From Haplosporangium gracile (taxonomy: Eukaryota > Mortierellomycota > Mortierellomycetes > Mortierellales > Mortierellaceae), in contig JAAAUF010000262.1 in assembly GCA_015499985.1 (NCBI GenBank), forward strand, positions 1 through 44,283: DNA of 44,283 nt, in the 5' to 3' direction. The position numbers and the translations under genes are program-made. The first letter of the stretch is position 1. Each line of letters begins with the position of its first letter. The notes beneath the pieces were generated by a model. That model ran no database searches and was not told where the DNA came from. It saw only the letters and a program-made list of their open reading frames with translations. Below, piece after piece: positions 1-44,283 of this stretch.

Positions 1-26
1 GATTTCCCCTTGTTATCTTTTTTAAT
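1..26. repeat. Terminal direct repeat (identical to 44258-44283), circularisation overlap
   Basis: The first 26 bases are identical to the last 26. Because a coding frame crosses the join at a homologous position, the simplest reading is the assembly overlap of a circular molecule of 44,257 bp. The 26 bases fall in the conserved NKGK-G-IY segment of the GIY family, so repeat-mediated joining of paralogues is the alternative. Confidence 0.75.
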
Positions 27-221
27 TTGATCTTTTTGTGTTAAAATATCATCATAAAATTTAATACCTATGGGTAAAACTGAGAAGGATAAATATATAA
101 GATCTTCATTATTGTTAAAAGCTAATAATTGTAAGCTTAGGAAAATTTCTGAAACATCAGAGACAAAATTATTTTTAAAGAAAACAAACCACGCAAAAAA
201 AGTTAATGTTGCAATAACCAT
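1..221 (-). CDS. GIY-YIG homing endonuclease, N-terminal part (continues at 44283)
   Basis: Reading from the ATG at 221, the minus-strand frame is open to base 27 and then enters the 26 bases that are repeated at the window end, where it continues in the same frame to the stop at 43561. The joined protein is about 305 aa, the normal size for this family here. This part holds a hydrophobic N-terminus (about residues 1-55) that is neither the cox2 nor the nad2 leader, followed by the start of the endonuclease domain (DNKGKSGVY). Upstream, bases 239-300 match 19915-19980, a leader with a CATGTYAAT hairpin that also precedes the LAGLIDADG gene at 19899. The reading assumes that the window is circular. 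Confidence 0.7.
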   Translation of the reverse strand, partial: MVIATLTFFAWFVFFKNNFVSDVSEIFLSLQLLAFNNNEDLIYLSFSVLPIGIKFYDDILTQKDQIKKDNKGK

Positions 222-329
222 ATAAATATTATATATTATATCATGTTAATAAAAACATGATTTGTATAAAACTATCTTTTAATCAATTCTTGTTATTTAT
301 ATAAATCCGGTAAGACTTAATTTTCCCCA

Positions 330-1163
330 CTAATTATTTTTCCCCACTTCATAAATGATTATTCTGTAATAGTCTGCATTAATTAAATCAACATTTAAAT
401 TAGGTTTTAAATGATCAATAAAGTATTGTTCAGTTAACAATAATTCATATTTAGACAATAAAAAAAGAAGATCAGTATCTTCATGATTAAATTCAAAACT
501 AGGAAAGTTAAGCATGAATTGTTTTTCATGATTAATATTCAAAGCTAAAACTTGAACTTCCATAGACTCCCAATTGTACTTACCTATATTATTATATAAT
601 TAAGGATGTTTTATTTTGTTATTAATAGAATTATTATAATGATTTTTACATCTTATATATAAATTAACTGTAGAACCAATATAAGAGTAAAGATTATCCT
701 TAGATTTAAATAAATAAATACCTGGTTGACCATAAAAAGCAAATAAGGAAGTAAAACCTATCGGTAAAGGGGCAGTAAAAATTCTATCTTGATTTTTATC
801 TAAATATTTAGATAAATTGAGTTCTTTTACTAGTTCACTAGAATCTCTATCTATTCGTTCAACAATATAACTATATAAGTCATCTTTTATAGAATTATTT
901 AATAAAAATGATTTGATTTTAGTTTTTATTTGATTAATATGAGGATTAGAATCAAGATTAGGTGAAGTTGAAAAAGGAATTAAACTCAAAATAGAAAGGG
1001 AATTATAAAATTCTCCTAATAATTCAATATTTGTGGTAATAGGCATATAAAAATAATGACATGCCCATAAAGCACTAAATAATATTAAGAAATGTAAGTT
1101 GAATAATTTGAATAACATAGTAATTTTAAAATGGGTCTCGTACAAAAAATGAAATTTAATCAT
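330..1163 (-). pseudogene. GIY-YIG endonuclease with cox2 leader, one in-frame TAA
   Basis: One frame runs from the ATG at 1163 (or 1118, the position equivalent to the cox2 start) to the stop at 330, interrupted only by a TAA at 600-602. The N-terminus MLFKLFN copies cox2 and is followed by hydrophobic residues and a spacer. The endonuclease motifs GIYLF and YIGSTVNLYIR lie before the TAA, and the catalytic Glu (TEQYFID) lies after it. There are no NUMOD3 repeats, so this is a shorter, different subfamily from most HEGs in the window. Its 5' flank (1119-1192) is a copy of the cox2 5' flank. It is either a recent nonsense allele or depends on readthrough. Confidence 0.7.
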
Positions 1164-1192
1164 TATATATAAAATAATGATAATAGCCACTT
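1119..1192 (-). promoter_or_regulatory. Copy of the cox2 5' flank (GTGGCTAT module)
   Basis: Read on the minus strand it begins GTGGCTAT, continues through ATATAATGATTAAATTTC and GTACGAGACC, and ends at the ATG of MLFKLFN. It matches the flank of genuine cox2. Here the short upstream ATG (1163) is in frame with the main one. In real cox2 one extra base puts it out of frame. Confidence 0.6.
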
Positions 1193-1226
1193 TCTAGTTT
1201 AAACTATTTAGAATTTTCTATTTATA

Positions 1227-1261
1227 GGGGGGTGTTTAGTTTAATTATTCATTAAACTAAA
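1227..1261 (-). terminator. 3'-end hairpin plus C-run after cox2
   Basis: On the minus strand an 11-bp stem (TTTAGTTTAAT / ATTAAACTAAA, 5-nt loop) is followed directly by CACCCCCC. It lies about 30 nt past the cox2 stop. The same hairpin-ACACCCC arrangement follows rnc, nad1 and most HEGs. A role in 3'-end formation is inferred. Confidence 0.55.
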
Positions 1262-1291
1262 CTAAATATTGCTTTAATGAAATAACTAATC

Positions 1292-1362
1292 CTAGTTTAA
1301 CTGTTCGTTAAGCCAAGCTAAGTATTTCTCTAAAGAAACAGCTTCAATCACGATAGGCATAA
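1292..1362 (-). CDS. cox2: Cytochrome c oxidase subunit II, exon 2
   Basis: The minus strand reads (F)MPIVIEAVSLEKYLAWL and then NEQLN-stop, the usual C-terminal helix of fungal Cox2. Joining to exon 1 at 1639 with T|TT regenerates HGFMPIV, the expected continuation of CSEICGVNH. The joined product is 254 aa. Confidence 0.93.
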
Positions 1363-1638
1363 CAATTATATTAACATAAAGGCTCTTTATCCTTTATTTC
1401 CAATAGTTACCTATTGGTTTAGACTATATCATCATCCAATTATTATTAATTTAATTAGATGTAGGGCGCTCGTGGATGGGTTATTGTTTTGCATTACTCA
1501 CCATCTAGTCGTTGAACGTTTATATAACAATAAAATGCAGTTATATACTTCGCTGCGAATTGTCCATTTATATAATGGATGTCTTTGCAATTCACCCTAT
1601 TTGCATTAAAGCATTACTACTTTAAGGGGCTTATTTTT
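1363..1638 (-). other. Group I intron in cox2, 276 nt, no ORF
   Basis: The 5' exon ends in T and the intron ends in G, as the group I rule requires. On the minus strand the core elements appear in order: a P-like AATTGCAAAGAC, a Q-like AATTCGCAGCGAAG, the R element GTTCAACGACTAGATGG and the S element GATATAGTCT. It carries no endonuclease gene and closely resembles the nad1 intron at 36811-37081. Confidence 0.88.
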
Positions 1639-2332
1639 ACCCGTGGTTAACACCACATATTTCTGAACATTGTCCGTAGAATAAACCTTCTCTATTAATG
1701 AAAGTAGAAGTTTGGTTTAACCTACCAGGGATGGCGTCTAATTTAAGTCCTAAAGCAGGAATAGCAAAAGAATGAATTACATCAGAACCTGTTAAGATGA
1801 ATCTTACATGAGTGTCAACAGGTAATACTACTCTATTATCTACTTCAAGTAATCTAAATTGACCTTCTTCTAAATCAGCTTCAGGAACCATGAAACTATC
1901 AAAAGCTATTGGTTCTCCAGAATCTGAGATATAATCAGAGTATTCATAACTCCAGAACCATTGAGAACCTACAGCTTTAACAGTAATAGCAGGATCTATA
2001 ACTTCATCCATAAGATATAATAGTCTAAAACTTGGAAATGCTATGGCAACTAATACTAGAGCAGGAGTTACTGTCCAGATTAATTCAATAACTGTACCAT
2101 GAGTAAAATATTTATAAACTATAGGATTAGTTTTTGTGTTAAATTTAATAATAATAGTACCTAACATCCAAGATACACCGATAACGATTATTACTAAATA
2201 GAACATAATTTGATCGTGAAGATCTACAATTCCATCGAAAGATGGTGATGCACCGTCTTGGAATGCAAGTTGCCACGGTTCTGCGACGTCACAATGCGCG
2301 ATTGAAAAAAAGTTGAATAATTTGAATAACAT
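1639..2332 (-). CDS. cox2: Cytochrome c oxidase subunit II, exon 1
   Basis: It encodes residues 1-231 of Cox2, the subunit that takes electrons from cytochrome c through the CuA centre in the inner membrane. Visible features are two N-terminal membrane helices (around [16 protein letters not shown] and [18 protein letters not shown]), the aromatic patch QWFWSYEY, and the CuA ligands in [12 protein letters not shown] with the upstream His of [12 protein letters not shown]. All Trp codons are TGG. The start at 2332 fits the short fungal presequence MLFKLFNFF. Its 5' flank and N-terminus are duplicated in front of at least five HEG loci or fragments. Confidence 0.96.
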
Positions 2333-2406
2333 TTGTAATTTTAAAAAGGGTCTCGTACAAAAAAAGAAATTTAATCATATATATATTTCAACGGTTATGG
2401 CCACTT
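2333..2406 (-). promoter_or_regulatory. cox2 5' flank (source of the repeated leader module)
   Basis: On the minus strand it reads GTGGCCAT, CGTTGAAATATATATATG, then ATTAAATTTC, a T-run, GTACGAGACCC, and the cox2 ATG. Copies occur at 1119, 11893, 21628, 22704, 23082 and 30206. Conservation of GTGGCTAT and of the T-rich/GTACGAGA block among copies that otherwise diverge suggests a promoter or translation-activator site. No promoter consensus is proven. Confidence 0.5.
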
Positions 2407-2431
2407 ACATCAATAAGGGTTATTATGCTAA

Positions 2432-2524
2432 TAGGAGGGTGTTAGATTATAAAGGTTAAAATATATTTAGAGTTCTTATAATTAAGCGATTTATATAATA
2501 ATGATATATTATACCCCTATCATT
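2432..2524 (-). terminator. Stop-proximal hairpin (2500-2524) and C-run (2432-2442) after GIY relic
   Basis: AATGATA pairs with TATCATT around a loop containing CCCC, a covariant of the AATAGTA/TACTATT hairpin seen at other GIY ends. Farther out, minus-strand TAACACCCTCC is the C-run signal. The second hairpin is weak here. Confidence 0.4.
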
Positions 2525-2584
2525 AATAATAATTTAGATGTTCTTATCCTCCTTTGAAGTAGCTCCTAGACAAGAATCCGGATT

Positions 2585-3813
2585 GAAAAGAGTGGTTGAT
2601 AATACCCATTTACCTTAAAATAATTTACCATTATTAGTGTAACGTACTATTGTATTTTTATCTACCTTAAAACTCAGCAGCTTTACGATAGGAATTAAAA
2701 GTATAATTAATTAAAGATCTATCACAATTATAAACATAAATGCAAGTACCTTTAGTAATACTGATCTTTTCTTTAGTCCCTTCTAATAAAGTTTTTCCTA
2801 TATTGGCTTCACTAATTTTAGCTTTTGTGGCCTCAGTTAATACTTTACCTGTAAGAGCTTCACTTATCTTAAGCTTAGTTTCTTCCGATAAATTTTTACC
2901 GATATGAGCTTCATTCATTTTTTCTTTTGTAAGTTGAGTAGCTATTTTTCCTGTTAAAGCTTCACTCATTTTAGCTCGCATTTCTGGGGAATAAATTTTT
3001 CCAAATAATGGACTTTTATCTCCTGAAAAAGCTTCACTAATTCTTATTCGTATTTCAGGAAAATGTTTATATCCTAATGAACTACCAGCTACTTTAAGGA
3101 TATTATATTCAGGCCCCGCCAGACCCGAAGGGGCTCCCGAGGCTCACTCCGCAAGGAGAGTTTTTTATGAATAAATAAAAAACACCCGCTTATGAAATAA
3201 AGCGGGCCGTTCCGGAGGGAAGGGTTTAATGTATCTATATAGAATTGTTCACGTTCAAGTATCAATTTTTTGGCTTCGAGCTTTGATAAATTAGAGATAT
3301 CAATATACTCAAGAATTGTTAGACTAAATTTAGAGTAACCGTGATGATATAACGCATTGCATATAATACTATTAGGATAACGAATTAAATAACCAATAGA
3401 ATAATAATTAGATAGTCGTTTAGATAGGTCTATAGCACTTCCAATGTATTGTTTATTAGATTCAAGATGAGTCCATAAATAAATTCTACTTTTTCCCTTA
3501 GTACTGGTTAAAATATGAGGCTTATTAATATCTGCATTAGAATAAATTACTATAGGAATTAATGATAATAAGAAATTAGATTGTTCTATAAAAGAAGAAC
3601 CACCCATTAATGGGCTTTGCAAAAATAAAGTTAGTTGAAATAACCCTCCTAATATTTTTGATAATAAAGCACCCGATAGAAATACTAAAAGAGCAAATCG
3701 CCCTCCGGGCGAGCCTTGGGAAGAGCCCCTTCGGGTCTGATTGAGATTGTTAATAAATAAAAAGAAGCTAATGGTATCGTCACTACTAAAATTATAAGTT
3801 CTATTATTAACAT
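2585..3813 (-). pseudogene. GIY-YIG endonuclease with nad2-like leader, broken by two GC elements and late stops
   Basis: The leader starts at 3813 (MLIIELIILVVTIPLAS). A 38-nt GC cluster (about 3706-3743) shifts the frame just before RFALLVFL, and without it the nad2-like leader is continuous. The domain follows with RIYLW, QYIGSAIDLSKRL and LEREQFYID. A 110-nt double-hairpin element (3111-3220) then splits TLNP from EYNILKVAGSSLGY. NUMOD3 repeats continue down to 2667. The tail KAAEF is followed by several stops, but WVLSTTL is still readable near 2600. The active-site part is intact within its piece. The gene as a whole is not, unless the elements are removed from RNA or bypassed. Confidence 0.75.
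3111..3220 (-). repeat. Double-hairpin GC element inside GIY gene (copy A)
   Basis: It contains the hairpin CCCGCTTTA...TAAGCGGG and a second hairpin CTCC-TTGC-GGAG, closed by GGAACGGCC/GGCGGGGCC. A 109-nt copy sits at the same codon of another GIY gene (23577-23685). The second stem differs there by a compensatory T-A to C-G change (CCCC-TTGC-GGGG). Confidence 0.75.
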
Positions 3814-4004
3814 TTATGTTTTTAAAGTAATACTTCAACTAATTAAGTAAAAATACAAAAAAATTTCTTTTACTAATTAATCTTATCTACCTTTTATGAC
3901 GTAAGGTGTTCTACCTATAAACTAATCTCCCTATTATATATAATTAAAAATAATAAAGAAGGGTAAGACCGGAAGAGGAAGGAGATATTAATAGTTAAAA
4001 AGAA

Positions 4005-4045
4005 GGGGGAGGGTGTATAATTTTAAGAAAACTTTTAAATTATAC
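4005..4045 (-). terminator. 3'-end hairpin plus C-run after rnc
   Basis: On the minus strand GTATAATTT pairs with AAATTATAC and runs into ACCCTCCCCC, starting about 11 nt past the rnc stop. It is the same arrangement as at cox2 and the HEGs. Confidence 0.55.
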
Positions 4046-4055
4046 AAGGCAATAC

Positions 4056-4956
4056 CTAGCCTGCTTTTTTATTCTTTAAAGCAAATTCCAAAAGAACATA
4101 TATTTTTATTAAAATCTCTATAATCTCTGATTGATTTCTTAATGATCTATCCATATTAACTAATAATTTATCCGAGCCCGGAGCCTCCTTTTCTCCGAAA
4201 ATGGGGTGGGCTCCCGGGATAATTTCATTATCAATATTGCCAGAGGCCGAATTGTAAGATATATTATCCCCTATATTTAGTTTAGACGAATCAATACTAT
4301 TAACTAAATTATTTTTAAGTACAGACACATCTCCGTTTAAAGAATATAAATTAGGAAGTATTACATTATTAAAATTACCCAATTTCCCTTTAAATTCTGG
4401 TTTATCTAAAACAGTTAAAGATAAAAACTCCAATAATAATTTATTACCGACCGGCCGACCCGCTACGGTGGCGCGGGCCGGGCTTTCTATTAAAAGAGCC
4501 GCTATAAAAGATTCATATATATCAGCTAATATTTTACTATCTTTTTTAGATAAAAATTTATTATTAAAATCAATATTTTGTTTATCTTTTCCTAATCTTA
4601 AATATTTATAAAGACCTATTTTTAAAGCCCGGGCCCGCCCCGCGGGACCGGCCCTCTATTGAAGTAAGATTTATCCCATTTACTAATGAACTTCTTACTT
4701 CAGTTAATTTACCTTCTGAATAATCAGGAAAACAAGAATAAAGAAATATTGTTACATTATATTGTAATATAGCATCACCTAAATATTCTATAGTGTCATA
4801 AAATTTAGCTGATGAATCTATACTATAGTATGATTTATGTATTAAAGCTGTACTGAAAGTGCTAGTATTCACCATATCATTAATAATTTCAACTATTCTT
4901 TGATTATTTGATTTAACAGAAGTATATGTTCTTATTAAATTTATATTAAAATACAT
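4056..4956 (-). CDS. rnc: Ribonuclease III, mitochondrially encoded, interrupted by two GC clusters
   Basis: RNase III cleaves double-stranded RNA. Residues 36-101 read as the front of its catalytic domain: ALIHKSYYS (compare ALTHRS), IEYLGDAILQ with the metal-binding Glu57 and Asp61, then EGKLTEVRSSLVN. After a 28-nt GC cluster (4626-4653) the match resumes one frame over: KIGLYKYLRLGKD, then LADIYESFIAALL with the second Asp/Glu pair. A second cluster (4447-4484) is in frame. A tail of about 110 aa with no clear double-stranded RNA-binding domain follows to the stop at 4056. All four active-site carboxylates are present, and apart from the GC clusters there is not one stop or frameshift in 900 nt. 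The 28-nt cluster makes the DNA frame broken, so expression would need bypass, frameshifting or RNA removal. Alternatively the gene was disabled recently. The RNase III identity is strong and the functional state is open. Confidence 0.82.
4447..4484. repeat. GC cluster in rnc, in frame (CGCGGGCCGGG family)
   Basis: The cluster adds SPARATVAGRPVG to the protein. A close relative (32119-32153) adds SPARAIIAAQPG to a GIY protein, also in frame. Other members lie at 14555, 16483, 33082 and 37960. Confidence 0.7.
4626..4653. repeat. 28-nt GC cluster in rnc, frame-shifting
   Basis: The cluster is made of GCCCGGGC and CCCGCGGGACCGGCC palindromes. Removing 28 nt restores a continuous RNase III alignment (NLTSIE to LKIGLYKYL). 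28 is not a multiple of three. Confidence 0.7.
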
Positions 4957-5186
4957 ATTTTTGTTATTAATAAATTAAAATTTAATTTACCCTTTACTCC
5001 TCTCTGCATTCCTTTTATTACTAAATGTTTTAAAATAAATTTTAAAACTGCAGAGGGAGGCAGGTAAACAGCTGCCCGGCGCCATATCTGCATGTTTGCA
5101 GTTTTTTATATATTTATAAAAAACACCCGCTTATAAAAAATAAAGAGGGCCCGGGCCTCAGACAATTTTGATATTATCTTAAAACT

Positions 5187-5236
5187 AGAGAGGCAATGGG
5201 AGTTAAACCCATATTATCAGATTAATGTCTGAGTTC
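5187..5236 (-). pseudogene. tRNA relic (anticodon and T arms only)
   Basis: On the minus strand a perfect T arm (ATGGG-TTTAACT-CCCAT) and an anticodon-like arm (TCAGA...TCTGA, 6-nt loop) precede TGCCTCT. The 5' half is replaced by a GC element. The identity cannot be called. Confidence 0.35.
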
Positions 5237-5373
5237 GTAGGCCCGTCCCGCGGGAATTTTTTATAAATATATAAAAAACACCCGCTTATAAAATAAAGCG
5301 GGCCGGGACCTATTGAATTATACCATAGGCCGCCGCCCCTCCCCCCCCCCCCGCAAGGTCGCGGCGCCGCTTT

Positions 5374-5490
5374 ATTCATATATTCTGATGACAATAGCAC
5401 TCGAACCATATTTAGCAAATTAAAAATTCTAGGACCGGTCCCCGCGGGCGGGCCCCGGGGTTATTCTACCAATAAAATTATATCCTCATC
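5374..5490 (-). pseudogene. tRNA-Lys copy split by a GC cluster
   Basis: On the minus strand GAGGATATAATTTTATTGG (5' half) and TTTTTAATTTG...GGTTCGAGTGC (anticodon and T arms) match the complete tRNA-Lys at 17663-17733. A palindrome of about 35 nt (CCCCGGGGCCCGCCCGCGGGG) sits between the D and anticodon arms. The acceptor stem also carries a mismatch. Confidence 0.55.
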
Positions 5491-5886
5491 TTAACTTTTA
5501 TTTTTATAGCCATTTTGATGACCAAAACTATTTTATAATTTAGAACTAATTTTACCCCCCCCCCGAACCGTAAGGCACCGAGGCCCCGGGTAATGTTATT
5601 TTTATAAAGGATTAGTATATCCTTATTTTTCTAAAAAAAAAAACCCTTCACATCAAATTAATGTTATAAAGGGGAAAAAAAAATTTTTTTAATTATTAAT
5701 AAATTAGATATATTGCTTTATCTATCATTTTATTTAAATAAAGATTTTCACTAATAGATAGTTGTGGAATATTATATTTTTTTTATATCTAAAATTACTT
5801 TATTATTTTCGACAGTATTTAATTTTCTTAGATAATTTAACCCTAAAAAAAAGAAGCTTTTTCCTTTTCCAAAGTCTAATTTTTTA

Positions 5887-5958
5887 AGTCATTAAGAAGA
5901 ATTGAACTTCTATCTAGTAAGCATGAATTACTCGTTTTACCGTTAAACTATAATAACT
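5887..5958 (-). tRNA. trnM: tRNA-Met (CAT)
   Basis: The 7-bp acceptor is AGTTATT/AATGACT. The anticodon arm is AGTAA-TTCATGC-TTACT and the T arm is AGAAG-TTCAATT-CTTCT. All four arms fold. Whether it is elongator or initiator is not resolved. Confidence 0.85.
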
Positions 5959-5982
5959 ATTTGTTATTAAAAATAATATAAA

Positions 5983-6183
5983 ACGGGCCGGGCCGGTGAT
6001 GATCAATCACCCTCAACTGAGCTCCCATATTTCTGCGGAGGGAGTAAAGTTACCCCTTTCAAACCGAAAAAAGGGGATTATTGTACTTTATTTCATACTC
6101 CCTAACAGGAGGAGCCCTTTATAAACATACGAAGACCCGACAGGGTTCCTGTTTTTATATATAAAAAACTCACTTTCCTGGGA
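5983..6183. repeat. Long GC-rich element (GGTGAT...TCACC type), copy 1
   Basis: It opens with GGGCCGGGCCGGTGATGATC. It continues through TGCGGAGGGAG, a CCCTTTC/GAAAGGG-type hairpin and CTCCCTAACAGG, and ends at GACAGGGTTCCTG, an AT tract and AACTCAC. Relatives lie at 14234-14364, 27347-27561 and 28293-28506. No coding capacity is seen. It may be a non-autonomous mobile element or a structured RNA. Confidence 0.6.
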
Positions 6184-6466
6184 TTTTAATTACTAAATTT
6201 AGTAATTCTAGTCTTACCGGGGACCGGTCCTTTACTTTTCGCCTTTCCGAAAACTTCATTCACCGGAGGTGCTCAAGATTCGCGCCCAGTGGAGGGAAAA
6301 GAGAGTCCGAACTTATTTAGTAAAATTTTATTTAGCCACTTAATAATAATTAATTAGACCAGCGTTTGGCGGGTCCCTTTGCGGGATCTCTTATATATAT
6401 AATTCTCATAAACATTTAATGGGTTCTAGTCTAACAAGCAAGGGAGGGAGGGCTCCCCGCCCTCCT

Positions 6467-6549
6467 GGGGGGTGTTTAGAATAATGCTTTTTCTCTAAAC
6501 AAATAATTATTATAATAGTATATTACACCGTCGGTGCCCCCCTACTATT
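6467..6549 (-). terminator. Two 3'-end hairpins after GIY gene 6559
   Basis: The proximal hairpin AATAGTA/TACTATT (6514-6549) carries a small extra CACCG/CGGTG stem in its loop. The distal hairpin TGTTTAGA/TCTAAACA runs into CACCCCCC on the minus strand. Confidence 0.55.
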
Positions 6550-6558
6550 TTATATAGA

Positions 6559-7632
6559 TTATAATTTGGATATAGATAGGATCCATAGTTTTTTATATAA
6601 TTTATTTTTATCTAAATATCTAGATAAATTACGTGTGCTACAATCAAAATATTTTGCAGCTTCTATACAAGTATTAAAAGATTTATACAGTATTATATCT
6701 TTCGTCTCTGAATCAAATGAATAAACAAATACATTCTTACTCATTGGATTCTTTTCTCCTCTTAAAGCAGCACTCATTTTTTTTTTAGTAGCATCAATAT
6801 GAATTATCCCTTTACGGGCAAGACTTATTTTTGTTATTGATTCAATAGTATGAGTTTTTCCAAAGAAAGGATGATCTTTTCCAGTTTTACCAAACATTAG
6901 GCTTTTATCCCCTTTTTTGGCTTCGCTCATTTTAACTAATGATTCTTCAGAATGTTTATAACCTAACGAAGAACCAGCTATTCTAAGTATATTGTACTGA
7001 AGCATAAAAGTATCAATATAGTATTGTTCACGTGAGAGAATCAATTTACGTGTTTCTTCTACAGAATTTGAAGATATATCAATTATCTCAAGAATACTTA
7101 AAGAAAACGCTGAATGAGTATGATGAAGAAGAGCTCTAGATATATAATTATTTGCACGTTTTAATTCTGTAATAGAATAATAACTTCTTAATCGTTTAGA
7201 TAATTCAAGGACTGAACCGATATATGTTTTACCTGATTCTTTGTGAATCCACATATAGATCCCGGTCTTCCCTTTGTTATTCGATAAGATCTGTAATCTC
7301 TCGGTTTCCGCGTTATTATAAAGAATTATTGTTGTAGCTAAAAGATGATCTTGAAAAGAAGGAATAAACGAATATAAAATATTAAATTCATCTATAAAAA
7401 GTAAACTACCGATTAAATTTAATGGGCTTTGCGAAAATAAAGTTGATTGAAATAATCCTTCTAATATATTTAAATCAGCAGATATAATATTAGATAGAAT
7501 CGTACCATCTATTAAATTATAACAAAGTACTGCATAATTATATAAAAAAAGTAAATCCGAGGTTAAGATTGTTGATAAATAAAGAGAAGCTAGTGGTATT
7601 GAGAATACTAAAATAAATTCTAATATTGTCAT
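6559..7632 (-). CDS. GIY-YIG homing endonuclease with nad2-like membrane leader
   Basis: This intact 357-aa gene is a good reference for the family. Residues 1-82 are hydrophobic and resemble the N-terminus of fungal Nad2 (IPLASLYLSTIL; then EGLFQSTLFSQSPLNLIGSL, compare Nad2 GGLFHTT-TQ). The nuclease core has GIYMW (124-128), YIGS (137-140), Arg in KRLRSYY (about 147) and Glu202 in REQYYID. NUMOD3 repeats (KDHPFFGKTHT and others), a NUMOD1 strand (KNVFVYSFDSE) and a helix-turn-helix (FDCSTRNLSRYLDKNK) follow for DNA recognition. The leader would anchor the protein in the inner membrane if translated, which is inference. Confidence 0.88.
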   Translation of the reverse strand: MTILEFILVFSIPLASLYLSTILTSDLLFLYNYAVLCYNLIDGTILSNIISADLNILEGLFQSTLFSQSPLNLIGSLLFIDEFNILYSFIPSFQDHLLATTIILYNNAETERLQILSNNKGKTGIYMWIHKESGKTYIGSVLELSKRLRSYYSITELKRANNYISRALLHHTHSAFSLSILEIIDISSNSVEETRKLILSREQYYIDTFMLQYNILRIAGSSLGYKHSEESLVKMSEAKKGDKSLMFGKTGKDHPFFGKTHTIESITKISLARKGIIHIDATKKKMSAALRGEKNPMSKNVFVYSFDSETKDIILYKSFNTCIEAAKYFDCSTRNLSRYLDKNKLYKKLWILSISKL

Positions 7633-7730
7633 TATATATTAATGTCCGGACATAGTCATTTACCGAGGACCTTGTAAAGTAAATTATATTGAGGGGTAAG
7701 GTCTTATCAAATACATTATATAAATATGGA

Positions 7731-7754
7731 TGGGTACTGGTCTAATCTGGCAGA
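7731..7754 (+). pseudogene. 5' fragment of tRNA-Gln
   Basis: TGGGTAC plus the D-arm sequence TGGTCTAATCTGGCAG matches the first 24 nt of the tRNA-Gln at 8972. The match stops exactly where the G-run (the C-run signal of the GIY gene at 7840, read on the other strand) begins. Confidence 0.65.
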
Positions 7755-7756
7755 GA

Positions 7757-7830
7757 GGGGGGGGTGTTTAGAAATATGCTTTTTCCTAAACAAATTTTTT
7801 ATAAAAATAGTATATTAGACCCCTACTATT
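7757..7830 (-). terminator. Two 3'-end hairpins after GIY gene 7840
   Basis: Proximal AATAGTA/TACTATT (7806-7830, loop with CCCC). Distal TGTTTAG/CTAAACA flowing into CACCCCCCCC on the minus strand. Confidence 0.55.
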
Positions 7831-7839
7831 TTAATACAT

Positions 7840-8694
7840 TTATAATTTAGATGAAAATAACATCCATTGGTTTTTATATATTTTATTCTTATCTAAATAT
7901 CTTGATATATTACGTGTACTACAATCAAAATATTTAGCAGCATTTATACAAGTATTAAATTCTTTATACAGTATAGTTTTTTGAGTCTCTGAATCAAAAG
8001 AATAAACAAATACTTTTTTACTCATTGAGTTATTTTCACCAATTAAAGCTTTACTAATTTTAGCTACAGCGTCAGCTGAATGTGATTTTCCAAACATTGG
8101 ATGATTTTTACCTTTTTTAGCTATACTAATTTTTTTTATTGATTCTATAGTATGAGTTTTACCAAAGAAAGGATGATCTTTACCAGTTTTACCAAATAAT
8201 AAACTTTTTTCTCCTTTTTTGGCTTCACTCATTTTTACTTTAGAATTTTCTGAATGAATGAAACCTAATGAAGAACCTGCTATTTTAAGTATGTTATATC
8301 TTAAAGATTTATTAAGTAAAAAAATTAAGTCTAAAAAATACTGTTCACGTGATAGTATTAATTTACGTGCCTCTTCTTTAGATAAATCTGATATATCAAT
8401 ATATTCAAGTATTGATAAAGAAAATGCTGAATGAGAATAGTTAAGGAGAGCTCTAGATATATAATTATCTGCACGTTTTAATTCTGCAATAGAATAATAT
8501 TGAGATAACCGTTTTGATAAATCCACTGCTGATCCAATATATCTTTTTCCTGATTCTTCATGTTTCCACATATAGATTCCAGCCAAACCTTTATTGTCCG
8601 ATAGAATCTGCGATTTGTCTATTTCAGTATTATCATATATAATTGGTAGCTGATTTGGTAAATTTACATTAAATAAAATTATTGAATTTTTCAT
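7840..8694 (-). CDS. GIY-YIG homing endonuclease, no membrane leader
   Basis: 284 aa. GIYMW (39-43), YIGSAVDLSKRL (53-64), catalytic Glu in LSREQYFLD, NUMOD3 repeats, NUMOD1 (KKVFVYSFDSE) and the tail CSTRNISRYLDKNK. It is close to 6559-7632 in the C-terminal half but begins directly MKNSIILFN, like the gene at 40677. Both share the upstream TGTGTCAAAC module. A 5' fragment of tRNA-Gln lies beyond its 3' end and complete tRNA-Gln lies upstream. Confidence 0.87.
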   Translation of the reverse strand: MKNSIILFNVNLPNQLPIIYDNTEIDKSQILSDNKGLAGIYMWKHEESGKRYIGSAVDLSKRLSQYYSIAELKRADNYISRALLNYSHSAFSLSILEYIDISDLSKEEARKLILSREQYFLDLIFLLNKSLRYNILKIAGSSLGFIHSENSKVKMSEAKKGEKSLLFGKTGKDHPFFGKTHTIESIKKISIAKKGKNHPMFGKSHSADAVAKISKALIGENNSMSKKVFVYSFDSETQKTILYKEFNTCINAAKYFDCSTRNISRYLDKNKIYKNQWMLFSSKL

Positions 8695-8830
8695 AGTTAT
8701 TTATACATAGTTTTTGTTCCCAGAATGATTGTTAATCACCTATTATTGACTTTAATAATATATATTAATATTATTTTAATAGTATACTTATTTGTTTGAC
8801 ACACTTTATGGTAATATAAGACTTGAACTG
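8695..8830 (-). promoter_or_regulatory. TGTGTCAAAC leader module
   Basis: Read on the minus strand: ATAAAGTGTGTCAAACAAAT, AAGTATACTATTAAAATAAT, an ATATATTATTAAAGTCAATA tract, AATAGGTGATT, CATTCTGGGAACAAAA, then the start codon. Near-identical modules precede the GIY genes at 12962 and 40677, and a truncated copy lies at 39050-39130. The host gene it came from is not in this window. Confidence 0.5.
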
Positions 8831-8971
8831 TTTAAAAGATTTTATCTTTTATTCTTTGATTATTAGATCTAATTTTATATCTAATATGTCCTGACATATT
8901 TAGATAATTGGAATCGTCGAGAAAATATATTGGTGGTCAAAAAAATTTTTTTATATTAATAATAAATAACG

Positions 8972-9045
8972 TGGAAACTGGTCTAATCTGGCAGGACGCT
9001 TAATTTTGATTTAAGAGATTGGTAGTTCGAATCTACCGTTCCCAA
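8972..9045 (+). tRNA. trnQ: tRNA-Gln (TTG)
   Basis: The acceptor TGGAAAC/GTTCCCA has one A-C mismatch that the partial copy at 7731 lacks. D arm GTC...GAC, anticodon arm CTTAA-TTTTGAT-TTAAG, T arm GGTAG-TTCGAAT-CTACC. Confidence 0.75.
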
Positions 9046-9576
9046 ATTTACCGTATTCGAATCTACCGAACCCAGAAAATTTTATAAAAATACTTAAAGG
9101 AACTGTTCCAGTAGGACGGGTTTGAACAGGATTTATGTCGTCTATTTTTCATACACTCCTTTCCAGACTTAACTAAATTTTATAAAAGACTCACCGGCCC
9201 AGGATATAATAAAATTTAATCAAGCCCCTAAAAGGACTTCCCTTTTCGAGAGAGGTGTTCAAACCTCCCTACGGAGCTTGAACTTTTAAATAAATATTTT
9301 TAACTTAAAAAGTATTCTTTTGAAAACCCATTCTCTTTGAGAGAATGGGAAATAGACTTTACCAGAAATTTAAAATTTTGTCTCTTTATAGAAATAATGT
9401 ATTGTTTATTTTTAAATAAATAAAGTTAAATATCGGACTATGCTTGGATTTTCTAAAATTAAATCAAGCCCTTAAAAGGACTGAGAGAGGTGTTCAAACC
9501 TGGGCGGCCCGACATGTGGGGGGGTGTCGGTTTCCCGATCTAACGAGAAATTATCAACTGGAGCACGTAATCTACT
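9046..9576. repeat. Gene-free stretch with a duplicated TCAAGCCC...GTGTTCAAACC block
   Basis: Bases 9222-9273 and 9460-9502 share AATCAAGCCC, TAAAAGGACT and GAGAGAGGTGTTCAAACCT. The second copy lacks a short hairpin (CTTCCCTTTTCG). The rest is AT-rich and no gene is seen. A G-run with a weak C-run signal lies at 9518-9530. Confidence 0.45.
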
Positions 9577-9598
9577 TATAGCATATAACCCTGCTATT
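9577..9598 (-). terminator. Stop-proximal covarying hairpin
   Basis: TATAGCA pairs with TGCTATT around a loop with CCC. This is the GC-pair variant of the hairpin found at GIY stop codons. Confidence 0.45.
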
Positions 9599-9735
9599 AT
9601 TCTTTAATAATAAAAGAAGTCGATAAAATCCATTTATCTTGAAATATTACTCCTTTTATAGAATTTCTCAAAATAGTTTTATGACAACAATTAAAATATT
9701 TAGCCGCTTTATTAGCAGAACTAAAAGTATACACA
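9597..9735 (-). pseudogene. C-terminal relic of a GIY-YIG endonuclease
   Basis: The minus strand reads the NUMOD1/helix-turn-helix tail FSSANKAAKYFNC, then FQDKWILSTSFIIKE-stop. Nothing of the nuclease core remains. It abuts, head to head at about 9736, a plus-strand relic that lacks its N-terminus. Confidence 0.6.
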
Positions 9736-9736
9736 A

Positions 9737-10271
9737 GTGAGCCAGAGGATATATTATTTCGAGAACAATTTTATTTGGATGAGCTAAAACCAGAGTACAA
9801 CTTTCTTAAAATAGCAGGTTCCTCTTTAGGATATAAACATACAGAAAAATCATTGGCTAAATTGAGTCAACCAAAATCAGAGGTAACTAAAGCAAAAATA
9901 AGTCTTGCACAATCAGGTGAGAATAATTCTATGTTTGGTAGAACAGGTCTAAATCACCCTATGTTTGGTAGAACAGGTGAAGATCATCCTATGTTTGGTA
10001 TTTCTCATTCCGAGGAGTATTAATAAGTTTAGCGAATAAAGGTAAAACTCGTTCGGCTGAAACCATAGCAAAAATAAGTGCTGCTAAAGGAGGAGGTACA
10101 ATCTATGTTTATGATACTCAAGGCTCACTTGTTAATACTTTTAGTTCAACAAGGGAAGCTGCAGAATTTTTTAATTGTTCACATGTTACAATTGCTAAAT
10201 ATGTGAAAAATAATAAATTATTTCAAGATAAATGGATTTTATCTACAGAGAGCTCTACTTTTTTTTCTTAG
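9737..10271 (+). pseudogene. GIY-YIG endonuclease relic lacking the N-terminal core
   Basis: It begins inside the domain at EPEDILFREQFYLD (with the catalytic Glu), so the GIY and YIG motifs are gone. NUMOD3 units (NNSMFGRTGLN, HPMFGRTGED, HPMFGISHSEE) run to a frameshift at about 10017. The next frame continues LISLANKGKTRSAETIAK, a NUMOD1 segment (IYVYDTQGSLVNTF) and DKWILSTESSTFFS-stop. A cox1 3' fragment starts at its stop codon. Confidence 0.7.
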
Positions 10272-10393
10272 GTAACTTAATTGCTACAACGTTAGAGTGG
10301 GCTATTACGTCTCCTTCAGCGTTCCATACGTTTAAAGGTCAATTACCTGTACAATCAGTTAACACCCCTCCCCAACCTCCTCACCCTATGTAA
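10271..10393 (+). pseudogene. cox1: 3'-terminal fragment of cox1
   Basis: It reads GNLIATTLEWAITSPSAFHT then FKGQLPVQS, matching the C-terminal tail of fungal Cox1 (TLEW-SPP-HTF-LP). It overlaps the last base of the GIY stop codon. No other part of cox1 is present. It parallels the nad1 3' exons that trail other GIY genes. An ACACCCC run (10361-10368) follows. Confidence 0.55.
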
Positions 10394-10674
10394 GATTATC
10401 TTTTTGGGGGTTTTAAATAAGTATAATATCAGAATTATATTATAATGCCCGAGGGGTCTCCTTTTCAAAGCAAATATATAAGGTTTTACTTTTTTATTGC
10501 TCACTTAAAAATCAAATTCATGAAAATTTATAATTATGTTTATCGGTGCTACAATAATTATATTTTATAATAATAGTATAGATAATTAACTAATGAAGAA
10601 TATTTGTGTTAACACCCCCCTTTATAAAATAGTAGTTTTTTTAATAAGTATTTTATTTTTTTTTAATAAATATA
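10394..10674. other. AT-rich gene-free stretch
   Basis: No open frame with family resemblance and no clear repeat is visible. It holds a few C-runs and A/T tracts between the cox1 fragment and tRNA-Ser. Confidence 0.4.
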
Positions 10675-10756
10675 GGAAGAGTCGTCATGGGCAAGACAAA
10701 GTATTTGCTAAATCCTTAGAGATTCCTCTTTGTGGGTTCGAATCCCTCTTCTTCCG
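10675..10756 (+). tRNA. trnS1: tRNA-Ser (GCT)
   Basis: Acceptor GGAAGAG/TTCTTCC, anticodon loop TTGCTAA, a variable arm of about 13 nt (AGAG...CTCT) and T loop TTCGAAT. The long variable arm fits a serine tRNA. Confidence 0.8.
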
Positions 10757-10879
10757 TCACTTTAAATTCACATATCACTATTTTCCACCAGATCTCCCCG
10801 GAGGGGTGATCAGCCCAATTCACCTAAGCTGCGGGGGGAGTTAGATGAGTCTAACGTAATTATATGAATTTAGGGATCT

Positions 10880-10905
10880 AATAGTATATTGTAACCCCTA
10901 CTAAG
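10880..10905 (-). terminator. Stop-proximal hairpin after GIY pseudogene 10901
   Basis: AATAGTA with a partly decayed partner (TACTAAG) and an ACCCC loop. It overlaps the stop region, as at the other GIY genes. Confidence 0.4.
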
Positions 10906-11642
10906 AAATAGTTATTAAAGATGTAGCTAAAATCCATTTATTTTTATATAATTTGTTCTTATCTACATAATAATATAATGTTCGTTTGCTACAATTTAGA
11001 TAAATTGCCGTTTCTGTATAATTATCAAAAGATTTATATAATATCAATTCATTTGAATCGAGATCTTTGGCATATACAAATATTTTTTTAAATTTAGCTA
11101 AAGACATTTTTTCTTTAGTCTTAGTAGAAAGAGTTTTGCCTGCTCGGGCTTGACTCATTAAAGCCTTAGTATCAGCAGAAAGGATTCGACCTTTTTGAGC
11201 TTGACTTATTAAAGATTTAGTTTCCTCTGAATGTTTATATCCTAATGAAGAACCTGCAAACTTTAATATATTATAATGAGGAGATAATAGGTCTAAGAAG
11301 TACTGTTCTCTTTCAAGAATTAATTCCTTAGCTTCAGGCTTCGTTATATCTTTAATATCTATATATTCAAGAATCATTAAAGAAAACGTAGAGTAGCCGT
11401 GAAGTTTTAAAGCATTACAAATATACATTGAGTTATTACGCTCTAAATGATAAATATTATAATATTGCTTTATTCGATCCGATAAATCAAATGCTGAGCC
11501 TATGTACTGACTCGTTGTGAGTCCACATATAAATACCCGTTCTCCCTTTGTTATAAGACAAAATTTTTAATTTATCTGTATCTGCATTAGAATAGACTAT
11601 TATTGCTACAAAAGATCCGTTGTTACTGTTGTTACTACTCAT
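10901..11642 (-). pseudogene. GIY-YIG endonuclease with frameshift in the core
   Basis: From the ATG at 11642 the frame reads MSSNNSNNGS, an IVYSNADTDK segment and GIYMWTHNES. A small deletion (about 11515-11525) then removes the residues before YIGSAFDLSDRI and shifts the frame. After it the gene is open to 10901, with the catalytic Glu (LEREQYFLD), three NUMOD3-like units and the tail CSKRTLYYYVDKNK. tRNA-Thr lies upstream on the same strand. Confidence 0.75.
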
Positions 11643-11761
11643 TTTTTATAATGTATTTCCTCTTTAATCCTAATTTTGTCCATATAAGATATCTAATCGC
11701 AACTATAACCATTGCTAAGATGTCAAACGAATAAATCTCGTTTGTCTACAAGATACCTATT

Positions 11762-11835
11762 TATCAGATGATGGATTCGAACCATCAATCTAATGATTAC
11801 AACCATTAGACATACCAATTAAATATTAATCTGAC
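11762..11835 (-). tRNA. trnT: tRNA-Thr (TGT)
   Basis: Acceptor GTCAGAT/ATCTGAT, anticodon stem CTAATG/CATTAG around a slightly enlarged loop containing TTGTAA, and T arm GATGG-TTCGAAT-CCATC. Confidence 0.8.
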
Positions 11836-11892
11836 TTATTTATTAGATGTAATCAAAAAGTTTAAAATGTAAATAAATAATTAAACCTAATT

Positions 11893-11964
11893 AGTGGTCA
11901 TTTTCGTTGTAATATAATGATGATTAAATTTCTTTTTTTGTACGAGACCCTTTTTAAAATTACA
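11893..11964 (+). promoter_or_regulatory. Copy of the cox2 5' flank
   Basis: GTGGTCAT, CGTTGTAATATAATG, the T-run and GTACGAGACCC precede an ATG that starts MLSKLFNFF, as at genuine cox2. Confidence 0.55.
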
Positions 11965-12528
11965 ATGTTATCAAAGTTATTTAACTTTTTCAACTTTTTC
12001 CTTATTGCTCATTGTGACGTCGCTCAATTCCGACAATTAAGATTCCAAAATTATTCTTCATTAGCAAATAATGGAATTATTCTTTATCCATTCAGAGGAG
12101 ACTAAAGCCAAAATTAGTTAAACTTTAACAGGTGAAAATCACCCAATGTTTAGGATACTTGGTAAGGATCATCCTAAATTTGGTATATCTATTTATGAGG
12201 ATATAATTGCTAAAATGAGTGAAGTTCAGAGAAGAATAAACAGAACAGGTGAAAAAAATCCACGAGAAATGTTAAGTCATATTCATTCATCTGACACTTT
12301 AGCTAAAATGAGTGTAGCTAAAGGAGGAAGAACTATTTATGATACTCAAGGCTCACGTCGTTAATACTTTTTGCTCAGCTAGAAAAGCGGCTGCATCTTT
12401 TAATACTAATCATCAATTAATTATGAGATATGTAAGAGATGAAAAAATATTTAAATAACAATGGTTCTTATCTATGTCCTTAATTTATTCGGACATAAAA
12501 AAAGTTAACTTAGAGATATCCCTAAAGA
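11965..12528 (+). pseudogene. cox2-leader GIY relic with the nuclease core deleted
   Basis: It starts as a divergent Cox2 N-terminus (MLSKLFNFFNFFLIAHCDVA, then QFRQLRFQN and LANNGI). It then jumps, with a frame change, to NUMOD3 repeats (HSEETKAKIS, GENHPMFRILGKDHPKFG, EKNPREML) and a degraded NUMOD1 tail. A TAA replaces the codon before QWFLS. GIY, YIG, Arg and Glu are all missing. It resembles the intact neighbour at 12962 in its C-terminal half. Confidence 0.7.
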
Positions 12529-12660
12529 ATAGATCCCGTCTATTCGGTACGACGAACGTCGTATTTTAATATCCAATAACTATAGATGAATTTATAGTAA
12601 AATAAGTAAATACTTCTAATATTGCAAATATAATAAAGAAATAATAATTTAAATTAAAAA

Positions 12661-12741
12661 TACCTGTTGTGAGACTCGAACTCACACGCTAAAAGCAATT
12701 GATTTTAATTCAACATCGTATACCAATTTCGACAAACAGGT
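12661..12741 (-). tRNA. trnL2: tRNA-Leu (TAA), copy 1
   Basis: Acceptor ACCTGTT/AACAGGT, anticodon loop ATTAAAA between TTGA and TCAA, a short variable arm and T loop TTCGAGT. It is nearly identical to 13955-14035. An intact GIY gene lies between the two copies. Confidence 0.85.
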
Positions 12742-12847
12742 TAAAAGGAGGGGGGGTACCAATTTCGATATATTATTTAATAATGAGTTAGAGGGACAAC
12801 TACCAATTTTAACTGTTCAGGGTTATTGTTGTTCAAGTCTTCTAGTC

Positions 12848-12961
12848 ATTATTACTATAAAGTGTGTCAAACAAATAAGTATACTATTAAAATAATATTA
12901 ATATATATTATTAAAGTCAATAATAGGTGATAAAAATATCATTCTGGGAACAAAATAATTT
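12848..12961 (+). promoter_or_regulatory. TGTGTCAAAC leader module
   Basis: Same order as at 8695-8830, with only a few substitutions, ending at the GIY start codon at 12962. Confidence 0.5.
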
Positions 12962-13879
12962 ATGTATAAAAATATGGTTAATACAAATAATAATAGCAAT
13001 TTAGAGCTAACTAAAATATATTTTAATGTCGAAACAAATAAATCACTAATTTTATCTGATAATAAGGGCAGAGCAGGTATCTATATGTGGACTCACATAT
13101 TGTCGGGTAAAAGATACGTAGGTTCATCAGTTGATTTATCAAATCGTTTAAATTTTTATTTTTCTATAGCTTATTTAAACCGATATAAATCTATGTATAT
13201 CAATAATGCACTACTTCATCATGGATACTCTGCATTTACTCTATCTATCCTTGAATATATAGATATTTCAAACTTATCTCTTGAACAAACTCGTAAATTA
13301 ATTCTTGAAAAAGAACAATATTTTTTAGATACTCTTATGCCTGAGTACAATATATTAGCAGTAGCAGGTTCTTTACTTGGATTTAAGCACTCAGAAGAAT
13401 CATTAGCTAAAATGAGTAAGGCTAAAACTGGGAAATCTCATTCTGCTGAAACTAAAGCTTTAATTAGTAAAGCTTTGACAGGTGAAAATCACCCAATGTT
13501 CGGGAGAACTGGTGAAGATCATCCTAGATTTGGTTTATTTCTTTCTGATGAAACTATTGCTAAAATGAGCGAAGTTCAGAAAAGCATAGATAGAACAGGT
13601 GAAAAAAATCCACGTGGGATGTTAGGTCGTAATCATTCACCTGATACTCTAATAAAAATGAGTATCGCTAAAGGGGGAGGTACAATATTTGTTTATTCTT
13701 CAGATAAAAAAACTCTTCTTTATACTTTTAATTCAGCTAGAAAAGCTGCAGAACATTTTAATACTAATCATCAAGCAATTATGAGATATGTAAAAAGCGG
13801 TTTAATATTTAAAGAACAGTGGATATTCTCTACCTTCTATATAGATGTTAAAAAAGTTAACTCAGATAATGAGGAATAG
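12962..13879 (+). CDS. GIY-YIG homing endonuclease
   Basis: 305 aa and intact. GIYMW (40-44), YVGSSVDLSNRL (YVG variant of YIG), Glu in LEKEQYFLD, then NUMOD3 units (HSEESLAKMSKAKTGK, HPMFGRTGED, NPRGMLGRNHS), NUMOD1 (IFVYSSDKKTLLYTF) and a helix-turn-helix (HFNTNHQAIMRYVKSG). Two copies of tRNA-Leu(UAA) flank it. Upstream sits a TGTGTCAAAC leader. Confidence 0.88.
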   Translation: MYKNMVNTNNNSNLELTKIYFNVETNKSLILSDNKGRAGIYMWTHILSGKRYVGSSVDLSNRLNFYFSIAYLNRYKSMYINNALLHHGYSAFTLSILEYIDISNLSLEQTRKLILEKEQYFLDTLMPEYNILAVAGSLLGFKHSEESLAKMSKAKTGKSHSAETKALISKALTGENHPMFGRTGEDHPRFGLFLSDETIAKMSEVQKSIDRTGEKNPRGMLGRNHSPDTLIKMSIAKGGGTIFVYSSDKKTLLYTFNSARKAAEHFNTNHQAIMRYVKSGLIFKEQWIFSTFYIDVKKVNSDNEE

Positions 13880-13954
13880 AAGGGGACTATTCGGTACGAT
13901 GTTCATCGTATTTTAACACCCAACAATTTATAAATTTATATTATTAAAAATAAA

Positions 13955-14035
13955 TACCTGTTGTGAGACTTGAACTCACACGCTCTAAAGCAATTGATTT
14001 TAATTCAACATCGTATACCATTTCGACAAACAGGT
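13955..14035 (-). tRNA. trnL2: tRNA-Leu (TAA), copy 2
   Basis: Same arms as copy 1 with a few substitutions and compensating indels (CGCTCTAAAGC against CGCTAAAAGC). Both copies keep full acceptor pairing, so neither is obviously dead. Confidence 0.82.
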
Positions 14036-14604
14036 TAAATATATTTATATTTATATATTTATTTTCGATAAAGGACACCTAATTCTGGAGTGGTTTATTT
14101 TTTTTAGGAAAGACTTAAAAAAAAGGAAATGTTTAATTGTTTTTAACAATCAAATAATAGCCTTATATAAAAAGTCTGCCTTCTTTTAAAAACTAATCCC
14201 ACAGAGGAGGGGAACCCCACCAGGTTTAAATTTGCCCGGACCGGTAATGATCTATCACCTACAACTGACCCCGCATTTTTGCGGAGGATGTAAAGTTTCT
14301 CCTTCAAAATGAAGGAGTGAAATGAATGATTAGATTTTTTAAATCTAAAATGTTTGGCCCGGGAGTGAGTGGTACTACCCTCCAAGCCTTCAGGCTTGGC
14401 ATAGGCTTGTTTTTATGGTCTATGCTCAGGGAGTAGTTATTCATCACCCCCTCCTTAAAGGAGGTTTTATTTAAAAGTGCCTATTAATAATAATTAGGTG
14501 TATAATCAAAGCTTTGATTGTACACCCCCTTCTAATTTTGTTAAATTCGGAGCCAGAGCTGCGATAACTTGCGCGGGCCCCAGGCTTTTTTCTGCTAAAA
14601 TTTA
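14036..14604. repeat. Gene-free stretch with GC-rich elements
   Basis: Contains the partial long GC-rich element (14234-14364, GCCCGGACCGGTAATGATC...). A perfect 14-bp palindrome with one wobble (GTGTATAATCAAAG/CTTTGATTGTACAC) runs into ACACCCCC at 14498-14529. A CGCGGGCC cluster lies at 14555-14585. No gene is seen. Confidence 0.5.
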
Positions 14605-14607
14605 TTT

Positions 14608-14632
14608 TCGGGTTGATCAGAATCGAACTAAT
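14608..14632 (-). pseudogene. 3' fragment of tRNA-Pro
   Basis: TTCGGGTTG followed by CAGAATCGAACTA copies the acceptor 3' strand and T arm of the tRNA-Pro at 15914. The match ends just before the leader of the GIY gene at 14688. Confidence 0.6.
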
Positions 14633-14659
14633 TAATTTGAGCAGATTTAAAATAACAAA

Positions 14660-14687
14660 GGTGGCTATAATTGTTGATTTATATATA
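14660..14687 (+). promoter_or_regulatory. GTGGCTAT...ATATATAATG module
   Basis: GGTGGCTATAATTGTTGATT then ATATATA directly before the ATG. This is the same 5' signature as the cox2-type flanks, here in front of a nad2-like leader. Confidence 0.45.
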
Positions 14688-15806
14688 ATGACAATATTAG
14701 AATTTATTTTTTTAGTAATGTCGATACCACTAGCTTCTCTTTATTTATCAACAATCTTAATTCTTAGATTTGCTCTTTTAATAATTCTAAACATAGTAAT
14801 TTATTATCATATAATAGATGGTACGATTTTATCTGTTCTATCAACTAGCTTAAATATATTAGGAGGGTTATTTCAACCAACTTTACTTTCGCAAAGCTCA
14901 TTAATCTTAATGAGTAGTTTTTTCTCCATTTTTAAAATGAATGAACCTTATATTTTATTATCATTAATCCCTCTAGTTTATACAAATGCAGAAACTGATA
15001 AACCTAAAGTTTTAAAGGATAATAAGGGTAGAGCTGGCATATACCAATGGACCCATAATAAATCAGGTAAAATCTACCTCGGTAGTGCTTTTGATTTATC
15101 TCTGCGATTAAAACAATATTATTCAATACCACGTTTAAATCGTAATAAAAATCAGTATTTTAGTAGGGCTTTACTTTTTCATGGGCATTCTAGTTTTTCT
15201 TTAAGAATTCTCGAGTATATTATTATAGAAAATTTATCAAAAGAAAAAGCACGTTTATTAATTCTAGAACGTGAGCAGTATCATCTTGATTTAATTTTTA
15301 AAGGGACTGAACCAAATACGTATAATATACTAATAACTGCTGGTTCCTCATTAGGTAATAGTCATAGCCCAGAAGTTCGTGCTAAAATTAGAAAAGGTTT
15401 GTCTGATCCTTTTATTCGCGCCAAAATGAGAGAAGCAAAATTAGGTCCGAACAATCATAACTTTAATAAGGAGTTTTCCCTTGAAACTCGTGCCAAGATG
15501 AGTGCAAGTATAAGAAAAGCAATGTCTGATCCTACACTTCGTGCTAAATTGAGTAAAGCGCATTTAGGTGCTAAAAATTCAAATTTTGGTAAAGTCCCTA
15601 GTGCTGAAACCCTAGCTAAAATGAGTGCTGCACAAGGAAGCACAATATTTCTTTATGATACTAATGGCTCTCTCGTTAATACTTTTTCTTCTATGAGAAT
15701 GGCAGGGAAATTTATTAATTGTTCTCCTACAACAATTAAGAAATATGCTCTTACACAACAATTAATTCAAGGCAAATGGATCTTATCTTTTTCAGCTAAA
15801 GAATAA
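14688..15806 (+). CDS. GIY-YIG homing endonuclease with nad2-like membrane leader
   Basis: 372 aa from the ATG at 14688. The leader has SIPLASLYLSTIL and GGLFQPTLLSQSS. The core has GIYQW, IYLGSAFDLSLRL (YLG variant), LEREQYHLD and an insert (FKGTEPNT) before YNIL. The NUMOD3 region is unusual, with repeated DPxxRAKxxxAxLG units (DPFIRAKMREAKLG, DPTLRAKLSKAHLG) instead of HPMFGRTG. NUMOD1 (IFLYDTNGSLVNTF) and a helix-turn-helix tail end it. A tRNA-Pro 3' fragment lies upstream and complete tRNA-Pro downstream. Confidence 0.88.
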   Translation: MTILEFIFLVMSIPLASLYLSTILILRFALLIILNIVIYYHIIDGTILSVLSTSLNILGGLFQPTLLSQSSLILMSSFFSIFKMNEPYILLSLIPLVYTNAETDKPKVLKDNKGRAGIYQWTHNKSGKIYLGSAFDLSLRLKQYYSIPRLNRNKNQYFSRALLFHGHSSFSLRILEYIIIENLSKEKARLLILEREQYHLDLIFKGTEPNTYNILITAGSSLGNSHSPEVRAKIRKGLSDPFIRAKMREAKLGPNNHNFNKEFSLETRAKMSASIRKAMSDPTLRAKLSKAHLGAKNSNFGKVPSAETLAKMSAAQGSTIFLYDTNGSLVNTFSSMRMAGKFINCSPTTIKKYALTQQLIQGKWILSFSAKE

Positions 15807-15861
15807 GCAATAGTACTTTTACTACTAAAGGTAGGGGAAATATACCTTTTTAATAAATAAT

Positions 15862-15894
15862 TTAGAAATTAATCATTTAATTTCTAACACCCCC
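15862..15894 (+). terminator. 3'-end hairpin plus C-run after GIY gene 14688
   Basis: TTAGAAATT pairs with AATTTCTAA and leads straight into CACCCCC. Confidence 0.55.
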
Positions 15895-15913
15895 TCCTCT
15901 TTCTAACAACAAT

Positions 15914-15986
15914 TCGGGTTGGACAGAATCGAACTATCTAGTTTTCTAAACCCAATTTAGACGCCCAACCTTTAGGCTTCAACCCG
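15914..15986 (-). tRNA. trnP: tRNA-Pro (TGG)
   Basis: Perfect acceptor CGGGTTG/CAACCCG. Anticodon arm TCTAA-ATTGGGT-TTAGA, T loop TTCGATT. Four damaged copies lie nearby (14608, 16134, 17527, 23021). Confidence 0.88.
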
Positions 15987-16133
15987 TTGAATAATCGAAC
16001 AAACATTTCAATGATTACAAATTATGTATTTAACCATTAAAATAATTTGACTTTATTATTTTAGCGAGGACCCTACGGGTTACCTCCCCCTGAAATAACA
16101 ATTAAAAAAAAAGATTTCTTATGCACGACTTAT

Positions 16134-16187
16134 CATCCTAAATCCAATTTAGATGCCTGGCCATTTGGCTTCAACCCGTTGTCAGGT
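16134..16187 (-). pseudogene. 5' half of tRNA-Pro
   Basis: On the minus strand it has CAACGGGTTGAAGCC, the D region and the anticodon arm (TCTAAATTGGATTTAG, anticodon loop mutated). It lacks the T arm and the acceptor 3' strand. Confidence 0.6.
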
Positions 16188-16299
16188 ATAATTAACAGTA
16201 TTGATATGTAAAAAAAAAATAGTTATAAAAATATTCAGGATATTAGTTCGAGTATAGTTTGGCTAAACCCATTTTGCTATTAAGTCCACTATAAGTAGT

Positions 16300-16544
16300 A
16301 ATAGGTTAATGGAAACCAATGCTTTTAAGGCAATTATTCTTTTTTCGATAGAAGGTTACTGTACAAAATTCTGGTTAGTAAAATTTTAGCTTGTCTACCC
16401 TTTACCCGGGACTATGTAATGATGATAAGTAAGGTCTCTAAAATAATATTCCTTTTAATAGACTACTTAAAAAGAATTAAATCCGGGACCCGTGCATATT
16501 GTCGCGGGTGTCGGCTACGGAGATAAAGAATTAATAATATTAAT
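16300..16544 (+). promoter_or_regulatory. Copy of the nad1 5' flank in front of a GIY gene
   Basis: About 230 nt match 37931-38165 (minus), in the same order. Shared blocks include the CTGGTTAGTAAAATTTTAGC region, CTACCCTTTACCCGGGACTA, AAGGTCTCTAAAATAATATT, a GC cluster (GGGACCCGTG...CGCGGG) and GGAGATAAAGAATTAAT, up to the ATG. At the start codon the sequence switches from nad1 to the GIY gene. Confidence 0.7.
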
Positions 16545-17387
16545 ATGCAAAATAATTTAAATGGATCTTTCACACCAGTAATTATATATGATAATGCTGA
16601 TACTAACAAAGTAATGATTTTGAAGGATAATAAAGGAAAAGCCGGGATCTACCAGTGGACTCATAAAGAATCAGGTAAAACATATATCGGTTCTGCAGTT
16701 GATTTATCTAAACGGTTAAGAACTTATTATTCTAAAAGTCATTTAAATCGTTATAAAACTATGCATATCAATAATGCTTTATTACTTCACGGTCATTCTT
16801 CATTTTCTTTAACTATTTTTGAAATAATAAGTATTTCGAATTTAACTAAAGAAGAAGCACGTAAATTGATTCTGGAAAGAGAACAACTTTATCTTGATTC
16901 GTTTTCGCCTGAGTATAATATACTTCCTACAGCAGGTTCACGTTTAGGCTCTTTTCATACACTAGAGGTTATTGCTAAAATGTCTGGTGAGAATAATCAT
17001 TTTTTTGGTAAAGTTCACTCGGAAATAACACTTGAAAAACTTAGTGAAATTAAAAAAGGTCAGAATAATCCAATGTTTGGAAAAAAACATTTACCGGAAA
17101 CCGTTAGAAAAAATCATGAAGCTAATTCAGGTGAAAATCACCCAATGTTTGGTAAACAACATAGAGTAGATACTATAGTTAAAATGAGTATTGCTAAAGG
17201 AGGGAGTATAATTTATGTATATGATACTCAAAGCATACTTGTTAATAGTTTTAGTTCAGCTAGAAAAGCAGTAGAATATTTTAATGTGAATAAAGGTACT
17301 ATTTTATCTTATTCAAAAAATGGTAAATTATTTCAAAACAAATGGATCTTATGCACAACTCCAATTTCTATAATAGTAGGGAGTTAA
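16545..17387 (+). CDS. GIY-YIG homing endonuclease placed behind a nad1 5' flank
   Basis: 280 aa and intact. GIYQW (38-42), TYIGSAVDLSKRL, LEREQLYLD, NUMOD3 (NNPMFGKKHL, NHPMFGKQHR), NUMOD1 (IYVYDTQSILVNSF) and a tail of YFNVNKGTILSYSKNG. Its ATG falls exactly where the nad1 ATG lies in the parent flank, so it would use nad1's 5' signals. Damaged tRNA-Pro copies lie on both sides. Confidence 0.88.
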   Translation: MQNNLNGSFTPVIIYDNADTNKVMILKDNKGKAGIYQWTHKESGKTYIGSAVDLSKRLRTYYSKSHLNRYKTMHINNALLLHGHSSFSLTIFEIISISNLTKEEARKLILEREQLYLDSFSPEYNILPTAGSRLGSFHTLEVIAKMSGENNHFFGKVHSEITLEKLSEIKKGQNNPMFGKKHLPETVRKNHEANSGENHPMFGKQHRVDTIVKMSIAKGGSIIYVYDTQSILVNSFSSARKAVEYFNVNKGTILSYSKNGKLFQNKWILCTTPISIIVGS

Positions 17388-17503
17388 TATACTATTAATA
17401 GTAGGGAGTTAATATACTATTAATAGTAGGGAGTTAATATACTATTTTCTTTTTTATTTCAATATCAGGTATAATTTAAATTAATTTTTGATTATACACC
17501 CCA
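17372..17503 (+). terminator. Triplicated stop-proximal hairpin plus distal hairpin and C-run
   Basis: Three tandem 25-bp units (17372-17446), each AATAGTA...TACTATT with an AGGGAGTTAA loop, begin just before the stop codon. Downstream, GTATAAT/ATTATAC leads into ACACCCC (17469-17503). Confidence 0.55.
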
Positions 17504-17526
17504 CTATTTTTATTTTATATAACATT

Positions 17527-17569
17527 TCGGGTTGATTAGAATCAACTAATTTAGGCTTCAACCCGTTAA
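17527..17569 (-). pseudogene. tRNA-Pro copy with the middle deleted
   Basis: TTCGGGTTG...AGAATC and TTTAGGCTTCAACCCGTT (both acceptor strands) remain. The anticodon arm is gone. Confidence 0.55.
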
Positions 17570-17585
17570 ACTCACATTATTAAGA

Positions 17586-17632
17586 TAAAAAACTTTACCC
17601 GCTTATAAAATAAAGCGAGCCGGGACCGACTG
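17586..17632. repeat. GC element with CCCGCTTATAAAATAAAGC
   Basis: The same core hairpin as in 3111-3220 and 5238-5309, followed by GAGCCGGGACCG. Confidence 0.55.
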
Positions 17633-17662
17633 AATTATACCTCATTATCATGTTATATATTC

Positions 17663-17733
17663 TGAGGACAATAAATTCGAACCTATATGTTACTAATTAA
17701 AAGTTAGACATTCTACCATTGAATTATATCCTC
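17663..17733 (-). tRNA. trnK: tRNA-Lys (TTT)
   Basis: Acceptor GAGGATA/TGTCCTC with one wobble. Anticodon arm CTAA-CTTTTAA-TTAG, T loop TTCGAAT. A second copy, split by a GC cluster, is at 5374-5490. Confidence 0.82.
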
Positions 17734-17814
17734 TCATATAAATCTATATTCTGTTTAGCCACTGATAATCTTAGATAAAGTGATAATGCCTATGTGGGGT
17801 GTTTGTGCTATAAA

Positions 17815-18090
17815 ATTAATCATGGCTTAAATGAAACCATGTTTCAAACAATTAATTTTAAACACCGGGTTTGTTCTATCAGACCGGCAGAGACTTCCAA
17901 AGGTTGCCCCGGAGGGTAGCTATTGATAAAGGTGAGATAATATTATATCTCTTCCCTTTTGGGATGAGCCTTGGGTTATACCCAACGGGTCTGAAGTGCC
18001 CCCGCCAAGAAAGGATAGTGTAATGAAGAGCACACTTTGACACTAATTCCCGGGGGCCCTTCCTCTGGAAGGGACTCAGGCCCGCGAATA
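17815..18090. other. GC-rich, highly structured non-coding region
   Basis: A 7-bp closing stem, TCAGACC (17879) with GGTCTGA (17988), encloses about 100 nt. Inside are nested hairpins: AAAGG-TGAGATA/TATCTC-CCTTT, TTGGGT-TAT-ACCCAA and GGCA/TGCC. TAGTGT/ACACTA and CCCTTCC-TCT-GGAAGGG hairpins follow. No copy is seen elsewhere in the window and there is no coding frame. It could be a small RNA gene or a composite of GC elements. Confidence 0.4.
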
Positions 18091-18240
18091 TAATAAAAAA
18101 TAATCGAAAGATTAAAATTTTTCCCTTCTAAATATATTTTTTCTTATCAGAAAGGCTATTCTTAATTCATTTATCACCTTACTTAAGTTGACATAGATTT
18201 AAGTCAATGCTTAGGGTGTTCAGTGATGCCTTGCCGGGAC

Positions 18241-18465
18241 TTTATTATCGTCCCGTTTTTTATATTTTTCCCGACGGCCCTTCCGTAGTTTTAAAATTTA
18301 TTTTAAAACATTTAGTAATAAAAGAAATGCGGGGGGGAGGTAGGAGCAGGTGTTTTTTGTCCCCACAAGCTTGCAGGGACCCGTCGAGAAGAAAAACCAT
18401 GAACCCTTTATCGAAGGGCCAACAATGGCGAAGGATCTGTTCCTAACAAATAAAAAAAGCCCGCG
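18241..18465. repeat. Long repeat, inverted relative to 25585-25812
   Basis: Shared blocks include TTTTAAAATTTATTTTAAAA, CATTTAGTAATAAAAGAAAT, the pair GGAGTAGGAGCAGG and CCCGTCGAGAAGAAAAACCA, CCTTTATCGAAGGG and GGATCTGTTCCTAACAAATA. A short piece recurs at 5002-5062. Open frames here are incidental. Confidence 0.65.
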
Positions 18466-18526
18466 GACGGGATCTGCGGGGCGACCTAGCCCCTGTGGGT
18501 CTATTCAGTAAATTTTTTGATATTTA

Positions 18527-18599
18527 TGGAGACAAAAAGACTCGAACTTTTCTCTTTGGTATGCAAAACCAATGTATTACCTAGATATACGATGTCCCC
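18527..18599 (-). tRNA. trnA: tRNA-Ala (TGC)
   Basis: Acceptor GGGGACA/TGTCTCC, anticodon arm TTGGT-TTTGCAT-ACCAA, T arm AAAAG-TTCGAGT-CTTTT. A 5' half copy lies at 21285-21326. The split GIY gene sits between the two. Confidence 0.82.
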
Positions 18600-18762
18600 T
18601 TTTATTATATTATTTAAATTTTACGGTGGTGGTCGGGTTTATTTTATTATGTAATTATTATAGAATATAAGTTTCAACTTATAATATGTCTATCTTTAAA
18701 TAGACATTAAGATTCACTTTAACTATCTCGCGGGAACCTGATGGCCTCCTTGAACCCGAGGA

Positions 18763-18836
18763 GGGGGGTGTTTAGATAGAGCTCTTTCTAAACGAATATA
18801 TATATATAATTATAATAGCATATTAACCCTGCTATT
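18763..18836 (-). terminator. Two 3'-end hairpins after the split GIY gene
   Basis: Proximal AATAGCA/TGCTATT (18814-18836, the C-G variant) and distal GTTTAGA/TCTAAAC next to CACCCCCC on the minus strand. Confidence 0.55.
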
Positions 18837-18918
18837 ATTTTTTATTAATTAAGGATGATGATATTACCCATTGGTTTTTATATAAATTATTCTTATCTAA
18901 ATATCTAGATAAAGTACT
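18835..18918 (-). pseudogene. C-terminal piece of a split GIY-YIG endonuclease
   Basis: It reads TLSRYLDKNNLYKNQWVI then SSSLINKK-stop. It is the missing tail of the GIY frame that ends prematurely at 19989. The two pieces are about 1.08 kb apart and on the same strand, with the LAGLIDADG gene between. Confidence 0.7.
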
Positions 18919-19084
18919 ACCCCGACTTTACCATTTTTAATCTTAATATTCTACCCCTTATCCCAGCCAGGCCTCCCTCTTCGCGTTATCCGAGGGTTGG
19001 TTATTATTTTGTACAGGTAATGTAGATATGATATGTTTTATTGCATCTAAAGTTTATTCATTAGGTCAATCAAGAGGTCCAATT

Positions 19085-19126
19085 GGGGGGGTGTTTAGTA
19101 GCTTCAATTATACTTTTCTAAACACC
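19085..19126 (-). terminator. 3'-end hairpin plus C-run after LAGLIDADG gene
   Basis: GGTGTTTAG/CTAAACACC forms a 9-bp stem whose 3' arm on the minus strand continues into CCCCC. Confidence 0.55.
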
Positions 19127-19191
19127 TGTTATTTTCAGTTGTCAAATTAAGAAAAGAAAACTTGTAAATAACAAAAATTAAATAAATTTAA

Positions 19192-19899
19192 TTAAGCTTG
19201 TAATTTATACATCATAGATTCATGAAAATACGGAGAAACAAGAGATCGAAATTTATCCATTGAATCTAACATAATGTAAATTCGATATTGAGATTTTATT
19301 TTGTGATAAGAACAATTTAAATCAAAATTTTCCTTTAAAACTTTAATCAATAATTCAACTTCACTTAAAGAATAACTATCTGTACATAATATAACACTCT
19401 TATTTTTTTTACTTCCATCATCCATAGTCCAATATGCTAAAGCTAAAGGTGTTAAGAATTCACCTATATTTAAAGGAATTGTTTTAACACCATCCACATA
19501 AAATAAATTATAATAAAAATTAAAGCATGGTAGAGAATAAGTAGCAAAATAAACTGAAGTATATACTTTGTTAGTAATTTTATTAGAATAATCATAATGT
19601 TTAGGTTTATCCATATTAGAATAACTAGAAAATAATTCAAATAGATGATAAGTATAATCCTTATGTACTAATCCTTGAGAAAATTTTAATCTAGCATTAT
19701 TCCCTTTTTTGTTAATATTTAAATCCCCTAACATACAACCTATCAATATGCTATGTAAATCCGGAGTAATAGAAAAAGAATCTCTTTGAACATTAGTTAA
19801 TTTTTTAGAACTATAATATTTAAGGATCGAACCAGTCCCTTTAACAAAACCTGCACCTTTAACAAAACCTGCACCAATATTTATGTTAAACTTGAACAT
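19192..19899 (-). CDS. LAGLIDADG homing endonuclease inserted in a GIY gene
   Basis: 235 aa. Two LAGLIDADG-type helices are visible: LIGCMLGDLNI and LALAYWTMDDGS, each with the acidic residue that contributes to the double-motif active site (LAGLIDADG_2 type). Other conserved blocks are LPCFNFYYNLFYVDGVK and DSMDKFRSLVSPYFHESMMY. The N-terminus has a short repeat (AGFVKG twice). It lies inside the interrupted GIY gene 18835-20798 and in the same orientation. No group I core is recognised in the insert. Paralogue: 30278-31039. Confidence 0.88.
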   Translation of the reverse strand: MFKFNINIGAGFVKGAGFVKGTGSILKYYSSKKLTNVQRDSFSITPDLHSILIGCMLGDLNINKKGNNARLKFSQGLVHKDYTYHLFELFSSYSNMDKPKHYDYSNKITNKVYTSVYFATYSLPCFNFYYNLFYVDGVKTIPLNIGEFLTPLALAYWTMDDGSKKNKSVILCTDSYSLSEVELLIKVLKENFDLNCSYHKIKSQYRIYIMLDSMDKFRSLVSPYFHESMMYKLQA

Positions 19900-19914
19900 A
19901 CTTTATAAAATTAT

Positions 19915-19980
19915 TATATCATGTCAATTAAGACATGATTTATACTAAACTATCTTTTTATCAATTCTTGTTATTTATAA
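19915..19980 (-). repeat. Leader repeat shared with 239-300
   Basis: Both copies read TATCATGTYAAT, a CATG hairpin, AACTATCTTTTTATCAATTC and TTGTTATTTAT. Each lies just 5' of a HEG start (19899 and 221). Confidence 0.5.
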
Positions 19981-19988
19981 TTTTACAG

Positions 19989-20798
19989 TTATAGCCTCTT
20001 TAGTGTGGTACAATCAAAATATTTTGCAGCATCTGTACAAGAATTAAAAAATTTATACAGAATTCTTTCATTTGAAACGGAATCTAAAGTATAAACAAAT
20101 ATTCTTTTATTCTTTGCTAAAGACATTAAAGCTTTTGTCTCAGCAGAAATAATTTTCCCTTTATGGACTTTACCTATTAAGGCTTTAGTCTCAGTGGAAT
20201 GAATATTACCTGTCAGAGTTTTACTAATTTTAGCAATAGTCTCAGGTAAATGAGATTTCCCGAACAAATGATGATTTTCCCCACTAAATTTTGCTAAAGC
20301 TTCTTCAGTATGTTTGTAACCTAGCGGAGAACCAGCCACCTTAAGTATATTATAAGTATTAGGTTCATCTTCCGAAAAGATAAGATCCAGATAAAACTGC
20401 TCTGATTGTAGAACCAATAAACGTGCTTCTTTTTTATCTAAATTCGAAATGTCTATAATTTTTAAAATCGATAAACAAAAGGCAGAATGAGTGTGATGAA
20501 GTAGAGCTCTGCATATATAGTAATCTTTTAGGGTTAACCATGAAGGAGAAAAATAATTAGATAATCGTTTAGATAAATCAATAGCAGAACCAATATAAAT
20601 TCTTTTTGTTTCTATATGAGTCCACATATAGATGCCTGCTTTACCTCTGTTATCTTTAAGTATAAGGGCTTTTAATTCAGCACTATTAGGATAAAAGTTA
20701 ATAGCTTTGTTATCTTTAAGCCATACTTCAAATTTTGGATTTGTAAAAGTATTATTGTTATTCATTTGTATATTAATATAATATTTATGTTGATCCAA
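19989..20798 (-). pseudogene. N-terminal and core piece of a split GIY-YIG endonuclease
   Basis: Open for 269 codons. After a charged N-terminus (KFEVWLKDNKAINFYPNSAE) come GIYMW, IYIGSAIDLSKRL, Glu in LQSEQFYLD, NUMOD3 units and NUMOD1 (RIFVYTLDSVSNERILYKF). The frame dies at DCTTLKRL-stop, where paralogues read DCSTRNISRYLDKNK. The lost tail is at 18835-18918. The nuclease core is complete, so a truncated product may be made, or the two pieces may be joined in RNA. Confidence 0.75.
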
Positions 20799-21150
20799 CG
20801 CATGATTGTTGGACGTGTATATCTTTATAGGTATACCCTATTTTTATAATCTTTTTTTATTTTTTTTATTGAATAACTCAACCCGAAGGCTCAGGAAGAA
20901 AATTTTATGAAAAATAATAAAAATATAACTAGTTTTTAATTTAAGGTTATTATTTAACCACCTCAGATTTCATAAGAATCTCTCGGAGAAAGATCTGTTT
21001 AGTCTGGATTTAATATTTAACTAAAAAAATACCTTAGTTTAACCTCTGGAACAAAAACTAAGGAATTTAATAATATACAAATTCTGTATATTACATAATA
21101 TAAAATAATATATTTATGTCCTAATATAAAGGTTACTATTATATAAAGTA
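20799..21150. other. AT-rich gene-free stretch
   Basis: Nothing recognisable except small inverted repeats (for example CTTAGTTT...AAACTAAGG at 21030-21065). Confidence 0.4.
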
Positions 21151-21221
21151 TAAGACAAGTAGACTCGAACTTTCCTAACAACCGTTATGAGCAGAGAGCT
21201 TTATATTTGCCCTATTGTCTT
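21151..21221 (-). tRNA. tRNA-Met or tRNA-Ile (CAT), possibly degenerate
   Basis: Perfect acceptor AAGACAA/TTGTCTT and D stem GGGC/GCTC. The loop CTCATAA gives anticodon CAT, but the anticodon stem and T stem are weak. A related sequence with loop CTCATAA lies at 40471-40535. It may be a decaying copy. Confidence 0.5.
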
Positions 21222-21284
21222 ATTATATATTACTTATTTGAAAAATAAAAAAGTTTATAAAGAATTTTATGGAAAAAGGCGAGG

Positions 21285-21326
21285 TCTATCGCAAAACCAA
21301 TATATTACCAGATATACGATGTCCCC
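21285..21326 (-). pseudogene. 5' half of tRNA-Ala
   Basis: GGGGACATCGTATATCTGGT...ATTGGTTTTGCGAT on the minus strand equals the acceptor 5' strand, D arm and half of the anticodon arm of 18527-18599. The 3' half is absent. Confidence 0.65.
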
Positions 21327-21512
21327 TTAATTAATTATAACCTAAGTTACCCTTCTAAAATAAATTAACTTTTCGGACCCATCCCTTTATTATATAATGT
21401 TTAGCCTTCTAAGTTAAACTTTAGGGCGGGACCAAACAGATTAAAACCATCGGGAAGGACCTTCTAGAGTCCATCTTCTTAAAGGAGGTTTAGTAGTAAA
21501 ATTTAATATGAT

Positions 21513-21595
21513 TATGGATAGTGAGACTTGAACTCACATGATAAAAATCAAGTTAGCCTAAATAACTCGCGTAAACCAATTTCCGCCTTACCCAT
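21513..21595 (-). tRNA. trnL1: tRNA-Leu (TAG)
   Basis: Acceptor ATGGGTA/TATCCAT with one wobble. Anticodon arm AGTTA-TTTAGGC-TAACT, long variable arm, T arm GTGAG-TTCAAGT-CTCAC. Confidence 0.85.
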
Positions 21596-21627
21596 TTAAT
21601 ATAAAATAAAAAATAGCTAAATAAATA

Positions 21628-21732
21628 AGTGGCTATTACCATTATTAAAATAATGATAACTAGCTGTTGTTGTTGTAACATATATATGATTAAATTTCTT
21701 TTTATGTACGAGACCCATTTTTAAAAATTACA
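21628..21732 (+). promoter_or_regulatory. Copy of the cox2 5' flank
   Basis: AGTGGCTATTACC, then ATATATATGATTAAATTTC, GTACGAGACCC and AATTACA directly before the ATG at 21733. Confidence 0.55.
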
Positions 21733-22587
21733 ATGTTATTCAAATTATTCAACTTTCATTTCTTAATACTTTTTTATACTTTATTCCCCTGTGATTTTAT
21801 GTTTTCTTTTTCTACCAGCCCTGATATTATCGAAGCTTTTAATATCTCTATATTATTATCTAATACTGTTCCTATTATGATATATAATAATTCTGATCTT
21901 GATAAAGAAAGAATTATTCTGGATAATAAGAATAAAGCTGGTGTTTATCAATTTATTAATTTATTAACTGAAGAATCTTATGTGGGTAGTTCTATTAATC
22001 TAAGTAGAAGATTAAAGGAATATTATTCTTATAAATATATTTCTAGTGCCGCTATAGGTCAAAGTAAAATATGCTCATCTTTATTAAAGAATGGTAACTC
22101 TAATTTCTCGTTAACTATCCTTGAGTATTGTGAAGAAAAAGATTGTACTAATCGAGAGCAATTTTATATAGATGTCCTTAAACCTCTTATGAATATTCTT
22201 CAAATGGCAGGTAATTCTTTTGGTTACAAACATACACCTGAATCACTTGCTAAATTTTCAGGTGATAATCATCCAATGTATGGTAAGTCCCATTCTGCTA
22301 AGACTAGAGCTTTAATAAGTCTTGCTAATTCAGGTACAAATAATTCAATGTACGGTAGAAGTTTATTGCATTCAGTTGAGACGAAAGAAAAAATGAGTGC
22401 TGCTAAAGGTAGTACTATATATCTCTATACTTCTGACAAATCTACTCTTATTAATACTTTTACTTCAGGAAGAAAAGCAGCTGAATATCTAGAGACTTCA
22501 CACTCTACTATAATGAGATATAGTCGAAATGGTTTAGTATTTAAAGGACAGTGGATATTGTCTACATCCTTAATTACGAAGGAATAA
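21733..22587 (+). CDS. GIY-YIG homing endonuclease with cox2-derived N-terminus
   Basis: 284 aa. The first residues ([14 protein letters not shown]) copy the Cox2 presequence, then diverge into a hydrophobic stretch. The core is GVYQF, SYVGSSINLSRRL and NREQFYID. NUMOD3 units (DNHPMYGKSHS, NNSMYGRSLLHS), NUMOD1 (IYLYTSDKSTLINTF) and a tail ending GQWILSTSLITKE. The start codon is the cox2-equivalent ATG. Confidence 0.87.
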   Translation: MLFKLFNFHFLILFYTLFPCDFMFSFSTSPDIIEAFNISILLSNTVPIMIYNNSDLDKERIILDNKNKAGVYQFINLLTEESYVGSSINLSRRLKEYYSYKYISSAAIGQSKICSSLLKNGNSNFSLTILEYCEEKDCTNREQFYIDVLKPLMNILQMAGNSFGYKHTPESLAKFSGDNHPMYGKSHSAKTRALISLANSGTNNSMYGRSLLHSVETKEKMSAAKGSTIYLYTSDKSTLINTFTSGRKAAEYLETSHSTIMRYSRNGLVFKGQWILSTSLITKE

Positions 22588-22660
22588 TAGTAGGGGTTAC
22601 AATATACTATTAGCTAATCCATTAAATAACATAAAACAAATCTAACACCCCCCCCCCTTT
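22586..22660 (+). terminator. Stop-proximal hairpin and C-run after GIY gene 21733
   Basis: AATAGTA/TACTATT (22586-22611) overlaps the stop. CTAACACCCCCCCCCC follows at 22642, without a strong second stem. Confidence 0.5.
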
Positions 22661-22703
22661 TGCCCCCGGCAGGGTTGCGAAGGAAGCAAGAATTATAAAA
22701 TGT

Positions 22704-22787
22704 AAGCGGCTATTTCCGCTATAATCATTATAATATACTTATCATTAAATTTCTTTTTATGTACGAAATCCTTTTTAAAAATTACAA
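22704..22787 (+). promoter_or_regulatory. Copy of the cox2 5' flank
   Basis: GCGGCTATTTCCGCTATAAT, then ATTAAATTTC, GTACGAAATCC and AATTACAA before an ATG. It keeps the extra A before ATG that genuine cox2 has. Confidence 0.55.
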
Positions 22788-23024
22788 ATGTTATACAAAT
22801 TATTCAACTTTTTTTTTATTGCTCATTGCGATCGCCCGGAACCCTGGAAAATTGGGCTACAAGACGGTGCATCACCATTTTTCGATGGAATTGTAGATCT
22901 TCATGATCAAATCATGTTTTATTTAGTAATAATCGTTATTGGAGTATCTTGGATGTTAGGTTTATTATTATATATCAAAAGGACTTTAAATAGGAATTAC
23001 TTTTATTTTTTTTTTTTCGGTTAA
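22788..23024 (+). pseudogene. cox2: 5' fragment of cox2 (about 58 codons)
   Basis: MLYKLFNFFFIAHCD...EPW...[18 protein letters not shown] and the first membrane helix match Cox2 exon 1. The match ends after [12 protein letters not shown], and the frame continues into unrelated sequence. It lacks the second helix and the CuA domain. Confidence 0.8.
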
Positions 23025-23078
23025 TCAAATTAGAACTAATTTTTAAACCTAATTTAGATAGCTAATATTTTAGGTGGT
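23021..23078 (-). pseudogene. Degenerate tRNA-Pro copy
   Basis: CGGTTAATCAAATTAGAACTAA...ACCTAATTTAGA...TTTTAGG aligns with tRNA-Pro along its length, but with decayed acceptor and anticodon. Confidence 0.4.
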
Positions 23079-23081
23079 AAA

Positions 23082-23145
23082 AGTGGCTACAATCGTTAAT
23101 TAATAATATGATTAAATTTCTTTTTTTGTACGAGATTTTTTTAAA
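23082..23145 (+). promoter_or_regulatory. Copy of the cox2 5' flank
   Basis: GTGGCTACAATCGTTAATTA, ATATGATTAAATTTC, the T-run and GTACGAGA before the ATG at 23146. Confidence 0.5.
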
Positions 23146-24120
23146 ATGTTATTCAACTTTTTCAACTTTCCCCTACTGCTCATTGTGACGTCGCTCAATT
23201 CCGACAATTAACATTTAAAAATTATTCTACATTAGCAAATAACGGAGTTGTTATCTATAACCCAGAAATTGATAAAGTCCAAGTATTAAAAGAAAATAAG
23301 TTAAGAGCAGGCATATATCTATGGACACATTTAGAAACAAAAAAAACTTACGTAGGCTCTGCTTCAGATTTATCTAAACGACTATCTTCTTATTATAATA
23401 AAGCTTATCTTAGCCGTTATAATAATAGTCGTATACTTAATGCCATACTTTGTCATGGCCATGGAGCATTTAGTCTTACCATTCTTGAATATGTTGATGT
23501 TACTAATTTATCTTTAGTAGAAGGTAAAAAAATCATTCTTGAGAGAGAACAGTATTATTTAGATACCTTAAACCCTTCCCTCCGGAACGGCCCGCTTTAT
23601 TTCATAAGCGGGTGTTTTTTATTTATTCATAAAAAACTCCCCTTGCGGGGTGAGTCTCGGGAGCTCTTCGGGTCTGGCGGGGCCTGATTATAATATATTA
23701 AAAATTGCTGGTAATTTATTAGGATTTAAGCATTTTAAAGAAGCACTTTCTAAGATGAGTTTAGCAAAATCAGGTGAGAATAATCCAATGCATGGAAAAA
23801 CAGGTGATAATTGTCCTTTGTTCGGAAGAACTCTCAGTGAAGAGCATAGATTAAAATTAAGTGTTATTAATAAAAATAAGAAATATAAACAAGAAACGTT
23901 AGATAAAATTTCTCTTGCTCTAACCGGTGGTAAAAATTATAAATCTAAAAAAGTTTATTTGTATTCAAGTGAAAATCCTTTAATTTTACACAAGGAATTT
24001 GAAACTTATACTTTTGCTGCGGAATATCTAAATTGTAGTAGTACTCATATAGGTAGAATTATAGATAAAGATAAACTGTATAAAAATAAATGGACCTTAC
24101 GCTCTAAATTGCTTGATTAA
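23146..24120 (+). pseudogene. GIY-YIG endonuclease fused to a divergent Cox2 N-terminus, split by a GC element
   Basis: After a one-base slip near 23165 the frame reads AHCDVAQFRQLTFKNYS and LANNGVV, aligning with Cox2 [18 protein letters not shown]. It then passes straight into YNPEIDKVQVLKENK, GIYLW, TYVGSASDLSKRL and LEREQYYLDTLNP. A 109-nt double-hairpin element (23577-23685) interrupts it before DYNILKIAGNLLG. NUMOD3, NUMOD1 (VYLYSSENPLILHKEF) and the tail then run to 24120. The C-terminal half is very close to 24332-25348. Confidence 0.75.
23577..23685 (+). repeat. Double-hairpin GC element (copy B)
   Basis: About 94 percent identical by eye to 3111-3220 and inserted at the homologous codon junction (Asn-Pro | Asp/Glu-Tyr). 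Stem CCCC-TTGC-GGGG replaces CTCC-TTGC-GGAG. Confidence 0.75.
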
Positions 24121-24147
24121 GATTTTTAATCTTTAACACCCCCCCCT
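24119..24147 (+). terminator. 3'-end hairpin plus C-run overlapping the stop
   Basis: AAGATT-TTT-AATCTT starts in the TAA stop and is followed by TAACACCCCCCCCC. Confidence 0.5.
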
Positions 24148-24213
24148 TCTATTAAAGGGGATATCCTTGTAAGTGGTTCTTTATATATTTTTTATTTTAT
24201 TGATTAGATAATA

Positions 24214-24246
24214 GGGGATTAGCTTATCGGTAGAGCAACTTAGAGG
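24214..24246 (+). pseudogene. 5' half of tRNA-Val
   Basis: GGGGATTAGCTTATCGGTAG aligns with the start of tRNA-Val at 25412 (a few substitutions) and stops at the anticodon stem. The GIY gene 24332-25348 lies between the two. Confidence 0.6.
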
Positions 24247-24331
24247 CTATTAAAAAATTCTTACCGGAAGAATAAAAATAAGGAGATAAATTTTTTTATA
24301 AATTAAAAAAAGTCTTCTTTTAAAAACATAA

Positions 24332-25348
24332 ATGCTAGTATTAGAATTAATTTTTTTAGTAGTAACGATACCATTTGCTTCTCAACTTCTGTCAACAATC
24401 TTTCCTTCGGGATGAAAAGCTTTTTTAATCTTTGTACTTACAGTTTTCTTATATCAAGAAAATATACAAATATTAGGAGGGTTATGTCAAACTAACTTTA
24501 TTTTTGCAAAGGGCGATATTTCATTATTGTCTACTATTTCTTATTTTCAAGAAAGCCTCTTAACAGTTCCTGTAATCGTTTATAATAACGCTGATACAGA
24601 CAAGTCTCATATTTTAACCAATACTAAGGGAAAAACTGGAATTTATTTATGGACTCATAAAGAATCTAATAAAATGTATATAGGCAGTGCTATAGATTTA
24701 TCAAAACGGTTATCTAATTATTATTCATTAGGTTATTTAATTCGTTATTCTAATAGCATTATATGTAATGCATTGTACAGTCATGGTTATTCTAAGTTTA
24801 GTCTTTCAATTATGGAGTTCATAGATACTTCAAACTTAAATAAGGATGAGATAAAAAAATTGATTCTTGAAAAAGAACAATTTTATTTGGATTCTTTTAA
24901 GCCTGAGTATAACATATTAAGAATTGCTGGTAATTTATTAGGGTATAAACACTCTAAAGAAACTATAGAAAAAATGAGCATTGCTAAGTCAGGTAAAAAT
25001 AACCCATTATATGGAAGGACTGGGGAAAATAGTCCTTTATTTGGAAGAACTTTAAGTGAAGAAGCTAAACAAAAATTGAGCATTGTTAATAAAAATAAGA
25101 AATATAAACAAGAGACGTTAGATAAAATTTCTCTTGCTCTAACTGGTAGCAATAATTTTCAATCTAAAAAAGTATTTTTATACTCAAGTGAAAATCCTTT
25201 AATTTTATATAAAGAATTTGAAACCTATACTTCTGCTGCAGAGTATATAGGTTGTCATAGTTCTCATATACGGAGAATTATAAACAAAGATAAATTATTT
25301 AAAAATAAGTGGATCTTACGTTCTAATTTACTTAATAGTGATTCATAA
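24332..25348 (+). CDS. GIY-YIG homing endonuclease with nad2-like leader, TGA at codon 28
   Basis: The leader runs from ATG 24332 (MLVLELIFLVVTIPFAS) through a TGA at 24413 to GGLCQTNF and joins the core without frame change, giving 338 aa if TGA is sense. If TGA stops, translation could start only at TTG 24527. The core: GIYLW, MYIGSAIDLSKRL, LEKEQFYLD. NUMOD3 (NNPLYGRTGEN, SPLFGRTLS), NUMOD1 (VFLYSSENPLILYKEF) and the tail IRRIINKDK. The paralogue at 36538 has an Arg (CGA) at the TGA position, so a C-to-T nonsense change is as likely as a Trp codon. Confidence 0.8.
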
Positions 25349-25366
25349 TTATTAACACCCCCCCCC
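25332..25366 (+). terminator. 3'-end hairpin plus C-run after GIY gene 24332
   Basis: TTAATA/TATTAA spanning the stop codon, then CACCCCCCCCC. Confidence 0.45.
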
Positions 25367-25411
25367 TTTCCCGGTCTTAACCACCCTTTATTATTATAAA
25401 TATATATAATA

Positions 25412-25481
25412 GGGGATTAGTTTATAGGTAGAACACCTTACTTACAATAAGAAGAGGGAAGTTCAATTCTTCCATTCCCTA
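25412..25481 (+). tRNA. trnV: tRNA-Val (TAC)
   Basis: Acceptor GGGGATT/ATTCCCT with minor mismatches. Anticodon loop CTTACAA, T arm GGAAG-TTCAATT-CTTCC. Confidence 0.78.
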
Positions 25482-26183
25482 AAGATTCAATAAGATGGTG
25501 AAAATTCAATTCTTTCATTTCCTAATAGGATTAAATTTTATAAGTAAAATTATTGATTTTTAATAAAGACCGAGGCTAAGTCACCCTGTGGGCTTTTTTT
25601 ATTTGTTAGGAACAGATCCTTCACCATTGTTGACCCTTCGATAAAGGTGAAGGGTCCGACAATGGTTTTTTTCTCGACGGCCCCCTAAGTTTACGGGGGT
25701 AAAAAAGCCTGCTCCTACTCCCTTCCTGCATTTCTTTTATTACTAAATGTTTTAAAATAAATTTTAAAACTACAGAGAGAGAAAAATAAAAAACGGGACC
25801 ATTATAAAGGGGAGAATAAATAATATTTATTTGGAACTTAGTTATTGTTCTAATTAAACATTCGATAATAAATATTCTAAAGATTTTATCTACTTATAAT
25901 TATTAAAAATTTAAAAAATATATAACAGTATTGATATGTAATAAAAATAGATTTTTTGCTTGGTTATTCTTTTTTGACAAAAAAGGTTTGATTCTTTTCT
26001 TGAGTCTACTTTAAAGGGATTCTTGACCCTACCGTGTAATATTGAGAATTTTTATTTTTATAAAATAATAGTTTACCCTACAGGGACGGAAACCCTGAGA
26101 TGCCATGTGCGCTCCAACGCGGATATAGTTACTTAAAAAGTTTGACAATTGCGTTTGCTAATATTTTAAAGTACAAAAAAACC
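25482..26183. repeat. Gene-free stretch: inverted repeat and HEG leader
   Basis: Bases 25585-25812 are the inverted copy of 18241-18465. A leader with AACAGTATTGATATGTAATA and TTTGCTTGGTTATTC (25920-25975) recurs at 16195 and 27185. The source gene of this leader is unknown. Confidence 0.5.
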
Positions 26184-26930
26184 ATGAAACGACTACAACC
26201 ATTTTTTTCAACCATCGAACAATCGATAGGTTATTTACATTTAGCAGAGATTCAAAAAATTATTAGAAAAGAATTAAAAGGAAAATCTGGTATTTACGGG
26301 TTCCTTTCTAAAACTAATAATAAATTATATATAGGTTCATCAAAAACATTATCCACTCGTTTCAATGAGCATATTAAGGGCTCTAAATCTAACGCTATAC
26401 TTCAAAAAGCAATAAATAAATATAATTTACAAGATTTTATTTTTATAGTATTTGAATATTGTGAGACAGAAGAGCTGATATCTCGAGAACAATTTTATAT
26501 TGATAATATAAAACCTGAATATAATATAAATCCAAGAGTGGGTTCTTCACTAGGGTATATTCATACAGAAGAATCAATAGCAAAAATGTCCGATAAAATA
26601 TTTTCTGCTGAAACAAAGGTGAAAATGAGTTTAGCTAAATTAGGAAAAAATCATCCTAGATTTGGTCTAGCTCATAGTGAAGAAACTAAAGTTTTAATGA
26701 GTCTTGCTTTATCTGGGCAAAATCATCCAATGCATGGTAAAAACCATTCAGATGAGAGTAAAAATAAAATTAGTATCAGTAATGGTACTCCAATATTTGT
26801 ATATCAAAATGAAGGATTAATATATATTAATAGTTTTCCTTCTGCTATTAAAGCTGGCGAACATTTTAATGTTTCATATCATACTATCTTAAAATATACA
26901 AAAAGCGGTAAATTATTTAAAAACGAATAG
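26184..26930 (+). CDS. GIY-YIG homing endonuclease, C-terminus cut by TAG
   Basis: 248 aa from MKRLQPFFSTIEQSIGYLHL, a soluble N-terminus shared only with 39777. Core: GIYGF, LYIGSSKTLSTRF, SREQFYID. NUMOD3 units (NHPRFGLAHS, NHPMHGKNHS), NUMOD1 (IFVYQNEGLIYINSF) and the tail. TAG at 26928 stands where paralogues have the Trp of QWIL. The old frame continues ILSTSLISKE to a TAA at 26961, so only about ten residues are lost. An upstream extension to 26100 is open but not conserved. Confidence 0.83.
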   Translation: MKRLQPFFSTIEQSIGYLHLAEIQKIIRKELKGKSGIYGFLSKTNNKLYIGSSKTLSTRFNEHIKGSKSNAILQKAINKYNLQDFIFIVFEYCETEELISREQFYIDNIKPEYNINPRVGSSLGYIHTEESIAKMSDKIFSAETKVKMSLAKLGKNHPRFGLAHSEETKVLMSLALSGQNHPMHGKNHSDESKNKISISNGTPIFVYQNEGLIYINSFPSAIKAGEHFNVSYHTILKYTKSGKLFKNE

Positions 26931-26963
26931 ATATTATCTACATCTTTAATTTCTAAGGAATAA

Positions 26964-28974
26964 TTTATAAAGGGGACCCTACGGGTTTTACCTTTTATTT
27001 ATTATTATTAATTTAATAATAAAATTTTTATTATAAACACCCCCCTAAATCTTTTTTATAATTACGTTATATTTAAAATTATTGATAAATTGATGATTAA
27101 TTTTTATCAAAAATATTTATACCCCTCAGATATTATTATAATTTTTTGCTAAAAATTTGAGTCTTAGAAATATTATTTTTATAATATATAACAGTATTGA
27201 TACTGTAATAAAAAAAAATTTTTTTTTTGCTTGGTTATTTTTAACAATAGAGGTTTGATTCCAACGTTTTTTATAAAAATTTTCTCTCTTAGGATTATAT
27301 TAAAGGAAAGTCCAGAATATTAAAACTAATAAAACTAGCTAAGTTTGCCCAGGCCGGTGATAACCAATTACCCTCAACTTAACCCCCCCCCCGCATTTTT
27401 GCGGGGCTAAAGTAGCTCTTTCGAATCGAAGGGTGAAATGGGGTTATTGAACTTTATTCTATACTCCCTGACAGGTGGAGCCCTGCCCCCCCTCTGCAAA
27501 CATGTAGGGGACCCCGACAGAGTTCCTGTTTTTTATGTATAAAAACTCACCGTCCAGGGGTTCTAATAAACTTTGCATTTTATAAAAATTTTTATTTAAT
27601 GCATCGCCTGTCCCAGGCGAAGCTTCGTTAATTTAAAAATAAACAATGCATCGTCTACCTCTGGTGGACGAAGTTTTTCCCGTACCGCTGGGAATGTATC
27701 ATTCAATTTTACAGGGTAAAGCTAAAACATTTTATTTTTCTTAGTTAACCTGACCGGGATCTATTCTCTAGTTAGCTAATCAGAAAAGGTATTTTTAAAC
27801 TAAGTTAAATTAGGATTAACAGTGTATTATCTCATTAGAGATAAAATTGTTCATAATTCTTTAATTTATGAATATATTTAATATCTTTTTTTTCTGATTC
27901 AAGATAATATTTTAATTAATCATTAAAAAATTGAGGTACTTTTAAAGAAATCAAATCTTTTACTAATTTTCTTTAAGATTAATATAATTTTTTTTTTAAT
28001 ATAAATAAAAAAAATAAAATATACTCTTTATACAATACAAAAGAAAATTATGTCATTAACCTTTTCCACTGCCGAGGATTTATAATAGACAGATTTAGTG
28101 ATTAATTCAGTTTATACCTTTGTAAGTATATGATAGTTTATTCATTTTAATAAATAAGAGCCCCGCACGCGCCAAAGGCGCGAGAAAAAGTTAAACCTTG
28201 ACAAATATAAGAATGTTAATATAAGACCTATTAAAATTTAGCTCTTTAAGAGTAAGATGTATTGAATTACCTTATTTTATAAGGAAATATTTGCCCGGGC
28301 TGGTGATAACTAATCACCCATAATTAGAATTATCCCTTCGAAATGAAGGGGGGGGTAAAATAGGTGATTGGATTTTATTTTATACACCCTTTATAACGGT
28401 CCTGTCCGTAGACGGGACCTGGCAGGTGGAGTCCTCCCTCCCTTCACAAACATGCGGGCACTCCAACAGGGCTTCTATTTTTTATATATAAAACTCACCG
28501 TCCCGGAATGTTTAACTACTGAATCTGGCTTATAATAATCTAAGAAACTCCCCCCCCTACAAACTGATTTTTTTATTTAGATCAAGGGATTTATTATTTA
28601 AGAAGGTTTCAATCCATTAATTATTTAAGAAGGTTTCAATCCATTAATTATCTTTTATTTGGTCTTTTAATTGAAAATTTGTTATTGTCTCAACTTTTGA
28701 GTCTCTTAAAGAATAACAAACATTAGAATATCTAGATCCTTGGGAGGATTAACTTTGGGAAATCGAGCTTCTTAGGGTTAAATGATATGTTTAAATTATA
28801 TATATAATAATATTCTAAAAGATAATAGGTTAGTGAATGATTTGAATATACTTTCTTAATATTCTTATATTATTTTATTCATCAAAAGTGTTCAGCTTCA
28901 TTTGGGAGGGGAGTCTACTTAGGAATTGATAACTATAAAGAAGAAAAGATAAATTAATAATAGTAATAATAAAT
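26964..28974. repeat. Two-kilobase gene-free stretch of GC elements and leaders
   Basis: Two long GC-rich elements lie at 27347-27561 and 28293-28506, as at 5983. A pair of related hairpins TGCATCGCCTG...CAGGCGAAG / TGCATCGTCTAC...GGACGAAG lies at 27598-27690. A 27-bp tandem duplication (28594-28647) and a 3' half of tRNA-Cys (28827-28860) follow. The AAGAAGAAAAGATAAATTAA leader stands before the next GIY gene. A hairpin-C-run signal for the previous gene is at 27015-27046. No protein gene is seen. Confidence 0.55.
28827..28860 (-). pseudogene. 3' fragment of tRNA-Cys
   Basis: AGGTTAGTGAATGATTTGAA matches the acceptor 3' strand and T arm of tRNA-Cys (32874). It keeps the same spacing to a nad2-like leader as the full gene does at 32626. 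Confidence 0.5.
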
Positions 28975-30015
28975 ATGACAATATTAAAATTAATTTTAGT
29001 ATTCTCGATACCATTAGCTTCTCTTTATTTATCAACAATCTTAATCACAGAATTGCTCTTTATTATATCTCTATTGTCGTGTTATATCTCAGAGATACAT
29101 GGAGGGTTATTTCAACTAACTTTATTTTTGCAAAGCCTATTAATTTTAATGGGTAGTTTTTCTTTTATAAAACAACCTAATATTATATTAACATGCTTCG
29201 TTCCAATTATGATTTATTCTAATGTGGAAACCGATAAATCATTTATTTTAGCAGATAATAAAGGTAAGGCTGCTATTTATATGTGGACTCACAAGGAATC
29301 TGGTAAAATTTACATCGGTTCAGCATTTGATTTATCTAAACGAATGCGAAAATACTATTCTCCTTCACAATTAAAGAAATATGATAATTATATTTCTAGA
29401 GCACTTCTTCATCACCGGTATTCAGCATTTAGTCTTACGATTTTGGAGTATATTGATATTTCGGGTTTATCAAAAGAAAATGCTCGTAAGTTGATTCTTG
29501 AACGTGAGCAGTATTATCTGGATTTTATCTTTTCGACAGATGAACCAAATATATATAATATCCTAGAGATAGCTGGAAATTCATTAGGTTATAAACATAC
29601 TGAAGAATCTCTAGCTAAAATGACAGGTAGAATTAATCCTGCAGAAAGCAGAACAAAAATGAGTCTAGCTAAAGCTGGTGAGAAACATCCTATGTTTGGG
29701 CGAACTCATTCAGTTGAAACTAAAGCTTTAATTAGTGTAGTCCATTTAGGTAAAACTCTTTCGGCTGAAACTAAAGCTTTAATTAGTAAAGCCCTTTTAG
29801 GTAAAACCCATTCTTCAGAAATTAAAGCTAAAATGAGTATTGCTAAAGGAACTGCTATTTATGTATATGATACTCAAGGTACTCTTGTAAATACTTTTAG
29901 TTCTGTTAGAAAAGCCGCAGAAGTTTTTGGAACAAATAATCATACAATAATGAAATATGCAAGGAATGGTAATATCTTTAAAGATAAGTGGAAATTATCT
30001 ACATCTTATTTATAA
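28975..30015 (+). CDS. GIY-YIG homing endonuclease with nad2-like leader
   Basis: 346 aa. Leader MTILKLILVFSIPLAS...GGLFQLTLFLQSLLILMGS. The first motif is AIYMW rather than GIY, then IYIGSAFDLSKRM and LEREQYYLD, with an insert FSTDEPNI. Four NUMOD3-like units (KHPMFGRTHS, ALISVVHLGK, ALISKALLGK, SEIKAKMSIAKG), NUMOD1 (IYVYDTQGTLVNTF) and the tail. The Gly-to-Ala change in GIY may lower activity. Confidence 0.87.
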   Translation: MTILKLILVFSIPLASLYLSTILITELLFIISLLSCYISEIHGGLFQLTLFLQSLLILMGSFSFIKQPNIILTCFVPIMIYSNVETDKSFILADNKGKAAIYMWTHKESGKIYIGSAFDLSKRMRKYYSPSQLKKYDNYISRALLHHRYSAFSLTILEYIDISGLSKENARKLILEREQYYLDFIFSTDEPNIYNILEIAGNSLGYKHTEESLAKMTGRINPAESRTKMSLAKAGEKHPMFGRTHSVETKALISVVHLGKTLSAETKALISKALLGKTHSSEIKAKMSIAKGTAIYVYDTQGTLVNTFSSVRKAAEVFGTNNHTIMKYARNGNIFKDKWKLSTSYL

Positions 30016-30128
30016 TGGCCTTCACCCCATTAGAAATTGCAATTGTCTTTATTTAAAATTACGTCTATTGTATGTTAACTGCCTCGTATTTAAATGATGC
30101 AATTAATTAACATTTATAATAATTAGTA

Positions 30129-30150
30129 TTAATATTTAGTATTAACACCC
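30129..30150 (+). terminator. Hairpin plus AACACCC after GIY gene 28975
   Basis: TTAATA/TATTAA with a 5-nt loop, then CACCC. A longer C-run starts at 30154. Confidence 0.4.
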
Positions 30151-30205
30151 TAGGCCCCCCCTATTATTTAATAAAAGATTATTTATATTCAAATAAATTA
30201 ATAGA

Positions 30206-30277
30206 GGTGGTTATGGCCGTTGAAATATAATAATGGTTAAATTCCTTTTTTTGTACGAGACCTTTTTAAAAAAAATT
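30206..30277 (+). promoter_or_regulatory. Copy of the cox2 5' flank before a LAGLIDADG gene
   Basis: GGTGGTTATGGCCGTTGAAA, TATAATGGTTAAATTCC, the T-run and GTACGAGACC precede the ATG at 30278. The cox2 leader has therefore been used by both endonuclease families. Confidence 0.55.
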
Positions 30278-31039
30278 ATGTTTTTAAATTCACATTTATT
30301 TAGCTCAATTCTTCCTTCAGGTTCACATTTATTTAGCTCAATTCTTCCTTCAGGTTCACATTTATTTAGCTCAATTCTTCCTTCAGGTTCATATTTTAGT
30401 AAATATTATAGTACTAAAAGATTAACTGATGCTCAAAGAGAATTTTTTTCTATATCCCCAGATTTACATGAGATAATTATTGGTTGTAGCCTAGGTGATA
30501 TATGTATAACCAAACGGGGTAAAATCCCAATATTGCAATTCGCGCAAGGTACAATAAATGAAGCTTATATTTTACATTTATATGATTTGTTTAAAAATTA
30601 TTGTGGAACTGCTCCTAAATATTATGAGGGTAAACTAGATAAAAGAACAGGTTTAATGTATTTCTCGATTAGATTTAAAACTTTGTCTTTACCTTGTTTT
30701 AATTATTATTATGATTTATTCTATGTAGATGGAGTTAAGAGAATTCCTTTGAATATTGGTGAGTTACTAACTCCAGTAGGTTTGGCTTATTGGGCAATGG
30801 ATGACGGTAGTAAGAAAGGCTCAGGTTTTTATTTATGTACTAATTCTTATACTTTTGAAGATGTACAATTATTGATCTATGTTCTTAAGAATAAGTTTGA
30901 TTTAAATTGTACTACTCAAAAACAGCGTGATAACTATCGTATCTATATAAGATCAGATTCGATGGATAAATTTCGATCTCTTGTTACTCCTCATTTTCAT
31001 GAATCAATGATGTATAAACTTACTGTTAATACTGATTAG
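30278..31039 (+). CDS. LAGLIDADG homing endonuclease behind a cox2 leader
   Basis: 253 aa. LAGLIDADG helices: IIGCSLGDICI and VGLAYWAMDDGS. Shared blocks with 19192-19899 include LPCFNYYYDLFYVDGVKRIP and the terminal HFHESMMYKL. The N-terminus is three exact repeats of SHLFSSILPSG (33-bp units) before YFSKYYSTKRLTDAQ. Confidence 0.88.
   Translation: MFLNSHLFSSILPSGSHLFSSILPSGSHLFSSILPSGSYFSKYYSTKRLTDAQREFFSISPDLHEIIIGCSLGDICITKRGKIPILQFAQGTINEAYILHLYDLFKNYCGTAPKYYEGKLDKRTGLMYFSIRFKTLSLPCFNYYYDLFYVDGVKRIPLNIGELLTPVGLAYWAMDDGSKKGSGFYLCTNSYTFEDVQLLIYVLKNKFDLNCTTQKQRDNYRIYIRSDSMDKFRSLVTPHFHESMMYKLTVNTD
30290..30388 (+). repeat. Three tandem 33-bp repeats in a LAGLIDADG gene
   Basis: Three in-frame, almost perfect copies. 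33 is a multiple of three, so the frame is kept. Confidence 0.8.
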
Positions 31040-31051
31040 TTCATTATATTT

Positions 31052-31083
31052 GTGTTATTAAATAATATTTATTAACACCCCCT
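31052..31083 (+). terminator. 3'-end hairpin plus C-run after LAGLIDADG gene
   Basis: GTGTTA...TAACAC, 6 bp with an AT-rich loop that can extend the stem, then CCCCC. Confidence 0.55.
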
Positions 31084-31269
31084 GGTGCATTCATTTGAGC
31101 TATAGCTATTCTTTGCTCTATTTATTTATGTTAATTTTATTATAAATAAAATTAACATTCCCTCCCCTTCCCCGCTTATGGGCCCTAAGGTAAGTGTATT
31201 AAATAAACTCAAATTCTTTCCTTAGAATATATTTAATAATAAAAATTATTTTTATTAAAAGAGCTGATT

Positions 31270-31328
31270 AGGTTAGTGTATGACTTGAACATACATTTTT
31301 AAGCTTTGCAGACCAATACATTACCAGT
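31270..31328 (-). pseudogene. tRNA-Cys copy lacking the 5' acceptor strand
   Basis: It matches 32874-32945 from the acceptor 3' strand through the T and anticodon arms (anticodon GCA intact) to the D loop. The GGTTAGT 5' strand is replaced by unrelated AT sequence. The GIY gene 31561 lies between it and complete tRNA-Cys. Confidence 0.65.
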
Positions 31329-31483
31329 AGAATATATTTTAATTAAATTAGAAATAATTATTAACAATTATTATTAACTAACAAATTATTAACTAACAAA
31401 TTAATTATTGATAATATAATATTTACCCCGGGGCCCTATAATAATACAGGATCTTGATATTCTTATATAGTATTTTAACAACA

Positions 31484-31562
31484 GGGGGTGTTAGTAATTT
31501 AGAATTAATTATTCTAATTGCCAACAAAAAATTATTGATAATAGTATATTAACCCTACTATT
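31484..31562 (-). terminator. Two 3'-end hairpins after GIY gene 31561
   Basis: Proximal AATAGTA/TACTATT (31540-31562). Distal TTAGAATAATTAATTCTAA followed a few bases later by TAACACCCCC on the minus strand. Confidence 0.5.
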
Positions 31563-32463
31563 ATTCCTTACCTCCTCGCAAGCTTGCGGGGGAGGTAGAA
31601 ATTAAGGATGTTGAGAGAACCCATTTACCTTTATAGATTTTATTTTTATCTAAATAGTTAGATAAAGTACGTATGCTAAAATTTAAGTATTTAGCTGTAT
31701 CAGAACAAGTATTAAAAAAATTAATTAGTGTCAAATCTTTTGTCACTGGATCAATTGAATAAAGATAAACACTTTTACTAGCTGGATTATTCTCACCGAT
31801 TTTGGCTTTACTCATTAAAGCTTTAGTAGAAATAGAGATACTTTTACCATACATCGGATTATTTTTTCCTGTTCTGTTAATGCTTCTCTGTATTTTACGC
31901 ATTTTATCTACTGTCTCAGCAGAGTGCGTCTTACCGAAAAAAGAATTGTTTTCTCCAGATATCTTAGTAATTGTTTCTGGGGAATGCTTAGAGCCTAATC
32001 GAGATCCTGCTTCCTTAAGTAAATTATATGTATTTGGCTCTTCTACCGAAAAGGTCAAATCAAGATAATACTGCTCACGCTCAAGTATTAATTTATGTAT
32101 TTCTTTTTTAGAGGAATTACCCGGCTGAGCCGCTATAATGGCGCGGGCCGGGGATACATCTATATATTCGAGGATAGACAAAGAAAAGGCTGAATGAGTG
32201 TGACAGATTATAGCTTTACAAATATAACTATTTGCTCGGTTTAAATAATAAGTAGAATAATAATCTTTTAACCGTTTAGAAAGATCAAAAGCACTACCTA
32301 TATATCTTTTTCCTGATTCATTATGAGTCCATTGATATATCCCTGCTTTACCTTTATTACCAGATAAAATAGATGACTTAGCAGTATCAGCATTTGAATA
32401 AATAATTATAGGCATTGATAAGAATAAGAGATTTAATTCTTCTTGATAAAGTAAACTACCCAT
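31561..32463 (-). CDS. GIY-YIG homing endonuclease, leader separated by a 5-nt deletion
   Basis: 300 aa from ATG 32463 with an intact core: GIYQW, RYIGSAFDLSKRL, LEREQYYLD, then NUMOD3 (NNSFFGKTHS, NNPMYGKSIS), NUMOD1 (VYLYSIDPVTKDL) and the tail LSNYLDKNK. Upstream, 32464-32626 still encodes the nad2-like leader (MLLLKLILVFSIPLAS...GGLFQS). About 5 nt are missing near 32480, which shifts the leader out of frame. A GC cluster (32119-32153) is carried in frame as SPARAIIAAQPG between YIDV and the KLILEREQ helix. Confidence 0.8.
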   Translation of the reverse strand: MGSLLYQEELNLLFLSMPIIIYSNADTAKSSILSGNKGKAGIYQWTHNESGKRYIGSAFDLSKRLKDYYSTYYLNRANSYICKAIICHTHSAFSLSILEYIDVSPARAIIAAQPGNSSKKEIHKLILEREQYYLDLTFSVEEPNTYNLLKEAGSRLGSKHSPETITKISGENNSFFGKTHSAETVDKMRKIQRSINRTGKNNPMYGKSISISTKALMSKAKIGENNPASKSVYLYSIDPVTKDLTLINFFNTCSDTAKYLNFSIRTLSNYLDKNKIYKGKWVLSTSLISTSPASLRGGKE

Positions 32464-32873
32464 TAATGGGCTTTGCGAAAATTGATTGAAATAACCCTCC
32501 TAATATTTCTGATAATAAAGCATCTGGTAGAAATACTAAAAAAGCAAATCCGTTAATTAAGATTGTTGATAAATAAAGAGAAGCTAATGGTATCGAGAAT
32601 ACTAAAATTAATTTTAATAGTAACATATTTTTATTTACCTTAATTTATTGACCTTTTCTTCTTTATGCCTATCAATTCATAAAATCGGATACTTAAAATG
32701 AAGCTGAACCAAAATATAATGGGGGGAATTCAGAATCTTTATCTTTATTAAAATTTAATCCTCCCTTTCTCCTCCATTTTTATAAAATGGGGAGGCAGGA
32801 AGACAGGAGATTAACAGACTTATTAAGAGAAATCGATCTTATTAGTTTCTTATTAATAGTAATCTGGTAATCT

Positions 32874-32945
32874 AGGTTAGTGTATGATTTGAACATACAT
32901 CCTTAAGTTTTGCAAACCAAAACATTACCATTATGCTAACTAACC
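32874..32945 (-). tRNA. trnC: tRNA-Cys (GCA)
   Basis: Perfect acceptor GGTTAGT/ACTAACC, discriminator T as usual for Cys. Anticodon GCA within TTGCAAA, T arm GTATG-TTCAAAT-CATAC. Confidence 0.83.
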
Positions 32946-33111
32946 ATTTAGTATTATTTATTTAGAAACTAAATAGCCGTGTCAAATTATTTAGTGAATT
33001 TGGAGGGGGACCCCGGGCGGTGTTTAACTAAAAATTTTGAGAGCCGGCCCCGCAAAGCGGGCTTTTAAAAAGTAATGATTGCCCGACTGGCCCACGTAGC
33101 GGCTCGGGCCT

Positions 33112-33132
33112 AATAGTATATAACCTATTATT
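33112..33132 (-). terminator. Stop-proximal hairpin of a GIY relic
   Basis: AATAGTA/TATTATT with an ACC loop. A decayed C-run signal (GGGCGGTGTTTA) lies at 33015. Confidence 0.35.
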
Positions 33133-33143
33133 ATTTAAGTCGC

Positions 33144-33298
33144 TTATTTCTTTGATGAGGATAAGATTCACTGTTTTTGAAATAATTAACCACTTTTTAC
33201 ATATCTAGCCCTTCGGGTCTTGAAATTAAGATTGTTGATAAATAAAAAGAAGCAAGAGGTATCGTTAGTACTAAAATTAAAATTTCTAATAGTAACAT
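33144..33298 (-). pseudogene. GIY relic: nad2-like leader joined to the tail
   Basis: ATG 33298 starts MLLLEILILVLTIPLAS...YLSTILIS, then a GC cluster (GACCCGAAGGGC) and at once the C-terminal fragment RYVKSG-stop-LFQKQ-TGA-ILSSSKK. The whole nuclease core is deleted. TGA stands where the family has Trp (QWIL). Confidence 0.6.
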
Positions 33299-33418
33299 AA
33301 TTTTATTTACTATTATTAATTTACCTTTTCTTCTTTATAGCTATTAATTCTTAAATATACCCCCCCTATCCTGAAGCTGAACCAGAATTAATAAAAGAAA
33401 TACTACTGTTAAGATGTT

Positions 33419-33448
33419 GGGGGGTGTATATTAAAACTTTGATAATAC
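33419..33448 (-). terminator. 3'-end hairpin plus C-run after nad1 3' copy 2
   Basis: GTATTA.../...TAATATAC then ACCCCCC on the minus strand, a few bases after the nad1 stop. Confidence 0.45.
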
Positions 33449-33452
33449 AAAA

Positions 33453-33590
33453 TTAATATATTTCAAAAGCTTTGATTATACACGGGATTAATATTGAGAA
33501 CGCAATAACGATAGGAAGCATTTTACTCCAGATCGCACTCATTAATTGATCGTATCTTAATCGTGGGAAACTTGCTCTAATCCAGTAGGC
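33453..33590 (-). pseudogene. nad1: Extra copy of the nad1 3' end (copy 2)
   Basis: It reads AYWIRASFPRLRYDQLMSA then the rest of the Nad1 C-terminus to EIY-stop, continuous across the site where the intron sits in the main gene. The exon-2 part (33453-33569) is intact and same-length. A degenerate WIRASF-like sequence also flanks it upstream (about 33608-33632), next to the end of the GIY gene 33636. Confidence 0.85.
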
Positions 33591-33635
33591 TCTACAATTC
33601 CTTAGGGAGAGAAACTTGCTCTTATCGAATAGACT

Positions 33636-34583
33636 CTATTTTCCCCTAGAGTCTTCTTTTTTATCTTGAAAAACATTGTTCTCTATAGAAGTTTTATCTA
33701 ATAAAGTACTAGATAATATGTATTGTTCACGGAAAATATTGCTAGTATTAATATATTTAATAACGGTTTTAGGGGAAACCTTAAATACTTTAATAAATTC
33801 TTTTTGAGAGTCATATTTAAATAATAATAATTTAGTCTTAGCATCATATATATATATAGGAATACTTTGTACTTTTTTGATAACAATTTTTACTTTATCA
33901 TCACAAGGTTTTCCTGCCATAGGATTATTATTAGTCATACGTTCACTAAGAATTGTTCTGTATTCAATAGAGTGAGTTTTACCAAACATTGGATTTTTTT
34001 CTCCTAAGTTATTAATACGCATTAATTCTTTGGATTCCTCGACATGTTTAGATCCTAAACGTGAATAAGCCGTAGGATTAATATTGTAAGGAGGAGTAAG
34101 TAGATCTATATAGTATTGTTCCCGTAAAATTAAATCCTTAATTTCACAGTACTCTAGAACATAAAGAGAAAAGTTATCATGGGTATGACTCATAAGAGCT
34201 CTTTGTATTAAAAATTTATTTTTTTTAAGATACGTTGGGCTAAAATAATAATAAAAACGATGTTTTAAATTAATACTAGATCCTACATAATATTTACCAT
34301 TAATATTATTATGCCATAAGTATACACCTGATTTACTACAATTCTCAGTATAAATTAAATTTTTAGACGTAGCACTATTTAGATAAACTTTTGCAGGTTT
34401 ATTATCAATAAGCCATGTTTTAAATTGAATATCTAATTTATTTTCTTTATTATTATTATTCTTTGTAGAGAAAAAATAAGTTTGTTCGTAAAAAGGAAAT
34501 TGTGCCACAAAGGGATTAAAAGCTGCTTTAATAGAGGCATTTAAAGCAACAGTATTATTTAGTTTGTAAAATAAGTTTGTCAT
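33636..34583 (-). CDS. GIY-YIG homing endonuclease beside a duplicated nad1 3' end
   Basis: 315 aa. The N-terminus (MTNLFYKLNNTVALNAS) is not one of the common leaders. A KTWLIDNKPAKVYLNSA segment resembles the spacer of 19989-20798. Core: GVYLW, YYVGSSINLKHRF, LREQYYID, with the shortened DLIL helix. A GKTHSIEYRTILSERMTNNN NUMOD3 block and a VIKYINTSN tail are shared with 35528. Its stop is about 45 nt before nad1 copy 2. Confidence 0.86.
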   Translation of the reverse strand: MTNLFYKLNNTVALNASIKAAFNPFVAQFPFYEQTYFFSTKNNNNKENKLDIQFKTWLIDNKPAKVYLNSATSKNLIYTENCSKSGVYLWHNNINGKYYVGSSINLKHRFYYYFSPTYLKKNKFLIQRALMSHTHDNFSLYVLEYCEIKDLILREQYYIDLLTPPYNINPTAYSRLGSKHVEESKELMRINNLGEKNPMFGKTHSIEYRTILSERMTNNNPMAGKPCDDKVKIVIKKVQSIPIYIYDAKTKLLLFKYDSQKEFIKVFKVSPKTVIKYINTSNIFREQYILSSTLLDKTSIENNVFQDKKEDSRGK

Positions 34584-35331
34584 TTTTGTTTATATATTTT
34601 TTATAAATAGCGGGGAGGTGGTAAATATGAATTTTATTAATCAAATTAGTAAAAATTAACTAAGAGAAAAGTAAGGGGATTAGCCACTTTTAACATCCAG
34701 TAAAGATTACTTCATATGAGTTACATCTCCTCTATTCTTAATAATCCTGTAATGGATATGATAAATTATAAAAAATAAAATCATAATACCTAAAATTCTC
34801 AAGATTATGTAGTTAAATAAGAAAATTTTAAATAACTTACTGAGACATTAATTCAAACCCCTTATTAAGATTAATAAAGAATTTTCCAAAATAATTGGTA
34901 TGGGAAGTTAATGACTCTTCCCTAGAAAAGAGAAGCTAACGGTATTGCGGGTGACACAAAGTTACTTGTATCAGAGTGGTATGTTTTAACCATAACATAG
35001 TTATAGCTAATTATGACTTATTTTCTTCTTGCTAACCAGATTAACTGTTAATTTTGCTTAACAGCAACATTTATGTCATTTATCTGTAACCTCAGAAGTG
35101 GCAAGAATCATACTATAATCATCTCAAGAAAAGTGATGTTAAGCCTGTTTGTCTTAAATAAAAATGTAATTAATGATATTAATGATTTTTAAAAATCTTC
35201 GGAGATAGCCTGTAAGGTCCATTTATTATTTTAATTTTATATTTTGAGATCGAAATAAATTTGCCTGAGCTAGAAAACTACTGAGATTTTCGAAGAGGGG
35301 CCTCAGGGGGGGGTGTTAATTAAAAACTTTA
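34584..35331. other. Gene-free stretch with a decayed HEG leader
   Basis: On the minus strand AATACCGTTAGCTTCTC (IPLAS) near 34940 is a relic of the nad2-like leader. Together with a CAAAGTTAC/GTAACTTTG block it is related to 39265-39330. TCTTGCTAACCAG...CTGTTAATTTTGCTTAACAG hairpins follow. No gene is seen. Confidence 0.4.
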
Positions 35332-35335
35332 TTAA
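35306..35335 (-). terminator. 3'-end hairpin plus C-run at nad1 3' copy 3
   Basis: ATTAATAAAG...TTAAT runs into TTAACACCCCCC. It overlaps the nad1 stop codon on the minus strand. Confidence 0.45.
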
Positions 35336-35466
35336 TATATTTCAAAAGCTTTAATTATACACGGGATTAAGATTGAGAACGCAATTACAATTGGAAGCAT
35401 TTTACTCCAAATAGCTGACATAAGTTGATCATATCGTAATCTTGGAAATGACGCACGTATCCAAGA
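35332..35466 (-). pseudogene. nad1: Extra copy of the nad1 3' end with a frameshift (copy 3)
   Basis: SWIRASFPRLRYDQLMSAIW is followed by the remaining C-terminus. A run of five T (35400-35404) where the other copies have four shifts the frame between WSK and MLPIV. The exon-2 equivalent is 118 nt rather than 117. It may be decay or a sequencing error. Confidence 0.8.
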
Positions 35467-35470
35467 CTTA

Positions 35471-35527
35471 TATATCACTTCCAGGACTCAATATATCATT
35501 TCCTGGACTCAATATATCATTTCCAGT
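35471..35527 (-). repeat. Tandem 21-bp repeat between GIY stop and nad1 tail
   Basis: 2.7 copies of ATATATCATTTCCAGGACTCA-like units (plus-strand reading) separate the GIY gene 35528 from nad1 copy 3. Confidence 0.65.
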
Positions 35528-36538
35528 TTAATCTGATGTTTGATTTTGATCTTGATTAACATTACTTTCAGGAATTTTGTCTAATAAAATATTAGACAAT
35601 ATATATCGTTCCCGTAAGATCTTTCCGGTGTTTAAATATTTAACTACGGTTTTTGAAGAAATTTTAAAATCTTCAATAAAATCTTTACGAGATTTATATT
35701 TGTTAATTAAAATCTTACTATTGGCATCATAAACGTATACTGGTCTACTAAAAAACTCTTTAATAATTCGTTTCATTTCATCAGTAACTGGTTTACTTTT
35801 CATAGGATTATTATTAACCATACGTTCACTAAGAATTGCTCTGTACTCTAATGAGTGCGTTTTACCAAACATTGGATTTTTACTTTCTGTGTTATTAATT
35901 CGCATTAATTCTTTAGTTTCCTCTGTATGTAGAGATCCTAAACGAGATCCAGCTATAGGATTAATATTATATTGAGGTGAAAGACAATCTATATAATGTT
36001 GTTCCCGTTCTAGAATTAATTTTTGAGCTTTATCCTTTGAAAGATTAGTAACATTTACGTACTCCAAAATAGTAAGACTAAAAGAAGAAGGTTTATACAA
36101 ACTTAAAGCATTATTAATATAACTTTTATTTTTCTCTAAATAACTTTTAGAGTAATAAAGTGATAATCGTTTTGAAAGATCAAAAGCACTTCCTATATAA
36201 ATTTTATTAGATTCGTTATGTTTCCACTGATAAATTCCAGCTTTTATTTTACTATCTTTTAAAATTTTAGGTTTATCTAATTCTGCATTTGTATAAATTA
36301 TAGGGATTAATGAAAATAATATATTAGGTTCATTTATAAAAGAAAAACTACCCATTAAAATTAATAGGCTTTGTGAGAATAAAGTTGTTTGAAATAACCG
36401 ACCATATATTACTAAGCCTAAAAGGACAAATGAAGATAGTAATATAAGAGCAGTAAATCGTCCCGTAGGAAAGATTGTTGATAAATAAAGAGAAGCTAAA
36501 GGTATCGTTAGTACTAAAAATATAATTAATAATAACAT
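35528..36538 (-). CDS. GIY-YIG homing endonuclease with nad2-like leader, between two nad1 3' exons
   Basis: 336 aa. Leader MLLLIIFLVLTIPLAS...LFQTTLFSQSLLILMGSFSFI. Core: GIYQW, IYIGSAFDLSKRL, LEREQHYID. The NUMOD3 block has KNPMFGKTHSLEYRAIL and NNPMKSKP, then PVYVYDANSKILI and VVKYLNTGK. The C-terminal third is like 33636-34583, the leader is not. Its upstream flank (TGAAGCTGAAC...GAAGAAAAG, 36539-36640) recurs at 28900, 32640 and 33300. Confidence 0.88.
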   Translation of the reverse strand: MLLLIIFLVLTIPLASLYLSTIFPTGRFTALILLSSFVLLGLVIYGRLFQTTLFSQSLLILMGSFSFINEPNILFSLIPIIYTNAELDKPKILKDSKIKAGIYQWKHNESNKIYIGSAFDLSKRLSLYYSKSYLEKNKSYINNALSLYKPSSFSLTILEYVNVTNLSKDKAQKLILEREQHYIDCLSPQYNINPIAGSRLGSLHTEETKELMRINNTESKNPMFGKTHSLEYRAILSERMVNNNPMKSKPVTDEMKRIIKEFFSRPVYVYDANSKILINKYKSRKDFIEDFKISSKTVVKYLNTGKILRERYILSNILLDKIPESNVNQDQNQTSD

Positions 36539-36658
36539 AATTGCTTTTACTATAATTTAATTTTCTTTTCTTCTTTACAGCTATTTATTACTTATTAACC
36601 CTACTTATAATGAAGCTGAACAAGAATTAATAAAAGGATTACTACTGTTAGGATGTTA

Positions 36659-36690
36659 GGGGGGTGTATATTAAAAACTTTGATTATACA
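36659..36690 (-). terminator. 3'-end hairpin plus C-run after nad1
   Basis: GTATA...TATAC with an AT loop, then CACCCCCC on the minus strand, a few bases past the stop. Confidence 0.5.
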
Positions 36691-36693
36691 AAA

Positions 36694-36810
36694 TTAATAT
36701 ATTTCAAAAGCTTTAATGATACACGGGATTAAGATTGAGAACGCAATAACGATAGGAAGCATTTTACTCCAAATCGCACTCATTAATTGATCATAACGTA
36801 ATCGTGGGAA
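36694..36810 (-). CDS. nad1: NADH dehydrogenase subunit 1, exon 2
   Basis: FPRLRYDQLMSAIWSKMLPI followed by the last membrane helix and KAFEIY-stop, 39 codons. It joins exon 1 as WIRAS|FPR, as in other Nad1 proteins, giving 321 aa. Confidence 0.95.
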   Translation of the reverse strand, partial: FPRLRYDQLMSAIWSKMLPIVIAFSILIPCIIKAFEIY

Positions 36811-37081
36811 CAGATTTATTATCGATAAAGCGTTTAACTTTATCTTCCAATAGTCACCTATTGGGTTAGACTATGTCATCAACCAATAAGATAATTGGTT
36901 GTGGGGTACTCGTGTCCGGTTTATTGTTGATGTTACTCACCGATTAGTCGTTGAACGTTCTTGATTCATCCCTTAGGGGAACATCGAATCAAGCTCCGCT
37001 GCAAATTGTCTCTTATAAAAGAGAGGTCCTTGCAATTCTCCCCATTTACATTAAAACATTACTGTTTTAAGGTCCCTCCTG
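36811..37081 (-). other. Group I intron in nad1, 271 nt, no ORF
   Basis: The 5' exon ends in T and the intron ends in G. The R element GTTCAACGACTAATCGG and an S-type ATGACATAGTCTAACC are clear, with a P/Q region GAATTGCAAGGACC...AATTTGCAGCGGAGC. Its sequence and length closely match the cox2 intron, so the two are recent sister copies. Confidence 0.88.
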
Positions 37082-37930
37082 AGACGCTCTAATCCAAATG
37101 AAAAGGAATAGTATGAATGAAGTTTTAAATCCAATAGATAAACCTGTGATTAAACCATTTGATTCTACACCTGGTACTAAGTAACCTCCTAAGAATAGAA
37201 TAGAAGATAATGTACTTAAGAACACTATAGCTCCATATTCTGCTAAGAAGAAAAACACAAAAGGGAATGCCGAGTATTCAGTCATAAACCCTGCTGTTAA
37301 TTCTGATTCTGATTCTGGTAAATCAAAAGGTGCTCTATTACTTTCAGCTAATATAGCTATTAAGAACATTAATGCTATAGGGAATAATGGTACAATATAC
37401 CAAATAGCTTTTTGAGATTCTATAATTGCAGTTAAATTAAATGAACCTACAAAAAAAATCACTAATAAGATTATTAACCCAAAAACTACTTCATAACTTA
37501 CTAATTGTGCTGTAGCTCTTAAAGAACCTATAAATGAATATTTATTGTTTGAGGCCCAACCCGCTAATATAATTCCATAAGCTGCCACTGAAGATATAGC
37601 TAAAATTGTTACAATACCTAAAGAAAAATCAGCTATTACTAAACCTTTTCCATACGGTATAAGAGTCCAAACTAATAAACCACAAACTAAAGAAATCATA
37701 GGTGCTAATACAAAAAGTATTTTATCTGTATTTGAAGGTAATACTAATTCTTTAACTAGTAATTTTAAGGCATCTGCAAATGCTTGTAATAACCCATAAT
37801 ACCCTACTTTGTTAGGCCCAATTCTTCTCTGCATACTTCCCATTATTTTACGTTCTGCGATCGTTACATATGCGATAGAACCTAATAAAGGTCCTATTAC
37901 AATTAATGCTTCTAATAATGAATTTATCAT
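37082..37930 (-). CDS. nad1: NADH dehydrogenase subunit 1, exon 1
   Basis: 283 codons of the membrane-arm subunit of complex I next to the quinone site. Conserved blocks: AYVTIAERKIMGSMQRRIGP, GLLQAFADALKLL, AESNRAPFDLPESESELTAG and EYSAFPF. Start MINSLLEALIVIGPLL at 37930. TGG serves for all Trp. Its 5' flank is copied before the GIY gene at 16545. Confidence 0.97.
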
Positions 37931-38165
37931 ATTATTAATTATTTAATTCTTTATCTCCGGAGCCGGGACCCGTGGTTACATGCGCGGGCCCGGATTTAAT
38001 TCTTTTTAAATAGTCAATTAAAAAGAATATTATTTTAGAGACCTTACTTATCATCATATCCATTGTCCCGGGTAAAGGGTGGACAAGCCAAAATTTTACT
38101 AACCAGGATTTTATGCAGTTACCTTTAATCGAAAAAGGAATATCGCTTTGGAAGAGCACTAGTTT
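37931..38165 (-). promoter_or_regulatory. nad1 5' flank (source of the copy at 16300-16544)
   Basis: It contains a GC cluster (GCCGGGACCCGTG...GCGCGGGCCCGG, 37960-37993), GAGACCTTACTTATCATCAT, a CCCGGGTAAAGGGTGGACAA block and ACCAGGATTTTATG (plus-strand reading). Conservation in a second location up to the start codon marks it as a functional leader or promoter. An open frame within it is not conserved in the copy. Confidence 0.55.
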
Positions 38166-39776
38166 ACCATTAACTTATAACTGCTTATATACAAGTATAT
38201 CAATTCAACGGAAATAGACACTTCTGGTTATTTTTTTTTAAGGGGGGAAGGGGATACTTCTTAATTATAGTTTGTATATAATAAACATTAATTACATAAC
38301 CAATTTATCAGGATAATTATATTAAGGCGATTAAAGTTTAAAGTTCAAGTTTATACGCACTTTTTATTAAATGGTTCTTTTAAGTATATTTAAAATATTT
38401 AATTAAATTACCCTCCCCTGCACGCTTGCGAGGGGGGGAGGGAAAGGGGTGATGAAGAACTATCCCTGAATATAGGCCTTGAGAATAAATGAAGTTTCCC
38501 GGAGGAGTCTTTCTGGGATGCATTTTATTTAAATAATTTAAAAATTCTTCCCTTTTCTAAAGGGAAGATGCATTTACCAGGTACCTGGGGAAGAAGCTAT
38601 TTTTAGAAACCTCCCCCGGGTCGGTGACCCTTATCACCCATTTCACCCTACTAGGCCTAGGGGCAACTTCATAGAAGTTGTGGATGATTAGTCATCACCG
38701 GCCCGGACTTTATATAAAATATATAGAATTTTAATTTTCACTCACCCGGCCCGTTTAGATGGCCGGGATTTTTGAATAAAAAAAAATTAATCGTTAATAT
38801 TCTTTCTTATAAAGAAAAAAACGGAAAAGGTATAAACACTTGAATGGATTTGAACCACTATAACTAAGTTTCGAATGAGGTGAATTCTAAGGATTTTTAT
38901 ATATTCCAACACTACTCTAATATCAGTTTTAAAAAGTGAAATTAAAAAAATATTCTATTATTAGTAATTAAAAATTATTAAATTTTAAATAGTGGAAATA
39001 AAATTATTATGAATTAGATAGTGGTTAATAAGGACTTAATTGGACTATTCTCATTCTTATTAGTGAGATTGTTCAAGTCTTCTTTAGTCATTATACTATA
39101 AAGTGTGTCAAACAAATAAGTATATTAATAATTATAATAATAATTATAATCCCGACGCCCTCGGGTCCAACTAAGGGAATCTCTTAGTTGGCCTACTTGG
39201 GGCTTTCTTTATAATTGATATTCGTAGTACCAATCACGTTTATCTTTTTATTCTTTCTATAAGACCATATGAGTAACTTTATGTGGCACCCTCATACCGT
39301 TAGCTTTTTTTGTACTCTTTCGGTACTGAATGAGTCAAAACCCTGTCTCTGATTTATTATTAATAGTTTTCCTTCTTGGGCTCTTCTAATTAAGTTACTA
39401 ATTAGTAGATCAATTTTATTAATAAATTTTGCTCTGAGAGCTTAGAATAATTAATTAAGTAAAATCATCATATATTTGGCATAATATTATGAGGAGATGC
39501 AACTCATATTGAGAGTTAACAATTTGACAAATGTTAGGCGGCTTATCGCCCTACCTACTTCTGAATAGTAATTATTACATACTTATAATTAGTTCTAGGA
39601 AAACAGCCTCCTCATTGCTGTAAAATCCATGTTAGAGGACCCTAAATGAATCGAGGACACATGGTATTTAGGTCAATTCTTTGGTTTTTCAAAGTCCCCC
39701 TATAATATAATAATAGGATCTAATAATAAAATACAACATGAATTACAAAAATATATTATAACGAAATTTTGAAGCC
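38166..39776. other. Gene-free stretch with relics and leaders
   Basis: GC-rich hairpins lie at 38600-38765. A 3' half of tRNA-Arg is at 38832-38877, and a truncated TGTGTCAAAC module at 39050-39130. GGTCCAACTAAGGGAATCTC/TTAGTTGG forms a hairpin at 39172. A decayed nad2-like leader (ATACCGTTAGC, 39295) lies within a block related to 34930-35000. No intact gene is seen. Confidence 0.45.
38832..38877 (-). pseudogene. 3' half of tRNA-Arg
   Basis: ATAAACACTTGAATGGATTT through TAACTAAGTTTCGAA matches the acceptor 3' strand, T arm and anticodon loop (TCG) of 42187-42261. The 5' half is missing. Confidence 0.6.
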
Positions 39777-40475
39777 ATGAAACGACTTCAACCTTTTTCA
39801 ACCATCGAGTTATCGATGGGTTCCTTACATTTGACGGAAATACATTTAATTGCTAAACAAGAATTAAAAGGAAAATCCGGTATTTATGGATTTATTTGCG
39901 AAACAACGGGTAAATTGTATATCGGTTCTTCTGTTAATTTATCTGTTAGATTTAATCAGCATATAAATGGTACTAACTCAAATATTTTACTTCAAAACGC
40001 TCCCCGTCGGGGTGCACCCGGCGGGCGAGTTAAAAATTTTATTTTTAACCTTTAGAAATAAAAGTTAAAAATTTTATTTTTAACCTTTAGAAATAAAAGT
40101 TAAAAATTTTATTTTTAACCTTTAGAAATAAAAGCGCCCTTGGGAGCTATAAATAAATATAATCTTCATAATTTTATATTTATAGTATTTGAATACTGTG
40201 AGCCAGAGGATCTAATCTCTCGAGAACAATTTTATCTTGATACGTTTTTACCTGAATACAACATTCTTAAGGTAGCGGGTTCTTCTCTAGGGTTTATTCA
40301 TACAGAAGAATCAAAAGCTTTAATGAGTTTTGCTCAGAAAAACATAGATAGATCAGGTGAGAATAATCCTCGAGGTATGCTAGATAAACTCCATTCTGAA
40401 AAAACTAAAACTTTAATTAGTTTGCGTATGTCTAGTAGAATAGTTTCTAAAGAAGAAATTTTCTCTGCACAATAA
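39777..40475 (+). pseudogene. GIY-YIG endonuclease split by a tandem-repeat insert
   Basis: The N-terminus MKRLQPFSTIELSMGSLHLT is like 26184. GIYGF and LYIGSSVNLSVRF are intact. Within the helix LLQNA|INKYNLHNF a 147-nt insert (40002-40148, flanked by GCT) brings stops. After it the frame goes on with FEYCEPEDLISREQFYLD (catalytic Glu), YNILKVAGSSLGF and one NUMOD3 unit, then ends early, lacking NUMOD1 and the tail. Confidence 0.75.
40029..40133 (+). repeat. Three tandem 35-bp hairpin repeats
   Basis: Each unit contains the perfect hairpin GTTAAAAAT-TTT-ATTTTTAAC followed by CTTTAGAAATAAAA. GC-rich ends (CCCCGTCGGGG, GCGCCCTTGGGAGC) bracket the array. Confidence 0.75.
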
Positions 40476-40535
40476 ATAACTCTTATAAAAGCTTTTGTTA
40501 CTCATAAGACAAAAGTTCGATTCTACTATTTATTA
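40471..40535 (+). pseudogene. tRNA-like sequence with loop CTCATAA
   Basis: AATAAAT/ATTTATT acceptor-like ends, CTTTTGT...ACAAAAG around CTCATAA, and T-loop TTCGATT. Arms are off-register. It is related to 21151-21221 and may be a decayed tRNA-Met/Ile(CAT). Confidence 0.35.
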
Positions 40536-40555
40536 AAAAAGCAAAAGAAAATATT

Positions 40556-40676
40556 ATTACCATAAAGTGTGTCAAACAAATAAGTATACTATTAAAATAA
40601 TATTAATATATATTATTACAGTCAATAATAGGTGATTAATTTCATTCTGGGAACAAAATTATACATAAAAAATAAC
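40556..40676 (+). promoter_or_regulatory. TGTGTCAAAC leader module
   Basis: Same module as 8695-8830 and 12848-12961, ending a few bases before MKNSIIL at 40677. Confidence 0.5.
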
Positions 40677-41552
40677 ATGAAAAATTCAATTATATTATTA
40701 AATAAAAATTTACCAAGTCAACCAGTAACTATATATAATAATGCGGAAACAGATAAATTACAAATCCTGTCAGATAATAAAGGAAAAACTGGAATATATT
40801 TATGGACCCATAAAGAATCGGGCAAATTGTATGTGGGTTCTGCAGTCGATTTATCTAAACGAATAAGTAAATATTATTCTTCTTTATATTTAAAACGAGC
40901 GGATAATTATATATCTAAAGCCTTAATCCTTCATTCTTATTCTGCATTTAGTTTATCTATTTTGGAGTATATAGATATAACAGATTTATCTAAAGAAGAA
41001 ACACGCTTATTGATATTAGAACGAGAGCAGTTTTACCTTAATTTGGCCTTTTCGGTAGATAAACCAAATACTTATAATATATTTAAGATGGCTGGTTCTT
41101 TACTAGGGTTTAAACATTCAGAGGAAAGTATAGCAATAATTAGTGAAGCATTGAAAGGGAAAAATTTGGGTAAACTTTATTCTCCCGAGACGAAAGCTAA
41201 AATGAGTAAAGCTAAGGCAGCTGAGAATAATCCTATGTATGGGAAAACCGGTGAAACCCATCCAATGTTTGGTAAAACTCATTCTATTGAGGCTATTAAA
41301 AAAATGAGTGAAGCTCGTAAAGGAATTCTTAAGACAGAGGAGCATAAAATAAAAATTTCAGAATCTATGAGTAAAAATGTATTTGTTTATTCATTTGATT
41401 TAGAGACAGAAAATAAAGTACTATTTAAATCGTTTAATACTTGTATAGAAGCTGCTAAATATTTTGATTGTAGTACACGAAATATATCTAGATACTTAGA
41501 TAAGAATAAATTATATAAAAACCAATGGATCTTATCTTCATTCGAATTATAG
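40677..41552 (+). CDS. GIY-YIG homing endonuclease
   Basis: 291 aa. MKNSIILLNKNLPSQP, then GIYLW, LYVGSAVDLSKRI, LEREQFYLN (Asn replaces the usual Asp after Glu-Gln-Phe-Tyr-Leu) and an insert FSVDKPNT. NUMOD3 (NNPMYGKTGET, HPMFGKTHS), NUMOD1 (KNVFVYSFDLE) and CSTRNISRYLDKNK. It is the plus-strand partner of 7840-8694. Confidence 0.88.
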   Translation: MKNSIILLNKNLPSQPVTIYNNAETDKLQILSDNKGKTGIYLWTHKESGKLYVGSAVDLSKRISKYYSSLYLKRADNYISKALILHSYSAFSLSILEYIDITDLSKEETRLLILEREQFYLNLAFSVDKPNTYNIFKMAGSLLGFKHSEESIAIISEALKGKNLGKLYSPETKAKMSKAKAAENNPMYGKTGETHPMFGKTHSIEAIKKMSEARKGILKTEEHKIKISESMSKNVFVYSFDLETENKVLFKSFNTCIEAAKYFDCSTRNISRYLDKNKLYKNQWILSSFEL

Positions 41553-41619
41553 TTCATAAATAATGGTAGGGGGTCCGACGACTTAACAGTCTAATACACC
41601 ATTACAATAATTTTTAAAT

Positions 41620-41655
41620 TGTTTAGATAAAGCATTATTCTAAACACCCCCCCCT
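41620..41655 (+). terminator. 3'-end hairpin plus C-run after GIY gene 40677
   Basis: TGTTTAG/CTAAACA, 7 bp, whose 3' arm is immediately CCCCCCCC. Confidence 0.6.
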
Positions 41656-41710
41656 CCCAAAAAATATTATAAAAATATCATAAATTTAAGATTTTAAGTG
41701 ACAAAAAGGG

Positions 41711-42076
41711 AGTACTCTGCATTTTATTTATCTATTCTTGAGACTAAAGGAGGACTTATCCGAATTTTATATAAAAGACATCTTAATTTTAGATAAAGAA
41801 ACTAAAGCTTTAATCAGTCTAACTAATTCGGGTAATAATCACCCGATGTCTGGTAAAACGCATACTACTGAAGCTAAGGAAAAAATTAGTGCTACTCAAG
41901 GTACAGCAATTTTTGTTTATGATTCTCAAGGTTTACTAGTAAATACTTTTAGTTCTGCTAGAAAAGCAGCAGAATATTTTGATACTTCTCATATTACTAT
42001 TATGAGATATACAAAAAATGGCCAACAATTTAAAAAACAATGGACTTTATCAACTTTCTTTATTTCTAAGGAATAA
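41711..42076 (+). pseudogene. C-terminal GIY relic
   Basis: EYSAFYLSILE is a remnant of the core helix (compare YSAFSLSILEYID). The sequence then jumps out of frame to KETKALISLTNSGNNHPMSG, KTHTTEAKEK, NUMOD1 (IFVYDSQGLLVNTF) and the tail KQWTLSTFFISKE. The motifs GIY, YIG and Glu are absent. Confidence 0.65.
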
Positions 42077-42077
42077 T

Positions 42078-42150
42078 TATAGTAGGGTTATAATATACTA
42101 TAAGGTCCCAATTATGCTTACGTTATATCTAATTCTTCGATTAACACCCC
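42078..42150 (+). terminator. Stop-proximal hairpin and TTAACACCCC after GIY relic
   Basis: TATAGTA/TACTATA (42078-42102), and AACACCCC at 42143. Confidence 0.45.
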
Positions 42151-42186
42151 GCGAATGGGAGGGGGGGTTTATTACTATAAAATTAT

Positions 42187-42261
42187 AAACACTTGAATAG
42201 ATTTGAACTATTATTACTAAGTTTCGAAGACTCATACTTTTCCAGTTAAGTTACAAGTGCT
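42187..42261 (-). tRNA. trnR: tRNA-Arg (TCG)
   Basis: Acceptor AGCACTT/AAGTGTT with one wobble. Anticodon arm TGAGT-CTTCGAA-ACTTA, T arm AATAG-TTCAAAT-CTATT. Its 3' half is duplicated at 38832. Three GIY loci lie between. Confidence 0.82.
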
Positions 42262-42512
42262 TAATTAAAAATCCCGGGACGGTGAGTTTTTATGTGTTTA
42301 CATTACCCCTTCCCGGGGTAATGAGGAATTACCTCCTAATAATAGGCCTAAAGGCCTATATCAAGCCTAAAAAGGCTTGGAGAATAGTACCCAATGTTAT
42401 ATATGTATTCTAAAATACGCCTCCCTCCCCGGGTCCCCCCCCCCGCAAATATTTGGCTAATCGCATGTAGTAAAGAGGCTATTTTAGGTATAATTAGTAT
42501 TTTATAAATAAG

Positions 42513-42556
42513 GCGATTATAGTTCAATTGGCAGAACGGTCTCTCAATTAAAACAA
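42513..42556 (+). pseudogene. 5' half of an unidentified tRNA
   Basis: GGCGATTATA, a D arm (GTTC-AATTGGCA-GAAC) and the start of an anticodon arm, then the sequence breaks off before the GIY leader at 42580. The amino acid cannot be assigned. Confidence 0.4.
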
Positions 42557-42579
42557 CGACCCCCTCCCTAATTTATTTT

Positions 42580-42609
42580 TAAGTGGCTATCTCATATATA
42601 TTATATATA
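42580..42609 (+). promoter_or_regulatory. GTGGCTAT...ATATATAATG module
   Basis: AAGTGGCTATCTCATATATA, TTATATATA, then ATG. Same design as 14660-14687. Confidence 0.45.
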
Positions 42610-43539
42610 ATGTCAATATTCAAATTAATAATTTTAGTAATGACGATACCATTAGCTTCTCTTTATTTATCAACAATCTTAACATCAGATTTGCTTTTCT
42701 TATATAACTATACTTCAATTTTTCATAATGTAATAGATGGTATGATTCCATCTTATGTAATGTCTGTTGATTTAGGGATATTAGAAGGGTTATTTCAACC
42801 AACTTTACCTTCTCAAAGCCCACTGACTTCAGTGGGTAGTTTACTTTCTATAAATGAATTTAATATTTCATATTCGTTTATTCCTTCTTTTCAAAATAAT
42901 CTTTTAACTACAGCAGTTATTGTCTATTCTAATGCGGAAACTGAAAAATCTCGGATCTTATTAGAGAATAAAGGCAAAGCTGGCGTCTACCAGTGGAAAC
43001 ATAATGATTCGGATAAAATTTATATTGGATCTGCCGTAAAATTATGTAAACGATTAAGTAGATATTATACTAAAAGTTATTTAAATTCTAATAAAACTAT
43101 GCATATTTGTAATGCTCTTCTTCATCATGGTCATTCCTCATTTAGTTTATCAATTCTTGAGATAATTGACATTTCAAATTTTTCTAAGGAAGATGCACGA
43201 AAATTAATCTTGCTTACTGAACAGAAATATCTCGATCTAATCTTTAAGGAAGCTAAAGAAAAAAATATTTATAATATACTCCCTACAGCTGATTCTCGTT
43301 TAGGAGCCTTACATTCAAAAGAAACAAAGGCTTTAATTAGTAAAGCAATGATGGAAGGCATGACAGACGAAAGAAAAGCTAAAATAAGTAAAGCTTTGAC
43401 AGGACAAAATAACCCTATGTATAATAAAAATCATTCAGCTGAAACCTTAGATAAGATGAGAGGTAGATTAACTAGCGAATATACAAAAAATCTCCATAAA
43501 ATGAATAGGGGGGGGGGTGTTAGAAAGATTTCTTTCTAA
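42610..43539 (+). CDS. GIY-YIG homing endonuclease with nad2-like leader, C-terminally truncated
   Basis: 309 aa from ATG 42610. Leader MSIFKLIILVMTIPLAS...EGLFQPTLPSQSP. Core GVYQW, IYIGSAVKLCKRL and a TEQKYLD active-site helix. Only two NUMOD3 units remain (NNPMYNKNHS). After LHKMN the frame enters the G-run of the opposite-strand gene's 3' signal (RGGGVRKISF-stop), so NUMOD1 and the helix-turn-helix are missing. The nuclease core is intact but target specificity is probably impaired. Confidence 0.82.
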   Translation: MSIFKLIILVMTIPLASLYLSTILTSDLLFLYNYTSIFHNVIDGMIPSYVMSVDLGILEGLFQPTLPSQSPLTSVGSLLSINEFNISYSFIPSFQNNLLTTAVIVYSNAETEKSRILLENKGKAGVYQWKHNDSDKIYIGSAVKLCKRLSRYYTKSYLNSNKTMHICNALLHHGHSSFSLSILEIIDISNFSKEDARKLILLTEQKYLDLIFKEAKEKNIYNILPTADSRLGALHSKETKALISKAMMEGMTDERKAKISKALTGQNNPMYNKNHSAETLDKMRGRLTSEYTKNLHKMNRGGGVRKISF

Positions 43540-43575
43540 CGGATATATAATAATAGCATATTAGCCCCTGCTATT
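43508..43575 (-). terminator. Two 3'-end hairpins after the junction-spanning GIY gene
   Basis: Proximal AATAGCA/TGCTATT (43552-43575). Distal TTAGAAAGA/TCTTTCTAA leading into CACCCCCCCCC on the minus strand. Confidence 0.55.
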
Positions 43576-44283
43576 TTCCTTCGTTATTAAGGATGATGAT
43601 AAAATGAATTGTTTTTTATATAATTTATTTTTATCTAAATAATAAGATATATTACGTGTGCTACAATCAAAGAATTTAGCAGCATCTGAACAAGAATTAA
43701 AAATTTTATGCATAATTAGACTCTTGTTGTGGGGCTCCTCAGAATGAGTATAAACAAATACTTTTTTATTTTTTCCTAAAGATATTAAAGCTTTAGTCTT
43801 AGTTGATAAAGTTTTACCTTTATGGATTTTACTAATTAAAGCTTTTACTTCAGCGAGATGCGTTTTACCAAACATTGGACTATTTTTCCCTGTTCTACCA
43901 AACATCGAATTATTTTTACCTTGTGCAGAATTTCGCATTTTTTCTTTAGTCCCTTCTGTATGTTTGTAACCTAAAGAAGACCCTGCAAATCGAAGAATAT
44001 TGTACTCAGGATCAATCTCATTTATCCAGAATTGTTCCCGGTCAATAGCTAATTCTCTATTCTCCACATGCTCTAAAATAGTTAGTGTAAAATTTTCCAA
44101 TCCATATTTTTTTATAGCTTTTACTATTAAAAAAGTTTGAGTATCTAATCTATTTAAATAGTAATCAGAAAAATAGTCAGATAATCTATCAGATAAATTT
44201 ACTCCACTACCTACGTAACAATTTGAATTTATTTTGTTACTGAATAGATAAACCCCCGATTTCCCCTTGTTATCTTTTTTAAT
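43561..44283 (-). CDS. GIY-YIG homing endonuclease, main part (start lies at base 221 across the junction)
   Basis: The frame is open from the window end to the stop at 43561. It has GVYLF and CYVGSG (the GIY and YIG halves; YVG is a variant), the conserved Arg in SDRL, and the catalytic Glu in REQFW. Three to four NUMOD3-type repeats follow (NNSMFGRTGKN, NSPMFGKTH, LISKIHKGK), then a NUMOD1 beta segment and a helix-turn-helix tail (FDCSTRNISYYLDKNK). A TTG inside the domain would give a shorter 179-residue frame, but upstream homology argues against that start. A covarying hairpin overlaps the stop, and a G-run terminator-like signal follows. Confidence 0.75.
   Translation of the reverse strand: MKKDNKGKSGVYLFSNKINSNCYVGSGVNLSDRLSDYFSDYYLNRLDTQTFLIVKAIKKYGLENFTLTILEHVENRELAIDREQFWINEIDPEYNILRFAGSSLGYKHTEGTKEKMRNSAQGKNNSMFGRTGKNSPMFGKTHLAEVKALISKIHKGKTLSTKTKALISLGKNKKVFVYTHSEEPHNKSLIMHKIFNSCSDAAKFFDCSTRNISYYLDKNKLYKKQFILSSSLITKENSRG

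Follow-up and report, generated by a model that had tools for sequence, protein, structure and literature searches.

A bacterial-type RNase III, designated here rnc, is probably encoded in the mitochondrial DNA of a group of related fungi, and its copy in the window (the whole stretch of 44,283 nucleotides analysed here) is cut by a 28-bp GC cluster, either because the allele was recently disrupted or because the length of the cluster was misassembled. The main interest lies in the family rather than in this split allele.

The window is contig C366 of a 37.5 Mb assembly of 1157 contigs, and includes cox2 and nad1 as well as tRNAs, group I introns and numerous ORFs of the GIY-YIG type. Among the best 120 of 5208 matches to nad1, the best named proteins were from Absidia, Gongronella, Cunninghamella, Umbelopsis and Rhizopus (63–64%), and three matches without a name reached 95–99%. 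Because the named nad1 proteins closest to that of the window are fungal, the host is taken to be a fungus; together with cox2, the tRNAs and a group I intron, this bears out the claim of the preliminary description that the DNA is mitochondrial. The right end of the window overlaps contig C324 by 55 bp (Table 1). The latter carries rnl and, as judged by eye, also cob, nad4L, nad5 and nad6. Thus the mtDNA extends beyond the window and has a minimum size of 91,770 bp. Profiles for COX1 and ATP6 had no match anywhere in the assembly, and an Rfam search with E values up to 1 returned no RNase P RNA.

Several other features of these two contigs were recorded. A 26-bp repeat is present at both ends of C366, and C324 (L006–L010) contains parts of nad6 and of the 3' region of nad5 a second time (81% and 84% identical; gene names assigned by eye). 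At least 37 GIY-YIG matches, an unusually dense set, were found in the genome, all on C324 and C366. The C-terminus of nad1 occurs three times on the minus strand of the window with an identical 38-aa reading (36697–36810, 35335–35448 and 33456–33569), near GIY-YIG ORFs. These copies resemble the C-terminal-duplicating mobile ORFs that have been described in Glomus, Allomyces, Rhizopus and Mortierella (PMC3630166). An ORF of 268 aa at L006 145–948 (minus strand) looks by eye like a membrane protein, and had no Pfam match at an E value of 0.1.

At positions 4056–4956 an RNase III with a complete active site had been described. The motifs of the family are present there, in order and on the minus strand, but they are distributed over two reading frames and belong to no single gene product (Table 1). 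Piece 1 matches positions 3–45 of the RNase III profile PF00636 with 37.3 bits, above the cut-off of 27 (E value 5e-9; stretch 4609–4956), while piece 2 alone matches positions 48–101 with 20 bits, below it (E value 0.0012; stretch 4059–4655). The 102-position domain is thus nearly whole but divided. The identification of the gene as an RNase III is upheld by the PF00636 match, and a chance occurrence of the motifs is excluded. With the profile TIGR02191, piece 1 scored 65.5 bits (E value 4.7e-18), under the cut-off of 166.25, and piece 2 had no match at an E value of 0.001. All four metal-binding carboxylates are present across the pieces; following bacterial RNase III, we take them to be the E and D of IEYLGDA and the D and E of DIYES. 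As the frame is broken by the 28-bp cluster, the active site described as complete spans two frames, an intact site is not supported for this copy, and the spacing of the motifs is that of the family once the cluster is ignored, but not when it is counted.

Table 1. Positions of the features discussed, in the window unless another contig is named.
Feature	Position	Strand	Description
rnc piece 1	4657..4956	minus	ATG at 4956; RTYTS motif near the N-terminus; HKSY, IEYLGDA and EGKLTEVRSSLVN of the first half of the domain
rnc piece 2	4059..4628	minus	Rest of the RNase III domain (DIYESFIAAL), with LADIYESFIAALL; C-terminal helical region; different frame; stop 4058–4056
28-bp GC cluster	4629–4656	minus	Cuts the domain between PF00636 positions 45 and 48; causes a frame shift
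36-bp GC cluster	4447–4482	minus	In frame; gives PARATVAGRPVG-like residues, also present in P0001
45-bp GC cluster	4173–4217	minus	In frame in the window copy
3' hairpin (33 nt), then CCCTCCCCC	4005..4046, hairpin 4014–4046	minus	Signal common to other genes
55-bp exact end overlap	window 44229–44283 / C324 47488–47542	opposite strands
Group I intron	36847–37093		Near the nad1 C-terminus copies

Homologues of rnc do exist. A first search with piece 2 alone gave eight proteins at E values up to 0.01 among 384 candidates, the nearest being P0001, which is 84% identical to the 199-aa query across 77% of its length. A profile of those eight retrieved 130 proteins at E values up to 1e-12 among 7992 scored, and the best 120 of the 130 were listed. 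We define the family as 31 proteins, of which 30 are among the profile matches listed and one, P0007, is from the first search; the boundary was placed after P0031, where the score drops and dsRBD proteins start, and for 28 of the 31 proteins it also rests on the trees. Of the remaining 90 matches listed, most carry a dsRBD. The 31 proteins come from the sources jgi, lgn, ena and src, and entries from ncbi, nr or uniref are lacking for all of them; as the nad1 search demonstrated, named fungal mitochondrial proteins do occur in that database. Relatives with a continuous RNase III domain are among them: all eight compared with PF00636 scored 62.5–77.7 bits, and the four carboxylates are kept in each of the 28 complete members. 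Three fragments were excluded from this count, and in one of them, P0030, the first catalytic E is replaced by K.

Based on these sequences, rnc is a bacterial-type RNase III with a single catalytic domain, to which a C-terminal tail of helices is added, and without a dsRBD. The predicted model of P0006 (316 aa, mean pLDDT 72.7) is confident in blocks 51–200 (90–98) and low in the tails; it has the RNase III fold and appears to match bacterial RNase III best. The dsRBD profile PF00035 was absent from P0001–P0008 at an E value of 0.1, as it was from the precomputed Pfam domains of P0001–P0031, and the combination of catalytic domain and dsRBD typical of class I RNase III was thus not found; six members compared with TIGR02191 gave 87–117 bits, again under the cut-off of 166.25. 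Nor do the proteins have the two catalytic domains per chain of Dicer and Drosha, a single PF00636 stretch being present in eight of eight relatives. The host genome does contain such paired RNase III domains at two loci, and these are taken for nuclear Dicers.

An mtDNA-encoded mitoribosomal protein of the mL44 or mL57 type, RNase III-like in its domain and with a structural rather than a catalytic role, is a very improbable identity for the family. The mL44 profile PF22935 gave 13.5–24.1 bits in eight of eight relatives, under its cut-off of 27, while P0031 carries a precomputed PF22935 label; yeast mL57 reached an E value of only 0.28 with the family profile, and the catalytic residues are kept throughout the complete members. 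A distinct mL44-like gene is located on C252, though the PF22935 search of the genome itself found nothing.

The ratio of FYMINK to GARP residues is 1.75–6.86 in the family, as against 0.71 and 1.01 in two Dicer-like frames of the host, and peptides resembling translated GC clusters, e.g., DAPLAGA, were seen by eye in several relatives. Because of this AT-rich amino-acid make-up and these peptides, we consider the relatives likely to be mitochondrially encoded as well. Bacterial-type hits cover a ratio of 0.35–8.0, and AT-rich bacteria would be compatible with the composition of the relatives.

In a tree of 66 domains (38 bacterial-type, 24 family and 4 Dicer-like) the family forms one clade (100/99), apart from the Dicer-like domains of the host, and its sister is P0032, a dsRBD-bearing RNase III (99/97). 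For this tree, three bacterial rows with long branches and others of the bacterial set were removed, along with two loci and four family rows that were near-duplicates, and alphaproteobacteria were not deliberately added; the four Dicer-like domains fail to group together in it. The family may go back either to a lateral gain or to an ancient mitochondrial origin. An earlier quick tree of 90 rows (58 bacterial-type, 28 family and 4 Dicer-like) agrees, with values of 99 and 96. P0032 was found in 26 contigs. The organism that carries it could indicate the donor. Among 290 GTDB relatives, the 80 kept are mostly Bacillota as titled, with 24–44% identity, and they pinpoint no donor. Relatives from IMG/VR were confirmed in none of 12 stretches for P0001 and in none of 84 for alignment A4.

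An N-terminal motif of the type R/K-x-Y/F-S-T is found in 23 of the 28 members. The R-x-Y-S-T-like motif resembles the cleavage site of an import presequence, as in a nuclear gene, and counts against an mtDNA location of the family, although the window copy is encoded in mtDNA. It is not enriched in other ORFs of the mtDNA (11 observed; shuffled mean 7.1, maximum 16; counted with a narrower pattern than that used for the family). A tentative reading that we regard as rather unlikely would have a bacterial RNase III acquired laterally by the fungal mtDNA and clearing sense/antisense and mitovirus dsRNA there, with the present copy either broken by the cluster or bypassed, and with the motif serving as a matrix peptidase site or recalling a past stay in the nucleus.

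We return to the reading given at the outset, a mitochondrial RNase III family with a split copy in the window. Since 28 is not a multiple of 3, the cluster shifts the frame, and no continuous frame runs over the domain in the window copy. This cluster has a predicted RNA fold of -19.8 kcal/mol and a similar stretch at 5431–5459 (86.7% over 30 columns). A 30-nt inverted repeat, 93% complementary, lies upstream of rnc beside GC-rich stretches (5101–5130 and 5250–5279, 119 nt apart). On either side of the break the gene retains the features of a coding sequence. Piece 1 is free of stops, with a GC content of 0.27/0.33/0.08 at codon positions 1/2/3, and the four cluster-free stretches of rnc, three of which lie in piece 2, run through 100, 48, 76 and 38 codons without a stop, at GC3 values of 0.08, 0.02, 0.17 and 0.16; the stop rate of random codons is about 6%. 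The window copy departs from 2 of 39 conserved columns, within the family range of 0–5, and the comparison revealed no outlier; the break, if real, is therefore recent. That the RNase III was lost long ago in this lineage and rnc is an old pseudogene would agree with the shifted frame, with the I that replaces the T of THKS conserved in 28 of 28 complete relatives, and with the changed C-terminus of P0001, but it is quite improbable in view of the open, codon-structured stretches.

The protein P0001 is informative about the history of these inserts. The 28-bp cluster is not seen in it, and near the same site it has an insert of its own of about 12 residues, in frame. It shares the residues of the 36-bp cluster and diverges from the site of the 45-bp cluster onward, lacking the C-terminus kept by the other members; the divergence at that site may represent another cluster with a shifted frame. 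The separate insert, the shared second cluster and the altered third site suggest that GC-rich inserts have struck rnc repeatedly in this lineage. P0001 is also off 5 of 42 conserved columns, and given these deviations and the changed C-terminus the lineage may be losing rnc.

An error of assembly or sequencing in the GC-rich hairpin, such that the real cluster is divisible by 3 in length and leaves the gene unbroken, is possible without being our expectation; it overlaps with the preferred reading, which includes a misassembled cluster length. GC-rich palindromes are hard to assemble, and both the in-frame insert of P0001 and the in-frame state of the second and third clusters of the window copy fit such an error, which has against it that nad1 is open through 286 codons and that no frame error was noticed by eye in the core exons of C324.

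The window copy of rnc could be functional if the 28 nt were skipped or a +1 frameshift occurred, as at some yeast mitochondrial bypass elements. The open and codon-structured frames on both sides of the cluster and the slight decay of the conserved columns would suit this explanation, which we nevertheless find doubtful, as the second and third clusters are in frame and need no bypass. The distribution of clusters argues weakly in the same direction. Above the score threshold, 42 strong GC clusters were counted on C366 and C324 together, two of them in the 901 bp of rnc (0.41 expected, P 0.065). The core exon set (cox2 exon 1, nad1, nad4L, nad6, two nad5 stretches and two cob stretches) has none in 6.03 kb (P 0.063), or in 9.34 kb when rnl is included (P 0.014), in contrast to the massive bypassing in mitochondria of Magnusiomyces. 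A duplicate nad5-like stretch at C324 24787–25410 has one strong cluster within its final 77 nt and a second that straddles its end; with this stretch added to the core set the probability of two or fewer becomes 0.41. Avoidance of core genes by the clusters is thus only suggestive.

The preliminary description also gave rnc its own copy of the 3' hairpin and C-run of this genome and associated the enzyme with the hairpins. The signal is indeed in place directly after the stop, with the C-run beginning 45 nt past the last sense codon. Such a signal lies within 150 nt of 10 of 46 ORF ends, against 1.6% expected per end, in a crude set of stop-to-stop ORFs of at least 190 aa; all ten belong to the window contig, which contributes 24 of the ends, and none to the 22 ends of C324, and that of cox2 is about 59 nt past its stop. 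The arms measure 8–16 bp in a scan itself confined to 7–16. With this signal rnc would be transcribed like any other unit; it shows no link between enzyme and hairpins. That proposed link is unsupported: the GC clusters lie within rnc and break it, and the flanks of rnl form no unusual duplex. An rnl processing stem had been considered, and was dropped when the duplex of the flanks (-40.4) was equalled or exceeded at 35 of 200 random positions. The GC clusters look like a disruptor of rnc.

We propose, then, that a group of related fungi would carry the family in its mtDNA, and that the intact relatives would most likely act as Mg2+-dependent homodimers. Their substrates may be dsRNA of the matrix, e.g., structured precursor transcripts and sense/antisense duplexes, and clearance of dsRNA would be the function of the family. 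In the window copy the cluster inside the catalytic domain shifts the frame, so that the sequence as assembled encodes no continuous enzyme; recent disruption of the allele or a misassembled cluster length most likely accounts for the break. Mitoviruses generally replicate in mitochondria, and in Gigaspora margarita they give rise to many small RNAs, for which the authors favour a cytoplasmic RNAi source (PMC7082362).

The MitoCOGs comprise 70 genes that are present in at least one mitochondrial genome and yet nuclear in many eukaryotes, mobile elements being excluded, and the gene sets of animal and fungal mtDNA are almost the same except for RPS3, VAR1 (some fungi) and TatC (some animals) (PMC4256733). 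The main text of that study (PMC4256733) contains none of the terms 'ribonuclease', 'RNase' and 'rnc', in keeping with the earlier statement that RNase III is outside the usual mitochondrial gene set. By title and opening of the abstract, none of the literature searched, which did not extend to subscription papers, describes an RNase III encoded in mitochondria, and relative to that literature the mtDNA-encoded enzyme appears new. With a conserved dsRNA endonuclease encoded in the organelle, the list of mitochondrial genes would gain a new function. Such an enzyme would offer a genetic handle on how dsRNA, including mitoviruses, is dealt with in fungal mitochondria, and would show that an RNase III lacking a dsRBD can operate in an organelle. 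The window copy would illustrate the erosion of a real gene by GC clusters. By description these clusters resemble those of Saccharomyces mtDNA, which are short GC-rich palindromic inserts of 30–80 bp, also found within rps3/VAR1 and rRNA genes (PMC4464245); here they measure 28–45 bp in rnc, and none was found in rnl.

Among known enzymes, the family resembles bacterial class I RNase III in its catalytic domain, motifs, four carboxylates and fold, and differs from it in the absence of a dsRBD, the helical C-terminal tail and the location in mtDNA. The chloroplast enzymes RNC3 and RNC4 are encoded by nuclear genes, and Mini-III, a catalytic domain alone, acts on pre-23S rRNA together with ribosomal protein L3. 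In bacteria, RNase III and Mini-III both take part in the maturation of 23S rRNA, and Mini-III of Bacillus subtilis, like RNC3 and RNC4, has no dsRBD and acts in rRNA maturation, in plants within the organelle (PMC8708148). By description the family is similar to these in having a catalytic domain without a dsRBD, and is set apart by its longer tail. A mitochondrial RNase III of Andalucia godoyi has been assigned to the maturation of mitochondrial rRNA in a predicted mitochondrial proteome based on a nuclear draft genome (PMC7050145); we read it as not encoded in mtDNA, unlike rnc. In Rhizophagus irregularis, RIRNC2 and RIRNC3 are class I RNase III enzymes putatively transferred from cyanobacteria (PMC6399891), and by description the family is comparable to them as a bacterial-type RNase III in an early-diverging fungus.
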